Assembly (NCBI GenBank): GCA_030729385.1
Contig: JANQXM010000006.1
Span: 4,835 to 68,834, forward strand
Reading direction: 5' to 3'
Length of the DNA stretch: 64,000 nt
Source of the DNA: Opitutales bacterium
GTDB taxonomy: Bacteria; Verrucomicrobiota; Verrucomicrobiia; Opitutales; Coraliomargaritaceae
Part shown: positions 1-64,000 of the stretch, piece after piece
Numbering within the stretch: the first letter of the stretch is position 1
How the letters are laid out: each line of letters begins with the position of its first letter
Made by a program: the position numbers and the translations under genes
The notes under the pieces: model-generated
The model's input: only the letters and a program-made list of their open reading frames with translations
Database searches by the model: none
Told to the model about the DNA's origin: nothing

Positions 1-455
1 TCGAGTCGTCCACCGAGTCCGGTTTCGAGTAGCGCGATGTCGACCTTCTGTTCTGCGAAGCGAAGAAAGGCCATCGCCACCATGAACTCAAAGAAGGAAG
101 GGTGTTCGTCCGGGTCGTTTTTGCCGAGTGTTTCGGCATGTGGGCGCAATTGCTCAGTGTAGCTGCAGATGTCCGAGTGGGTGAGAATCTCCCGATTGAC
201 CTGCACACGTTCGCCTTGATGGACGAGGTGGGGCGAGTTGAAAAAGCCGGTTTTGTATCCGTTGGAACGATACAGTGCTTCAAGCATCGCGCAGGTAGAA
301 CCTTTGCCGTTGGTGCCTGCGACGTGAATGCTCGGGAATTTTCGCTCAGGGTGTCCGAGTGCTTCGACAAAGACACGCATGCGGTCGATGCCGTATTTAG
401 ACCCCTGGTTTCTAAGTGAGTAGAGGTAGTCGCGTGTTTGTTCGTAGCTAGGCAT
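1..455 (-). CDS. folC: Folylpolyglutamate synthase / dihydrofolate synthase, N-terminal part (truncated by window edge)
   Basis: Manual reverse-strand translation gives [78 protein letters not shown]..., with the [10 protein letters not shown] Mur-ligase/FolC P-loop. Confidence 0.9.
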
Positions 456-467
456 TTGATGCGGTGA

Positions 468-570
468 GAACATCGAACGTTGAACGTCCAACGTCCAATT
501 TTGAATGAAACAGTGGCGTGGCCGCTTTGGGACTATTCGATGTTCAGCGTTGGACGTTCGATGTTCAACG
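468..570. repeat. Intergenic nested inverted repeat built from AACGT/GAACG words
   Basis: GAACATCGA (468-476) and GAACGTCCAACG (482-493) are complementary to CGTTGGACGTTC (548-559) and TCGATGTTC (558-566; also 537-545). Confidence 0.75.
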
Positions 571-583
571 TAGCGCCTCGCGC

Positions 584-1444
584 CTAGCTAGCCTTGGCTT
601 TTTGCGGACGGTAGAGCGCTTTAATCAGGTTGATCAAGCGGTCACGCATTTCGAGGCGTGGCACGATCAAGTCGATAAGACCACGGTCGAGGAGGAACTC
701 GGAAGTTTGGAAGCCAGCAGGGAGGTCCTGTTGTGTGGTTTCCTTGATCACGCGAGGTCCTGCGAAACCAATCAAAGCTTCGGGCTCTGCGATGATTACA
801 TCGCCGAGCGATGCGTAACTCGCCATGACGCCAGCCATGGTTGGGTTGGTGAGGATCGAAAAATAAGGCATGCCTGCTTCGCTCAGGCGGGCGAGGGCAG
901 CACTGGTTTTAGCGAGCTGCATGAGGCTGAGAATACCTTCCTGCATACGTGCACCACCCGAGGCGGATACGATGATGACGGGAATCTTTTCTGCTGTGCC
1001 GCGCTCGATCGTGCGAGTGAGCTTTTCGCCGGCTGCGGAACCGAGGCTGGCTGCCATGAAACGGAAGTCCATCACTGCGATGCTGACGCGTGTGCCACCC
1101 ATTGTGCCGACGCCGGAAATGACGGTGTCTGTCTCCTTTGTCTTCGCCTGATTTTGTTTTAGCTTTTCAGGATATGAAGAGGTGGCGTTGAACTCGAGTG
1201 GGTCGAGGGAGCTGACCCCCATGTCCATTTCTTCAAAAGAGCCTTCGTCGAGCATCGAGGCGATACGATCGCGCGCCTTGAGTGGGAAGTGGTAGCCGCT
1301 GCTGGGGACGACCATCAGGTTTTCCTTCAACACTCGGTTGTAGATGATCTCGCCGGTCTTTGGGCATTTAGTCCAAAGATCTTTGGGGATGTCCTTTTTC
1401 TTAACCGTGACGGTTGAGTATTGGGGTTTTCCGAAAAGTGCCAT
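584..1444 (-). CDS. accD: Acetyl-CoA carboxylase carboxyltransferase subunit beta
   Basis: [58 protein letters not shown]...[11 protein letters not shown]...[11 protein letters not shown], typical AccD motifs. Confidence 0.95.
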
Positions 1445-1480
1445 AATGAGAATTAGGATTAAAGTGAATAGTCAGATTGC

Positions 1481-2218
1481 TCAGCCATGCCCGAGGGTGA
1501 CGACTTTCAACTGGGTGGCTCCTGCGTTTTGCAGAACCTGAGCGCAGGCGTTCAGTGTTGCTCCAGTTGTAAATACGTCATCGACGAGGATGTATTGTTG
1601 ATCAGGGATTACAACCTTATCGGGGGCCAAAGCAAAGGCATTTTTTACATTTCGGTGACGTTGTTCGCGGTTCAGTTTGGTCTGAGTTTGGGTGTATTCT
1701 GTCCGAATCAGGAGATTTTCGACTTTTGAGCGGTGATCAGTCGTCTCTGCCAGCATGTTGGCGATTTTCTCGCTCTGGTTGTAGCCCCGCTCGCGCTCTT
1801 TAGCGGGATGTAGGGGGACGGGAACGAAGATCGAATTATCGATATAGCGTTGGTAGTAAGTTGCTTCTGCGACCATTTTGGCGGCATCTTTGAGGATGTA
1901 GAAACCGCTGTGGTATTTCAGCTCATGAATCATCGAGCGAGCCGCTCCCTTGGCTAAAAAGAGGGTTTTGCCTTGGTCAAAGACCGGTTCCAGCTCGGCG
2001 CAGTGCGGGCAAACCTTGGGTCCCGCCAGCATTCCGAAGAAAGGATAACCACAGGTGGAGCAAGCGGGCGGCGCGGAGATAAAAATATCCCGACTGCAGG
2101 AACGACAGAGAAAATCGTAGGGCGAATCTTCCACCATCTCATTACAATGCACACAAACTCGGGCAAAAAACACATCTGCCAGGGCTCGACCGATGGTATG
2201 TAGTGGCTTCGGGAGCAT
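1481..2218 (-). CDS. ComF family phosphoribosyltransferase-like protein
   Basis: N-terminal CxxC pairs (CVHC, CRSC, CSTCGYP, CPHC) and C-terminal PRTase motif [20 protein letters not shown]. Confidence 0.88.
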
Positions 2219-2247
2219 GTTTTCGGGAATGAATTGAATTAGCCTGA

Positions 2248-2988
2248 CTATTTATAAAAGACCTTATCGAGAAAGAGGCCTTTGGCAGGGGCGGTGACGA
2301 TGCGGTGGGTGCGTTGTTTGCTGTCGATGATTTCGCGAATGTCGTCGGGGGTGAGGCGTCCGCGGCCGACAGCGTAAAGCGCGCCAGCGAAAGTGCGCAC
2401 CATTTTGTAAAGGAAACCGGTGCCTTCGGTGTCGATGCGAATTTGTTTCCCCTGTTGTTTGATGGCGAGTCGGTGCACGGTTTTGACTGGGTTGGGATCG
2501 TTGTCTTTGCCGTGGGTTGCGCTGAGCGCGGTGTAGTCTTGTGTGCCAATGATGTGCTCGGCGGCTTTCTGCATCGCTTCGATATCGATTGGCAAGTCGC
2601 GGCAGTCCCAGACGTAGCGATTGTCGATGGGGTCGGCCCGACCCAAATAGATACGATAAATGTAGCGTTTGCCGGTCACTGAGTAGCGGGCATGAAAGTC
2701 GTCGCTCACTTTGCGGATCGATTTGATCTGGATCGTTTTGTCGAGGTTGGCGTGTAGGGCGCGAATCAGTTTGTCGCTTTCATGCTTCCAGTCGGCATCT
2801 AAATGAAAGCATTGCCCTCTGGCGTGCACACCGGCATCGGTGCGGCCGCTGCCATGGATTTGAATCTTCTGATCGAAGATTCCGGAGAGTGCAGCTTCGA
2901 TATGATTTTGCACAGCGCCGCCATTAGGCTGTCGTTGCCAGCCGTCGAAGTCGGTGCCGTCGTAGGCGCAGATACATTTCCAACGCAT
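2248..2988 (-). CDS. truA: tRNA pseudouridine synthase A
   Basis: [15 protein letters not shown]...[14 protein letters not shown] motif with the catalytic Asp region; 246 aa. Confidence 0.95.
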
Positions 2989-3070
2989 GTGGGTGAAGAG
3001 TGAGGAGTGAAGTGTGAAATGTGAAGATTGAAGTTAAAGGTTAGGGGTTAGGGGTAGAGATTAGGGAGGG

Positions 3071-3158
3071 GAGAACGTCGAACGCTCAATGTTGAATAGA
3101 GCTTTCGTTACGGAGTCGTTCATAATTCGAAGTTGAACGTTGGAAGTTCGACGTTCTC
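3071..3158. repeat. Intergenic inverted repeat of the AACGT-word type
   Basis: GAGAACGTCGAAC (3071-3083) is a perfect 13-bp inverted match to GTTCGACGTTCTC (3146-3158). Confidence 0.75.
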
Positions 3159-3184
3159 ATCCCTTCTTGCTTGGCATCTAATGG

Positions 3185-3955
3185 TTGCCTGCAAGGCTGC
3201 GTTTGATGTTTGAATTAGAAACTGGGCAGTATGTGATGGTTGCTTTGGGCGCTCTCTTTGTTGGGCTCGGTAAGGGCGGACTGCCAGGTGTGGGTAATTT
3301 GACTGTGGTTTTATTGGCACTGGCATTGCCGGCGAAGGCTTCGGTTGGGGTGTTGCTGCCGATTCTCATTTCAGCGGATATCGTGGCGGTGATTGTTTAT
3401 CGGCGACATGCTATGTGGTCCTATATCGCTAAGCTAGCTCCTTGGACGGTGGTTGGCATTCTTGTGGGTTGGGTCGTTTTTAGCCGAGTGGATGATGCGC
3501 AGATGAAAGTGGTGATTGGCGCGATCCTTTTAAGTATGTGCGCGGTGCACTTTTTCCGTCGTTGGCAGCGACGCAATGAAACGGAGAAAGATAGCCTGCC
3601 GCATCATCCAGCTTTTATTATTGGGACGGGAGTCATCGGTGGTTTTGCCACGATGGTCGCCAATGCTGCCGGACCGGTGGCGGCTTTGTATTTTATCGCC
3701 TCGGGTTTGCCAAAGTATGCTTACATTGGCACAGCGGCTTGGTTCTTCTTTCTGGTGAATTTGTTTAAGGTGCCGTTCATGATGCAGCTGGGTATTATCG
3801 ATGCGGGCTCGATTACTTTCAGTTTACGTTTCATCCCCTATGCGCTTCTGGGTGCGGTGGTGGCACCTTTCATTGTGAAGCATATCAATCAGAAGTGGTT
3901 CGATTTTTTGATCTGGTTCTTCGTCATTATTGGCGGTCTGAAGTTGGTTCTTTAG
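3185..3955 (+). CDS. TSUP (TauE/SafE) family sulfite exporter-like membrane protein
   Basis: Polytopic protein with [43 protein letters not shown] and an internal repeat-like [24 protein letters not shown]. Confidence 0.88.
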
Positions 3956-3992
3956 CACTGACATCTGGCTTCTATTTTTTAACTTATAAGCG

Positions 3993-4580
3993 ATGGCAAA
4001 ATCTTCACGCAAACTATGGGCAGAATATGTGGCTCGTGGCGGTCCTTCAGCAAAGAAGGGCGTGGCTGTGTCGTCAAAATTACCGACGCCATTTCAGGGC
4101 GTGGTTCTGGGGATCGATCCGAGCCTGCGCGGAAGTGGTTTTGCGATTTTGGACTATCGTTCTAGTTCGGACATTCGCGTGATTGAGACATGCACCTTGA
4201 AGTTGAAGCCAGCGATTTCACAGATCGAATGTTTGGGTGCGATTGGGAATCAGGTGGAGGACTTTATCGATAAACATAAGATCAAGCACGTAGCGATTGA
4301 AGAGACGATCTACGTGCAAAACTATCAGACCGCGCAGATTCTTGGTGCGGCTCGGGGAGCAGCCATTGCGGTGGCTGCGATGCGGGGATTGCCAGTTTTT
4401 GAATATGCACCCTTGCGGGTGAAGCAAGCGGTTGTCGGGGCGGGGCGTGCAAGCAAGGAGCAGGTGGCGAAAACGATGCAGGGCTTGACCGGCACTGATT
4501 TCGGTCTGCGGTTCGACGAGTCCGATGCGGCGGCGGTGGCGCTTTGCCATGCCTTTACTTGGAAGGATTTATCCGTATAA
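3993..4580 (+). CDS. ruvC: Crossover junction endodeoxyribonuclease RuvC
   Basis: [16 protein letters not shown] ... [24 protein letters not shown] ... [13 protein letters not shown] RuvC motifs. Confidence 0.9.
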
Positions 4581-4597
4581 TCTCAGACCTATTTCTT

Positions 4598-5407
4598 ATG
4601 AGCTCTAATAACCCTCAAGATCCTAGTGCCGATAATCTCAGTGATTTTGAGCATCAACCGAATCAGGACTTTGCCTACGGCAGTCCGACCGATGAGGAAA
4701 TTCGTCTTCAGGCGCTGAATCATACCAAGGATAAGCTGCTGTCTGTTGTGGGGCACGATTTGCGCTCAGCTATTGGCGGGGTGGTGTCGATTGTGTATAT
4801 GTTGGATAAGCGTTTAGAGCAGGGCGACATGGAGGATGCGAAACGTCTGAGCGGGTTGATTCGTCGCGCGGCGTTGGATGCAGATGATCTGTTGAAAGAT
4901 TTGGTCACTTGGACTCGAAACTCAGGGCAGGAGCTGAACTTTCGATTGGAGTCGATGGATGTGGTGGAATTGGTGGAGACGGAAATTGCGCGTTTGCAAT
5001 CGGTCGCAATGCGAAAAAAGCAGCGTATTCGCTTGGAGGCATATGACAGTGGCATGATCCGAGCCGACTCGAACATGCTGCAGGCTATTTTTAGAAACTT
5101 GCTGACGAATGCGCTTAAGTTCTCTGACCACGAGTCGGACGTAACTGTGCGTATTTATCGTCAACCTGGCTTATGGGAATTCCAAGTGTGCGATAAAGGT
5201 ATCGGCATGTCGGCTGAGGTGCAGGATGTTTTGCTGAAGATTGATAAGCGCAAGCAAAAGCCCGGCACCTCTGGCGAGACGGGATCGGGGTTCGGTTTGT
5301 TACTCTGTGAAGATTTCATTCAGCGTCATGGCGGGCATTTGACTTGGGAGTCGGCACTCGGGCGTGGCACGACTTTTTCTTTCACTATTCCAGAGTTGTT
5401 GGGCTGA
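4598..5407 (+). CDS. Sensor histidine kinase (HisKA + HATPase_c), no evident sensory domain
   Basis: [11 protein letters not shown]-box, [11 protein letters not shown]-box, DKGIGMS and [18 protein letters not shown]. The ATG at 4598 is preferred over the ORF-track start at 4544. Confidence 0.85.
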
Positions 5408-5414
5408 GTTTAAT

Positions 5415-6125
5415 ATGGCTGAAACGGTTTTGATTACAGGTGTCAGTTCGGGTCTTGGCCACGGATTGGCAGAAGTTTTTTTGGAGCGCGGTGCGACTGT
5501 ATACGGATGCAGCCGACGAAAGCCTCAAGGTCTGGTCGATAAAGGAATGCGCTTTGCTTCGATTGATTTGGGCAATGCCGCAGGCGGCGGATCTGCGTTG
5601 AAGGAATGGATTGCTCCTGTTAGTCGATTTGATTTGGTCATTTTGAATGCTGGCAAACTCGGGCAGATTCGCGACATGCAGGATGCGCCACTGGAAGATC
5701 TGCGAGGGACGATGGAGGTCAACGTTTGGTCAAATAAGTGGATGCTGGATGTCTTGTTTGAGCGCGTCTCCATGGTGAAGCAAGTGGTGGCGATATCATC
5801 GGGTGCTTCTTTGTCGGGAAGTCGTGGATGGAATGGCTATAGCATTTCCAAAGCAGCGTTGAATATGTTGATCAAACTTTACGCAGGCGAGCGACCGGAC
5901 ACACATTTCACGTCGCTGGCACCTGGCTTGATCGATAGCGCGATGCAAGACTACCTAACGAATTTACCCGCGGATGACCGTTTTGAGCCACTGGAGATTT
6001 TGAAAGCAGCGAAGGGAACGGAGCAAATGCCCGACGGTAAGGTCTGCGCGAAGAAGTTAATCGATGCCTTCCCAAGTTTGCTTGATCTGCAAAGTGGCGG
6101 TTACGCGGATATCCGAAAACTGTGA
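5415..6125 (+). CDS. Short-chain dehydrogenase/reductase (SDR) family protein
   Basis: [18 protein letters not shown] (TGxxxGxG), [15 protein letters not shown] (YxxxK). Confidence 0.88.
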
Positions 6126-8081
6126 CTATTGTGCGATCGGGAATCCTGCGCGTTCAGGATACTTTTCGATAAACTTCAGGAAGATGTCTTTGGCGACGGG
6201 GCCTGCGGTTGATCCGCCGTGGTAGCTGTCGCTGGCTTTAGTGCCTTCGACCATGACGGCGACGGCGATTTGTGGATTGTCGGCTGGAGCAAAACCGACG
6301 AACCAAGCTAGGTTGACTTCTTTACCATGGGCGCGGAAGTCGGCGGTGCCTGTTTTGCCGGCGATGGGGAGACCGTCGATTTGCACGAGACGACCCGTTC
6401 CGTCGGGACCGATGACGCGTTGCATGCCCTCCCAAAGTTTTTGATATTGTTTTTGAGTGAGTCCGATCGGCTCGCCGCCATGGTTGACCTGCATGCCCTC
6501 TTCACGGGACAGTGCGCGAAGGGTCGGTTGTGTTCGTGTTTCGCCGCGCGCGATGGATGCGATGACAGTTGCCATCTGGAGCGGTGTGACGAGTAGGAAG
6601 CCTTGACCAATGGCGGTGTTGGCAGTGTCGCCGGGCACCCAGCCAGCCCCCACTTTTTCGCGTTTCCACTCTTTGCTGGGCACGACTAGCCGGCTGGTTT
6701 CATAGGGCACTTCGATGCCGGTTTTTTGATCGAGCCCAAAGCAGATCGCCTCGGCACTCAGTATGTCGATACCCATTTTCAGACCCTCGGTGTAGTAGAA
6801 GACGTTGCAACTGCCTTCGATGGCGCCCGCGAGATCGACGACGCCGTGGCCGTAGCGCGCATGGCAACGAAAGATACGGTTGCCGAGGCGATAGACGCCT
6901 TGGCAATCATGCTTGGTTTCAGTGTTGAAAGTGCCCGCGCGCAGTCCGGCGATGGAAGTGATTAATTTAAAAGTGGAACCTGGTGGGTAGGAGAGTTGAA
7001 GGGAGCGATTGAGCCATGCGCCGCGTTCATTGATTTCATCAAAAGTGGTGCGTGGGATGAATGGGCTAAGGTCGTTGAGATCGTAGCTGGGGTGGCTGAC
7101 AATGGTGAGCACTTCTCCGGTGCGCACGTCGAGCGCAATGGCTGCGCCGGTTCGGTCGCCAAGTGCGGTTTCGGCGGCAAGTTGAAGGTCGATATCGATA
7201 CTGGCGATGAGGTCTTCGCCTTGTTTGGGCGGTACCATGTCGAGGCGTGTATCTTGAAAGCCGAGTGGATCGACTCGCCACATTTCGGTGCCTGTTGTGC
7301 CTGAAAGTAAATCGTCGAAAGAACGCTCAAGTCCTGTCTTTCCTCGCTTCGTTTTGAAGGTGTAAGTTTTGATGCCATCGCTTGGAATATCTTCGGGGTC
7401 TGGGTTGACGTTTTGCACGTAGCCGAGTGTGTGTGCGGCAGCCACTCCGTAAGGGTAGTAGCGCGCGGTGTCGGTATGGACTTGTATCGGAGAGTGCTTT
7501 GGGTGCAACTGCTCGATCAGGCGGGCGTATTGGTCGGGGCTAAGGTCTTCAACTAGGGGCAAGGGGAGGAGTAGTTGTTCGTTGAAGTGTCGAATGACTT
7601 TGCTCCTCGAAAGCGTATCATCTCGTCCAGTGATCTGATTGATCTGATCGACGTAGCGTTGGATGACGTTCATGCGAGCCGTCCACGCGCAATCGCTACG
7701 GTTGGCGATGGGCACGGTGTCAGGGCGAAGCTCGAGAGGGGTCTGCTCAAATTCTTCAACGAGTGTTGCATCGGCTGCGTCGCGAACGACGACGAACTCT
7801 TTGCGAAACTCTTTACGAAGATCGTCTAGGTAAACGACTGCAGAGTAGTGGGGGCGATTGCCGACAAGTAGGCGACCGTTTCGGTCGTAAATGTCTCCTC
7901 GTGGGCCGGGTTTGAGTATGCGACGTTCGGTTTGGCGTTTTTCGAGTTCTTTATACTCGTTCATGGCGATGAGCTGCCGCCATGCGAGTCCGGCAACCAG
8001 CACGCCGCTGGCAACTAGCACAATCCATAGGAAGAAGAGGATGCGCGGGTTATCCCCTTTATGCACATCGAATTGGCTCAT
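6126..8081 (-). CDS. mrdA: Penicillin-binding protein 2
   Basis: [12 protein letters not shown], transpeptidase SXXK ([12 protein letters not shown]), SCN ([11 protein letters not shown]), KTGTAD; adjacent to mreBCD. Confidence 0.93.
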
Positions 8082-8608
8082 AAGATAGGAAAGTCTTCCG
8101 GTTCAGTGTCTAGATGGCATAACTCGAACAGTGTGCGCTGCAGGTTGAAGAACCACGGCGCGACAACTAGAAGAGTGAGGTGTGAAATGAGTGAGGTAAG
8201 TATCACTTGTATCCAAAATGCAGATACGAGTAGATTTCCTACGCCTGATGCGATAGTGATTAATGCGATGGCGAAGAAATTACACGCATGTGCCAAAAGT
8301 ATGGGGTGGTAGTTGTGCTCTGCACGGAAGCGAAAACGTATTTGAAAAATGAATGCACCAGCTGCGAGAAAACCAAGGGTTATCAGGCCGAATGAGGTGG
8401 GTAAGGCTGCGTCGACCCATAATCCTGTGAGTAAAGTGCAAAGCACATAGGATCTGTGGCGCAGAAAGATGGCTGGTAGCACGACCATGGGCCCAAGTAG
8501 GACTAGATAGAGTAACCAGTTGCTGAGGGCGGAGTTGACCAACAGCGTCAAATAGAGGAGCAGCACATTTGCGCCGAACATAATAATAATGCGTGGATCA
8601 AGGAGCAT
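8078..8608 (-). CDS. mreD: Putative rod shape-determining protein MreD (hydrophobic)
   Basis: 176-aa multi-TM protein located between mreC and the PBP2 gene. Confidence 0.65.
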
Positions 8609-9449
8609 CGGTATCGAATTCGAGCGGGTTGAGCGGGATCAAAACGGCGACTTCATTGAGGCTAAGTAACCGCTCGTCGAGTAAGACCGTGCCCGCCTGA
8701 AAAATGCCTGTGCTGCCGGGTTCGAGCCAAGCGACGGTGCCGAGCATGAGGCCTGGAGGGAAGGTGCCGCCGAGTTGAGTTGAGACGAGTTTGAGTGGGG
8801 CTTGAGAGTTGGCGACGAGATCTTGAGGTGCATCTCGAACAGTGCCTTCGGGGTCGCCAAAGCCACTTTGTAGGATGCCTTGGTAAACGACGGGTCGACC
8901 ATCGCCTTCGAGCGTCGCAGCCATGCGAAAGTTCGGGCTGGTGACGAGCTCGACGCAACTGGTGAATGCGTTCACTTCGACAACGCGACCAACCACACCA
9001 CCGGAAAAGATGACGGCGGCACCTTCGGGGATGTTGTAGTCATTCCCTTTGCGGATAATGATTTGTTGCCACCATGCGCTCAGGTCGCGGCGCACGACGC
9101 GGGCGACTTCGTAGCGGAATTCACGTCGGCTCGGCAGATTCAATATCGATTCGAGGCGTTCGACCTCGGCTTCGAGTGATTCGTTACGCTGGGCGTAGTA
9201 TTGGTAGTATGCTTTTTCGCGAGCGAGCTCGCGGCCGGCTTCGATGAGCTCGATTTTTGAATGGCTGCGTCTTGCCCAGAAGCCTTCAAGGTCGTCGAGG
9301 TATGAACTGACGATCCACGCCGGGGCTTGAAACTCCGTAAAGCTTACTTTGAGAAAGGATTTTACAAAGGTGGGCACGACCCACCAAGCGATAAGAAAGA
9401 CGCCTAAGGCGACTATCGGTTTAAGCTTATCGAGGCGTAGTTGCGCCAC
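8598..9449 (-). CDS. mreC: Rod shape-determining protein MreC
   Basis: Single N-terminal TM, coiled coil, then VVRRDLSAWWQQIIIRKGNDYNIPEGAAVIFSGGVVGRVVEVN. Confidence 0.88.
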   Translation of the reverse strand: MAQLRLDKLKPIVALGVFLIAWWVVPTFVKSFLKVSFTEFQAPAWIVSSYLDDLEGFWARRSHSKIELIEAGRELAREKAYYQYYAQRNESLEAEVERLESILNLPSRREFRYEVARVVRRDLSAWWQQIIIRKGNDYNIPEGAAVIFSGGVVGRVVEVNAFTSCVELVTSPNFRMAATLEGDGRPVVYQGILQSGFGDPEGTVRDAPQDLVANSQAPLKLVSTQLGGTFPPGLMLGTVAWLEPGSTGIFQAGTVLLDERLLSLNEVAVLIPLNPLEFDTDAP

Positions 9450-9457
9450 TGTTTAGG

Positions 9458-10480
9458 TTAGCTTTTAGGGTTACCTGTGAGGTCTTTCAAAAGAAAGGCC
9501 AACTCATCCAAAACCATACCTGTGCCATTTGCGACCGCACTGAGTGGGTCGTCGGCAATGATTACTGGTAATCCAGTGGCATCGCTCAACGCTTGGTCAA
9601 GACCACGAATCAAGGCACCTCCGCCGGCGAGGAAAAATCCGCGGTCAACGAGATCAGCTGAAAGCTCCGGCGGGCAACGTTCGAGGGCATTACGCACAAG
9701 CTCGACGATGGAAGCGATGGTGTCAGAAAGGGCTTCGCGGATTTCTTGCGAAGTGATGGTGATCGTCTTCGGGAGTCCGGCGACAGAGTCACGGCCACGC
9801 ACTTCCATGGAGACTTCTTCTTCCAGTGGGAAAGCGGATCCGACACGAATTTTAATTTCTTCTGCGGTGCGCTCGCCGATCATCAAATTGTAAGCGCGCT
9901 TCATGTAGTTGACTACGGCGCTATCGATTTCGTCGCCGCCGACGCGGATACTCTTGGTGTAAACGACACCAGCAAGTGAGATGATCGCGACTTCGGTGGT
10001 GCCACCGCCGATATCGACGATCATGTTCGCGGCTGGTTCGTCGATGGGGAGACCCACGCCGATAGCGGCAGCCATGGGCTCTTCGAGTAGCACGACATCG
10101 CGTGCGCCGGCACGGATGGCAGAGTCTTTAACAGCACGGCGTTCCACTTCTGTGATGCCCGAGGGGACAGCCACGACGATACGGGGTGCTACAAATGTTT
10201 TCTTCCGATTCACCTTGTTGATGAAATACCGGAGCATGGCTTCGGTGATCTCAAAATCGGCGATGACGCCGTCCTTCATGGGGCGAATCGCGGTGATGTT
10301 TCCAGGGGTGCGTCCGAGCATCTTTTTCGCTTCGGAGCCAACTGCGCAGACCTTCTTGGTCGAGGTGTAGATCGCGACGACGCTGGGCTCTCGTAGGACG
10401 ATGCCCTTTTCTTTAGCGAACACGAGGGTGTTTGCTGTGCCGAGGTCGATGCCGATGTCGTTGGATAGAAAGCCGATCAC
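9458..10480 (-). CDS. mreB: Rod shape-determining protein MreB
   Basis: DIGIDLGTANTLVFAKEKGIVLREPSVVAI ... IVDIGGGTTEVAIISLAGVV ... FLAGGGALIRGLD. Confidence 0.96.
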   Translation of the reverse strand: MIGFLSNDIGIDLGTANTLVFAKEKGIVLREPSVVAIYTSTKKVCAVGSEAKKMLGRTPGNITAIRPMKDGVIADFEITEAMLRYFINKVNRKKTFVAPRIVVAVPSGITEVERRAVKDSAIRAGARDVVLLEEPMAAAIGVGLPIDEPAANMIVDIGGGTTEVAIISLAGVVYTKSIRVGGDEIDSAVVNYMKRAYNLMIGERTAEEIKIRVGSAFPLEEEVSMEVRGRDSVAGLPKTITITSQEIREALSDTIASIVELVRNALERCPPELSADLVDRGFFLAGGGALIRGLDQALSDATGLPVIIADDPLSAVANGTGMVLDELAFLLKDLTGNPKS

Positions 10481-10590
10481 GTTGTGCGAGAGGTTGAGAT
10501 GTGCGTGCCCACCAGTGGGCGAGCAGGGTGAGTATTTCTATGAAAGCGATTGAAAGTCAAATAATTACCATAGAATAGGCAAACTACAGA

Positions 10591-11772
10591 CTAAGCGACC
10601 ACTTTGAAGAAGATGCGCTTACCTGCTTGGAAAATGCTTTCGCTTTCAGGCGGTGTGATTTCGACGTTTGGATCGGTCTGTTTTTCGCCGTCCATCTTGA
10701 CTCCACCTTGCTGCACGAGGCGGCGGATGGCACCCTTGCTTTCGAATAGGTCGGATTGTGCCATCACTTCAAAGAGGGGTGCGCTGGCTGCGTCGCCGAG
10801 CAGATCGCTCCATGTGAAAGTGGGCATGTCGTCGGGCAGCTTATTCTTCGAGAAAACCTGCTCGAACTGCTCAAGCTCGTGCTTGCCTGCTTGCATGGAA
10901 TGGAATTGGCCAACCAGTGAGCTTGCGAGGTGCTTCTTGGCCTCCATCGGGTGACCTGCTTTGAGCTTTTCGATCTTTTCGTCGCTCAATTCGAGGAGGA
11001 GTTGGTAGTAGGTCCACATCGTGTCGTCGCTGATCGACATGATTTTACCAAACATATCCTTCGGAGAATCGGTGAAGGCGATGTAGTTGTCGGCGCTCTT
11101 CGACATTTTTTTAGTGCCATCCAGACCGACAAGTAGCGGCATGGTGATCACGGCTTGCTCCATCTTGCCGGCGTCTTTTTGCAGTGCGCGACCGACGAGC
11201 ATATTGAAGAGTTGGTCGGTGCCGCCGATTTCGACGTCAGCGTTGAGGATGAGCGAGTCGTAACCTTGGATAAGCGGATACATGAATTCGATCATGGAGA
11301 TCGGTGCATTGCTTGCGTAGCGCTTGGCGAAGTCATCGCGCTCAAGCATACGGGCCACGGTCATCTTGCGAGCGAGTTTGAGGCAGTCCTCAAAGCTCAT
11401 GTCGTTGAACCAAGAGCTGTTATAAACGACTGTGGTCTTTTCTTCGTCGAGGATCTTAAAGGCTTGTTCGAGATAGGTTTCTGCGTTCCCAAAGATCTCT
11501 TCCTTTGTGAGCACCGGTCGAGTGCTGGAGCGTCCGGACGGGTCGCCAATGAGGGTGGTGAAGTCGCCGATGATTAGAACAGCTTCGTGCCCAAGGTCTT
11601 GGAATTGGCGTAGTTTATTGAACACCACCAAGTGACCGAAGGTCAGATCGGGGCGTGTCGGATCGACGCCTAGTTTAACGCGCAATGGGCGGTTGCCGTG
11701 CATGCGATCTTCGAGTTCGGCTTCACCGATGATGGTCTCGGTGTTGGTGCGGATGGTTTCTATCAGGCTCAT
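10591..11772 (-). CDS. tyrS: Tyrosine--tRNA ligase
   Basis: Class I aaRS motifs: RVKLGVDPTRPDLTFGHLVV (HIGH-like), KMSKS; C-terminal S4-like domain. Confidence 0.94.
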   Translation of the reverse strand: MSLIETIRTNTETIIGEAELEDRMHGNRPLRVKLGVDPTRPDLTFGHLVVFNKLRQFQDLGHEAVLIIGDFTTLIGDPSGRSSTRPVLTKEEIFGNAETYLEQAFKILDEEKTTVVYNSSWFNDMSFEDCLKLARKMTVARMLERDDFAKRYASNAPISMIEFMYPLIQGYDSLILNADVEIGGTDQLFNMLVGRALQKDAGKMEQAVITMPLLVGLDGTKKMSKSADNYIAFTDSPKDMFGKIMSISDDTMWTYYQLLLELSDEKIEKLKAGHPMEAKKHLASSLVGQFHSMQAGKHELEQFEQVFSKNKLPDDMPTFTWSDLLGDAASAPLFEVMAQSDLFESKGAIRRLVQQGGVKMDGEKQTDPNVEITPPESESIFQAGKRIFFKVVA

Positions 11773-11778
11773 TTTTTT

Positions 11779-11812
11779 GGAAGTGAGGAGTCAGGAGTTA
11801 GAAGTCAGAGTG
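11779..11812. repeat. Copy of dispersed GGAGTTAGAAGTCAG word-repeat
   Basis: aagtgaggagtcaggagttagaagtcagag; the 15-mer GGAGTTAGAAGTCAG (11794-11808) recurs exactly at 62903-62917. Confidence 0.7.
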
Positions 11813-11881
11813 AGTGCCTAACAGCTAACGCAGTGTGCGATAAAAGTGAGCCGATGGGCTCTATCGTAAAGGAAAATCTGC

Positions 11882-12967
11882 CTAGCGGATGGTGATGTAA
11901 GGCTCAATCGGACGATTGCAGTTGGCTGAGGCGACGAAGGTGTCGCGGTCTTCGGTCGAATCGAATAGATAGAGGGCATAGCCACCCCAGCCGCCGCCGA
12001 GGTATTTGCGTCCGATGCAGCCTTTGGCGTCGGGCAGTTCGCGCATGCCTTCGCCAAGTTGGGCTTCGTAGCTGAGTTGCACGGCCTCGCCGAGTTTTAT
12101 TAAGTCGCGGAGAAAGACGCCTTCCTTGGCAGTTTCGCCAGCTTTCTGAATTAGGTCGTAGTCACGATCGTTGTCTGCGTTGGCAGGCGTGTCGTGCGGA
12201 ATATCAGTGTAGTGCAGTGCCATGTGCCCACGTAGGAAATCGCCGTTGCGCTTGAAATGGAGCACGGGCTTTGGGCCGCTACGCCATGCGCAGAGTCCGG
12301 TTTCTCGGATGATGGCGGGATCTTGCCAGCCGACGCCGAGGTTCAATTCGCTTTCGACGCCGTCGTTACCATTGAGCAAAGCCCATGCACCGCTGCCGCC
12401 GAGACCGGATTTTTGTTCGTAGCACCAGTCGGTGAGTGAGACGAGCGGGGAGATCGCACAGTTGACGATGTAGGTGCCTTCGCGAGCAAGGCGTGGCACA
12501 TCGAGCCAGCCGCCGCCGAAATCGACACGTAGTGGCGCATACGCTGGGGTGCGGATATTGCGCACGATCGAGCTGGTGGAAACAGGAGTGAACTGTGGCG
12601 GTGTCTTCGGCAGAATGACGTATTCTGCGCCGACTTCGGCGCACAGCGCTCGTTTAGCCGCACCGTATTGGTCGTCTTCTGTGACAGCTAGTATATCGGG
12701 GCGGATCTTTAAAAAGTGGTCTTTGAAATCAAGTCCGAGGTCCTCGCAATCTCCAATCACGACTTGATCGACGATGTCCAAGCTGGTCATCAGTGCGAGC
12801 TTGTGGTCCTGCGGAATGGAGGTGCGGCGTTTTTTATGCTCCCAGAGAACTTTGTCCGAAGCAAAGCAGACGGTGAGGTGGTCGCCGAGCGCGCGCGCTT
12901 CTTTGAAGAACTGGATGTGCCCGCCGTGGAGGATGTCGTAGCAACCGGAAATAAAGACTTTTTTCAT
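11882..12967 (-). CDS. Fusion of cytidylyltransferase-like nucleotidyltransferase (N-term) and GHMP kinase-like domain (C-term)
   Basis: N-term MKKVFISGCYDILHGGHIQFFKEA (HxGH), then APLRVDFGGGWLDVPR and GLGGSGAW resembling GHMP motifs 1-2, and GGGWGGYA resembling motif 3. Confidence 0.8.
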   Translation of the reverse strand: MKKVFISGCYDILHGGHIQFFKEARALGDHLTVCFASDKVLWEHKKRRTSIPQDHKLALMTSLDIVDQVVIGDCEDLGLDFKDHFLKIRPDILAVTEDDQYGAAKRALCAEVGAEYVILPKTPPQFTPVSTSSIVRNIRTPAYAPLRVDFGGGWLDVPRLAREGTYIVNCAISPLVSLTDWCYEQKSGLGGSGAWALLNGNDGVESELNLGVGWQDPAIIRETGLCAWRSGPKPVLHFKRNGDFLRGHMALHYTDIPHDTPANADNDRDYDLIQKAGETAKEGVFLRDLIKLGEAVQLSYEAQLGEGMRELPDAKGCIGRKYLGGGWGGYALYLFDSTEDRDTFVASANCNRPIEPYITIR

Positions 12968-12991
12968 ACAGCGAGTGTTTTCGGGCGTGGG

Positions 12992-13558
12992 TTACAAACG
13001 TTGGCGCACCGCCTCGTAAAGGCAGACGCCTGCAGAAACGGATACATTTAGGCAGTCGACTGTGCCGGCCATTGGTAGGCTGACGAGATGATCACAGTGA
13101 TCTCCGGTCACTTTTCGGAGTCCCCAGCCTTCGCTGCCTAGGACGAAAGCAGTCGGACCGGTTAAATTGATATCGTAGAGGGAATCATTGCCGCGATCGG
13201 AAGTGCCTACAATTTGAATGCCCGCTTCTTTGAGCTTACGGATCAAATTACTAAAATTTTTGCTTTTAAGAAAAGGCACATCGTCGGCCCCGCCGCAGGA
13301 GATATCCCGCACGGTCGGAGTAATCCCGACAGCACCTTTAATCGGAGCCAGTACTGCAGTGACGCCGGCGCCAGAGGCAGAGCGTAAGCAAGCGCCCAGA
13401 TTATGTGGGTCCTGCACGCCTTCGAGAATCAAGAGTAGTGGGTTTTCAGTGCGCTCGATGAGATCGAAGAGATCATCCTCATTTTCAAGGTAGACGATAG
13501 TGGGGCCCTTCGAGTGACGAGGTGGACGTTTGATTTTGTGAATAGAATTTCTTCCCAT
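12992..13558 (-). CDS. TrmH/SpoU family RNA 2'-O-methyltransferase
   Basis: LLILEGVQDPHNLGACLRSASGAGV...FVLGSEGWGLRKVTGDHCDHLVSLPMAGTVDCLNVSVSAGVCLYEAVRQ. Confidence 0.92.
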   Translation of the reverse strand: MGRNSIHKIKRPPRHSKGPTIVYLENEDDLFDLIERTENPLLLILEGVQDPHNLGACLRSASGAGVTAVLAPIKGAVGITPTVRDISCGGADDVPFLKSKNFSNLIRKLKEAGIQIVGTSDRGNDSLYDINLTGPTAFVLGSEGWGLRKVTGDHCDHLVSLPMAGTVDCLNVSVSAGVCLYEAVRQRL

Positions 13559-13624
13559 GGTTTTTTAAAAAGTTGTAAGGTGAAAACTGAAATGCTGAAA
13601 GCAGCGCGTTATTGAGAGTGGGAA

Positions 13625-14674
13625 CTAAAAGAGGTCGGGCTGTGTGTCTTTATTTGTGGGCTCGAGGCCGATGACTTGCCAGCCTTTATTAGTGAGGACG
13701 CGACCTTGTGCGGTGCGCTGCAGGTAGCCTTCTTGGATGAGGAAGGGTTCGTGGACTTCTTCGAGTGTGTGGGCTTCTTCGCCGACGGCGACGGCCACGG
13801 TGCCGAGTCCGACGGGACCGCCTTTGTAGTTTTGAGCCATCACACGCATGACTTGCTTGTCCATTTCGTCGAGACCGCGTTGGTCGATTTCGAGGAGCTC
13901 AAGCGCAGCGGCGGCCATGTCTTTAGTGATGACGCCGTTGCCGCGTTGCTGGGCGAAGTCACGGGAGAAATTGATCAGGTTGTTGGCGATGCGTGGTGTG
14001 CCACGGGCGCGGCGGGCGATTTCGGCGGCGCCTTCGGGCTCGAATTTCACGTCGAGCAGTCCGCACGTGCGTTCGACAATGCCTTGCAAGGTGGCGTGGT
14101 CGTAATAACTGAGACGCGATTGTAGCGTGAAGCGGCTACGAAGCGGCGCGGTCAGCAGCCCCATCCGAGTGGTGGCCCCAAGCAGGGTGAAGCGGGGTAG
14201 GCTGAGGCGCACGCTTCGGGCGTTGGGTCCTTGATCGATCATGATGTCGATTCGGAAGTCTTCCATCGCGGAGTAGAGATATTCTTCGACGGTTTTTGGA
14301 ATGCGGTGGATCTCGTCGATGAAGAGGATGTCGCCTTCGTTGAGATTGGTGAGTAAGCCGGCGAGGTCGGCGGGTTTATCGATTACTGGACCCGAAGTGA
14401 TGGTGACTTTGCGCCCCATCTCATGTCCTAGTAGCAGAGATAGGGTGGTCTTACCTAGTCCTGGAGGACCGCTGAGTAGGATATGGTTAAGTGGTTCGCC
14501 GCGATCTCGTGCGGCGCCGACCATGACTTTAAGGCGCTCGATGGTCTTGGGCTGCCCTGCGAAGTCGTCGAAAGACAGCGGGCGCAACATAGATTCTTCC
14601 GAACTAATCGGATTGGCGAGGGTTTGCTCGATGAATTCGGTGCCGGTAGGCGGATCTTCTGGAGTAAAAGGCAT
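13625..14674 (-). CDS. ruvB: Holliday junction branch migration DNA helicase RuvB
   Basis: LRPLSFDDFAGQPKTIERL, GPPGLGKTTLSLLLG, DILFIDEIHRIPKTVEEYLYSAMEDF. Confidence 0.96.
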   Translation of the reverse strand: MPFTPEDPPTGTEFIEQTLANPISSEESMLRPLSFDDFAGQPKTIERLKVMVGAARDRGEPLNHILLSGPPGLGKTTLSLLLGHEMGRKVTITSGPVIDKPADLAGLLTNLNEGDILFIDEIHRIPKTVEEYLYSAMEDFRIDIMIDQGPNARSVRLSLPRFTLLGATTRMGLLTAPLRSRFTLQSRLSYYDHATLQGIVERTCGLLDVKFEPEGAAEIARRARGTPRIANNLINFSRDFAQQRGNGVITKDMAAAALELLEIDQRGLDEMDKQVMRVMAQNYKGGPVGLGTVAVAVGEEAHTLEEVHEPFLIQEGYLQRTAQGRVLTNKGWQVIGLEPTNKDTQPDLF

Positions 14675-14829
14675 GATACGAGGTGTCTATGTGTGCACCT
14701 AGCACATCAACAGATCCACGCTAGTCAACTAATCCGAGAGGGCAGTTTTTAGAAACTGAGTTACTCGGCATGAATTTTTACTGGGTGTGATTGCGGGCAG
14801 CTCGATCGTCGCCTATTGCTCAAGATCGT

Positions 14830-15831
14830 TTACTGTTGCTGTTGTTGCTGCCATTGCCACTGCGTGCGGTCGTATTGAGGCAGGCTGTTGATCTCTTGTG
14901 GTAGCAAAATGTAGGTCTCAAAAATCTGACGGCCGATCTTATTGAACTGCTGTTGGAGTTCGTCGAAGTAGTCGTGATAGCCGATACTTTGCACGCTTTG
15001 GATGTTCGAGAAATTGAGCTGTGCGAGCGTGCTACCAGCGAGGCGTTCCGCCTCGTTGGAAAAGCTGCCGTCGGATGTGCCGGAGATCGAGTGCAGTTGT
15101 TTGTCGATTTGACGTAAACAGAAGCGAACCGAGCGGGGGAATGACGGAGAGAAAAGCAGGAAGTCCACGACGTTTTCTAGTGTGACTTCACCGCGGCTCT
15201 CAGCGCGAAAGGCAGAGAAGGCGGAGCATGAGCGGAGTGCAGACGCGAGCTTGCCGCGATCTGGATCGGACTCGAAAGCGAGCATGTCGAGCACGCGAGT
15301 GGTCTTGTCGGCACGTTCTAGGAAGCGACCTGCTTCGATGAAGTGCCAGCCTTCGTCGTGTAAAATTGTAGCGTTGATCAGACCCGAAAAGAGCATGCAG
15401 GCTTTGATTGTTCTGCGGTAGAAATCCTCGGGTCGATCTTTCCAGAGTGCTTCAGCTTCCTGTGACTGCATGAAGAGATGGAAGCTATTAAGTTCCAGCC
15501 AGATCTCTTCGGAGATTTGGTCACGGACCATACGTGCATTTTCGCGCGCTTGCGCGATGCAGGAACGGATCGAGTCGCCGTCGGATATCGAGAAGGTGAT
15601 AAACCAGTTTACATCAATGTCTTTGCCAGCGGCTTCTTTGGCCTTGTCGTAGTTCTCTTGCGCGGCGGTCGCGTAAAGCAGTGGGTGCCAGAGCGTATCA
15701 TTGCTGCTGCTGGGACTCTCGATGCTGTCGAGATCGGCGTAACGATTGACGGCGACAAGACGTGTTAGATTTTCGGCCCGTTCGAGGTAACGGCTGAGCC
15801 AGTAGAGACTGTTGGCAACGCGTGAAAGCAT
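14830..15831 (-). CDS. Alpha-E domain-containing protein (DUF403)
   Basis: MLSRVANSLYWLSRYLERAENLTRLVAVNRYADLD N-terminal signature. Start placed at the ATG at 15831 rather than the ORF-track start. C-terminal QWQWQQQQQQ tail. Confidence 0.9.
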   Translation of the reverse strand: MLSRVANSLYWLSRYLERAENLTRLVAVNRYADLDSIESPSSSNDTLWHPLLYATAAQENYDKAKEAAGKDIDVNWFITFSISDGDSIRSCIAQARENARMVRDQISEEIWLELNSFHLFMQSQEAEALWKDRPEDFYRRTIKACMLFSGLINATILHDEGWHFIEAGRFLERADKTTRVLDMLAFESDPDRGKLASALRSCSAFSAFRAESRGEVTLENVVDFLLFSPSFPRSVRFCLRQIDKQLHSISGTSDGSFSNEAERLAGSTLAQLNFSNIQSVQSIGYHDYFDELQQQFNKIGRQIFETYILLPQEINSLPQYDRTQWQWQQQQQQ

Positions 15832-15853
15832 AACTGTATAACTTATAGGAGTA

Positions 15854-17308
15854 TTATTTATAGAGCACCCATGTGTCTTTACTGCCGCCGCCTTGGGAGG
15901 AGTTGACAATGAGGGAGCCCTTATTGAGTGCGACGCGTGTCAGGCCGCCGGGTATGATTTCGATTTTGTCGCCATAGAGAATGAATGGGCGTAGGTCGAT
16001 GTGTCTGCCTTCGATGGCATTGTCCTTGCAGATCGTCGGGTGGCGGGAAAGTGAGACCACTGGTTGGGCGATATAGTTGCGCGGGTTTTCTTTAATCTTC
16101 GTGGCAAACTCAGCGCGTTGTGCAGCTGTCGAGCTTGGTCCCATTAGCATCCCGTAGCCGCCAGATTCGTTGGCTGCTTTGACTACGAGACTCTCCAAGT
16201 TATCGAGGATGTATTTACGGTCTTCATCGCGCCATGCGAGATAGGTCGGCACACTTTCGAGGATCGGCTCTTGATCGAGGTAGTATCTGATCATGTCGTC
16301 GACGTAGGCGTAGGTCACCTTGTCGTCAGCAACACCTGTGCCGACGGCATTGGCGAGAGCGACATTGCCGCAAAGGTAAGCTTCCATCAAGCCTGGCACG
16401 CCGAGCATGGAGTCTTTGCGGAAGACACGTGGATCGAGAAAATCGTCATCGAGTCGGCGGTAAATTACATCGACTTGCACGAGTCCGTGAGTCGTGCGCA
16501 TGAACACGTAACCATTGAGGACGATCAAGTCACGACCTTCGACGATCTCGATCCCCATCTTACGAGCGAGGAAAGTATGTTCGAAGTAAGCGCTGTTGTA
16601 GACGCCTGGAGTCAGCAGCGCGCAAACCGGAGTTTGACCCGCACGCGGGGAGAGGTGCTGCATCGTCTTGAGTAGAAGTTCCGGGTAGTTGTCTACCGGG
16701 CGCACGCCGCATTCACGATAGAGTTGAGGAAATGCGCGCTTCATCGCCTCGCGGTTTTCCAATAGGTAGGAAACGCCTGAAGGGCAGCGACCGTTATCTT
16801 CGAGGACGAGATACTTACCTTTGTCGTCGCGAATCAGATCGGTTCCGCAGATTTGGAGATAGATGTCTTTCGGCACGTCGACACCACACATTTCGGGGCG
16901 GTAGTGTGCAGCTTCCTTGACGACGGACTCTGGTATGATGCCGTCTTTGATAATTTTGGCATCGTGATAGATGTCGTTGAGAAAGAGATTAAGCGCGATG
17001 ATACGTTGAGTGAGACCCTGTTCGACAGTTTGCCATTCATCGTTCGGGATGATCCGAGGAATGAGGTCGAAAGGGAAGATCCGCTCGGTGCCCTTGTCGT
17101 CGCCATAAACGGTGAAGGTAATGCCTTGCTCTAGGAACCCGTGGTTCACCAGGCGCTGCTTCTCAATCAACTCTTTCTGTTGAAGGCGCGTAAAACGATT
17201 TTCGAGTAGTTGGTAATGGGGTAGAGAAGTGTTCGAGTCGTTTCCGAACATTTCGTCGAAAAACGCTTCTTTTTGGTAATTTTGGAACATACGAATGAAT
17301 TTGAGCAA
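15854..17308 (-). CDS. Circularly permuted type 2 ATP-grasp protein
   Basis: 484 aa with FDEMFG...[93 protein letters not shown]. Confidence 0.92.
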
Positions 17309-17402
17309 TCCTTATGCCAACTGCGCGGCTCTCTTTAAGGGAAAACGGCTGTCGTGCGTCGATCGGTTGGGGCGGTTTGCTTTGGTTTAGGCGAGGACTT
17401 GA

Positions 17403-18206
17403 TTATGTGTATACTGGTGGTCCATCTATACGAGTGATGTTGATTTCCATCGACTGTAGTTCTACGGGTATACCGAATTGAGTATAGATGGCGACGTCTG
17501 CGGCGTCACGACCATAAGCAATCGCGATACGACCGCCATCGGCATTGTCTTGAGTGGGGTCAAATGTATACCATCGCCCATCGATATAAGCTTCAAACCA
17601 GGCGTGTAGGTCCATCGGGTCGAGCGTCTCCAAATAGCCCACGATCATGCGGGCAGGGATGGAGAGTGCGCGGCAGCAGGCGATGCCGATGTGCGCCATG
17701 TCACGGCAAACCGCGTGTGAGCGTTGGTTGGCTTCGCAGGCGCTAATGATGTCGTTGCCGAGGCCTGGCGCGTAGACGGTGGTATCTCTGATGTAGTCGA
17801 CGATAGCGACGCATTGATCGTAGCCCGGTTCGGCATCGGCGGTGATTTGTGCTGCGAGATCGGTGAAGCGGTCAGATTCGCAATATCGACTCGGGAGCAG
17901 AAACGGAATGGTGCTGTCCGGCAGGTGTTGCACTTCCGTGAAAGGGGCTCCGGGTGCGGTGTCGCAGCCTTCTGCTACCTCGACATCGACGGCAGTGCGT
18001 ATCAAAAAAGGACCTGGTGGCGCGATGAGACGTTGGCAGAGATTGCCGTATGGGTCGGTAAACTCGGTGGCTGGGACGCTAGGAGACAGCACATACTGTT
18101 CACGCCCGACCCATTGCTGCGAGCCGCTGCGCGGCCGGAGCATGAGTATGAAAGAAGTTTCCTCCGGAATATTAAATTCGAGAGAACAATTGGCGTGTAA
18201 CCACAT
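17403..18206 (-). CDS. Transglutaminase-like family protein (module 1)
   Basis: [30 protein letters not shown] ... [23 protein letters not shown] gives a Cys/His/Asp triad. Confidence 0.92.
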
Positions 18207-18407
18207 GGATGCTGAACAGTTGTTTGTGTGCGAGTCGGGTTCTGTGCTGACGAGTTTTTTTGAATTAGCCAGTATAATGCCAAATTATATGTCGATTGCG
18301 ATTTGGTTTCGTGTAATTGAGCTAATGCTTATGCTTACGGCGACTGGTTTTCAGGTATTAAAGAATTGCTTTGATTGCCTCACTTCGATGCACATTGAGC
18401 ACTACTC

Positions 18408-20960
18408 ATGTCGACACACGCCAGTGATATACCAGTTGAACATTTCCGTGATTATCGCGGAGGCGCACAGGATGCTGTGTTTGACGACCAGACTGTGCCT
18501 AGCCCGGATTATGCGCCGATCGTGGATGTGTTGCAGGGCTGCTCGCGCAGCAATCTTAACCTCCGCCAAAAGCGCTTGGACCGTGCGGTAGATGAGCTGG
18601 GCTTGCAATTTTCGGATATGGGCGAAAAGGCGACCCATTCAAATCCTTGGCGCTTGGATTTCTTTCCGCTGGTTCTGCCAGCCGATCAGTGGAAGCGTAT
18701 TTCAGCGGGCGTGGTGCAGCGCGCGCTAGCGTTTAACGCCTATGCAACCGATCTATATGGGCCACAGAAAATTTTGCGTGAGCGTATCGTGCCCCATGAG
18801 GTTGCGTTGAGCGATCCCGCCTTGCTGCGCCAGCTCAGTGGTATCGAAGTGCCGCATGGAGAGTATTCGCAATTTGGTGCGTTTGATCTAGTCGATACGG
18901 GTGGCGGTAATTGGAAGATTGTTGAGCACCACATGGGCACGCCATTTGGGATATCTCATGTCCTGCAAAACCGTCGAGCGCTATCAGAGGCATTTCCGGA
19001 ATTGTATCAGAAAGTCGAAGTCGCCCCGGTCGCTGGCTTCAGCACGTATCTGCTGGAGATGTTACGCGCGCAGTCGAACCAATCGAATCCGCATGTTCTG
19101 CTGTTGACGAGCGGGCAAACGGGGCAGGCCTATTTCGAAGAAGCATTTATCGCGCGCCACATGGGTATCTCGATAGCGCAGCCAGGTGATTTGCTGGTGC
19201 GAGAGAGCCGAGTCTTTTTAAAAACCATTCGCGGATTGGAGCGTGTCGATGTGATTTATCGCCGTGTGGAGAGTTCAGGCTTGGATCCGATCGCAGTGCC
19301 GAATCGTTGGGCAAATGGGGTGCCTGGGCTCATTAACGTGGTGCGTAAAGGTAACGTCGCTATTGTGAATGCACCCGGCGCAGGCGTGACAGATAATCGG
19401 GCTTTGCTGCGATATTCGGACCAGATCATTAAGTATTACTTGCGGCAGGCGCCGATATTGAAATCCGTAGAAACCTTTTTGTTAAGTGACCAAGATCAGC
19501 GAGCGCATGTCGGCGATTACCTTGATGATATGGTCATTAAGCCAGTGCAGGATCATGATGCGCTCTGGCAAAAGTGCGGTGGTAAACGGCCCAATGGTTC
19601 AGCGATTGAGATGGAGCGGTTGGCTAAGCGTTTCCCGAATTATTTTGTCGCACAGCCTTCATTGAACCCGACACAGATGCCGCATTTTAAAGACGGCTCC
19701 TTTTCGCCGCAAGCAGTCCAACTACGCGCGTATTATATTCTCGGTGCGGAGCCGATTGTTTTGCCTGGCGGTATGGCTAGGTTGACCACAGCAACGCATC
19801 GGACGCGTCGCCTGACGATTTCCACAAATGGTCTGAAAGATGTTTGGGTGGCGGACGACCTGGTCGAGGATTCAGAACCCAAACGACGACCAGCCGCGAC
19901 GGGATCTCGCTTTTCGATCGGTAGTCGTGTGGCAGAGTCGCTCTATTGGGCGGGGCGCTATCTCGAACGGGCTGAGAATACCGCACGCCAATTTAACACG
20001 CTTGAGAAATTGCGCTGGGACCAAATGGGCCATGCGGAGCAACAAACATACTGGCCGCTCTTACAGTCAGTAGCCGCTGCAACTGGTCAGACGGCTGTAG
20101 TGAAACTCAAAACGCCACCGCGCGATACGCTCAAGTTATCGCATAGCTTACTGCTGGATATTAATGAAGGGGCCTCGGTGTTTGCCTGTATCCGTTCTGC
20201 GCGTAACGGACTCGAGCACGTCCGCGAAGTCATCAGCCCAGAATGCTGGGAAGTGCTGGAGGAAATGGTGCTCGATTTGCGTCAAGAATCGAAGCTCCGC
20301 GTGACACGTGGTCGACTTCGTTCGCTCAGCGAGAAGGTCGTCAGCGAAGTTGCCCGTTTCAATGGCACCGCCGAGCGCACCTTGTCGCATGACGATAGTT
20401 GGCAGTTTTACCGTGCGGGTGTTTTCTTTGAGCGCGCCTTGGGCGTGCTTTCACTGCTGGAAGTGGCCTTGCCGCGAATCGTTCAGACTTATCAAGCGAA
20501 AGACGAAGAGAGTGCCGACCTAACCGCGCTCTTACGTTTGCTCGGGTCGCTTGATGCGTATCGTCGTGAGTTTCGCTCTCGCGCCTATGTAGATCGCGTG
20601 GCGCGCTTGATAATCCTTGGAAAAAGCCATCCCAGTTCGGTTTCTTTCTGCCTGCGGAATCTGCACTACGTCATCGGCACTTTGTCGATGCATGGGGAGG
20701 GTTCGCAGGGTAAAGAAATTCAAAGTTCGATAACAACGTTGTTGGATTGCTTGGACGACTTTTCGATTACCAAGAGTGAAGGTTCGATGGATGAAATCTC
20801 CAGCCCCGGCTATTCGCTGAGTATCGCGCCAAAGCAGATAGCCCGCGAGCTAACCACCATGACTGAAGAGCTAGGGCTGCTGCACAAGCAAATCGACGAT
20901 GTCTTTTTTAATCACCAAAACATGTTTGCCCGAGAGCCAACGCTCTTCGAGCTGGGTTGA
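18408..20960 (+). CDS. Fusion protein: circularly permuted ATP-grasp domain + alpha-E domain
   Basis: N-terminal half resembles the 15854-17308 product (FDLVDTGGGNWKIVEHHMGTPFGISHVLQNRRALSEAFPELY, VLPGGMARL). C-terminal half begins IGSRVAESLYWAGRYLERAENTARQFNTLEKL, as in alpha-E proteins. Confidence 0.9.
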   Translation: MSTHASDIPVEHFRDYRGGAQDAVFDDQTVPSPDYAPIVDVLQGCSRSNLNLRQKRLDRAVDELGLQFSDMGEKATHSNPWRLDFFPLVLPADQWKRISAGVVQRALAFNAYATDLYGPQKILRERIVPHEVALSDPALLRQLSGIEVPHGEYSQFGAFDLVDTGGGNWKIVEHHMGTPFGISHVLQNRRALSEAFPELYQKVEVAPVAGFSTYLLEMLRAQSNQSNPHVLLLTSGQTGQAYFEEAFIARHMGISIAQPGDLLVRESRVFLKTIRGLERVDVIYRRVESSGLDPIAVPNRWANGVPGLINVVRKGNVAIVNAPGAGVTDNRALLRYSDQIIKYYLRQAPILKSVETFLLSDQDQRAHVGDYLDDMVIKPVQDHDALWQKCGGKRPNGSAIEMERLAKRFPNYFVAQPSLNPTQMPHFKDGSFSPQAVQLRAYYILGAEPIVLPGGMARLTTATHRTRRLTISTNGLKDVWVADDLVEDSEPKRRPAATGSRFSIGSRVAESLYWAGRYLERAENTARQFNTLEKLRWDQMGHAEQQTYWPLLQSVAAATGQTAVVKLKTPPRDTLKLSHSLLLDINEGASVFACIRSARNGLEHVREVISPECWEVLEEMVLDLRQESKLRVTRGRLRSLSEKVVSEVARFNGTAERTLSHDDSWQFYRAGVFFERALGVLSLLEVALPRIVQTYQAKDEESADLTALLRLLGSLDAYRREFRSRAYVDRVARLIILGKSHPSSVSFCLRNLHYVIGTLSMHGEGSQGKEIQSSITTLLDCLDDFSITKSEGSMDEISSPGYSLSIAPKQIARELTTMTEELGLLHKQIDDVFFNHQNMFAREPTLFELG

Positions 20961-21096
20961 GTTGTGAACATTGGGTTCTTTGTGAAATTATGAAAAATCT
21001 CTTACCTTGGTCTTATAGTTGCTGCTCTGCTAATAAGTCTAAACTATATACGACGCCCATTGATTTGGCTGCGTTCTTTGTATAAGCTCACCCGAT

Positions 21097-21972
21097 ATGC
21101 GCTTTCGCGTTTCCCATACTACCCAATATAAATACAGTCAGCCGGCATCTGAGTCCTTTGCCGAGTTGCGCGTGTGGCCGCAGTCGAATAGCTCGCAGCA
21201 AGTGCTTGAGCGTCGCTTGATTTTGAAGCCCGAAGTCGTGGTGGATCACTACGTGGATTATTATGGCAACAACGTGGAATTCTTTTCCGTTCCGTATCGC
21301 CATAATTCGCTGACGGTCACCTCAGTCGCGGAAGTCGAGACGACGAAGATCTCGCCCAGCGAATCCGTTTTAACCACTTCGGTGGGCGAGGCGCGGCAGA
21401 TTTTTAACAGCGCGCGTTATCAGCATTTTGAATTTTTACAGCCCAGTAGCCTGGTCCCCCTAGATCAGCATAAGCGTATTCGTAAGCGTTTCTTTCGACA
21501 AGCCGAAGAGATCGGCAGCGCATTGCTGGCGCTGAATACTTGGATTTATAAAAGCTTCGAATACCAGTCCGGTGTCACAAATATTACGACGCCGATCTCT
21601 CAGATCGTTGCCGAGCGGCGTGGAGTCTGTCAGGATTTCGCGCACCTTATGCTCGCGATTCTTCGTAGTAACGGCATCCCGTCCCGCTACGTGAGTGGTT
21701 ACATCGAAGCCTATGATCCGGATCTCGTAGATCCCGAAATGATCGGTGCAGCCGCGAGCCATGCCTGGGTCGAAGTGTATCTTCCCGGTGGTATGTGGTG
21801 GGGCTTAGATCCGACAAACAATCAAACTGCAGGTGAACGACATGTCGTTGTTGCCGTGGGGAGAGATTACAACGATGTCGCGCCGATGCGCGGCACATTC
21901 AAAGGTGCAAACGACCAGAAACTAAATGTTATGGTGTCACTGGAACGCAAAAAAGAGCCCGCAGCCATATGA
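21097..21972 (+). CDS. Transglutaminase-like family protein (module 2, copy a)
   Basis: MRFRVSHTTQYKYSQPASESFAELRVWPQ; AERRGVCQDFAHLMLAILRSNGIPSRYVSGYIEAY; SHAWVEVYLPGGMWWGLDPTNN. Confidence 0.93.
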   Translation: MRFRVSHTTQYKYSQPASESFAELRVWPQSNSSQQVLERRLILKPEVVVDHYVDYYGNNVEFFSVPYRHNSLTVTSVAEVETTKISPSESVLTTSVGEARQIFNSARYQHFEFLQPSSLVPLDQHKRIRKRFFRQAEEIGSALLALNTWIYKSFEYQSGVTNITTPISQIVAERRGVCQDFAHLMLAILRSNGIPSRYVSGYIEAYDPDLVDPEMIGAAASHAWVEVYLPGGMWWGLDPTNNQTAGERHVVVAVGRDYNDVAPMRGTFKGANDQKLNVMVSLERKKEPAAI

Positions 21973-22865
21973 GAGTTTCAGTCAAACACACCACGCGCCA
22001 TCAATACGATGGTCCAGTTAACTTTAGCGAACATGCTTTGTATTTGCGGCCACTCGACAGCCATCTTCGGCATGTCGAGCAGTTCGCAGTTGAGACGGTT
22101 CCAGCATCCACTCAGCGTTGGGTGCGTGATGCATATGGTAACATCGTGCTCGCTTGTAACTTCGGTTTAAACGAATCGACCGTGCTGGAGTTTGTCACGC
22201 GCATGCAGGTTACGATCACCGACGACAATCCCTTTGATTTCATCCTAGAGTCCTATGCGACTGGTTTCCCTTTTACTTATCAAGAGCCGGAGGCCAAAGC
22301 TTTGCTGCCTTTTCTCGGTAGCAGTGGGCGCACGCCTGGTGCTCTGCGGGTGATGGAATGGGTCCATGGGTCTGCGGGCGCACCAAAGCAGCATTCTGAT
22401 GTGGTGCAGTTTCTCGCCGACCTCAATAGCGCGGTGCATCGCGAGATTGCATACGTGCGGCGCGATGAAGAAGGTATTCAAACTCCGGATACAACTTTGG
22501 AATTAAAAACCGGCTCCTGTCGCGATATGGCAGTGCTCTTTATATCTGCTGTGCGTAAACTCGGGTTTGCGGCTCGCTTTGCAAGTGGTTATTTATTCGA
22601 CCCGCCGGTCGGCGAGGGTGAGCACGCTTTTAATCGAGCGGTGGGATCCATGCATGCCTGGGCAGAGGTATATCTACCTGGAGCTGGGTGGAAGGGCTTT
22701 GACTCGACCAATGGTATCTTGGCCAATAGTTATTTTATTCCTTCTGCGGTCTCACACGATCCGAGTAGTGTGGATCCGATTCAAGGAAAGTATTTTTCAA
22801 ATAAACCCACTAGCTCGACCATGGCGGTTGATCTAATCATTGAGGAAATTAAGGATGCCCCATAA
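21969..22865 (+). CDS. Transglutaminase-like family protein (module 2, copy b)
   Basis: MRVSVKHTTRHQYDGPVNFSEHALYLRP; KTGSCRDMAVLFISAVRKLGFAARFASGYL; MHAWAEVYLPGAGWKGFDSTNG. Overlaps the preceding gene by 4 nt. Confidence 0.93.
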   Translation: MRVSVKHTTRHQYDGPVNFSEHALYLRPLDSHLRHVEQFAVETVPASTQRWVRDAYGNIVLACNFGLNESTVLEFVTRMQVTITDDNPFDFILESYATGFPFTYQEPEAKALLPFLGSSGRTPGALRVMEWVHGSAGAPKQHSDVVQFLADLNSAVHREIAYVRRDEEGIQTPDTTLELKTGSCRDMAVLFISAVRKLGFAARFASGYLFDPPVGEGEHAFNRAVGSMHAWAEVYLPGAGWKGFDSTNGILANSYFIPSAVSHDPSSVDPIQGKYFSNKPTSSTMAVDLIIEEIKDAP

Positions 22866-24975
22866 TCGAGAAGAAATTTTCAAGTGCGCACAAAGCGTTG
22901 AAGCATATTTAGAATCGGAAGGCATCGGTCTGACGATGGGCGGCGAGCCGACCTTTATCGTGCCGAACCCGGAAACGCCCGAGTGGAACACTGCCGCAAT
23001 GGGTCCAGAGAAACTGGGCTACGCCCGTCGAATGACTGCAGAGCTGATTCAAGAGGTGTATCCGCAAGCACTCGCCATGCAGGTCTTTGGTAAGTGGTAT
23101 CCTGGCGAGCCATTACCGCGCTGGAATTTCATGACGCTGCATCATACGCAGACACCGATCTGGCCAGAGACAGAACGTTTGCTGTTTGACGATGTCGTTG
23201 GCTCTAACACCGAGAAGACTGCGGAAGTGGTGATGAAGGCCGTCGCGAAAAAGCTGAAAGTGAGCGCCTCTATTTTGGCGGCCTATGAAGGCGAAGGAAA
23301 ATCAAAGCAAGTCGCTGGATGGGTGCTGCCACTGGATTATGAAGACGGCGAATGGGTCTGCGCTTCGTGGCCGTTTTCGAAGAAACAACCGATCAAACTT
23401 TTTGATGGTGATAGCCCGGTAGGCTTGCGTTTGCCATTAAATGATTTGCCGGAGGATTGTTGCCGGAAGGCACTCACTATCGAAGTGCGCCAAGGCGCGA
23501 TTGAGATTTTCATTCCGCCGCTTGATTGGATTGGCTTTCGAGCTTTGATCGATTTTCTACGCGGCATCGTTGTCGAGTTGGACATCAAAGACATACTATT
23601 TTGCGGCTACGCGCCGACTAAGACGGACGATGATTTGATCACGCTCGGTCTGGCTGCAGACCCGGGTGTTCTAGAAGTCAACGTGCCACCCTCAGATACT
23701 TGGGAGGGCTACGATCGTATTCTCGAACAATGTGCTTCTGCCGCGGCGAAGGTCGGCTTACAGTTAACCAAGTTTCAGCTCAATGGTGTCATTTATGGAA
23801 CCGGTGGCGGCTCGCACCTTGCCTTTGGTGGGCGATCCAAAGAAAGCAATCCATTCATGTTGGAGCCCAAGCGCATCGCGTCTTTGTTGCGCTATTGGCA
23901 GCATCACCCTGCGCTTTCGTATTTGTTTACCGGGCAACATGTCGGACCTGGCAGTCAGGCACCGCGTGTGGATGAAGGTCCGCGCCATGGACTCTACGAG
24001 TTGGAAGTCGCGTGTGAAGGCCTAGAGAATATGAAGGACCTCGTGGATGGTCCATTGATCGACCAATTCTTTAAAAATCTACTGACAGACTCTTCGGGGA
24101 ATACACATAGAGCTGAATTGTGCTTTGATAAATTCCACAACCTTTCGGCGCCAAATGGTTGCTTAGGTATTGTTGAATTTCGCGCGTTCGAAACCTTTCC
24201 CGACCCGAAGACGATGTCGGCCATCGCACTCTTTGTGCGCACCATATTGGCACGCTTGTTTAAAGCACCCTTCAAGGAAGAACTGAAGCGCTTCGGCCCG
24301 GATTTACATGACCGCTACTTTCTGCCCGCTTTCCTATGGGAAGATGTGCAGACGATTTGCGCGGACTTAAAAGAGCATGGTTTTGATTTCGACCCCGAGT
24401 GGTTGCGCCCCGTTCTGGATTTCCGTTGTCCGACTGTGGGCACTTTGGAAGTGGCTGGGGGCAGTGTTGATATTCGGCAGGCCTTCGAGTCGTGGCCATT
24501 GATGGCAGAAGAAAGCCAAGGCGCAGCGACCGTGCGCGTGGTGGATAATTCCAGTGACCGGTTGCAGCTCACACTTTCGGATTCCAGCTTGTTGAAGAAG
24601 GGCAAGCTGCTCGCGAACGGGGTGGAGGTGCCTTTCGAAGAAGTCGATGGGTTTATGATTTGCGGTCTTCGGTATAAGAGCGCGAGCGCGTATCCAGCGC
24701 TGCATCCACATGTGCCGATTCAATCACCACTCTGGTTTGAGTGGGTTGATGCTGAAAGCGGCAAGACCACGCATGCTGGGCGATACTTTTATTGGAACCC
24801 AAACGCCACGATCTACGAAGGTCGCCCGCAAACCATCGAAGAAGCACAGCACCGCCGTGAAGAGCGCAGCCAATCAGCTGATGATTTGATTGGAAGCAAA
24901 CCTGCCGCTATAAAGCCGAAGCTTGCGCCCGAATATAGGCACACCCTCGATCTGCGCCGGCAGTTGGTTGTCTAG
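22855..24975 (+). CDS. DUF2126 (transglutaminase-associated) family protein
   Basis: Long protein directly after the two transglutaminases; GIGLTMGGEPTFIV, GGGSHLAFGGRSKESNPFMLEPKRIASLLRYWQHHPALSYLFTGQHVGPGSQAPRVDEG. Start at MPHNREEIF (22855). Confidence 0.85.
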   Translation: MPHNREEIFKCAQSVEAYLESEGIGLTMGGEPTFIVPNPETPEWNTAAMGPEKLGYARRMTAELIQEVYPQALAMQVFGKWYPGEPLPRWNFMTLHHTQTPIWPETERLLFDDVVGSNTEKTAEVVMKAVAKKLKVSASILAAYEGEGKSKQVAGWVLPLDYEDGEWVCASWPFSKKQPIKLFDGDSPVGLRLPLNDLPEDCCRKALTIEVRQGAIEIFIPPLDWIGFRALIDFLRGIVVELDIKDILFCGYAPTKTDDDLITLGLAADPGVLEVNVPPSDTWEGYDRILEQCASAAAKVGLQLTKFQLNGVIYGTGGGSHLAFGGRSKESNPFMLEPKRIASLLRYWQHHPALSYLFTGQHVGPGSQAPRVDEGPRHGLYELEVACEGLENMKDLVDGPLIDQFFKNLLTDSSGNTHRAELCFDKFHNLSAPNGCLGIVEFRAFETFPDPKTMSAIALFVRTILARLFKAPFKEELKRFGPDLHDRYFLPAFLWEDVQTICADLKEHGFDFDPEWLRPVLDFRCPTVGTLEVAGGSVDIRQAFESWPLMAEESQGAATVRVVDNSSDRLQLTLSDSSLLKKGKLLANGVEVPFEEVDGFMICGLRYKSASAYPALHPHVPIQSPLWFEWVDAESGKTTHAGRYFYWNPNATIYEGRPQTIEEAQHRREERSQSADDLIGSKPAAIKPKLAPEYRHTLDLRRQLVV

Positions 24976-24985
24976 CTAGTAGGGC

Positions 24986-26281
24986 TTATTCCTCCAGCAA
25001 CTCTTTCGGCATATCCTTGTCGCTAAGGCGCTCGATCTTGGCACCGATGGCGGCGAGCTTCTGCTCGAAACGTTCGTAGCCTCGGTCGAGGTGGTAGATG
25101 CGTTGGATCCAGGTGTCACCTGTGGCGGCGAAGGCTGCGAGAATCAAAGCAGCCGATGCGCGTAGGTCGGACGCCATCACGGGTGCGCCGGAAAGTTTGG
25201 TAGCGCCTTTGACGATGGCACTGGGACCTTCGATGGCGATGTCTGCCCCCATGCGTTGTAGCTCGGGCACGTGCATGAAGCGATTCGGGTAAATGCGCTC
25301 GGTGATGATTGAGAGACCCTCGGTTTGCGTCATGAGGGCGCAGAGCTGGGCTTGCAAATCAGTTGGATAGCCGGGGTGCGGCAGGGTGATGACATCGACA
25401 GGTTTAAGTGAGCCTTCGTAGGGCAACACGCGGATACTGTCTTCGGTGAACTCCATGGGGAGGCCCGCTTCTTCGAGTTTGTCGAGGAAGGCGCCGAGCA
25501 GTTTTGGGGCGATGCCTTTTACGGTGACGTCGCCACGTGTGATGGCGGCGGCGATGACAAAGGTGCCGGCTTCAATGCGGTCAGCGATGACGGTGTGCTC
25601 ACAGCCGTGGAGTTTTTCGACGCCAGTGATGGTGAGCTCGGGGCTGCCGATACCTTCGATCTGAGCGCCCATCTTGACGAGTAGGTTGCAGAGGTCGACG
25701 ACTTCGGGTTCGCAGGCGGCACACTCTAAGCGAGTGATACCTGGCGCGAGCACGGCGGCCATGACGATATTGGCGGTGCCGGTGACGGTGCTGCCACTAC
25801 GACCGCCGAGAAAGATCGGACCGCCTTTGATGTTGGAGGCATCGACGTGGATGTAGCCGTTGGAGATCTCGACTTCGCAGTTGAGCTTCTTGAGCCCTTT
25901 GATGTGGAGATCGATCGGGCGTGGACCGATTACGCAACCGCCGGGGATGGAGACCTCGGCCTTGCGCATGCGGGCGACTAGCGGCCCGAGCAAACAGACG
26001 GAGGCACGCATCTTGCGCACCAGTTCGTAGGGCGCAATATGTGTGAGCTTTTTAGCAGTGATCTCCCATGTGCCGGGCGTGGGCTGGACGGCTTCGGCGC
26101 CGACATGGCGAAGGATTTCGACCATGAAGCGCATATCGCTCAGGTCGGGCACATTCTTGAGAACAACCGTTTCTTCGGTTAGCAGGGTGGCGGCTAGAAT
26201 CGGGAGGGCGGCATTTTTAGCACCGCCGACCGCGATCTCTCCATTGAGTGGGCCGTTGCCGCTAACTTTAAAAACATCCAT
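24986..26281 (-). CDS. murA: UDP-N-acetylglucosamine 1-carboxyvinyltransferase
   Basis: MDVFKVSGNGPLNGEIAVGGAKNAALPILAATLLTEE ... MRASVCLLGPLVARMRKAEVSIPGGCVIGPRPIDLHIKGL. Confidence 0.96.
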   Translation of the reverse strand: MDVFKVSGNGPLNGEIAVGGAKNAALPILAATLLTEETVVLKNVPDLSDMRFMVEILRHVGAEAVQPTPGTWEITAKKLTHIAPYELVRKMRASVCLLGPLVARMRKAEVSIPGGCVIGPRPIDLHIKGLKKLNCEVEISNGYIHVDASNIKGGPIFLGGRSGSTVTGTANIVMAAVLAPGITRLECAACEPEVVDLCNLLVKMGAQIEGIGSPELTITGVEKLHGCEHTVIADRIEAGTFVIAAAITRGDVTVKGIAPKLLGAFLDKLEEAGLPMEFTEDSIRVLPYEGSLKPVDVITLPHPGYPTDLQAQLCALMTQTEGLSIITERIYPNRFMHVPELQRMGADIAIEGPSAIVKGATKLSGAPVMASDLRASAALILAAFAATGDTWIQRIYHLDRGYERFEQKLAAIGAKIERLSDKDMPKELLEE

Positions 26282-26302
26282 TACTGAGTGCGGGGCAGGT
26301 GA

Positions 26303-27139
26303 TTAAGATTCGTTGCTGAGCGATGTGGCAGTGTGGCGCTTCTCGCCACCTTGGCCGCGACCTTTGCCGCCGCGATTGCCGCCTGGGCGACGACCTTGGC
26401 CGCCACGGTTTTGACCACCACGACGGTTTTGACCGCCACGGCTGTTGTTGTTGCGATTGCCGCCTGTTTTCTTTGGCTGCTCAGGAGTTTTGCCGAAAAG
26501 TTTACCGAAGAACGCACCAATCGCGGCGAATAGACCGCCCTTGCTTTTCTTAGCGGGGGCTTTCTTAGCATTGTTACGAGGTGTGTTGGGCTTGCGCTCT
26601 GCTTTGGCTGGGCGGTTTTTGTCGCGTTCGGCACGGCGGACATCGCGTTCAGCGCGACGCTCAGTAAGTCGGGCTTCGACTGTTGCAATGGCTGCGAGTG
26701 TTTCTGGGCTCGGCTGTGGGTTGCCTACAGGGCGATTTTCGCGGGGCGCCCGTTCTTTGCGTGGTGCACTGCGTTCTGGTTTGTCGGCGCGAGGTTCGCG
26801 ATCTTCGCGAGGCGCCCGAGGTGCTCTTTCAGGGCGAGGTGCACGCGGTTCACGTGAGGCACGTTCCTGAGGAGGCAATGTTTCGGCAGGCTTGCCGCTG
26901 CCGCTTAATTTTTCTTCTTTAAGTGCTTCTGTTGGATCGACGGGGCCCATTTTACCTGTGCTGGCGGAGGCGACTTCTGTTTTGAAGCCACCGCTACGGC
27001 GGCGTGTGCGAGGTTTTGGCGAGGCGTCTGTGCTAGGTGTGTAGCTTTGCGCTTGATTGTTGGTTGGATTGGTTTCTTCGAATTCTGGCATCGGATATGT
27101 GTGTTTATGGTAGTATGGGTCCTCCGCTAGAGCAGTCAT
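26303..27139 (-). CDS. Low-complexity Arg/Pro-rich protein with C-terminal RGG-box-like region
   Basis: ORF contains RRRSGG, APRPERAPRAPREDREPRADKPERSAPRKERAPREN, and GGNRNNNSRGGQNRRGGQNRGGQGRRPGGNRGGKGRGQGG. Confidence 0.7.
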   Translation of the reverse strand: MTALAEDPYYHKHTYPMPEFEETNPTNNQAQSYTPSTDASPKPRTRRRSGGFKTEVASASTGKMGPVDPTEALKEEKLSGSGKPAETLPPQERASREPRAPRPERAPRAPREDREPRADKPERSAPRKERAPRENRPVGNPQPSPETLAAIATVEARLTERRAERDVRRAERDKNRPAKAERKPNTPRNNAKKAPAKKSKGGLFAAIGAFFGKLFGKTPEQPKKTGGNRNNNSRGGQNRRGGQNRGGQGRRPGGNRGGKGRGQGGEKRHTATSLSNES

Positions 27140-27385
27140 AGCGGGGTGGACGGTTTAGTTGACGCGGGAAAGGAGAGCAGTGGAAGGCTGATGAAAAATC
27201 CAGCCGACTTCCGTAACCGGGCATATTGCTCAAGAGTCAATTCGCGCGTCGAGGGGTGTATCGCTAATGGAGTAAATTTTCTGCCGCAAGAGTTAAGTTG
27301 TATATGTTGCTTGTTGTTGGTTGAAAGTTGTTTGTAGCGAGGAATCCGCTTGCTTGTGCGGGGAGTTGCACCTACCCATTTCTGT

Positions 27386-27757
27386 ATGGATAAACTTCAA
27401 GAAATTTTTGATATGCAGGACGCGCTAAATAAGCGCATTGGTGTGAATACTGACGGTATGTCAGAGGAAGATAAGACCAAGTGGGTGCTGAACTATACGC
27501 GTGCGATGCAGCAGGAAATGTCCGAGCTGATCGATTCCGTGCCTTGGAAGTGGTGGGCGAAGTATCAAGAGTTTGACGAGCAGAATGCTAAAGTTGAGGT
27601 GATCGACCTGTTTCACTTCCTTATATCGCTGGCACAGGTGCTGGGCATGACGCCGGACGATGTTTACGAGGCCTATCTGAAGAAGAACAAGGTGAACCAC
27701 GATCGCCAGGACAGTGGCTACGTGAAGAAAGACGAAGACGATTCGCGTCACATTTAG
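27386..27757 (+). CDS. dUTPase-like (all-alpha, MazG-superfamily) protein
   Basis: MDKLQEIFDMQDALNKRIGVNTDGM...WVLNYTRAMQQEMSELIDSVPWKWWAKYQEFDEQNAKVEVIDLFHFLISLAQVLGM, an ExxE...ExxD-type motif. The ATG at 27386 is preferred. Confidence 0.82.
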   Translation: MDKLQEIFDMQDALNKRIGVNTDGMSEEDKTKWVLNYTRAMQQEMSELIDSVPWKWWAKYQEFDEQNAKVEVIDLFHFLISLAQVLGMTPDDVYEAYLKKNKVNHDRQDSGYVKKDEDDSRHI

Positions 27758-27792
27758 TGCGGCTTCGCCGCAGAAGCTAGGAGCTAGAATGT

Positions 27793-27867
27793 AGAAGTTA
27801 GGAGAGTTTACTTTCTGGAATACTCTGCATCCTATCTCCTAACTTCTTACTACTGACTTCTACCTCC
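27793..27867. repeat. Intergenic inverted repeat plus copy of GGAG(T/G)TAGAAGTCAG word-repeat
   Basis: AGAAGTTAGGAGA (27793-27805) vs TCTCCTAACTTCT (27835-27847), 13 bp perfect. CTGACTTCTACCTCC (27853-27867) is a 14/15 reverse-complement match to the 15-mer at 11794 and 62903. Confidence 0.75.
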
Positions 27868-27873
27868 TTCTAA

Positions 27874-28476
27874 ATGAACGAATCGCCCATCATGATACTG
27901 CTTTACGTGGGCATTGCTGCCTATGTGGGCCACATGTATTGGGGCGATTATCAGGCGGATAAGTCGGGAGAGCCGAAAGGATCCGCGATGCCTGGTGCGA
28001 AGTCGGCCAGTCTCGTGGCCTTCGTGATCGCGGCGATTGGTTCGTTATTGATCCTTGGCGCGGAGGTCGGGGGCGAGATCGCGCTTGGTGTGGCTGATGA
28101 GCAAAGCGAAATGGTTTGGTATTTCGTTTTTGCGATTATCGCGGCGGGAATCGTGGAAGAGGTGATTTTTCGTGGGTTCTTAGTGGTCGAGAGCAAAGGG
28201 CGTGCTGCGCTGATAGCGAGTTGTGTGGGCTTTTCGCTCTTGTTTGCACTCATTCACCCGCAGCTATGGAGCACTGAAGAAGGCTTCGAGCTGACCCTCA
28301 CTGCCAAGGGCTTTTTCAGCACGGGTATACTCTTTGCGAATTCACTGTGGTTTTACGCTTGTCGCTTTGGTCCTTGGAATCGCAATGCTTCGCTTTTTCC
28401 CTGCATGCTTGCGCACGCGGCCAGTAATCTGGGCGTTTTCGCGGTGAAGTTGGTGCAGGGTTACGTGGTATTTTAG
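27874..28476 (+). CDS. CPBP family intramembrane glutamic endopeptidase (CAAX protease-like)
   Basis: Multi-TM; motifs IVEEVIFRGFLV, FALIHPQ, MLAHAASN. Confidence 0.87.
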   Translation: MNESPIMILLYVGIAAYVGHMYWGDYQADKSGEPKGSAMPGAKSASLVAFVIAAIGSLLILGAEVGGEIALGVADEQSEMVWYFVFAIIAAGIVEEVIFRGFLVVESKGRAALIASCVGFSLLFALIHPQLWSTEEGFELTLTAKGFFSTGILFANSLWFYACRFGPWNRNASLFPCMLAHAASNLGVFAVKLVQGYVVF

Positions 28477-28484
28477 GTTTTATT

Positions 28485-28958
28485 ATGCACTCTTTTACCG
28501 CGATTGATTTTGAAACGGCACAGCCGGCACGCTGCAGTATTTGCCAGGTGGGTCTGGTTCAGGTGGAGTGCGGTGAAGTCGTGGAGCAGGTGTGCCTATT
28601 GGTGCAACCGCCGGACAATACCTACAGCTATTGGAATACGAATGTGCATGGTTTGACCGAGGCGGATACTAGGCATGCGCCATTCTTTGATGCGGTTTGG
28701 CCGCAGATTCGTGGTTTCATTGAAGGGCGCACGCTGGTCGCGCACAATGGGGCATTTGATTTCTCCTGCCTGCGCAAGACGCTGGACTTTTACGGCATGG
28801 CCGAGCCGAGCTATGTGCCGCAATGCACCTATAAGATTTATAAGAAGAAGCTGAATGTGCTTTGTGAAGAGCGTGGTATTTCGCTCAACCATCATGATGC
28901 GCTTTCGGATGCACGCGCTTGTGCTGAGTTGTATTTACAGCATTTGCGACAAGGTTGA
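28485..28958 (+). CDS. DEDDh 3'-5' exonuclease (DNA polymerase III epsilon-like)
   Basis: AIDFETAQPARCSICQVGLV, VAHNGAFDFSCL, NHHDALSDARACAEL. Confidence 0.88.
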   Translation: MHSFTAIDFETAQPARCSICQVGLVQVECGEVVEQVCLLVQPPDNTYSYWNTNVHGLTEADTRHAPFFDAVWPQIRGFIEGRTLVAHNGAFDFSCLRKTLDFYGMAEPSYVPQCTYKIYKKKLNVLCEERGISLNHHDALSDARACAELYLQHLRQG

Positions 28959-28978
28959 CTCAAGAATAGATGTAGTCG

Positions 28979-29069
28979 CGCTGGAGGGACGTGTTTTACA
29001 CGTCCGCCATTCGTATTGTATGGCAGGGACTAACCAGATGCGGACGAGCGGGAACTCGTCCCTCCAGCG
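28979..29069. repeat. REP/BIME-like palindromic element
   Basis: CGCTGGAGGGACG (28979-28991) is a perfect inverted match to CGTCCCTCCAGCG (29057-29069). Nested pairs: ACGTGT-ttt-ACACGT (28989-29003) and CGTCCGC/GCGGACG (29001-29007/29040-29046). Confidence 0.8.
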
Positions 29070-29094
29070 GAAGATCTAATATCGATGCGTTGCC

Positions 29095-30180
29095 CTAGAA
29101 CGCTTTTTGCCAGCCGATGGTGACGACGAGGTCGGTTTCTAGCTGCAGCCCGTTGAGATCTTGCCAAAGCGGGAGGCGCACATCGGCGGCGATACGGTGC
29201 CCTTTTAGCATGCCTTTGGGCAGGTAAAGGTTGAGGCCGAAGATGGCGTCGAGGCGCTCGCCGCCGTAGTTCTCATTGAAGGCGGTGGTTACTGATCTGC
29301 CGTTTGGCCCCATGGTGCCGACGTCTTTTTGCTGACCTTTGAGCTGACCTTTGTGGGTGTAGCTCAGACCAGAGTTGATGCCGAGCCAATCGGTCAGGTT
29401 GTAGCCTGCCCAGCTGACGAGTTCGAATTCGTGTCCGAGGCGATAGTCGTTGGCGTTTTCATCTTCGAGGCGAAGCACGCCACGAGCTTGAGCGCCGTAG
29501 GACCAAGTATCAAACTGCTGCACGAATGTGAGCGAGGGTAAGAGATCGAAGGTGCCGGAGCCGAGTTGCATCGGGGCAGGCATTTGCTGATTCCTTGCGC
29601 CATTCATCGCAGGGAGTGTGTCTTTTGCGTCGATTGAGCCTGTTGGGAGGCTGAGACCGAGGCCGAAGTGAGCCTTTCGGTTGTCTTCCAGATAGAAGCG
29701 ATAGAGGGCGTTTAACTTCAAATCACCGAGTCCGCTGGATTGGGTGGTGAATGTTGTGTCGCCGCGGTTGATCATGTTGGCCGCCATCTGTGAGACGATA
29801 CGGTGGTCCATTTCGATATCGATGTAGTTTGCCATCAATGCGAGCGTGAGCTTGTCGGTGGGCGCATACATTACACCGAGCATGTGCATGTCCATCGTCA
29901 TGCTTTCGGGTGCTACAGTATAGCCACTGGCAAAGACATCGCTGGAGCTGATCCGGTCAGTTCCGGAACGCATGCCGTCCATTTGCATGTTCATGTAGCG
30001 ATAGGAGAGCATCCAGCCGTCTTTCGCATGGGTGTGGTCGCCCATCACGGAGATGGGGGCGTGCTCGTCAGGGCGAGGTTGATGGGCTTCATCCGTTGCG
30101 CAGCAACTGAATGCGGGTTGCGCGGAAGCAGCAGTTAGTGTGAGAGAGAGGGAGACGAGTGATTTTATAAATGTGTGCAT
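29095..30180 (-). CDS. Putative outer-membrane beta-barrel protein, Met/His-rich N-terminal region (transporter-like)
   Basis: Signal peptide-like MHTFIKSLVSLSLTLTAASAQPAFS, then HAPISVMGDHTHAKDGWMLSYRYMNMQMDGMRSG; alternating beta-strand pattern and C-terminal aromatic VVTIGWQKAF. Confidence 0.65.
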   Translation of the reverse strand: MHTFIKSLVSLSLTLTAASAQPAFSCCATDEAHQPRPDEHAPISVMGDHTHAKDGWMLSYRYMNMQMDGMRSGTDRISSSDVFASGYTVAPESMTMDMHMLGVMYAPTDKLTLALMANYIDIEMDHRIVSQMAANMINRGDTTFTTQSSGLGDLKLNALYRFYLEDNRKAHFGLGLSLPTGSIDAKDTLPAMNGARNQQMPAPMQLGSGTFDLLPSLTFVQQFDTWSYGAQARGVLRLEDENANDYRLGHEFELVSWAGYNLTDWLGINSGLSYTHKGQLKGQQKDVGTMGPNGRSVTTAFNENYGGERLDAIFGLNLYLPKGMLKGHRIAADVRLPLWQDLNGLQLETDLVVTIGWQKAF

Positions 30181-30299
30181 AGTTGTGCTTAAGTTGCGCG
30201 AAGGCATAGTGCCCCCGCATTTTGTAATCCTTGGTAGAAAGGATACTTCGTTCCGAATCGACGGGACTCGGGGCTTTTGTTTGTAAATCTGAAATTTAC

Positions 30300-30686
30300 T
30301 TAAGCACGCGGAGGGGGCGTGGGCACAAGCTGACTTACACTGAGTAGCCTGTTTGTTTGCTCGTCATAAATGAGCGGCGTTACGCTCGTATGGGCGATCG
30401 TCATGGGTCGCCCCAAGCCCAACATGAGTTTGACTTCTTTGAGCTTGGTATTGGGTGCTTCGCTTGGTGTGGACTGCTGGCTTTCTTCGGCGGAATCAAT
30501 CACACGGCAAACATCACAGGGACTTTCGTCACCAAAAGTCTCTTTGATCGCTTGCTTGAGTGAACTGTCCTGCGAGTAACTGACTAGCATCCAAGACCAG
30601 GCACCCAACTGCAGCAAAGCTAGCGGCCCAGCCATCAGCCAGGTCGCGAACAAGAGCAGTGAAATTTGCCAAAATCGTCGAAGCAC
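30300..30686 (-). CDS. Small membrane protein of unknown function with CxxC motif
   Basis: 128 aa; N-terminal TM segment, then ETFGDESPCDVCRVID; same strand and upstream of the Met-rich outer-membrane protein gene. Confidence 0.6.
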   Translation of the reverse strand: MLRRFWQISLLLFATWLMAGPLALLQLGAWSWMLVSYSQDSSLKQAIKETFGDESPCDVCRVIDSAEESQQSTPSEAPNTKLKEVKLMLGLGRPMTIAHTSVTPLIYDEQTNRLLSVSQLVPTPPPRA

Positions 30687-30811
30687 TGTGAGGAGCGAAT
30701 GTGTTTAGAGACCGATGGCGAGCACAGATTCAACAGATCATTGCGGTCGTTTTTGTAAGTGTGAGCTCCTGCTTACGTTGTGTTCTCGTGAACTTGCCTC
30801 CGATTAAAACT

Positions 30812-32125
30812 ATGCTTTACCCGACCTATGGCGTTGCCAGCTTGGGTAAAGTGGCTGTCGAAGTCACACTACAGCTATATCTGTTTGATTTCTACACGCG
30901 GATACTTGGGCTCAGTCCGATTCTCGCTGGGGCAGCCTTTGCGGTCGCGATCTTATGGGACGCTTTGAGTGATGTCATTGTGGCGGCGGGTCTCTTTTCT
31001 GCGCGGCGGCGAGGTGTGGCTTACACCACTGTGCTGGGAGTGAGCGTTGTTTTACTCGCAGCTACGACAGTGCTTTTGTTTTCACCTTTTTCGGCAGGCT
31101 CATCCTTTACTTTGTTTCTACACCTACTGGTCGCCTATGTTTTGGTGAATACGGGAATGACCTTACTGGACTTGCCGCAAAGCAGTCTAAGTGCCGAGCT
31201 CAGCCGGAAAGCGACTGAGCGAAACAAGCTTCTAGCCGCGCGCATGGGGTTCGGCATTCTGGGGCTTGCGATTGGGAGTGCGCTTCCAGGTATCTATTTG
31301 GCAGGTATTGAGGGCGAACCATCTATGGTTGAGTTGTCTGATTCGCGTAGGGTGAGTGCTTACTACTTGGGCGCTTTGGTTTTAGTAACTGGTATGATGA
31401 CCGCGTTTGGGCTGAAAAAGCGCGAGCGCTTGGCGGAGCATGGAGTGGTTCACTCAGTGCCGTCATTGGCAGATGTGAAAGCGCTGTTTGCGGACCGAGC
31501 GTTCGTGCAGATACTGATCGCTGGCGTGATTGCTGCGATTGGGAGGACGGTGAACGCCGCGCTTGCTTTGATGTATTATCGTTTTGTTTTGGAGCTTTCC
31601 GAGGCGCAAGTGACGCAGGCGATTTTTCCGGTATTTACACTCAGCATCGTGCTCTCGATTCCGCTCTGGATTAAACTGTCCAAGCGGTTTGGTAAAAGGG
31701 TGCCAGCGTATATCTCAATCGTTGGTTTGGGCGTGATGGGCATCATTGCATATCCGATTCTGCCAACGGGATTGGTCTGGCCCGCCTTGATTGTTTCAGC
31801 GATTGGCGGGGTGCTTTGCGGTGCGGTCTTTCTGGTCGACTCAATGATTACTGACTTGATCGACGCGGACGAGTTGTCGACGGGGAAGCGTAAAGAATCA
31901 CTTTATTTTGCGGTCTGGAAGAGCGGGCTCAAAGTGGCACGTGCATTAGCATTTGTGGCTATAGGCGTCGGGCTGGAATGGATGGGGCTCGATCTTTCAC
32001 TAGATGTAATCTCCGGCGCAATGCAGTGGGGCATCATTCTACTTTTTGGCATCTTGGTCGGGCTCTGTTTTGTCTTGGCTGGCTATTTCATTTATCGGGC
32101 CGAAGTGCCTAATCCTACGGAATAA
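30812..32125 (+). CDS. MFS transporter, GPH/MelB-like sugar:cation symporter family
   Basis: Multi-TM protein with LYPTYGVASLGKVAVEVTLQLYLFDFYTRILGLSPILAGAAFAVAILWDALSDVIVAA and GAVFLVDSMITDLIDADELSTGKRKESLYFAVWKSGLK. The ORF opens at 30701; the ATG at 30812 is preferred. Confidence 0.82.
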   Translation: MLYPTYGVASLGKVAVEVTLQLYLFDFYTRILGLSPILAGAAFAVAILWDALSDVIVAAGLFSARRRGVAYTTVLGVSVVLLAATTVLLFSPFSAGSSFTLFLHLLVAYVLVNTGMTLLDLPQSSLSAELSRKATERNKLLAARMGFGILGLAIGSALPGIYLAGIEGEPSMVELSDSRRVSAYYLGALVLVTGMMTAFGLKKRERLAEHGVVHSVPSLADVKALFADRAFVQILIAGVIAAIGRTVNAALALMYYRFVLELSEAQVTQAIFPVFTLSIVLSIPLWIKLSKRFGKRVPAYISIVGLGVMGIIAYPILPTGLVWPALIVSAIGGVLCGAVFLVDSMITDLIDADELSTGKRKESLYFAVWKSGLKVARALAFVAIGVGLEWMGLDLSLDVISGAMQWGIILLFGILVGLCFVLAGYFIYRAEVPNPTE

Positions 32126-32133
32126 AAATAACT

Positions 32134-32717
32134 ATGAAAAAATTAACCTTCAAAATTTTAGGTATCTTCGCTATCGTGGCGTGTATGAGTTTGCTCAATG
32201 GATGCGCTTCCAGTAAGGCGCCGTTGCCCATGGCTGAAAATGTCGACATCGATCGCTTTATGGGTCGTTGGTATGTGGTGGGTTATACACCGATTTTGGT
32301 GGATAAAGCTGCGCACAATGCGATCGAGCACTATGGGCTGGACGAATCGAAAAAGATACAAACCACGTATCAATTTCGAGATGGCGGTTTTGATGGCGAG
32401 TTGAAGACCCATACCCCTGTTGGCTGGGTGCATGACGAAGCGAATAATGCTGAGTGGCGTATGCAGTTTATTTGGCCGTTTCGGTCTGACTACATTATCC
32501 TGTATGTGGATGCGGAGTATACGCGCACGATCATTGCCCATCCAAATCGAAAGTATGCTTGGATCATGCAACGTGAACCTGAAATCAGCGATGCTGACTA
32601 TGAGGCGATGCTGCAAAAGCTAGAGGTCGCGGGCTATGACCGCAGCGTAATTCTGCAGTTGCCACAAGACTGGTCGACCGAAGCCGATCGTCTGGAAGAC
32701 CTAAAGACGCAGGGGCT

Positions 32718-32721
<4 letters not shown>
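32134..32721 (+). CDS. Lipocalin family lipoprotein (Blc-like)
   Basis: Lipobox-like [25 protein letters not shown] lipocalin motif; [28 protein letters not shown]. Confidence 0.9.
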
Positions 32722-33914
<1,193 letters not shown>

Positions 33915-33953
33915 AGCTAATGAATAATGGCTAAATGGTTTGTTTGAAAGTGA

Positions 33954-34304
33954 TTATTTGTTGCGAAGATATTTCGCGAATCCTGCTAGTTGTTTTGAGA
34001 TCTCTACGCAGTCTTCGGTTCTTTGTTGGGCAATGTCTTCAGAAATGTGTTTCAGGCGGACAGCAAGTAGATACATGCTTCTCACTTCACCTGTCGAGCC
34101 TTTGGCAATATCCAGAAATCTGGAAAATGCGGTGGAGGTGCTTCTTTCAGAGCCTTCTGCGATATTGTTGGATATGGCTGCTCGTTTGATCTGATTGGTA
34201 AATGAGAAATCCTGAGTGTGCTCAAAGTCGGTATAGACTTTAGCTGCTAGATTCTGGGCGTCTTGCCAGACCTTCATTTCGACGAAGTCTTTTAATTTCT
34301 CCAT
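33954..34304 (-). CDS. Four helix bundle protein (S23/IVP family)
   Basis: MEKLKDFVEMKVWQDAQNLAAKVYTDFEH...FTNQIKRAAISNNIAEGSERSTSTAFSRFLDIAKGSTGEVRSMYLLAVRL. Confidence 0.92.
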   Translation of the reverse strand: MEKLKDFVEMKVWQDAQNLAAKVYTDFEHTQDFSFTNQIKRAAISNNIAEGSERSTSTAFSRFLDIAKGSTGEVRSMYLLAVRLKHISEDIAQQRTEDCVEISKQLAGFAKYLRNK

Positions 34305-34317
34305 TAGCGCTTAGCTA

Positions 34318-34962
34318 TTAGATTATTTCGTATCGCGGAGCTTGAAGCTCCGTGATGCGCGCCATGATGCGGCGGGAGGCTTCTAGGTAGCGCTCGGGAT
34401 GGGCTTTGCCGGGATCGATTTCGTCTGTGGTCATGGGGCGACCGTAGGCGATGTGTATGGGGCCACCGATCCTTGGTTTTTTGTCGTGACGGCCAAAGAC
34501 TTCGTAGGTGCCAAAGAGGCGTGTCGGGATGACGGTGGCTTTTGATTTACAGGCGATCATGCCGGCTCCGGCCTTGGGCTCCATGAGTTGCCCGGTGGGT
34601 GAGCGGGTGCCTTCGGGGTAGATCGCGATGGCGCCTTTGTTTTTTAAGGCGCGAAAGATGGCTTTGAGTGAGGCGATATCGGCATTTTCGCGTGCCACGG
34701 GGATGGCTTCGAGTTTATGGAGCGCTTTACCGAGCAGGCCTGTGAATAGTGTGTCGCGGGCAAAGTAGTTAATGTGCCGTTTGACCTGGCAGCCGATGGC
34801 GGGTGGATCGTAAAAACTGATATGATTGGCCGCGAAGATGACACTCCCTGACATGGGCACGTTGGATATGCCAGAGGTGCTGAAGTCGTAAAATGTATTG
34901 AAGAACCAGTCCGAGGTGATGCGGGTGTAGTTGTAAAATTCTGGAATCTCGGGAGCCATCAA
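34318..34962 (-). CDS. 1-acyl-sn-glycerol-3-phosphate acyltransferase family protein
   Basis: VIFAANHISFYDPPAIG (NHxSxxD), AIYPEGTRSPTGQL (EGTRS). Confidence 0.88.
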   Translation of the reverse strand: MMAPEIPEFYNYTRITSDWFFNTFYDFSTSGISNVPMSGSVIFAANHISFYDPPAIGCQVKRHINYFARDTLFTGLLGKALHKLEAIPVARENADIASLKAIFRALKNKGAIAIYPEGTRSPTGQLMEPKAGAGMIACKSKATVIPTRLFGTYEVFGRHDKKPRIGGPIHIAYGRPMTTDEIDPGKAHPERYLEASRRIMARITELQAPRYEII

Positions 34963-34968
34963 TTGAAA

Positions 34969-35631
34969 TTAGGGATTAAGTATCAGCTTGGCGATTTTTT
35001 CGATCACCTCTTCAAGGGTGAAGGGGGCGGTGTCGACTTGAGTCGCTCCTTCGGGGCAGACGAGTGGGGCGGTTTTTCGAGTTTTATCCATTTGATCGCG
35101 GGCGGCAATCGAGTCGGTTTGGCCTTCGTTGGCGCGTCGAGCGGCTCGTGTGGCTTCGTCGGCATGTAGGAAAAAGCGATGGTCGGCATCGGGAAAAATG
35201 ATCGATCCGATGTCGCGGCCTTCCATGACTAAGCCGGTGTAGTTCGCGCTCTGCGCGACTTCTGCAAGGGAACGCTGGTAGTTGAACAGCTTCTGACGGA
35301 CGGTTTCGATGGCGGCAAACTTGGAGACGTTTGCGTTGACCTCGGGGGAGCGAATCGCGCTGTCGGCGGGCACTTCGTTGTTGATGCTGAGTCTGGCGCT
35401 GCGACCTTCGAGGGTGGTGTCGAGCGAAAGTGCCCCTAGTAGCTCCGAGATGTTGTCACTTTCAGGGGAGGCTCCGACCTTGAGCATGGCATAGGTGAGC
35501 GTGCGATAATGTGCGCCGGTATCGACGTGCATTAAATCGAGTTTATCGGCGAGTCCTCTGGAAGTGGAGGACTTCCCTGTGGCTGCGCCGCCGTCGATGG
35601 CGATGATTTTAAAGTCTGAAGGTGCGGGCAT
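34969..35631 (-). CDS. cmk: Cytidylate kinase
   Basis: IAIDGGAATGKSSTSRGLADKL, HVDTGAHYRTLTYAML, VMEGRDIGSIIFPDADHRFFLHADEATRAARR. Confidence 0.93.
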   Translation of the reverse strand: MPAPSDFKIIAIDGGAATGKSSTSRGLADKLDLMHVDTGAHYRTLTYAMLKVGASPESDNISELLGALSLDTTLEGRSARLSINNEVPADSAIRSPEVNANVSKFAAIETVRQKLFNYQRSLAEVAQSANYTGLVMEGRDIGSIIFPDADHRFFLHADEATRAARRANEGQTDSIAARDQMDKTRKTAPLVCPEGATQVDTAPFTLEEVIEKIAKLILNP

Positions 35632-35645
35632 GTTGTTTGATCGAA

Positions 35646-37001
35646 CTAAGCTCCGCGCAATGTGTCGAGAACTTCAAAGAAATGTGGGAAGGTTTTTCCA
35701 CAACAGGCCGGATCGTTGATGGCTAACCAAGGTTGCCCGTCGTCGAGTAGGTCGTAACTGCCGAGGATGGCAAAGCTCATCGCGAAGCGGTGGTCTTCGT
35801 AGGTGTCGATAGTGAGTAGTTGGCCGCTGTTACGTGCTTTGAGTGCGCGGGCACGTAGCTCGTTTGGCTTGATTGCGATGGTCAGGGCGTCCTCCTCTTC
35901 TTTGACGAGTTGCCCAAGTTTGGAGAGTTCCGCAGCCATGCCGGCGATGCGGTCTGTTTCTTGGTGGCGGGTGTGACCGATGCCGCAGATGCGGACGGAG
36001 CCACCTAATAAGGGCGAGCTGGCGGCGTAGGTGAGAAAGGTGTCTGAAATCGTATTGAAGTCGATTTCACGGTGACCTCGCTGGATGTCTAGTGGGTCGG
36101 CGCAAGCGACGGTCCATTCGTTGTTTTCAGCGTCGACGCGTAGACCATGGTGGGAAAGGACGTCGACGAAGTGGGCATCGCCCTGTAAAGGGTCGGCGCT
36201 GACCTTTGGTATTTTCAGCGTGCCGCCTTGAATCATTGTTAACGCGAGGAAGTAGCTGGCTGCTGAAAGGTCGGGTTCAATGTCGTAATGGCCGGGGCTT
36301 TTGTATTTGGCTGCAGCGAGGGTGTATTGTCCGTCTTCGGTCGGTTCGAGCGGGGCGGCACCGAAGGCTTCGCGCATTTTCAAGGTGATCGCGACGTAGG
36401 ACGGTCGCACGTTGTCGCAGGTCAAGGTTAGCTCTTCAGAGCCTGCTGGGGCGGCGAGTAGCAAGGCTGACAGTATTTGGCTACTGCTGCTGGCGTCGAC
36501 GTGAGCCGAGCCGCCCTTGTAGCCTTTGGCTTTCAAGGTGAATGGGAAGTGCCCAGCTTCTTCGTGGAATTCAAATTCGGCTGCATCTAGTTCAACGAGT
36601 GCATCGAGTAGCCCAGACATTGGTCGCTCGCGCATGGCTGGATCGCCGTCCAATTTGTAGGTGCCGCCTTCTGAGAGCGCGAGAAAGGCTGTGAGAAAGC
36701 GGGCTGCAGTTCCAGCGTTGCCAACCTGGAGCTCAGCGTTTTTGGATGGAATGGATCCGCCTTCACCTTGAACGGTGATTGTTTCAGCAGCTTCATCAGC
36801 CGAGCACTTAAAACCAAGTGCTTCGAGTGCGGTGAGCATGATTCGAGTGTCGCGACTGAAGAGTGCACCTTCGAGGCAGGTTTCTCCTTCTGCGAGTGCT
36901 GCAAGAATGAGTGCTCGGTTTGTAATGCTTTTTGAGCCAGGTAATTTGACGCTGGAGTTGAGCTGCTTGGTAAAAGGCTGGATGGGTAGTGGGTCGGTCA
37001 T
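35646..37001 (-). CDS. aroA: 3-phosphoshikimate 1-carboxyvinyltransferase
   Basis: VKLPGSKSITNRALILAALAEGE, VGNAGTAARFLTAFLAL, TYEDHRFAMSFAILG. Confidence 0.95.
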   Translation of the reverse strand: MTDPLPIQPFTKQLNSSVKLPGSKSITNRALILAALAEGETCLEGALFSRDTRIMLTALEALGFKCSADEAAETITVQGEGGSIPSKNAELQVGNAGTAARFLTAFLALSEGGTYKLDGDPAMRERPMSGLLDALVELDAAEFEFHEEAGHFPFTLKAKGYKGGSAHVDASSSSQILSALLLAAPAGSEELTLTCDNVRPSYVAITLKMREAFGAAPLEPTEDGQYTLAAAKYKSPGHYDIEPDLSAASYFLALTMIQGGTLKIPKVSADPLQGDAHFVDVLSHHGLRVDAENNEWTVACADPLDIQRGHREIDFNTISDTFLTYAASSPLLGGSVRICGIGHTRHQETDRIAGMAAELSKLGQLVKEEEDALTIAIKPNELRARALKARNSGQLLTIDTYEDHRFAMSFAILGSYDLLDDGQPWLAINDPACCGKTFPHFFEVLDTLRGA

Positions 37002-37032
37002 TGTCGAGTTGCGAGATCGGGGTTGTGAGAGC

Positions 37033-37878
37033 TTAGGAAAGTTGGTCGCGGTATTTTTTGCCCTGCTCTAGGATTGCTGTTAGCGCGTGTGATTCGTTGT
37101 TGAGCAGAGCGGCTTTGAGTTGTTGTAGCTCATTTTCGAAGGCGTCTATGGAGCGCAGGACTTCTTCGCGGTTTTGCTCTAAGATTTGCTTCCAGAGTTG
37201 GGGGTCGCCTGCCGCGACACGTGTGCTGTCCCGTAGGCCGCCACCTGAAAAATGGCGCCAATTAGGCTCTTTCTTCGCAAGGAGGCTGCAGAGAGTTGAG
37301 GCCAGGAGGTGTGGGAGATGGCTGATATGCGCGACGATTTCGTCGTGTTCTTCAGGAGAGACCGTTGCTAAACGCATGCCGAGGGCTTCCCAGAAGTTCA
37401 TGAGGCGCGCGATTTCTGTGTCCGGAGCGTCGGGCAATGGTGTGATTAGACAGGCGGCATCTTGGAAGAGATCGACACGTGCGTGCTCCATACCGCTGTT
37501 TTCAGAGCCCGCCATCGGGTGTGAGCCAATAAATACGGAAGCGCCGGAGAGTGCGGCCGAGGCATGGCGGCAGATTAGGCTCTTAGTGCTGCCAACGTCG
37601 GTGATGAGTGCTCCGGGTTTCAATGTGGCACTGATTTGTTCGATAATCGGGACAATCGTTTCGACAGGCGTGCAGAGGACGACAAAGTCGCTGCCCGCAA
37701 CCGCTTCGGCGGGCGTTTCAAAAACGGCATCGCACCAATCCGCTTGAATGCATTTGGCTCGTGTTTCCGCTCGGCGCGACCATGCGTGCACTGATTTGGC
37801 TAGACCTTTTTCTTTAACGGCCATCGCCAAAGACGCCCCGAGGAGGCCTGGCCCAAGTATGGTAATCTGCTCAAACAT
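37033..37878 (-). CDS. tyrA: Prephenate dehydrogenase (arogenate dehydrogenase-like)
   Basis: MFEQITILGPGLLGASLAMAVKEKGLAKSVHAWSRR, LITDVGSTKSLICRHA, FIGSHPMAGSENSGMEHAR. Start at ATG 37878. Confidence 0.9.
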   Translation of the reverse strand: MFEQITILGPGLLGASLAMAVKEKGLAKSVHAWSRRAETRAKCIQADWCDAVFETPAEAVAGSDFVVLCTPVETIVPIIEQISATLKPGALITDVGSTKSLICRHASAALSGASVFIGSHPMAGSENSGMEHARVDLFQDAACLITPLPDAPDTEIARLMNFWEALGMRLATVSPEEHDEIVAHISHLPHLLASTLCSLLAKKEPNWRHFSGGGLRDSTRVAAGDPQLWKQILEQNREEVLRSIDAFENELQQLKAALLNNESHALTAILEQGKKYRDQLS

Positions 37879-38011
37879 GATGGTGTAGTTGAAACTTTCT
37901 TTCTGATTTGAAGTCGAGTGATAAAAAGGAGTTCTGCCTTTTGCCTTGCGACTAGGATAATAGGGGCTCATTTAGGCAGACCGTATTTTTAGTGCCAGCC
38001 CGAATTATTCT

Positions 38012-39766
38012 ATGGCTATATTTAAGCAGTCCTCATTTTTCCTCCCCAATCGAAGCACAGGTGCCGTAAAACGCGTTATTATTGTTTTACTCATCGTGAT
38101 CCTATGCGTCGGCGTGCTTGCTGGAGTTTGGTTTCTAACAAAACTGGGTCCTCAGTCCGTGGATTACCGGACGATTAACCAAAATATCGAAGTGCCTGAA
38201 GAGGTGCTTGCTTTGAAGGCCCGCAGCTTAGAGCTCGAAGCCCAGTTTGAGGAAGTGCTGGCGATCCGAGATGCGAACCTGGCAGATATTAAACTGCTGA
38301 AAGAGGCATTGGATCTTCAGGTGGAGTATCTGGACAAGTACCCTGGCGTCGATTCTGACGCTGTTAAGCGGCGGATAAATTTGCGCAAGCGTTACCAAGA
38401 CCTTGCGGCAAGTAGTTTGCTTGAGAGCAGTCATCAATTGGAGCAGGAAGCTCAAGAACTAGCTAAGGTCGAGAATTATGAATTAGCCCGCACGAAATAT
38501 GGCGAAGCTTATGAGCAGCAAAAAAAGATTAATGAAGATTTTCCACTTAGTCGCGCATACAATATTGGACGTGCGACTCGGCTACAGCGACAAGCCCGCT
38601 ATTTGACCGCGCAGCCGCTCTTTGAGCGTAGTCAAGAAGCAGAAGTGGAGGCAGATGCGTTTATTGAGAAGCATGATTGGACGAAGGCCGAAGAACGTCT
38701 ACAGGTAGCGATTGCGATCCAGGACGACCTCAATCGTGAATACCGCGGGACGAATCAAGCCAGTATGTCGCGCTTAGAGCAATTACGGGGCAAGTTGGTT
38801 GGTATTCGTTCAGGACAGACCTATTTGGAGGTTGAGCGTGTCGCTGACCTTGCGGATGCGAGCCGTGCGGCGGGTGAAAACTTGGAGGCGGCGAGTTTAT
38901 ATTTGGAGGCATCGCGCTTACAGCGACTATTGAATGAAGAATATACGGACACCCTTTACGCATCTTCGGAACGTGTGGCTGAATTTCAACGCAAAGCTCA
39001 AACTTCAGAGAGCTTTGAGCTCGGTTTGGAGATTGAGCGGAACCATAATCATTTGAAAGAGCTGTTGGCAGCCCGACGCACCTATGAAGCGGCTGAGGTG
39101 ATTGCTGCGCTGCGTCGTTCGATTAAGCAAATGGAAGAGGCATATCCGCGCAGCTCGTTGAACGACGAAGAGCTTCAAGTGAAGGTGCGTTACCTTAACC
39201 TCGTCCAAAATGACCTCGGGTTTATTCAAGACCGTGTTTATGATGCATTACTTCCAATCCCAGAGGAGGAGGAGTGGAAAATGTTACGCACCGAAGTGCC
39301 TCAAGCATTGTATTCTTTGATTATGGGCACAAATCCTAGCCGTAATGAAGGAGGCCTAAATCCGGTGGATTCTGTAAGTTGGACTGATGCAAAGACATTT
39401 TGTGAACGCCTTTCATGGATCCTTGGAAAGCCGGTTCGCCTGCCTACTGAAAATGAATTTCGCCAAGCATTGGGTCGCTTGAAATATGTGGTTTTGGAAG
39501 ATCACTTCTGGAGTGTTTCTGCTTCAGGTGGGATTTCGCAGCCAGTGTCGAAAAAGCAGGCTTTGGCGAGTGGTTATTTTGATTTGCTCGGCAATGTGAG
39601 TGAATGGTTAGAGTCGATGGATCGCTATGAGGATGAGGATGCGCGCCATATCGGTGGACATGCTCAGGATCGTCTGGAAGCCATTTTTACGGTGCCTGTG
39701 CGCGAAGCACCCAGAGGTGAGCGTAACCGTATGACGGGGTTTCGCTTCGTGGTGAGTGCTAATTGA
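38012..39766 (+). CDS. Membrane-anchored coiled-coil/helical-repeat protein with C-terminal FGE/SUMF1-like (formylglycine-generating enzyme-like) domain
   Basis: N-terminal TM (VIIVLLIVILCVGVLAGVWFL), long helical region, C-term YSLIMGTNPSRNEGGLNPVDSVSWTDAKTFCERLSWILGKPVRLPTENEFRQALG...GYFDLLGNVSEWLES...MTGFRFVVS. Confidence 0.78.
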   Translation: MAIFKQSSFFLPNRSTGAVKRVIIVLLIVILCVGVLAGVWFLTKLGPQSVDYRTINQNIEVPEEVLALKARSLELEAQFEEVLAIRDANLADIKLLKEALDLQVEYLDKYPGVDSDAVKRRINLRKRYQDLAASSLLESSHQLEQEAQELAKVENYELARTKYGEAYEQQKKINEDFPLSRAYNIGRATRLQRQARYLTAQPLFERSQEAEVEADAFIEKHDWTKAEERLQVAIAIQDDLNREYRGTNQASMSRLEQLRGKLVGIRSGQTYLEVERVADLADASRAAGENLEAASLYLEASRLQRLLNEEYTDTLYASSERVAEFQRKAQTSESFELGLEIERNHNHLKELLAARRTYEAAEVIAALRRSIKQMEEAYPRSSLNDEELQVKVRYLNLVQNDLGFIQDRVYDALLPIPEEEEWKMLRTEVPQALYSLIMGTNPSRNEGGLNPVDSVSWTDAKTFCERLSWILGKPVRLPTENEFRQALGRLKYVVLEDHFWSVSASGGISQPVSKKQALASGYFDLLGNVSEWLESMDRYEDEDARHIGGHAQDRLEAIFTVPVREAPRGERNRMTGFRFVVSAN

Positions 39767-39834
39767 CGAATTATTGACGGATAATAGTTAAGTTCGCATT
39801 GCTTGTAACAAATGGGTCGGTAGTGTTAATCGCT

Positions 39835-39975
39835 ATGCAGCAGACTGTGAAGACGTCGGACTCGGAGCTTTTAAAGCGTGCCAGTCGTACACAATTTATC
39901 ATCTATATAGTAATGGGTGTTTTGATGATTGTGCCTATCGTGGTTGTTTGGATGACTGGAGCATTACAATTTTAA
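39835..39975 (+). CDS. Small single-TM protein (46 aa), unknown function
   Basis: Manual translation MQQTVKTSDSELLKRASRTQFIIYIVMGVLMIVPIVVVWMTGALQF; followed 8 nt later by the PIN/TRAM gene on the same strand. Confidence 0.45.
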   Translation: MQQTVKTSDSELLKRASRTQFIIYIVMGVLMIVPIVVVWMTGALQF

Positions 39976-39983
39976 GGTAGGTT

Positions 39984-41009
39984 ATGAATAAAACGATTTT
40001 CACCATCCGGATTTTCTTTCTTGTTTTCAGCCTGCTCGGCTGTGTGCTCCTGAGCCATGTGATTAGCGAATGGTCGCTCATGCCAGTCTTGTTTGTGGGT
40101 ATGAGTCTCGCGGCACTAGTTATCCTAACCGACGTGCTATTGGAGGGCTTTTCACTGCGTGGACTTTCGGCGATCACCTTCGGCCTCGCGGTCGGTGGTC
40201 TCGTTGCATATCTGATTTCCAGTTCGCCACTCTTCGAGCCATTGGAAGATGATCCTACTTTGGCGGAGACCCTCTTTTTGGCGCGTTTAGTACTTTATAT
40301 TGTTTCGATGTATTTGGCGACGGTCGTGGCTCTCCGGGGTAAGGATGAGTTTAACGTCGTCATACCCTACGTGCGATTCAATCCGCATAATGTAGAGACC
40401 GCTTTGGCGGTTGTTGACACGAGTGCCTTGATTGACGGGCGAATTGCCGCGATTTGCGACAGCCGATGGTTTGGGTTTACGCTTCTCATTCCTCGCTTCG
40501 TCTTAGATGAGTTACAGGCGATAGCAGATTCATCTGACCTCACACGCAAAGAAAAAGGGCGCAAGGGGTTGGATGTGCTCAATCGTTTGCGCAAAATGAA
40601 GCATGTGGATCTTCGGATACATGAGAGTGATGTCCCGGACCGCAACGCGGTGGATTCTAAGTTGATTTACCTGTGCGATTCGATGAAAGCCAAGCTGTTG
40701 ACGACAGATTACAACTTAGCGAAATTAGCCGAGTTCCATGGAGTGCAATGGTTGAACATTACTTCGCTAATTAAAGCATTGAACCAAGAAGTCTCGGTCG
40801 GCACACGCGTTTGCGTCGAGCTGGTGCGTGCAGGGAAGGATGCTGATCAAGCAATTGGCTATTTATCGGATGGTTCGATGTTGGTTGTCAACAAAGGCCG
40901 GGATCATATCGGTAAGGAAGTACGCGTTGAGGTGGACTCTGTTGTGCCATCGTCTGGCGGTAAGATGGTCTTTGCTACATATTTCCCGCAAGATAATGTT
41001 TCCGAGTGA
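39984..41009 (+). CDS. PIN/TRAM domain-containing membrane protein (YacL-like)
   Basis: N-terminal TM segments, then VDTSALIDGRIAAICDSRWFGFTLLIPRFVLDELQAIADSSDLTRKEKGRKGLDVLNRL...LLTTDYNLAKLAEFHGVQWLNI and a C-term TRAM-like domain. Confidence 0.9.
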   Translation: MNKTIFTIRIFFLVFSLLGCVLLSHVISEWSLMPVLFVGMSLAALVILTDVLLEGFSLRGLSAITFGLAVGGLVAYLISSSPLFEPLEDDPTLAETLFLARLVLYIVSMYLATVVALRGKDEFNVVIPYVRFNPHNVETALAVVDTSALIDGRIAAICDSRWFGFTLLIPRFVLDELQAIADSSDLTRKEKGRKGLDVLNRLRKMKHVDLRIHESDVPDRNAVDSKLIYLCDSMKAKLLTTDYNLAKLAEFHGVQWLNITSLIKALNQEVSVGTRVCVELVRAGKDADQAIGYLSDGSMLVVNKGRDHIGKEVRVEVDSVVPSSGGKMVFATYFPQDNVSE

Positions 41010-41159
41010 GTTGGGGAATTGTAATAAGCTTGTTAAACAATTTGAATGCTGGGAATAAGCTTGGCTTTTAGGGCAATAACCTTACATCTATGGGTGTAAT
41101 CGGGGGAATCTCTCCGGTTATTTACATATCATAAATAATACAAAAAAAGGAATATCATC

Positions 41160-41501
<342 letters not shown>

Positions 41502-41531
41502 AGTTAAACTCTGAGTTTGTTTTATCATTTC

Positions 41532-41561
41532 AAGCCGCCTATTTATGTAGGCGGCTTTTTT
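41532..41561 (+). terminator. Rho-independent terminator downstream of prepilin gene
   Basis: AAGCCGCCTA-tttatg-TAGGCGGCTTTTTT: GC-rich stem followed by T6. Confidence 0.9.
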
Positions 41562-43397
41562 ATGTCTACTCGCAAAATTTATTTACCCATCGCGCTGATC
41601 GTTTCAGTGCTGTTAGCCCTATACTTGGGCTTTTTTGCGTATGGTAGTGCTGATGCGGTGCAGATTATCAAGTATGGCGGCTATTGGGTGATGCTGCTGA
41701 CATGGGGGCTGTTGGTGCTTAACTTGGGCATACGCCTCTATCAAAGTAAGTGTTGGATAGGCTGTGGTCGACGAATCCACGAAAATTGGCTGCCGTTCGC
41801 TTTTGTGGGCCTTGCCTCGGTCTTACTCTATGTGATGCAGCCCACAGGCTATAAAATCACTATGGATGAGCCGGTGCTCTCCGCGACGGCACTGCGGATG
41901 CATGAATATAAGGAGGTTATGACAACCATTCGGGCGCACGACATCCAGGGAGTTTTCACTCAACTCGATGGCTACGTCGATAAGCGCCCTTATTTTCACC
42001 CTTTCCTGCTTAGCTTGATACATGATTTTACGGGTTACCGCAGCTCCAACACCTTTCTGTTGAATGCATTGCTGACCCCTGTGTTCTTGGGATTACTTTT
42101 TGTGGTTGGTCGCATGGCTTGGCCACGCTTCGGCGGATATGCATCGGTGTTATTGTTCATGACTGTTCCCTTGCTCGCGATGAATGTGAACGGGGGCGGG
42201 TTTGAACTGTTGAATTTGGTCATGCTCCTAGCTACCGCGCTGGCTGGAAAAATCTATCTGGAGCGCACCTCTACGGGCACTTTGAATGCTTTCATTCTAT
42301 TGGGCTTGTTGCTCGCTCAAACCCGCTACGAGTCTGTGCTATATGTCGTCGCTGTAGGTGTAGTCGTCGCGATCGGGTGGTGGCGCGCTCGGCAAATCAT
42401 CCTATCGCCAGTGGCGGTGCTCGCCCCGTTGTTGCTCATTCCTTTTCCGCTGCAGCAAATCATTTTCAGCGACTATCAAGGACTCTGGCAGCTGAAAGAT
42501 GGTGCAGAGCAGCCCTTCATGCTTGGTCTGATTCCTGCGAATCTGGGGCATGCCTTTAATTACTTTTTCAATATAGGCGATGACCAGCAGCCGAACAGCT
42601 TGTTGCTGTCGGCGCTTTTCGTTGTGTCCCTCGGGATTGCTCTGCCGTTGTTTGTAAAAGGTCTACGCTCAATTAAAAAGGCATCTGTAAGCACAATGGT
42701 AGCGACCCCATTCATCGTGATTGTATCTGCCAATTTTCTATTGTTGATGGCATATCATTGGGGGCAAGTGGATGACATCATCGCGACTCGAATCGTCCTG
42801 CCGTTCATTCTGCTCCAAGTGCTAACTGTTGTCTATGTGATGGGGCGGTTGGTCCGATCTGATCGTTTCGCATCAGCTAGTTTGCTCGTTGTATCGATTT
42901 ACGTGATGGCTTTCACGATCCCGCTTTGCGCACGCAGCGATTTCTTACGTTGGGTTCCAGATCAACATCAGGTGCTTTGGTTGCAAAAGCAAGTGGTTGA
43001 ACGTAAAGATCAATCCGTGTTATGGGTGACGAATAAGCACTTAGTCGCGCTGATCGAAAGAACGCCTGCGATCGCAGCGCTGCATGCCAAGACCCGCAAA
43101 CAGCAGTTGGATATGCATTTGCAAATGGGGTCCTATGGCGAGATTTTATTTGTATATCCTATGTCAGTGCACCCGGATGAGATGAGTGCTGAGATGCGGC
43201 AGACCAGTCTTGAGGCTGATTTCGACTTAGAGCCTTTGCGTGTCGAAAAAATTGGGCGTAATCTGTATATGTGCATGAGTCGCCTGAGGTCTGTGAAATG
43301 GCTAGAGGGTGATGCGCGCGGTTTAAGCATTCCCGATACGGAAGGAATTATAGACGCTGAAGCGAAACTGCAGTCCTACGCCCAAACACTTCCATGA
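41562..43397 (+). CDS. GT-C/GT39-like polytopic glycosyltransferase, paralog A
   Basis: Start MSTRKIYLPIALIVS at 41562 preferred over 41517. Multi-TM; MDEPVLSATALRMHEYKEV and DGYVDKRPYFHPFLLSLIHDFTGYRSSN shared with the next gene. Confidence 0.75.
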   Translation: MSTRKIYLPIALIVSVLLALYLGFFAYGSADAVQIIKYGGYWVMLLTWGLLVLNLGIRLYQSKCWIGCGRRIHENWLPFAFVGLASVLLYVMQPTGYKITMDEPVLSATALRMHEYKEVMTTIRAHDIQGVFTQLDGYVDKRPYFHPFLLSLIHDFTGYRSSNTFLLNALLTPVFLGLLFVVGRMAWPRFGGYASVLLFMTVPLLAMNVNGGGFELLNLVMLLATALAGKIYLERTSTGTLNAFILLGLLLAQTRYESVLYVVAVGVVVAIGWWRARQIILSPVAVLAPLLLIPFPLQQIIFSDYQGLWQLKDGAEQPFMLGLIPANLGHAFNYFFNIGDDQQPNSLLLSALFVVSLGIALPLFVKGLRSIKKASVSTMVATPFIVIVSANFLLLMAYHWGQVDDIIATRIVLPFILLQVLTVVYVMGRLVRSDRFASASLLVVSIYVMAFTIPLCARSDFLRWVPDQHQVLWLQKQVVERKDQSVLWVTNKHLVALIERTPAIAALHAKTRKQQLDMHLQMGSYGEILFVYPMSVHPDEMSAEMRQTSLEADFDLEPLRVEKIGRNLYMCMSRLRSVKWLEGDARGLSIPDTEGIIDAEAKLQSYAQTLP

Positions 43398-45181
43398 GCC
43401 AATCAAAGTATGTATCCGCATTGAAGGCACTGCCGGTAGGTCGTGTCTTGCTAGCATGTCTCGGTGTCTTCGTGGTGATTGCGGGATATCTATTCGTTCC
43501 CTCCGATCTCGCAGAAAGGGCGGTTCGGTTTGGGGCTTATTGGCCGATCCTATTGGCTTTCATTGGATTTTTCGCCTGCGCATGTTGTTTGATTCGTTCG
43601 GAACAGGTGCGGTTGTCGAAGCTTGCCAGCAAGCTAGGGCTTGGTTTCGCGATTTGCTTTTTGCTCTGTGTGGGTCTCAGCTTTGTTCATGTTGAGTTAG
43701 GTCCCAAGATTCTGATGGACGATGCGATCTTGGAATCGACCGCGAAAAGTCTTCACCAGAGTCGAGAGGTTTATACGTCGACCTTTGGTCGCTGGGTAGC
43801 AAACGATTTCACCATCTTTGATGGTTATGTAGATAAGCGCCCGCTGTTGTATCCGTTTGCTGTGTCCTTGTTGCATGATCTCTCCGGTTACCGGAGTTCG
43901 AATCCGTATATCGTCAATGTCATCAGCGGTGTCTGCCTGCTCTTTGCGCTGTCGCTCTTGGGCTATTTCTTAAATGGGCGGAAGGGTGCCTACTTGATGT
44001 TGTTGCTCTGGGTGAGTCTGCCGCTCCTGTCGCAAAACGCATCCGGTTCGGGAATGGATTTGATTAACCTACTTTTCCTCGTGGGGGTGATTCTGTTATC
44101 GATTCTCTATTGGAAGCGTTTGGATGCAGTGAGTGAATCGGCGCTGGCGTTGGCGGGTGTGTTGCTAGCGCAGGGGCGCTACGAATCACCGCTATTTTTG
44201 CTACCGATTGCCGGAATCATTGTTTTCGGATGGATTCGAAAGGGAGCAGTGATCTTATCCGCAGGCACTATTTGCGCGGCTCCTTTGTTGTTTGGATTGG
44301 CGCTACAGAATAAATTCTTTTCTCAGTCGGAGGCCTTATGGGAATTACATTCAGGCGCGCAGACGCCATTCGCTTTTGAGAATCTCGCGGATAATTTTTC
44401 CAGAGCACTGTCGTTCTATTTTAACACCAGCGATGCTTATGCGAATTCACTGTGGATCGCTTTGTTGGGTTTTCCAGCAGTGGTCTTCTTGGTGTTGTAT
44501 TTTGTGCGTGGTTGGCGTGCGATTTATACCGAGAAACCAGCACAGAGTATTTTTGGACTGTTTTCGCTTTTCCTATTTGCCCACATATTGGTGATTCTGT
44601 GTTACCACGATGGGCAATTGAACCGCTTGTTTGCTTCCCGTTTTGCACTGCCTTCTTACCTGCTTTTGACCTCAGCGATTGTCATTGTGCTGGGAGCATT
44701 TACTAGAAGTCAGAAAGTCTGGGGCGGTTTTGCAGCCTGCACACTTGTTTTTATCGTGGGCTATACTTTGCCCATGAATGCCAAGGGGGTCTTTACCCAA
44801 AGGAACTATGTCGCGAATGAGATCGAATGGATGCAATCGGTCGCGGATGAGCAATTCGAAGAGAGGAGTCTGGTAGTTGATACGTATACCATTCCGTGGA
44901 CACTACGGCAGACGGCTTCGCTTTCACCGCTCCAAGCGTTTTCGAATGCGGTTCGATTGTATGATGATTTTGCGTCCGGTAAATATACCTCGATCTATTT
45001 AATCGAGCGAAACGAGTATTCGATTGTTGAAAACAAAGTGCAACGGCATGACTCGCTCTATCCTGTCGGGGTGTTTGCTGTCGAGTTGCTCGCTCAAAGA
45101 AGCTTCGAGCCATACAAGCAGACCTCCATTTATCGAGTTACTGGGATTGATCGGTCTGCGGCTGAACAGTTGCTGAAGTAG
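43394..45181 (+). CDS. GT-C/GT39-like polytopic glycosyltransferase, paralog B
   Basis: Multi-TM; MDDAILESTAKSLHQSREVY and DGYVDKRPLLYPFAVSLLHDLSGYRSSN. Overlaps upstream gene by 4 nt (ATGA). Confidence 0.75.
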   Translation: MSQSKYVSALKALPVGRVLLACLGVFVVIAGYLFVPSDLAERAVRFGAYWPILLAFIGFFACACCLIRSEQVRLSKLASKLGLGFAICFLLCVGLSFVHVELGPKILMDDAILESTAKSLHQSREVYTSTFGRWVANDFTIFDGYVDKRPLLYPFAVSLLHDLSGYRSSNPYIVNVISGVCLLFALSLLGYFLNGRKGAYLMLLLWVSLPLLSQNASGSGMDLINLLFLVGVILLSILYWKRLDAVSESALALAGVLLAQGRYESPLFLLPIAGIIVFGWIRKGAVILSAGTICAAPLLFGLALQNKFFSQSEALWELHSGAQTPFAFENLADNFSRALSFYFNTSDAYANSLWIALLGFPAVVFLVLYFVRGWRAIYTEKPAQSIFGLFSLFLFAHILVILCYHDGQLNRLFASRFALPSYLLLTSAIVIVLGAFTRSQKVWGGFAACTLVFIVGYTLPMNAKGVFTQRNYVANEIEWMQSVADEQFEERSLVVDTYTIPWTLRQTASLSPLQAFSNAVRLYDDFASGKYTSIYLIERNEYSIVENKVQRHDSLYPVGVFAVELLAQRSFEPYKQTSIYRVTGIDRSAAEQLLK

Positions 45182-47183
45182 TCGCGCGTAATCGAGGTTT
45201 CGTAATCAGATGGGCAGTTGCGTCCTCGCTTTTCGCAACGAGGAGGGGATCCAATGATTCAGCATAGATGCCGATCAGTAAAAGGTAGTCGATTTCACTG
45301 CGTATAAATGTGTCGACGGCTTTTTGGATATCTAGGGTTTCGACACCTCTTATGTGATTCAGTGGATACCACGTAACATCTGGGCGCGCTTTGAAAAATC
45401 CGTAGTGCTGGTCATGCCCATGTAAGAAGATCGCCACCTCACTGCCTTCCGGAAGATCGGCTAAGAGCTTAGAGGGCTCACCTTTGTGAAGCTCTGGTCG
45501 ATCCATTGCTTTTGACCACGCGTTTTGCTCGGTTGTCAGCGCGTTTTTAAGGCTCTCGATCGGTGTGCGGTTTTCGCTTTTATAAAGTTCTCGACCGATC
45601 GGAATCAATGGTCGTGAGAAATCGATGCATTTAACTGTGACCAAAAAGATAATCGAGAGGGCACAAAATACACGGCGAACATAGCGGTTGTTCCACGACT
45701 CCAAGGTGATGGCGAGCGCGGGTGTTGTCGCGATAAAGAAGGTCGAGAAAAAGCGCCCGTTCCATGGCATCCATGAAACCTTAGCGGAGACGATCAGGTA
45801 AAATCCGATCGCGGGTAGCAATAGTAAGCAGGTTTTAGGGCGCCGATAGATGGCGTAAGGAATGCAGAGGAATAGAATGAAGGCGCCGAAGGGACCAAAC
45901 CATGCCCAATCTTCATGTGTCACCCAAGAGATGGAGAAAGACTCTCTAGAAGCGCCGGCATCTTCGAAGACGGGTTCGAGGCGTTGCTGGTAAAAGTGAT
46001 TGAGCGTTTCGGAGTATCTCGACTGCCCCAGCACCTGCGGGGCTATGTAGTCAGCAATCGTGCCGACTTGTATGATTTGCAGGGCATATCGGGTGCCGTT
46101 GGCGAGTGTGCCGAGCAGACCATCATGCTGTGTGTGTCGCTCGGTAAATTCATTGGGACCTGACCACGTTTCATATTGGTTCGCATTCCAAATAAACAAC
46201 CAAATTTGCGAAGCTATGAGGAAGGGGATGGCGCAGACTAAGCAGAGTTTGTAGTCTTTCCCTAAGCCCGTGAGAATTCGGATGCATTCGCTAGGTTGGT
46301 AGAGTTTGAAGTGGAGAATCGCCAGTAGCCCTAGACCCGGCATGAATGCCATGAATGTGGTTTTGATCGAGATGCCGAACAGGCATAGGCCTAGGAGCAG
46401 CAATAGCGTCCGATGCGATGACTCCCTGGGAGATCGTATGACCAGCAATAGAGCAGCGGCAGCAGTTGCGACCATTAAGATGTCGTTTTTGACGGTGACT
46501 GCTTGAAGAACCAGTGCAGTCAGACTCGTCAATATGACAGCTGCGGTGAGCGCATTTTTGACGGAGGCAAATTGCCGACTGATGGCATAGGCTGCCGCAC
46601 CGATCGCGATATAGCTGCTCAGACTAAATATCGCGAGGCCGTGGTTAGTGCCCAGTGCGACGAATGGGTAGAATAAAATATCAGCACCCACGGGAAAAAT
46701 GACTTCGTGGTAGCGATTGAAGGCATCAATGAAAAAGCTGTTCTCTTGGATGAAAAGAAAGACGCGAGGCAGGTGGTAGGTGAGCGCGTCGTGGTTCTTG
46801 ATCGGCAAGAATAGGACTTGTAGGAGCGTATAAAGCAGGCAAATCACGATGGGAGTCGCGACCCAAGCATATGTTTTCGCGAATTGGTAAATGCGAACGA
46901 GGTCTTCTCGTAGCGCCGCTTGATGCATAGCGATCATTCGACCGCAAAAAATAAGGATGCAAAGTGATAAGACGATGCCCGCGATAGAGCTGCCGGATAG
47001 GAAACGTATTTGAAAGATCAGCGAAAAGGCTGCCTGCGTTAGCGGCACGGCCGTAGCGATGGCAGGGGCAATCGGCCATCGAAGCTTCCGTAGATAGCTA
47101 TATATGCCGGTAACTGCACCAAGGTAAATGGTTACAAGAAGTATGCCGCTGGTTAGGCCGAACCATATGGGTGCATTTGTCAT
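45138..47183 (-). CDS. GT39-like polytopic membrane glycosyltransferase
   Basis: 681 aa, many TMs; NHDALTYHLPRVFLFIQENSFFIDAFNRYHEVIFPVGADILFYPFVALGTNHG. Confidence 0.72.
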   Translation of the reverse strand: MTNAPIWFGLTSGILLVTIYLGAVTGIYSYLRKLRWPIAPAIATAVPLTQAAFSLIFQIRFLSGSSIAGIVLSLCILIFCGRMIAMHQAALREDLVRIYQFAKTYAWVATPIVICLLYTLLQVLFLPIKNHDALTYHLPRVFLFIQENSFFIDAFNRYHEVIFPVGADILFYPFVALGTNHGLAIFSLSSYIAIGAAAYAISRQFASVKNALTAAVILTSLTALVLQAVTVKNDILMVATAAAALLLVIRSPRESSHRTLLLLLGLCLFGISIKTTFMAFMPGLGLLAILHFKLYQPSECIRILTGLGKDYKLCLVCAIPFLIASQIWLFIWNANQYETWSGPNEFTERHTQHDGLLGTLANGTRYALQIIQVGTIADYIAPQVLGQSRYSETLNHFYQQRLEPVFEDAGASRESFSISWVTHEDWAWFGPFGAFILFLCIPYAIYRRPKTCLLLLPAIGFYLIVSAKVSWMPWNGRFFSTFFIATTPALAITLESWNNRYVRRVFCALSIIFLVTVKCIDFSRPLIPIGRELYKSENRTPIESLKNALTTEQNAWSKAMDRPELHKGEPSKLLADLPEGSEVAIFLHGHDQHYGFFKARPDVTWYPLNHIRGVETLDIQKAVDTFIRSEIDYLLLIGIYAESLDPLLVAKSEDATAHLITKPRLRATTSATVQPQTDQSQ

Positions 47184-47282
47184 CCGTGAATAGCTTTAGC
47201 GGTTTTTATTTGAAGGTCGACCTCGATTCGCATGGGTTAATTTGAGTGGCATTGCTGCTATAAACGAATATCGAATAAGGAC

Positions 47283-48557
47283 ATGAGTGGAGAAAACGGA
47301 AAACTGAAGGAGAGTCAGCTCCCGCGCATTGCGCTGATCACGAGCGTGATTGTAGGGGTGTGCTACTTATTCCTGTATCCTGACTTGTGGCTCTATCTGA
47401 TCGGAGGCATGCACTTTACGGATAGTGCCTATTATCCGTTCCTTGATATGCATGGAAGGTTGGCGGCATTTGAGGGGCATCGGGCGGGGATCGATATCTT
47501 ATATAATCCGAATCCATTTGATCCGTTTCAGCGCGTGAGCGTGAAGCCCACCTGGCCATTGGCACTCACCTTTCTGGGTCTCGGGCCACAACATTTGATC
47601 GCCGCCGGGACTGCTGCAGCCGCCGGTCTTGGTGCGATTGTTTTTTCGATCCTGAAACCAAAGCGCTGGTTGGAAATGTTGGTCTTGTTGCCAATTTGTT
47701 TTTCACCTCCGATTCTTCTAGGTATTGAGCGGGGGAATGATGATATTGTGTATCTGATTTTGTTGGCGCTGGTGCCGCTGATATTGAAGTTAAAACTATC
47801 TGTGCGTTTCTGGTTGGCGTGGCTTGTGATTTTCATGCTCGCCCCAGCAAAGTATTATCCCGGTGCGGTATTTGGTATTTTCTTTTTAGAAGTTAAAAAT
47901 TGGCGACAGCTTGGGCTGCTTTTTGGCGCAGGTGTTTTATTTGTTACGGCATACTTTTGCTCGCGCATGGATGAGGTGCTTTACTTGAAAGAGGCAGTTC
48001 CCAAACCAAACTTTTTCTTAGTCCATGGCGCGTCGCTCACATTTGAGGCGATTAATGTTCAAGCATACTGGGGCGCATTGTTGTCGTTGCTATGCGCCAT
48101 TGTTGGTGTGGTGATTGTGGTGATTCCCCGCTGGTTGACCTTGAATTTGGAGATTAGTTTGCAGCGCTGGTATCTGCTGGGATATGCGGTCTTTGCTTTC
48201 TGTTTCTTTTTCAATAGTAATTTTGATTACAGGCTTACCTATCTGTTGCTAATGCTGCCGCTCCTTTTTCAGCTTGGTCGAATGCCAGTGTTTTGCAAAG
48301 GCTCTGTGTCTTTGGTGCGTATCATGGTGCTCTTGTTGATCCCTGCTTTTTGGGCAGAAATTGTGGGCATGCACTATTTCCTCATTCAGGGGAGTTGGAC
48401 CATCGAGCTTGTTCGCTTTGCGGTTTACTTAAAGAGTGCCATGCTCTGGATCTTTCTATTTGGTAGCACAGTGATTGCCGCTACTTTACTACGTCCTAAC
48501 CTGCGATCGCTAGCAGCCGATTTCTATGCTGATTGTAAGCAATTTCGTCTTAAATAA
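47283..48557 (+). CDS. Polytopic membrane protein, possible GT-C/GT87-like glycosyltransferase
   Basis: Multi-TM with DSAYYPFLDMHGRLAAFEGHRAGIDILYNPNPFDPF, PPILLGIERGNDDIVYLILL, NFDYRLTYLLLMLPL. Confidence 0.6.
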   Translation: MSGENGKLKESQLPRIALITSVIVGVCYLFLYPDLWLYLIGGMHFTDSAYYPFLDMHGRLAAFEGHRAGIDILYNPNPFDPFQRVSVKPTWPLALTFLGLGPQHLIAAGTAAAAGLGAIVFSILKPKRWLEMLVLLPICFSPPILLGIERGNDDIVYLILLALVPLILKLKLSVRFWLAWLVIFMLAPAKYYPGAVFGIFFLEVKNWRQLGLLFGAGVLFVTAYFCSRMDEVLYLKEAVPKPNFFLVHGASLTFEAINVQAYWGALLSLLCAIVGVVIVVIPRWLTLNLEISLQRWYLLGYAVFAFCFFFNSNFDYRLTYLLLMLPLLFQLGRMPVFCKGSVSLVRIMVLLLIPAFWAEIVGMHYFLIQGSWTIELVRFAVYLKSAMLWIFLFGSTVIAATLLRPNLRSLAADFYADCKQFRLK

Positions 48558-48560
48558 ATT

Positions 48561-49160
48561 ATGAAACCTCAGACGACTAATTTCGAAAAATTTCAAACCG
48601 GCAATGTAGTTGTCCGTCGACTCATCGGGCGCTTCTTTTCCAAGATTCGCCACTACGTTTCTTTGCGTCCCATTTCCAATATGCTGGATGCGGGTTGTGG
48701 CGAGGGAATGACGCTCTATCAATTAAACGACTTGTTGCCAGAGTCGGTCACTGCATTCGACCTTAACCCGACTTGTGTGGAATACACTAAAGCACTTTTC
48801 CCTGAAGCTGCGATTACGGTGCAAAATATTTACGAACTACCCTACGAGGAAAAGTCGTTCGACCTTGTGCTATGCATGGAGGTGATGGAGCACTTGCCTG
48901 ATCCGCTGGAGGCCTTGAGGGGTCTGAAGCAAGTTGCTGCGGGACGTATCATTTTGTCAGTCCCGCATGAACCTTGGTTTCGATTGGGTAGCCTTTGTCG
49001 TGGTAAATACCTGAAGACCTGTGGCAACCATCCTGAGCACGTTAACCATTGGTCGCCTGCTACCTTTAAGGCATTCCTTGAGCAGGAGTTTGATCAGGTG
49101 ACTGTCGACACGTCTTTCCCGTGGATTATTGCTGAAGTCATTGTTTCGAAAGCACCGTAG
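48561..49160 (+). CDS. Class I SAM-dependent methyltransferase
   Basis: NMLDAGCGEGMTLYQL, AFDLNPTCVEYTKALFP, FDLVLCMEVMEHLPDP. Confidence 0.9.
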   Translation: MKPQTTNFEKFQTGNVVVRRLIGRFFSKIRHYVSLRPISNMLDAGCGEGMTLYQLNDLLPESVTAFDLNPTCVEYTKALFPEAAITVQNIYELPYEEKSFDLVLCMEVMEHLPDPLEALRGLKQVAAGRIILSVPHEPWFRLGSLCRGKYLKTCGNHPEHVNHWSPATFKAFLEQEFDQVTVDTSFPWIIAEVIVSKAP

Positions 49161-49171
49161 GTTTATTAATC

Positions 49172-49570
49172 ATGGCACTGGAACTAAAAGCTTTGGTCAC
49201 CCGCTTTGGACGGCTTGGCGTGGTGGCTATCTGTAGTTTCCTTGCAAATGTGCTGCTGACTGTAGTTTTAACCGAAGGGTTCTCGTTGCCCCCGCAAACT
49301 GCTTTTGCGATCGTGCTGGTATGTATCTTCAGTGTGAACTTCTGGGTCACGCGACGTTGGGTGTTCAGTGACCGAGTGGAAGGCTCGAATGCATGGGCGC
49401 AATTCGTAAAGTGCCTAGCTGTCTCGGCGAGCTTTCGTGTTTTGGAATGGTTCGCTTTTTATCTTTTGCTCGACCTATGGCACTTCCACTACGTCGTCAC
49501 ATTGGTGGGAGTTCTGTGCCTTTCTTTCGCGCTCAAATCTTTGATCTATGAGCGCTATGTCTTCCGCTAG
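49172..49570 (+). CDS. GtrA family membrane protein
   Basis: ~130 aa, four hydrophobic segments; FAIVLVCIFSVNFWVTRRWVF signature. Confidence 0.87.
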   Translation: MALELKALVTRFGRLGVVAICSFLANVLLTVVLTEGFSLPPQTAFAIVLVCIFSVNFWVTRRWVFSDRVEGSNAWAQFVKCLAVSASFRVLEWFAFYLLLDLWHFHYVVTLVGVLCLSFALKSLIYERYVFR

Positions 49571-50532
49571 AGATTGAGTGTCTGCGCGACATGTTTGTCG
49601 GTGTCGCTTTTATCTTGGCGTGTAATCATTTCGGCAATCAGTCCAAGTGAGACCAATTGCGCCCCGAGTAGTAGCAGTAGTATGCCGAGGAAGAATAGTG
49701 GTCGTCCGCCGATTTCTGTGCCGAAAAACATTTTGCTGAATGAAAGCCAAGCGAGTGTGACAAATCCGATAAAGCCCGCCAAGAATCCTGTGCCCCCGAA
49801 TAGGTGAGCGGGTCTGCGAAGGTAGCGACTTGTGACGACCACCGTGATCAGGTCGAGGAGACCTTTAAGGAATCGCTTGCTGCCGTATTTTGAAACGCCG
49901 TGTTCTCGAGGGTGGTGCTGCACGGCGATTTCGCCAACCGAGTAGCCTTCTGCGTGTGCGAGAATGGGCACGAAGCGATGGAGTTCGCCAAAGAGTTTAA
50001 TGTCTTGCGTGACTTCGCGACGATAGGCTTTGAAGCCACAGTTGAAGTCATGGAGTTGCACGCCGCTGGCTGCGCGAGCGAGACCGTTGAATACTTTCGA
50101 TGGGAGGGTTTTGTTGAGTGGGTCGTGGCGCACCTTTTTCCAGCCAGATACCAGATCGTAGCCTTCGTCTAGTTTGTTTAAGAATGCGGGTATTTCATTC
50201 GGGTCATCTTGTAGGTCGGCATCGAGTGTAAATATAATGTCTCCAGTGGCTTTGGAAAATCCAACTTGCAAAGCCTCAGCCTTTCCGAAATTTCGACGAA
50301 AGCGTAGTCCTGTGCAGTGCTCGGGTTCGCTCTCACACAATGCTTCGATCGCACTCCAAGAACCGTCGGTGCTACCATCGTCGATGTAGTAAACTTTGAA
50401 TTGTGCGTTGCCGCTTTTCTCCATCACTTCAGCGATGCGCTTATAGAGTTCGGCGACAGTCTCCTCCTCATTGTAAACCGGAATGACGAAACTGATGGAG
50501 GGTGGTGCTTTTTGATTCGTGATGTTCGACAT
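49567..50532 (-). CDS. Glycosyltransferase family 2 (DPM1/GtrB-like, C-terminal TMs)
   Basis: SFVIPVYNEEETVAELYKRI, YYIDDGSTDGSW, GDIIFTLDADLQDDPNEIPAFL, DFNCGFKAYRREV; two C-terminal TMs. Confidence 0.93.
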   Translation of the reverse strand: MSNITNQKAPPSISFVIPVYNEEETVAELYKRIAEVMEKSGNAQFKVYYIDDGSTDGSWSAIEALCESEPEHCTGLRFRRNFGKAEALQVGFSKATGDIIFTLDADLQDDPNEIPAFLNKLDEGYDLVSGWKKVRHDPLNKTLPSKVFNGLARAASGVQLHDFNCGFKAYRREVTQDIKLFGELHRFVPILAHAEGYSVGEIAVQHHPREHGVSKYGSKRFLKGLLDLITVVVTSRYLRRPAHLFGGTGFLAGFIGFVTLAWLSFSKMFFGTEIGGRPLFFLGILLLLLGAQLVSLGLIAEMITRQDKSDTDKHVAQTLNL

Positions 50533-50565
50533 GGGATATCAGTAAAGAATAGAGAGGTCAGTTTG

Positions 50566-52431
50566 CTAGTTCGCTGTGGGTAGGGTAGCGGGAACTAGGT
50601 TTAAAATCGAGGTTAGATAATCAGTGAGATTTCCCGCGGGATCCACCTCAGGTGGTAGATTTGCTGGGACGGTTGCGTTTTGTGGCGTTGAAGCTTCGAG
50701 ACCGACGATGCGTTCGATGCTATAGTAGAGATTTTCTTTGATGGGTTGGACTGCCACTGTCTCCAGTTCGAAGCGTGTGTTGAGCGACCGATAGCGGCGA
50801 GGGGTGATCTTCTCGCCCCGTCCGTTTAGGTAATAAACTGTGAAAGCATAGATGTCGTTATAGAGCCCCCATTCTTGTGTTTTGAGTATGCGCTCTGGTA
50901 TTTGATTTGCGACGACAAAAGGAATGGTGGCTTGTCTTAATAAGCCAAAACCAATGGCTGACTCTGCGAGGATGAGATGGTTACCTTGAGGTATTTCTGC
51001 CTGTGCCCAATGTAGTGCCCAATCATAGCCGGAAGAAACGCTCATCCGAGGTTCATCGTTGAGCCGAGTCGTATGTGAACCGCTTAAGCCGATGATGTAG
51101 AGTGCTGCCAATGCATACATCCATTTGCCCGGTTTCTGTAGCTTAAAATCATACAGTAGCGCCATCGGAACGCTGAATACGAAGAAGAGCTGTAAAGGGA
51201 ATGAGAAGCGCGACGTCGCGGGATCTGTCCATGCGCCCCAATAGCAAATCAAAGCGAGGAAGGTGTTGCCTGCGACGACCAGAAAGACGACGAATGGGAC
51301 GGTGAGTTCATTGTCTGACTTGATGAAGAAAGGCGCTCTGCGAATGCATTGGATGGACAGGAACAGCATCGAGATGATTCCCGCTGCGCTGAGTAAGACA
51401 GAGTTGGAGTAGTCGCCAGTGAGCTCAAAAAGATAAGTGGCGGCATGTGCGAGGTTGTTGGGCAGATGCTCGAGACTGAAAAAGTTGTCGCCTGTGGTCT
51501 GGATGAAATTCGGGTAGCTCTGAAAGATTTTGTATGAAAGCAGCGGGACAATCAGTAGCAGTGGGCTGAGCGCTGCAAACCAAGTCAGCATGAGCGTTTT
51601 GCTGCGATAGCTTTTTAATAAAAACAAAGTTGCAGGCACGAGCACGTAAAGGACTGATTCGTAGCGATTGTTGGCCAACAAAATCGACACCATGAGCATG
51701 AGGTTTAAGCCCTCGCTGCCTTCGCTTTTCATGTAATGCAGTCCGGATAAAATGAGACCGCAAATTAGGCACAGGTTGAGTAGTTCATAACCGCCACCGT
51801 TGGTGTTTTGTGCAAAGAGCGGTAATCCTGTAACGAGGAGTAAGGCCAGTATGCCATGGCTACGACTCGTCGTCTTTTCAACAACGGTGTAGATTAAACC
51901 GAGCAAAAAAAGCGTGAGTGCCGAGTTCAACCAAAATACATTTTCAAGGCGATACCCAGTCAGGTTATGCACTAAGGAGGTGACAAAGGGGAACAGTCCC
52001 GGGCGTTTGTCGACAAAGCCTATTTTGGTTATGACGTCGTCACCGATGTTATGCGAAGCCGTCTGGACGAACGCCTCTTGCTCATGGTGCATGCTCATTG
52101 CGGTAGAGCTCAAGACGTGCTCATCAAACAATATCTTAAAACCACGGTCCACGTGGGTGTGTAGATAGCATGTCGCTGCGAGTATAATGATGAGCGCGGG
52201 CCAGTGCTTTTTGAGTGCCGCTGTAATAGTCGCCAGGTTTGTGGACTTGAATGGCTGTCTTAGATAAAAAAGGAAAAGCACGCACGTGCCGCCGAGCATC
52301 CAATAGCTGTAATACTTGACTGCATGGACAGCCGTTTCGGTGCTGATGATTTTTAGAGGAATCAGCAGTGCCAGAATCGCGGCGATGGCAGCGATACCGA
52401 TTTTTAAAAATGTCTGTGATTTCTCCGGCAT
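50566..52431 (-). CDS. GT-C/GT39-like polytopic glycosyltransferase, paralog C
   Basis: FDEHVLSSTAMSMHHEQEAF and GFVDKRPGLFPFVTSLVHNLTGYRLENVFWLN, NTNGGGYELLNLCLICG; similar to 41562 and 43394 products. Start MPEKSQ at 52431. Confidence 0.75.
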   Translation of the reverse strand: MPEKSQTFLKIGIAAIAAILALLIPLKIISTETAVHAVKYYSYWMLGGTCVLFLFYLRQPFKSTNLATITAALKKHWPALIIILAATCYLHTHVDRGFKILFDEHVLSSTAMSMHHEQEAFVQTASHNIGDDVITKIGFVDKRPGLFPFVTSLVHNLTGYRLENVFWLNSALTLFLLGLIYTVVEKTTSRSHGILALLLVTGLPLFAQNTNGGGYELLNLCLICGLILSGLHYMKSEGSEGLNLMLMVSILLANNRYESVLYVLVPATLFLLKSYRSKTLMLTWFAALSPLLLIVPLLSYKIFQSYPNFIQTTGDNFFSLEHLPNNLAHAATYLFELTGDYSNSVLLSAAGIISMLFLSIQCIRRAPFFIKSDNELTVPFVVFLVVAGNTFLALICYWGAWTDPATSRFSFPLQLFFVFSVPMALLYDFKLQKPGKWMYALAALYIIGLSGSHTTRLNDEPRMSVSSGYDWALHWAQAEIPQGNHLILAESAIGFGLLRQATIPFVVANQIPERILKTQEWGLYNDIYAFTVYYLNGRGEKITPRRYRSLNTRFELETVAVQPIKENLYYSIERIVGLEASTPQNATVPANLPPEVDPAGNLTDYLTSILNLVPATLPTAN

Positions 52432-52435
52432 CGGG

Positions 52436-53317
52436 TTACAGATATGCGATCTTTCGAGTGGTGTCTGGCACGACAACTACATTGCGGCTGGCACCTGCTG
52501 GAATAGTGGCCGCGAGCTTGGCTGCTTCGATTGGTAGTTGCTGTCCCTTGAAGTCGTAAAAGGTATAGCCGATATCGATGAGCAATTGGTGTATGTTCTC
52601 GAAGGCTCTGGCGTGCTCGGTCTCATTGTAGTCGGGAGCCAGCTCCATGAGTATAGTGGGGCGCAATGTAGAGAAAGTATTACGTCCGCCCGAAAGAACG
52701 TCCCACTCATGGCCATCGACATCGATCTTAACTAAATCAAGGCGATCGATTTTGTTGGCTTCGACTAGCGCGTCTAGAGTCGAGTGTTGGGCATTGCCAA
52801 GTGTTTTGAGAACACCTTGGTGAGAGGGGTGGCGTTCGTCGGTCGAGTCAAACGGCCAACTGGAATGAATGCTGCCGGCAATGCTGGAACCTTCTTCGCC
52901 TTCAGGTGCGCGTAAGACGCAATGGAAGGGGTGGATCTGATCGGCGATCGTTGGATTGAGCTCAATGTTCCGTTGCAACTTATTGAATGCATATTCCGTT
53001 GCTTCGATGGCGTATGCTTTACCGCTAGGGCTGACGCTTTGCCCCATCGTTAAAGTGTGTGCGCCGATGTTGGCACCGATATCCATCACCACGTCGCCGT
53101 CCTTGACGTTTTGTCGAATAAATTGGCTGAGGTAGCTTTCAAAGCCGCCGGACAAATAAATCATAAAGTCGACGACTTCTCTTAAATCGAGCTCCCAGGT
53201 GAAGGAGCTACGTTGGAATTGACCGTGGACGTCCTTGCCAACGATTTTGCGTGCCAGTCGAACGACTCGAAAGGCGAGAGACGCGAGAAATATCTTATGT
53301 TTGGTTTGAAGGACCAT
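52436..53317 (-). CDS. FkbM family methyltransferase
   Basis: GDVVMDIGANIGAHTLTMGQSVSPSGKAYAIEAT, DRLDLVKIDVDGHEWDVLSGG. Confidence 0.92.
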   Translation of the reverse strand: MVLQTKHKIFLASLAFRVVRLARKIVGKDVHGQFQRSSFTWELDLREVVDFMIYLSGGFESYLSQFIRQNVKDGDVVMDIGANIGAHTLTMGQSVSPSGKAYAIEATEYAFNKLQRNIELNPTIADQIHPFHCVLRAPEGEEGSSIAGSIHSSWPFDSTDERHPSHQGVLKTLGNAQHSTLDALVEANKIDRLDLVKIDVDGHEWDVLSGGRNTFSTLRPTILMELAPDYNETEHARAFENIHQLLIDIGYTFYDFKGQQLPIEAAKLAATIPAGASRNVVVVPDTTRKIAYL

Positions 53318-53325
53318 GTATTGGT

Positions 53326-55224
53326 TTACTTGCTGGCCTTGAGAAACATGTGATTGAAGGTCTGCTTGATCGGGTCGTTATCGTTCGCGTTCTTTGCCTG
53401 TATAGCTGCTAATAATAGGTTGGTGTCTTTTTGGCTCTCGTAAAGGTTCATTTCTGCCTGTGTCGGTGCTGGCATGGCGCCTGTCCAGAAGAGGCAAAGC
53501 CGTGCGAACGGACTTTCGGCGCTATTTGATTTCCAAAGCTGAAGGGCAGCATCCTGCTCGCCCAGCTTCCAATGATAAATGCCGGCGATAGCTGAAAGGT
53601 TCGAGTCATCCTCATTGTGCTGGATGGCAGCTTCGAGTAGTTAACGAATTTCCTCCCTCGAGGGTTGGCTGGACTCTGGGGAGAGTGCCCAGGTATTGAA
53701 TTCCGCCTGCACGATGGTGCTTTGCATGTCGTTACGTTGGGGATTCATCTCCAGTGCTTTTTGCGCCCAATGAATCGCGTCAGTATCCCGACCTGTGCGG
53801 ATAGAAGCATTTGCCAAAAGGGCGAAATCTTCTTCCCAAGTGTTGGTGTTGCGTGCATCGAAGAAGTTGGAATAAGCAATCGTAAGAGTGGCGATCAAGC
53901 AGAGGGCGAAACTATACTTCCATCGCTTAGTGGCGCTTCGCCAAGTCGAAGGAAGCAGCGTGATACCTGTGCTCAATATCGCGAGGACTGGTAGCATCGG
54001 TAATCGAAAACGATTGGAGGTATAGAACAGTATGGTTCCGGCAGCGTAGGCGGCAAAAATGATAATCAAAGCGATCAAGCACTTGCGATGCTCTGGTTGG
54101 CGTAAGCCGATAAGCGTGCCTGCGACGGCTAGAATAAGGAGCGCGCCCCAATGGATGGGGTTGATCTTGAGTTGTAGGTGTTGTGGTTTGTGGAAGCCGT
54201 AGGTCTTGTTGTCGTATTGTTCGTAGCTGTTGAGGAAATAGTAGGCTTTGCGAAACATGAGGCCGATCCATTGCCCCCGGTTTTCTTGGATGTAGCTAAA
54301 CGTTTTGTCCTTCCAGTGCCGGTTCATCGTAGAGATGTCGTGCGGGGGCACTTCACCGGTTTGTGTAGCGTAGAGCGCGAGCGATTCTAGTTTGGCTGGG
54401 TTGTCGTATTGATCAGTAAACTCCACGCGTATTGCTTGTGCGTAGATGCGACCATTTGCATCCGGCTTGTTCCCAGCCCACAAATTGTAGGCACCTTGCC
54501 AAGGCAGCATCCGGAACTCGCCCGCAACGCGCTGATTCGCGATCCCGAGTAGCACGAAGCCAAGGACAGGGCCAATAAATGCGATTGCGAGATGTTGGAG
54601 GCGAAAACGAGGCGTGAGTATACACGCGGCGATGGGCCAAAGCAACGCGAGTGGCAGCAGGTGCGAGCGCAAGGCGGCTCCCAGTGCCAGTATGAGTCCG
54701 ATAGCAAGGCTGCGTTGCCAGGTAGGTCGTGGAAGCCAAGCGATGAATTGATCAAGCGCTAGTGCAAATGCAGCGATCGCAAGGAGTATGTCGAAGGCGT
54801 CTCCAGAGAAAAATAGAAGGACGGGATTGAGACCGATGAGTAGACCAGCGATCCATGGCGCTGAGGGTGTTTTCCAGATACGCGAAGCGGTGCGTGCGCT
54901 GGCGCCTGCGATGAGTGCCAAGGCAATGGCATTCAGTAAACGAGCGATTAACGGGAGCGCGTCGGCAGGGAGTCCAACGGAGAGAAAGAGAGACAGGAGA
55001 TAGGGATAAAGAGGTGCGCGGTGAAAGGGTTCTATTGGCAGCTGCCCGTCCGCCATTTGTTGAGCCAGCAAAAGTGTCTGTTGATTGTCCAGCGCGGGTG
55101 ATTCGCCCAGCGGAGTTTGCCCATAGTGCATGAACCAGACAAATGCTTGCACCAGCGTCAGTAGCACGATCCACGTAATGGTGCGGGTGTGAACGGTTGG
55201 GGGTGCTTGGTTCTCGGCGTGCAT
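53326..55224 (-). pseudogene. GT39-like membrane protein with C-terminal TPR-like region, interrupted by in-frame TAA at 53641-53643
   Basis: ORF 53641-55224 ends ...PSREEIR*; the same frame continues LLEAAIQHNEDDSNLSAIAGIYHWKLGEQDAALQLWKSNSAESPFARLCLFWTGAMPAPTQAEMNLYESQKDTNLLLAAIQAKNANDNDPIKQTFNHMFLKASK* to a stop at 53326-53328. Confidence 0.75.
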
Positions 55225-55372
55225 ACGTTTATTTTCTCCGAGTCTCGGAAATCATCCCTATACTAAGGATCTTACGTTGGGTATCGGCAAGAAGACTTTA
55301 TGAGTGGTTGGTCTCGTGCGGGGAATTAACATTGATTTTATCGACCTGTGAGGGCTTTCTCATATGAGACTT

Positions 55373-56065
55373 ATGAATATATCAATCGTCATCCCCATCT
55401 TTAATGAAAAGGAAACATTGCACGAGATCGTCGGTCGCGTGCGCGCGGTTGAGGCGATGGATGTGAAGGAAATTATTTTGGTCGATGATTGTTCGACTGA
55501 CGGCACGCGCGCTCTTCTGGAATCGGAATTCAACGAGCCTATTTTTAAGAAGTTATACCATGAGGTAAACCAAGGCAAAGGCGCTGCGCTGCGCACGGGT
55601 TTTGCTGCGGCAACTGGTGATATTGTTGCGGTGCAAGATGCGGACCTGGAATATGATCCGGCCGAGCTTCCGGGGCTGATTCGTCCGATCATTAATGATC
55701 AGGCGGACGTGGTCTTTGGTTCACGTTTCGTCGGCGGTGGGGCGCATCGAGTCGTCTTCTTCTGGCACATGTTGGGCAACAAGTTTTTGACCTTGTTGAG
55801 CAACATGATGACCAACCTGAACCTTACCGATATGGAGTGCTGCTATAAGTTGTTTCGTCGTGAGGTGATGGATCAGATCACAATCGAAGAAGATCGTTTT
55901 GGAGTAGAGCCGGAGTTGACTGCGAAGGTGTCCAAATTGAATGTGCGTATTTACGAAGTCGGGATTTCTTACTATGGTCGCACCTACGATGAGGGTAAGA
56001 AGATCGGCTGGAAAGATGGCGTCCGCGCGATTTACGCGATTATGAAATACGGACTCTTTCGTTAA
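55373..56065 (+). CDS. Glycosyltransferase family 2 protein
   Basis: [68 protein letters not shown]. Confidence 0.92.
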
Positions 56066-57537
56066 ACCTCAGTGTTTAGGAAGGCGACTAATCGCTCGGC
56101 TGTCACTTTCCCAATGCCTTCAAGTGCTATGAGCTCATTGAGTTTAGCGGCACGTAGCTTTTCGATTGATCCGAAGTGATGGAGCAGTTGCTGCTTTCGT
56201 TTCGGTCCGAGTCCAGAGAAGTCATCGAGAATGGATTCGCGTAGTCGTTTGCTGCGTAGCTCGGCATTGAAACTATTGGCAAAGTTGTGTGCTTCGTCGC
56301 GGATGTGTTGGAGCAGGCGCAACGCAGGATCGTGATGCGGGAGGTTGAGAGGTTCGCGACCATCGCTGAAGATCACGGTTTCATTACGCTTTGCTAGCCC
56401 GATCAAGGCGGGCGGTTCCAAGCCTTGACCTAGGAATGCTTTCAGTGCGGCAGTGACTTGGCCTGCACCGCCGTCGATCACGATCAAGTCGGGGAAGGCT
56501 TTTTCTTCGTCGTGTAGTCGGCGATAGCGGCGGCCGACGACTTCTTCCATTGCGCGAAAGTCGTCGTTACCTACGAAGGATTTTATTTTAAAGCGGCGAT
56601 AGTTTTTACGGTCTGGCTTGCCGTCTTTAAAGGCGACCATGGAAGCCACGCAAAAGCTGCCAGAAATGTGTGAGATGTCGAAACACTCCATTTGCTTGGG
56701 TGCGGTGGGTAGGTCGAGTTTCTCTTTGAGTCGCTTGACGACTTGCCCGTGATTGTGAGTGCCCAATAGGTTGCGCTCGAACTTACGCGTGCGATGAGTG
56801 GTGGCTTCAAGCGCAGTGATCATGTCGCGCAGGGTGGCAGCTTTCTCATAAGCTTGGGCTTTTGCAGCGGCGGTCATTTGCTCTTTTAGCTCGGCGAGCC
56901 ATTCTTTGGCTTTGCCGTCGAGAAAGTCGCAGGCTGCTTCAAGTCGGGCTTGATAGTCTGCCTCTGTAATCTCGTTTTCATGTTCGTAGATTTCCGCACG
57001 GGCGTCGTCGTAGAGTCGCCAGCGACCATCACCCAGATCGAGCGGTTTGGCATCGCTGAGTAAAATGCCGAATTTACGACGTAGCTCAGCCAGTGTCTTG
57101 CGCAAGTGGTTGGAGTGGGCAAAGGGACCGTAGTAGCGAGAGTTGCTATCGGTTCGATTGCGCGTGAGCCGGAACCGGGGTAGGCTTTCGCGTGGATCCA
57201 CTCGAACGAGCAGAAAGCGTTTATCATCTGTGAAGTCCGTATTGTAGCGCGGCTTGTATTTCTTGATCAGCTGCCCTTCAAGGAGGAGCGCTTCGGCCTC
57301 GGACTTAACAATGATGATGTCGAAATCCCGAATCAGATCGATCATGGCGCGCACTTTAGGCTGGGCGACCATGAGCTTACGCGAGGCTTGAAAGTAGGTG
57401 GAGACGCGTTTCTTCAGGTCTTTCGCCTTGCCGACGTAGATCGTCTGCCCGAGGCGATCTTTCATCATATACACCCCAGGCTGGTGCGTCAGTCGGCGCA
57501 CCTTTTCTTTGAGGTTTATTTTGTCGGGGTCTGGCAT
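56062..57537 (-). CDS. uvrC: Excinuclease ABC subunit C
   Basis: GIY-YIG region [37 protein letters not shown] motif; [36 protein letters not shown]-term HhH. Start at 57537 preferred. Confidence 0.93.
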
Positions 57538-57545
57538 GTTCTGAA

Positions 57546-57582
57546 TAGCTAATGGTTGATCGCTAATGGTTGATGGTTGATG
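57546..57582. repeat. Tandem word repeat (GCTAATGGTTGAT-type)
   Basis: atagctaatggttgatcgctaatggttgatggttgatgg: GCTAATGGTTGAT twice plus an extra GGTTGAT. Confidence 0.65.
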
Positions 57583-57646
57583 GCAAAAGAGCAATCGATG
57601 TTCATGTTTGCACTTTAAGCTATTTAACACTCATTTCCAGTAACCT

Positions 57647-58930
57647 ATGCCTCAACCAGCTTTAGTCGAAGTCATTAATTTTGGAGACGAACTCCTTGTC
57701 GGTATCCGTGAAAACGCACACCTCACCTATTTGGGCGAACAATTGGCTCGTTTCGGTCTGCCGATTCATCGTGCGCGTATCATCACTGATAATGTCAGCG
57801 AAATCAAAAAAGCATTTGCGGACGCTTGGGCACACTCCGACGTGGTGATCACTACCGGCGGTCTGGGACCGACTGCGGACGACATGACACGCGAGTCCAT
57901 CGCTGAAGCGCTGGGGGCAGAGCTGGAGTTTGACGCTGAAATCGAGGATGCGATCAAGTCGCGCTTCAAGGTTTTGGGGCGGTCAATGGCGGCGCATCAT
58001 TTAAAGCAGTGTTATCGATTTAAAGAGGGCCATGTGCTACACAATGAGCGTGGCACTGCGCCGGGCCTTGCCTATCGCGCAGACGGCAAATTGTTGATCA
58101 TGCTGCCGGGACCGACGCATGAGATGAACCCGATGTTTAAGAAGCAAGCGCTGCCACTGCTGCAGGAGGCTGGCTTGCTCTCGACTGAAGAGGCGTATTT
58201 GCAAATTCGCACCTGCGGCACAGGCGAGTCGACCATTGAGGAAATGATGCAGCCCTTGATCGCGAAGCATCCCGCGCTTTCGGTGGCATATTGTGTGCAT
58301 TACGGAATCGTTGATGTGCGCTTGAGTGGTCGTGAAGGAGCACTCTCGATGAATTGCTTGAAGGCGATCGGTCAAGAAGCTCGCGAGATATTGGGCGATG
58401 ATTTTGTTTGTTTCGGGCACTGCTCCTTGGCGAAGGTGATTTTCCATGAGTTGCGTGCACTCGATCGCACGCTTGCCGTGGCGGAGTCTTGCACGGGTGG
58501 CTCTGTTGCGAATGAGTTTACTAATTTGCCTGGAGCATCCAAGGTTTTTCAGGGCGGAGTCGTTTGCTATACCAATGAAGTGAAAATGGACATTCTCGGC
58601 GTGCCAGAATGCCTGTTGGATCAGCACGGCGCAGTCAGTGCCGAGTGTGCTGTGGCAATGGCTTCAGGCGTGGCTGAAAAACTTTCTGCAGATTACGGCT
58701 TAAGTGTCACTGGCTTTGCCGGACCAGGCGGTGGCGACGAGACGAATCCTGTCGGCACAATTCACCTCGGTTATCATTCCCCGGTGGGCGTCTGGTGTAA
58801 GACGGTTCGCTATACCGGCGGACGCTTAGATGTGAAAGCACGCGCGGTGCATGCCGCGCTCGATTGGATGCGACGTAAGCTGAAGAAGTATAAGATGGAA
58901 GAAATGCTCTGCTGTGGCGGGAGTGACTAA
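57647..58930 (+). CDS. cinA: CinA family competence/damage-inducible protein (nicotinamide-nucleotide amidase-type)
   Basis: VEVINFGDELLVGIRENAHLTYLGEQLARFG, TTGGLGPTADDMTRE, LAVAESCTGGSVANEFTNLPGASKVFQGGVVCYTNEVK, VTGFAGPGGG. Confidence 0.93.
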   Translation: MPQPALVEVINFGDELLVGIRENAHLTYLGEQLARFGLPIHRARIITDNVSEIKKAFADAWAHSDVVITTGGLGPTADDMTRESIAEALGAELEFDAEIEDAIKSRFKVLGRSMAAHHLKQCYRFKEGHVLHNERGTAPGLAYRADGKLLIMLPGPTHEMNPMFKKQALPLLQEAGLLSTEEAYLQIRTCGTGESTIEEMMQPLIAKHPALSVAYCVHYGIVDVRLSGREGALSMNCLKAIGQEAREILGDDFVCFGHCSLAKVIFHELRALDRTLAVAESCTGGSVANEFTNLPGASKVFQGGVVCYTNEVKMDILGVPECLLDQHGAVSAECAVAMASGVAEKLSADYGLSVTGFAGPGGGDETNPVGTIHLGYHSPVGVWCKTVRYTGGRLDVKARAVHAALDWMRRKLKKYKMEEMLCCGGSD

Positions 58931-59016
58931 GGTGTCTGCCGCATTGCTTCGTTAATTGTATTCTTCGCGCTTCCGTCTTGCGCTGACTCGGGGAGGCTCC
59001 GAAACTCGAGGTTCCT

Positions 59017-60114
59017 ATGGCTGACAAACCTTTCACATTCATCTGCGGCGAAGACGACTATCTCGTTTCTGAGAAAGGAAAAGTGTGGTTTGCCGAGCAG
59101 ACTAAGGACTTGATGGATGATCTCTCGAAAGAGGTGGTCGATGGTCGGTCCGGAAATATCGCTGAAGTGGAAGAGGCGATTAATCGCTTCACAAGCGCGG
59201 TGCAGACACTCTCACTCTTTGGCGAGCGCAAGGTGGTTTGGCTGAAAGATGTGAATTTCATGGCCAATAGTCAGACCGGCAATGCTCAAGGCACGCTCGA
59301 TCTGGTGGAAAACTTGAAAGAGATGCTCGCAGGTTTAGACCCTGCTCAAGTCGGTGTTTTGATCACCGCGCATCCGATTTACAAAGTGCGTAGCTTCTAC
59401 AAGTGGGTGCAGAAGAATGCCGACTTTACCCTCATCGATGGTGGCAAAGATTCCGCAGCAGGCTTAGCAAATATCATTCAGCAAGAATGCGAAACAGCCG
59501 GAGTCGCGATTACACGAGATGCGGTCCAGCTCTTGATCGGTAAAGTCAACGGCAACACTCGGCTGATTGTCGAAGAGACGCGTAAGTTGGTCACCTTTAT
59601 TGGCTCTGAGGGCGGTCAAATCACGGATCGATTGGTCACTGACCTCGTGCCGAACTTTGGCGATGCCGATTTCTTTGAGGCGGCAGATGCCTTTTACTCG
59701 CTCAAGTTGGATTGGACGCTCGAAGCGTTGCGTCGCCACTTCTTTACCAATAGTGAGTCGCGTCCATTGCTCGGCAGCTTGCAGTCGCGGAATCGCCTGT
59801 TGATACAGCTCCGGGTTTTATTGGATGCAGGAGCCATTCGCCTCGGTGGACGCGGCATTTCAAAGTCCGACCTCGAAGCCGCCGCACAGACCTATGGGCA
59901 TCACTTCGGTGAAGGCGCAGAGAAAAGTAATCTCAACGTCTTTACACAGAACCCATGGTATCTTGGTCGATTAGCGGAAACCGCTTCGAAAGTGCCGCTC
60001 AAGAAGTTGGTCGATTTCCAAATCGCCTTCACCGAGGCTTTTGAAGCGATCATCAAGCGCCCCAACGAGCAAGAAGAAGTCTGCCGCGAACTGGCAGTCC
60101 GTTGCCTGAGCTGA
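59017..60114 (+). CDS. holA: DNA polymerase III subunit delta
   Basis: ICGEDDYLVSEKGKVWFAEQ, KVVWLKDVNFMA, GNTRLIVEETRKLVTFIG; size and organisation typical of HolA. Confidence 0.85.
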   Translation: MADKPFTFICGEDDYLVSEKGKVWFAEQTKDLMDDLSKEVVDGRSGNIAEVEEAINRFTSAVQTLSLFGERKVVWLKDVNFMANSQTGNAQGTLDLVENLKEMLAGLDPAQVGVLITAHPIYKVRSFYKWVQKNADFTLIDGGKDSAAGLANIIQQECETAGVAITRDAVQLLIGKVNGNTRLIVEETRKLVTFIGSEGGQITDRLVTDLVPNFGDADFFEAADAFYSLKLDWTLEALRRHFFTNSESRPLLGSLQSRNRLLIQLRVLLDAGAIRLGGRGISKSDLEAAAQTYGHHFGEGAEKSNLNVFTQNPWYLGRLAETASKVPLKKLVDFQIAFTEAFEAIIKRPNEQEEVCRELAVRCLS

Positions 60115-60122
60115 GGGCACAA

Positions 60123-60150
60123 AAAAGCCGCCTCGAAAGGCGGCTTTAAG
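60123..60150. terminator. Bidirectional intrinsic terminator between convergent holA and PEP-CTERM gene
   Basis: AAAAGCCGCCT-cgaa-AGGCGGCTTT: strong stem with A-tract on the left and T-run on the right. Confidence 0.8.
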
Positions 60151-60169
60151 GGAAAGCTTAGACGCTCAA

Positions 60170-60835
60170 TTATTTAACACTGCGGCGGCGTAACATGACA
60201 AATCCAAGCACTGAAATGCCCGCGAGTAGGGCGTAAGTGCCGGGCTCGGGGACAACGGTGAGTCCTATACCTTGTAGTTCAAAGTCGCCAGCAACCCATC
60301 GAAGTGTGAAAGCATTACCAGCTGTGACAGCAATATTCATAGTTGCAGGGTTGGTGCTCGTGAAGTCGGTGCTACCAGTGACAGTGTCGGCGGCGTAGTT
60401 GCCTAAGCTGACATTATTATTCAAGAGCTCTACGACATCTGAGGATGCGGTAGCACTAAAAGAAGCCCAGTCCATCGCAGTGATGACTACATCCTTATCA
60501 AATATAAAACTGGTTCCTTCACCTGCTGCACCATAGCCTGAGCTGCCGTCGGCGAGACCAGTTGAAAGGACATTGAGGTCGTCGACCAGCGCGGTAGCCG
60601 TTACCCCAAGAGTGCCGATTCCGGTTATGCCTTGAATCTGAAAACCTGCACTGGTTTGTTCGTCGAAACGATCACCGCCAAAGTCGTTTGTGGGACCTGT
60701 TCCACTTTCTAGTAGAACCAATGTTCCGCCTACCACTGTGTTGTCGTCGAAATTAAAACTAATTGCTTGAGCATGTGCTATAGTTGCAAAAGAGGTAATC
60801 GCTTCAGTGTAGGCGAGTATTTGTGAGATTTTCAT
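60170..60835 (-). CDS. PEP-CTERM sorting domain-containing protein
   Basis: N-terminal signal-like sequence; C-terminal VVPEPGTYALLAGISVLGFVMLRRRSVK. Confidence 0.92.
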   Translation of the reverse strand: MKISQILAYTEAITSFATIAHAQAISFNFDDNTVVGGTLVLLESGTGPTNDFGGDRFDEQTSAGFQIQGITGIGTLGVTATALVDDLNVLSTGLADGSSGYGAAGEGTSFIFDKDVVITAMDWASFSATASSDVVELLNNNVSLGNYAADTVTGSTDFTSTNPATMNIAVTAGNAFTLRWVAGDFELQGIGLTVVPEPGTYALLAGISVLGFVMLRRRSVK

Positions 60836-60983
60836 GGTAGAGACAGGTTAATAACGGCTTATGAACATGCAGATTTGATGCCATATAGCCATATCTGAAT
60901 AATATGGTCCAAAATTCTCTATTTGACTGTCAACTAGTTATGCATCGGTGAACTTGGCCGCCTCTTTGGGCAAAAAAAGAATT

Positions 60984-61526
60984 TTAGATCAAACCTAGCA
61001 CCATTTTACCCTCTTCGGTGATCATGTCTTGGTTCCAGGGTGGATCCCAGACAATCTCGACTGCGGCTTCGGCGACGCCGGGCACGCTTTCGAGACGCAT
61101 TTGGGCGTCTTCGGCGATGACCGGACCCATACCGCAACCGGGTGCAGTCAGCGTCATATCCATGCTTACCTTGTGTCCACCTTCGGGGCGTTCGGCGCAC
61201 TCCAAGGAGTAAACGAGACCCAGATCGACGATGTTGACCGGAATCTCGGGGTCGAAGACGGTTTTTAGTGCCTCCCAAAGCGCATCCGTTTCAACGGGTT
61301 CGCTGGAGATAGCCTCGGCATCTTTGGCGGCTTGGGTGATTTCCTCGCCGAGGGCGTCGGCATTCTTCCCGCTGATGCGGAACATGCCGTTGTGCGTCAT
61401 GACGGTGAAGTTGCCGCCGAGGCGGTGCGTGATGGTCACGGTCTCGCCTTCGGGCAAGCTCATCGGCGTGCCTTGAGGGATGAGTGTGACTTCAACTTCG
61501 CGAGTGAGTGTGCGTAAATCGTCCAT
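60984..61526 (-). CDS. sufT: Putative Fe-S cluster assembly protein SufT (DUF59/MIP18 domain)
   Basis: [27 protein letters not shown]...[57 protein letters not shown]; next to sufBD. Confidence 0.9.
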
Positions 61527-61564
61527 TGTATGGAGTGAAAGTGAATGTGAGAGTGAAAGTTGGC

Positions 61565-61584
61565 GGCAACGACGGAGCGTTGCC
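61565..61584. repeat. Short palindromic element GGCAACG-N6-CGTTGCC
   Basis: GGCAACG (61565-61571), loop ACGGAG, CGTTGCC (61578-61584), followed by CTCCAC, in the sufT-sufD intergenic region. Confidence 0.7.
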
Positions 61585-61593
61585 CTCCACTAA

Positions 61594-62895
61594 TTATTTG
61601 ATCTTTGATTCGAATTTGTTGCGGATGAGTTCGCGAAGATTTTCGGCGAGTTCGTCGCTTTCGACCTTTTCGATGACTTCTTCGAAGAATCCGAAGACCA
61701 TGAGTTTCATGGCGTCGCGTTTGGCGATCCCGCGGCTCATCATGTAGAAGAGTTCGTCTTCGTCGACGTTACCTGTAGTCGCACCGTGCGAGCATTTCAC
61801 ATCGTTGGCGAGGATCTCTAGACCGGGCAGTGCGTTGGCTTCGGCGGTGGGATCGAGCAACAGGTTGCGATTGGTTTGGAAGGCGTCAGTTTGCTGTGCG
61901 CCTTCGGCGACTCGGATCAAGCCGGAGAAGATGGTGCGACTGTTGTCGAGCAATGCGTTCTTATAGAGCAGGTCGGAAACGGCGTTGCCAGCGTTGTGCG
62001 TCTGGAAGGTGCGTTGGTCAAACTCCTGTGTATCCTCGGCAACGGTGAGCGAATACATTTTTACGTCAGCTCCGGGACCTTCGATACGTGTTTGGTTTTC
62101 GAAGCGGGCACGTTGGGCACCGATGTTGACGGCGACGTTTTTAACCTGCGCATCGCGGTCGGCTACGGTGGTGTCGAGCTGGAAGGAAACGGTTTTCTCA
62201 TTCCAGTCCTGCACGATCTTGCGGAAGACATTGGCACCAGCACCAGCGTGTATGTTGGAGACGGATACATTGAGTGCTTCGTTGTCTTCAGTGTCTGAGA
62301 AGAAGATGTCGACCACGGATGCTTTGGCATTGTCTTCTGCAATCACTAGCGTGTGCGGGAAGACCGCTGCGCGTTCGCCACTCGTCCAGTAATAGTTTAC
62401 AAACGGTTGCTCGACTTCGACACCTTTCGGGACGAAGAGGACGGAGCCGGCGCAAACGATGGATGCGTGTAACCCGAAGAATTTCTCGGAGCCGAGTTCG
62501 GTGGACTCTTGGAGGAAATATTTCTCCATGAGTTCCGGGTGCTGAGCAACTGCTTCGTTGATTGGCAGATAAATCACACCTTTTGCGGCGAGTTCTGCAC
62601 TGATGCCTTCGAAGCTGGCTTGTGCGTCGTCGACGTAGACGCTACGACCAGCGCGTTCGGAAACGAGGCCAGAGCGTTCGACGAGTTCTGCGAGCTTATC
62701 AGCTGAAGGTGCTTCGACCGGGTTGAAGCCTTCGATGCTGAGGCGTCCGACTGAGGCAAAGCGCCACATTTCGTCGCGGGCGGTGGGCATGGCGAGCGCA
62801 TTAAATTGCTCGATGCCAGCTGCGCGACGTTCGGCTAGCCATGTAGGTTCGTTAGTTATGCTTGTGGGCATGGGTTGTTCTAAAGTTGTTGTCAT
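61594..62895 (-). CDS. sufD: Fe-S cluster assembly protein SufD
   Basis: [46 protein letters not shown]...[23 protein letters not shown]. Confidence 0.93.
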
Positions 62896-62902
62896 TTCTA
62901 AA

Positions 62903-62937
62903 GGAGTTAGAAGTCAGGAGATAGAAGTTAGGAGTTC
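62903..62937. repeat. Copy of dispersed GGAGTTAGAAGTCAG word-repeat
   Basis: ggagttagaagtcaggagatagaagttaggagttc; the 15-mer is identical to 11794-11808. Confidence 0.7.
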
Positions 62938-62941
62938 GGGC

Positions 62942-64000
62942 TTACCCGACGCTGCCTTCCATTTCCATGTCGATGAGGCGCTTGAGCTCGACGGAGTATT
63001 CCATCGGGAAAGCTTTCATCAGCTCGTTAACGAAGCCGTTCACCGCGAGGCTCATTGCTTCACCCTCGGAGAGGCCGCGTTGCATCATGTAGAAGATCTG
63101 CTCGGCGCTGACTTTGGAAACACTGGCTTCGTGTTGCACGGTGTTGTTTTCGCCGCGTGTAGTGATCGCGGGATAGGTGTCGGTCCGGCTGTTGGTGTTG
63201 ATCAACAGAGCATCGCACTCGGTGTTGTTCTTACAATTTTTGAGGTGCTTCGGCATGTGGACCTGGCCACGATAAGTGGAGCGTCCTTTGCCGATGGAGA
63301 TCGACTTGGAGATAATGTTACTCGTGGTGTTGTCCGCGAGGTGGATCATTTTCGCGCCGGTGTCTTGGTGCTGGCCGTCGTTGGCGAGTGCGATAGAGAG
63401 CACTTCGCCGCGTGCGCCTTTGCCCTTAAGGACAACGCCCGGATACTTCATGGTGAGGCGTGAACCGATGTTGCAATCGATCCATTTCACTTCGGCACCT
63501 TCGTCGGCCATGCCGCGCTTGGTGACGAGGTTGAAGACATTGGAAGACCAGTTTTGCACGGTGATGTATTGAATCTTGGCTCCCTTGAGGGCGACAAGCT
63601 CAACCACGGCGCTGTGTAGCGTAGTCGTTTCAAACTTCGGCGCGGTGCAGCCTTCCATGTAAGTGATCTCAGCGCCTTCGTCGGCGATGATGAGCGTGCG
63701 CTCAAACTGACCGAAGTTCTCCGCGTTGATACGGAAGTAGGCTTGGAGTGGTTGCTTGAGTTTCACACCCTTTGGCACGTAGATGAAACTACCGCCGGAG
63801 AATGTGGCACTATTGAGTGCGGAGAATTTGTTGTCCGAAGTTGGAATGACTTTGCCGAAATAGGGACGGAAGATTTCCGGATATTTCATGAGGCCTTCAG
63901 TCGAACCAACGAAGATCACGCCTTCTTTCTCTAGGTCTTCCTTCATGCGAGAGTAGGAGGCCTCGGAGTCGAATTGTGCTTCCACGCCTGCGAGGAACTT
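62942..64000 (-). CDS. sufB: Fe-S cluster assembly protein SufB (N-terminus beyond window)
   Basis: [95 protein letters not shown]. The frame stays open to the window edge ([11 protein letters not shown]...). Confidence 0.94.

Follow-up and report, generated by a model that had tools for sequence, protein, structure and literature searches.

Seven consecutive genes encoding alpha-E, circularly permuted ATP-grasp, transglutaminase-like and DUF2126 proteins lie within the 64 000 nt stretch of DNA analysed here (the window), which derives from contig JANQXM010000006.1 of an Opitutales bacterium. The housekeeping genes for RuvB and MurA flank the cluster on its two sides. An earlier note, prepared from the sequence alone, had proposed this gene set and its domains. 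All seven genes were found at those positions (Table 1), and a profile search of the ORFs assigned the alpha-E, CP_ATPgrasp_2, Transglut_core and DUF2126 domains far above the Pfam cut-offs. The locus is intact, as the note had stated: the reading frames are open, the Cys-His-Asp triads can be read in the translations of all three transglutaminase-fold proteins, and the core of the glutamine synthetase (GS)-like protein is present. AE1 likely starts at ATG 15831 rather than at 15909; the most likely starts are ATG 17290 or 17251 for AG1 and, for DUF2126, ATG 22855, which overlaps the stop codon of the preceding gene. TG2 is a relative of structure 3ISR, and a Bact_transglu_N domain was also present in TG2 and TG3.

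Table 1. Genes and sequence features of the cluster (window positions)
Feature	Description	Position	Strand	Evidence or remark
AE1	stand-alone alpha-E, 333 aa	14830..15831	-	PF04168 1.7e-87
Gln tail of AE1	C-terminal QWQWQQQQQQ	14833..14862	-	codons mixed CAA/CAG
AG1	circularly permuted ATP-grasp ligase, active-type	15854..17308	-	PF14403 (CP_ATPgrasp_2) 1.3e-162
Sigma-54 promoter (-24/-12)	TGGCATAAGGATTGC, ahead of AG1	17305..17319	-	predicted from sequence
TG1	transglutaminase-like	17403..18206	-	PF01841 (Transglut_core) 5.5e-20; Cys-His-Asp present
Sigma-54-like site, weaker	TGGCATTATACTGGC, 76 nt upstream of TG1	18268..18282	-	
AG2-AE2	pseudo-ATP-grasp + alpha-E fusion, 850 aa	18408..20960	+	PF14403 4.6e-113, PF04168 7.8e-59
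TG2	transglutaminase-like	21097..21972	+	PF01841 2.6e-24; Cys-His-Asp present
TG3	transglutaminase-like	21969..22865	+	PF01841 1.9e-17
DUF2126	short form, circularly permuted GS-like ligase	22855..24975	+	PF09899 1.2e-179

In agreement with the earlier note, the locus belongs to an already recognised class of predicted amidoligase systems, that of the circularly permuted ATP-grasp/alpha-E/transglutaminase/DUF2126 clusters. Amidoligase neighbourhoods combining circularly permuted ATP-grasp, GS-like, alpha-E and transglutaminase proteins were reportedly predicted by Iyer et al. in 2009. The present cluster shares with them the four domain families, the gene associations and the fused inactive ATP-grasp forms, the last being reportedly described in the Pfam text for PF04174. 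It differs from them in that two divergent modules occupy one locus, there is no NTN-hydrolase, the DUF2126 protein is short with a split-off transglutaminase, and the alpha-E protein bears a Gln tail.

The two ATP-grasp proteins are not equivalent. The alignment of AG1 with structure 3N6X spans the length of AG1, and every ATP-grasp residue checked was kept (the motif D/EDN/R/K/GGYG/DLR/N/Q/K is intact), as was this motif in every stand-alone ATP-grasp sequence, from several phyla. In contrast, the metal and nucleotide residues were lost in AG2, which is fused to alpha-E, and in 58 of the 58 sequences of the AG2 type; stand-alone (intact) and pseudo-ATP-grasp sequences separated in a clean split with a support of 1.0. 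Judged by its residues, the fused ATP-grasp is degenerate and AG2 is a predicted pseudoenzyme, which rules out two independent active ligase modules. Since one ATP-grasp is of the active type and the other a pseudoenzyme, the predicted ligases of the locus are AG1 and DUF2126. Against a ligase role speak published tests of an ATP-grasp from an Anbu operon, which showed phosphate release from ATP only (PMC6376114). RloC/RimK-type ATP-grasps were set aside as relatives because they belong to a different ATP-grasp family. As for alpha-E, its ER motifs were conserved in both the stand-alone and the fused types. The AF2 model of AE1, the partner of AG1, was all-helical (pLDDT 89.4) and gave no match below E = 0.5 when compared with the PDB. 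A kinship of alpha-E with HEPN was discarded, the text match on which it was based concerning DUF4037 and not DUF403.

The distribution of the module containing the active AG1 (module A) and of that containing the pseudo-ATP-grasp of the AG2 type (module B) was surveyed in 241 Verrucomicrobiota and 140 Gammaproteobacteria genomes. Alpha-E was found in 61 of the former (61/241) and ATP-grasp in 44 of the latter (44/140). Module B was accompanied by module A in 51 of 52 verrucomicrobial genomes and in 12 of 12 gammaproteobacterial ones, while the reverse did not hold; the single verrucomicrobial genome with B and no A keeps an alpha-E fragment. The modules are therefore co-inherited in a nested manner, B occurring almost only with A. 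The earlier view of a two-module locus thus holds as regards two co-inherited modules, but not as two copies of one ligase. That A and B might be independent systems, neighbours by chance, would fit the observation that they lie apart in about half of the genomes having both; nevertheless, the near absence of B without A (1/52 and 0/12 genomes), together with a distance within 10 kb in 24 of the 51 verrucomicrobial genomes with both, makes this very improbable.

The DUF2126 protein lacks both the N-terminal transglutaminase fusion and two internal segments of the long form; TG3 is the equivalent of the N-terminal domain that is fused in long DUF2126 proteins. The core residues, invariant across short and long forms, are intact here. 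Foldseek comparison of its AF2 model (pLDDT 84.9) gave matches in the GS superfamily, the best being gamma-glutamylmethylamide synthetase (GMAS), YbdK, Dop and glutamine synthetase. The TM-scores of the GS matches were low (0.18–0.23 over the query); this is expected of a permutation, but a partial match would have the same effect. This DUF2126 protein is a split, short form, and its model shows a GS-like fold.

A -24/-12 site lies ahead of AG1, which precedes AE1 in the gene pair. Sites with up to two mismatches were present ahead of 25 of 36 verrucomicrobial AG1 genes, as compared with 13 of 270 background regions (p = 6e-19); allowing at most one mismatch, the figures were 12/36 and 2/270 (p = 8.6e-11). 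Only 1 of 36 AE1 genes, which are not the first in their operon, was preceded by such a site. The gammaproteobacterial signal was weak (10/35 versus 12/96, p = 0.03). The sigma-54-like site upstream of TG1 is found at the same offset in a relative (G019). In this genome, intergenic sites of the same type precede the genes for glutamine synthetase (GlnII) and UrtA and a nitrate-type ABC transporter operon; further ones lie ahead of glycogen phosphorylase and glycerate kinase. The genome encodes rpoN and an NtrC-like activator, the latter scoring 486 bits, below the TIGR01818 cut-off of 559. AG1-AE1 is therefore predicted, from these sites, to belong to a sigma-54 nitrogen-stress regulon. A search ahead of module B at this locus found no sigma-54 site, so that only AG1-AE1, and perhaps TG1, can be tied to the regulon.

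Independent expression data from Proteobacteria agree with this placement. Nitrogen limitation induces the Anbu operon of P. putida (PP_2685-2688; PMC7801951, PMC8050072). This operon, also present in Yersinia and P. aeruginosa, has ATP-grasp, alpha-E and transglutaminase genes in common with the present cluster, which differs in having no Anbu and an additional pseudo-ligase and DUF2126 module. Expression of I35_5080-5083 of B. cenocepacia is NtrC-dependent (PMC5491218). That cluster shares ATP-grasp, alpha-E, transglutaminase and sigma-54 control, measured there and predicted here; it belongs to another phylum and has a long fused transglutaminase-DUF2126 protein, the DUF2126 type being assigned to its large transglutaminase protein by analogy with B. 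stagnalis. A dipeptide transporter is co-regulated with it (PMC5491218), and an oligopeptide ABC transporter (OppA/B/C-like) lies directly 3′ of DUF2126 in two related Opitutales (L048 and L032). These transporters, the placing of AG1 in the nitrogen regulon by sigma-54 sites and the closeness of DUF2126 to GMAS would agree with a scavenging role, in which small amines or peptides, once imported, would be given a glutamyl or peptidyl group by AG1 and DUF2126; hydrolysis of the resulting adducts by the transglutaminase-like enzymes would then yield nitrogen, and the Gln tail would be incidental or serve only for docking. We consider this a possibility of some substance, although short of probable: the transporter link is confined to one family, the cluster has no amine oxidase, aminotransferase or dehydrogenase to complete the pathway, and the one-per-system Gln tail is left unexplained.

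The tail of AE1 is the sole (CAR)5-stop in the 2.59-Mb genome. Among the 241 Verrucomicrobiota genomes, 10 of the 11 retrieved proteins of at least 300 aa ending in QQQQQ-stop belong to this system, and Gln tails were present in system proteins of 20 of 36 verrucomicrobial genomes (0.00 expected). The subunit that bears the tail is not always the same: it may be alpha-E, a transglutaminase or the ATP-grasp, with about one tail per system. Tails were missing or weak in the remaining 16 of 36 genomes and in most Gammaproteobacteria, so the tail cannot be essential everywhere. A narrow literature search for glutamine tails found nothing. Low-complexity tails often mediate assembly, and this, with the many homologues lacking a tail, makes it quite conceivable, if not the better bet, that the tail is a non-covalent assembly element (helical/coiled-coil, low-complexity) or a slippage-prone repeat with no chemistry. 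Such an origin would leave unaccounted for its near exclusivity to the system across the phylum and the change of carrier at a constant number of about one; moreover, the mixed codons speak against simple one-triplet slippage.

The AE1 tail is also a concrete candidate for the peptide or tag that the earlier note had envisaged, and a possible substrate. In the Pup/PafA/Dop and LysW systems, a carrier or tag with a C-terminal Gln/Glu is acted on by GS-like or ATP-grasp ligases. AE1, a protein of the system, likewise ends in Gln, as in pupylation-like tagging, and the nearest structures to DUF2126 include Dop; unlike in Pup and LysW, the tail here is poly-Gln and sits on a subunit of the enzyme system. 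According to the passages of PMC5666114 and PMC6376114 that cite it, Iyer et al. predicted peptide-tagging for the Anbu version. An equivalent role here, in which nitrogen-starved cells would tag proteins for turnover in functional analogy to pupylation, would suit the Dop match, the Gln end and the nitrogen context, but seems unlikely: no PF00227 match to an Anbu or other proteasome-family protein was found in this 99.6% complete genome, which led us to reject such a partner, the cluster contains no AAA unfoldase, and no distinct gene for a small tag was found.

We favour, with moderate confidence, an Anbu-less amidoligase system that would work in the cytosol, within the sigma-54 nitrogen-stress response, by amide ligation and hydrolysis. 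AG1 and AE1 would use an acyl phosphate to form an amide, AG2-AE2 might act as a scaffold or regulator dependent on them, and DUF2126 would make or remodel gamma-glutamyl-type amides. The transglutaminase-like enzymes would cut or transfer amides via a thioester, releasing ammonia or an amine, and the net purpose might be nitrogen capture or recycling when it is scarce. More speculatively, the Gln tail could serve these enzymes as a glutaminyl substrate or carrier, comparable to the Gln/Glu with which Pup ends or to the terminal Glu of LysW.

Alpha-E/ATP-grasp/DUF2126 clusters are widespread, and their functions have so far been predicted from context only. Their placement in a nitrogen regulon across phyla provides a new handle, as does a subunit-switching Gln tail, which in Verrucomicrobiota is almost confined to this system and is the natural type of substrate for its transglutaminase-like enzymes; both make the function of the cluster directly testable. 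One doubtful but specific proposal is a conjugation machine induced by nitrogen starvation whose tag is built in, as the C-terminal Gln tail of one of its own subunits: the transglutaminase-like enzymes would deamidate or transamidate this tail, and the GS-like and ATP-grasp ligases would load or reload it. If true, such a machine would parallel Pup and LysW chemistry by convergence and would account for the function of alpha-E/DUF2126 clusters. The tag carrier would then be alpha-E at this locus, and a transglutaminase or an ATP-grasp elsewhere.

The seven consecutive genes that an earlier note had proposed to form a two-module amidoligase or peptide-modification locus were all assigned their stated domains by Pfam, far over the cut-off. 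Module A comprises a stand-alone circularly permuted ATP-grasp (AG1) and a stand-alone alpha-E (AE1); in module B, the two domains are fused (AG2-AE2). The cluster is bordered by the RuvB and MurA genes, and its source genome assembly (2.59 Mb) is 99.6% complete; the named relatives are MAGs and isolates of Puniceicoccaceae and Coraliomargarita, which makes the source an opitutalean verrucomicrobium. This kind of system is already known as a prediction.

Genes of the cluster, with positions in the window (TG, transglutaminase-like protein)
Gene	Position	Strand	Pfam match
TG1	17403-18206	minus	well over cut-off
AG1	15854-17308	minus	well over cut-off
AE1	14830-15831	minus	well over cut-off
AG2-AE2 fusion	18408-20960	plus	well over cut-off
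TG2	21097-21972	plus	well over cut-off
TG3	21969-22865	plus	well over cut-off
DUF2126	about 22855-24975	plus	well over cut-off

The alignment with 3N6X, a solved DUF404/407-type protein, spans the whole length of AG1. For 134 aligned ATP-grasp domains, positions D, EDN, R, K, GGYG, DLR, N, Q and K were inspected. Bar one Tyr-to-Phe change, these residues were identical in all the stand-alone AG1-type sequences, which came from Verrucomicrobiota, Gamma-, Beta- and Alphaproteobacteria, Deinococcota, Actinomycetota and Bacteroidota. Every fused-type sequence, including AG2, lacked the Asn of EDN and the Gly loop, and had lost further polar residues. Since these residues are missing, and the 58 degenerate sequences split off as one side of a single branch of the tree (support 1.0), AG2 is, as judged by alignment and phylogeny, a predicted pseudo-ATP-grasp, and modules A and B are not equivalent. 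The Pfam text for PF04174 reportedly mentions inactive ATP-grasp forms fused to alpha-E; the present result is therefore a confirmation, now with numbers. In its alpha-E domain, the fusion retained the R/W/ER and G-E-R core but had lost other residues that are conserved in the stand-alone type.

Among 241 Verrucomicrobiota genomes at least 90% complete, 52 contained the fused module, and 51 of these also had the stand-alone alpha-E; the 52nd genome retains a fragment of it. The stand-alone alpha-E occurred without the fusion in eight genomes. DUF2126, a glutamine-synthetase-like and putatively circularly permuted protein, was present in 44, accompanied by the fusion in 43 and by the stand-alone alpha-E in all 44. 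Of 140 Gammaproteobacteria, 12 had a fused-length ATP-grasp frame, always together with AG1, which was found alone in 32. Judging by these counts, the pseudo-ligase module relies on the active module, and DUF2126 in most cases relies on the two together. The co-inheritance of the seven genes expected earlier thus holds for the modules and fails as strict adjacency. In 24 of the 51 Verrucomicrobiota genomes with both, the two modules lie at most 10 kb apart.

An exception to the dependency of DUF2126 is the gammaproteobacterium Aliiglaciecola lipolytica, which carries AG1 elsewhere in its genome and in which no fused ATP-grasp was found. Its TG3-DUF2126 pair (NZ_BAEN01000011, locus L037, 9100-12112) is of the Opitutales short type and 66% identical to that of the window, an apparent horizontal transfer between marine phyla. 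Missing from the short form (about 706 aa in the window) are two internal segments of the profile and the transglutaminase otherwise fused at the N-terminus; in the window that N-terminal domain is encoded by a gene of its own, TG3, which overlaps DUF2126 by 11 bases. Within the Verrucomicrobiota sample the short form was confined to Opitutales, plus one case in the same class, the rest being long (1100-1200 aa). Core motifs (GGEPT, GKWYPGE, DPGxxExN, TGGGxH, PRxDE, GNxHRxE and more) are conserved in both. For an AF2 model of DUF2126 (pLDDT 84.9), the top of the structure-match list held only the glutamine-synthetase superfamily (gamma-glutamylmethylamide synthetase, YbdK, Dop, glutamine synthetase); TM-scores were low, which permutation of the domain would explain. 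In a sister species of the same genus (G010, locus L039), an in-frame TGA breaks DUF2126 near the locus end and the other cluster genes do not adjoin it; there the system seems to be decaying, or the assembly to be faulty. OppA/B/C-like oligopeptide ABC transporter genes directly follow DUF2126 in loci L048 (12494-15922) and L032, and an oligopeptide-type ABC ATPase or permease lies on the other side in L058 and L032. In Coraliomargarita sp. SDUM461004 (L034, 13636-15168), an NtrC-like sigma-54 response regulator is encoded two genes past DUF2126.

Gene starts (200 nt upstream to 60 nt inside) were scanned for -24/-12 sites, with neighbouring genes as background. Ahead of verrucomicrobial AG1, sites with at most one mismatch occurred in 12/36 cases against 2/270 neighbours (p=8.6e-11), and with at most two in 25/36 against 13/270 (p=6e-19), related genomes being counted as independent in both tests. 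AE1, the gene after AG1, had a site in 1/36, and the long TG3-DUF2126 genes in 6/13; the gammaproteobacterial signal reached only p=0.03. The predicted AG1 site of the window is TGGCATAAGGATTGC (17319-17305). A weaker sigma-54-like site precedes TG1, at the same offset as in a relative (G019); none was found by the scan for module B of the window locus. The source genome encodes RpoN and two true sigma-54 activators, one of them NtrC-like with a score under the curated cut-off, and contains 26 exact TGGCAYN5TTGC sites (10 for the reversed pattern). Six of 24 exact sites examined lie outside genes, ahead of GlnII glutamine synthetase, AG1, glycogen phosphorylase, a nitrate-type ABC operon, glycerate kinase and UrtA. 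These contexts agree with the NtrC or nitrogen-limitation control measured for relatives of the system in B. cenocepacia (PMC5491218) and P. putida (PMC7801951, PMC8050072). The perfect sites ahead of glycogen phosphorylase and glycerate kinase (L168 and L177) suggest that carbon-store mobilisation may belong to the same regulon. The nitrate-type ABC permease of the source genome (L170) contains a long insert that resembles a coiled coil (residues about 120-320) and falls outside the family models.

AE1 ends in QWQWQQQQQQ, encoded by mixed CAA/CAG codons, and (CAR)5-stop occurs nowhere else in the source genome. In the loci retrieved from the Verrucomicrobiota sample, 11 open frames reach 300 aa or more and close with five Gln, and ten of them are system components (six AE1, four TG2); more such matches outside these loci also fall, by coordinate, at AE1 ends. 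In 20 of the 36 verrucomicrobial genomes with an available AE1 neighbourhood, a system protein bore a tail with five or more Gln among eight residues (0.00 expected from neighbouring proteins). With the threshold relaxed slightly to four Gln, tails were found in 21, on AE1 (16), TG (5) or AG1 (1), only one genome having two. Outside Verrucomicrobiota, tails turn up sporadically (Hymenobacter TG, Tsukamurella and Granulosicoccus AG1, Caballeronia AE1), and less pronounced Q-rich ends occur in Azospirillum AE1, Sphingomonas AG1 and Sinorhizobium TG. That the tail moves between subunits, yet numbers about one per system, suggests that it functions in trans. Transglutaminases classically use glutamine side chains as acyl donors, and Pup and LysW present a C-terminal Gln/Glu to their ligases, whereas here the Gln tail belongs to a system subunit. 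It might be a covalent substrate, a tentative and rather doubtful reading.

What is new, as far as checked, is the placement in a sigma-54 nitrogen regulon in Verrucomicrobiota, the numbers for nested module dependency, the Gln tail and, in Opitutales, a DUF2126 that is short and split. By a narrow preference, the whole is predicted to be a nitrogen-stress system of amide ligation and hydrolysis; its rivals are the scavenging of small amines or peptides with no tail chemistry, the tagging of proteins for turnover, and a tail that is purely structural. In the ligation-hydrolysis system, AG1-AE1 and DUF2126 would act as ATP-dependent ligases; AG2-AE2, itself dependent, would serve as scaffold or regulator, and hydrolysis or transfer through a thioester would fall to the three transglutaminase-fold proteins. 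No signal peptide was evident by eye in the translations, and a cytosolic site is therefore assumed. Adjoining MurA, a 278-aa open frame (26303-27139) without a Pfam family is highly basic, with RG- and PR-rich low complexity. On the other side of the cluster, one predicted protein (11882-12967), judged by eye from its translation, combines an N-terminus resembling a cytidylyltransferase with a C-terminus resembling a GHMP kinase.
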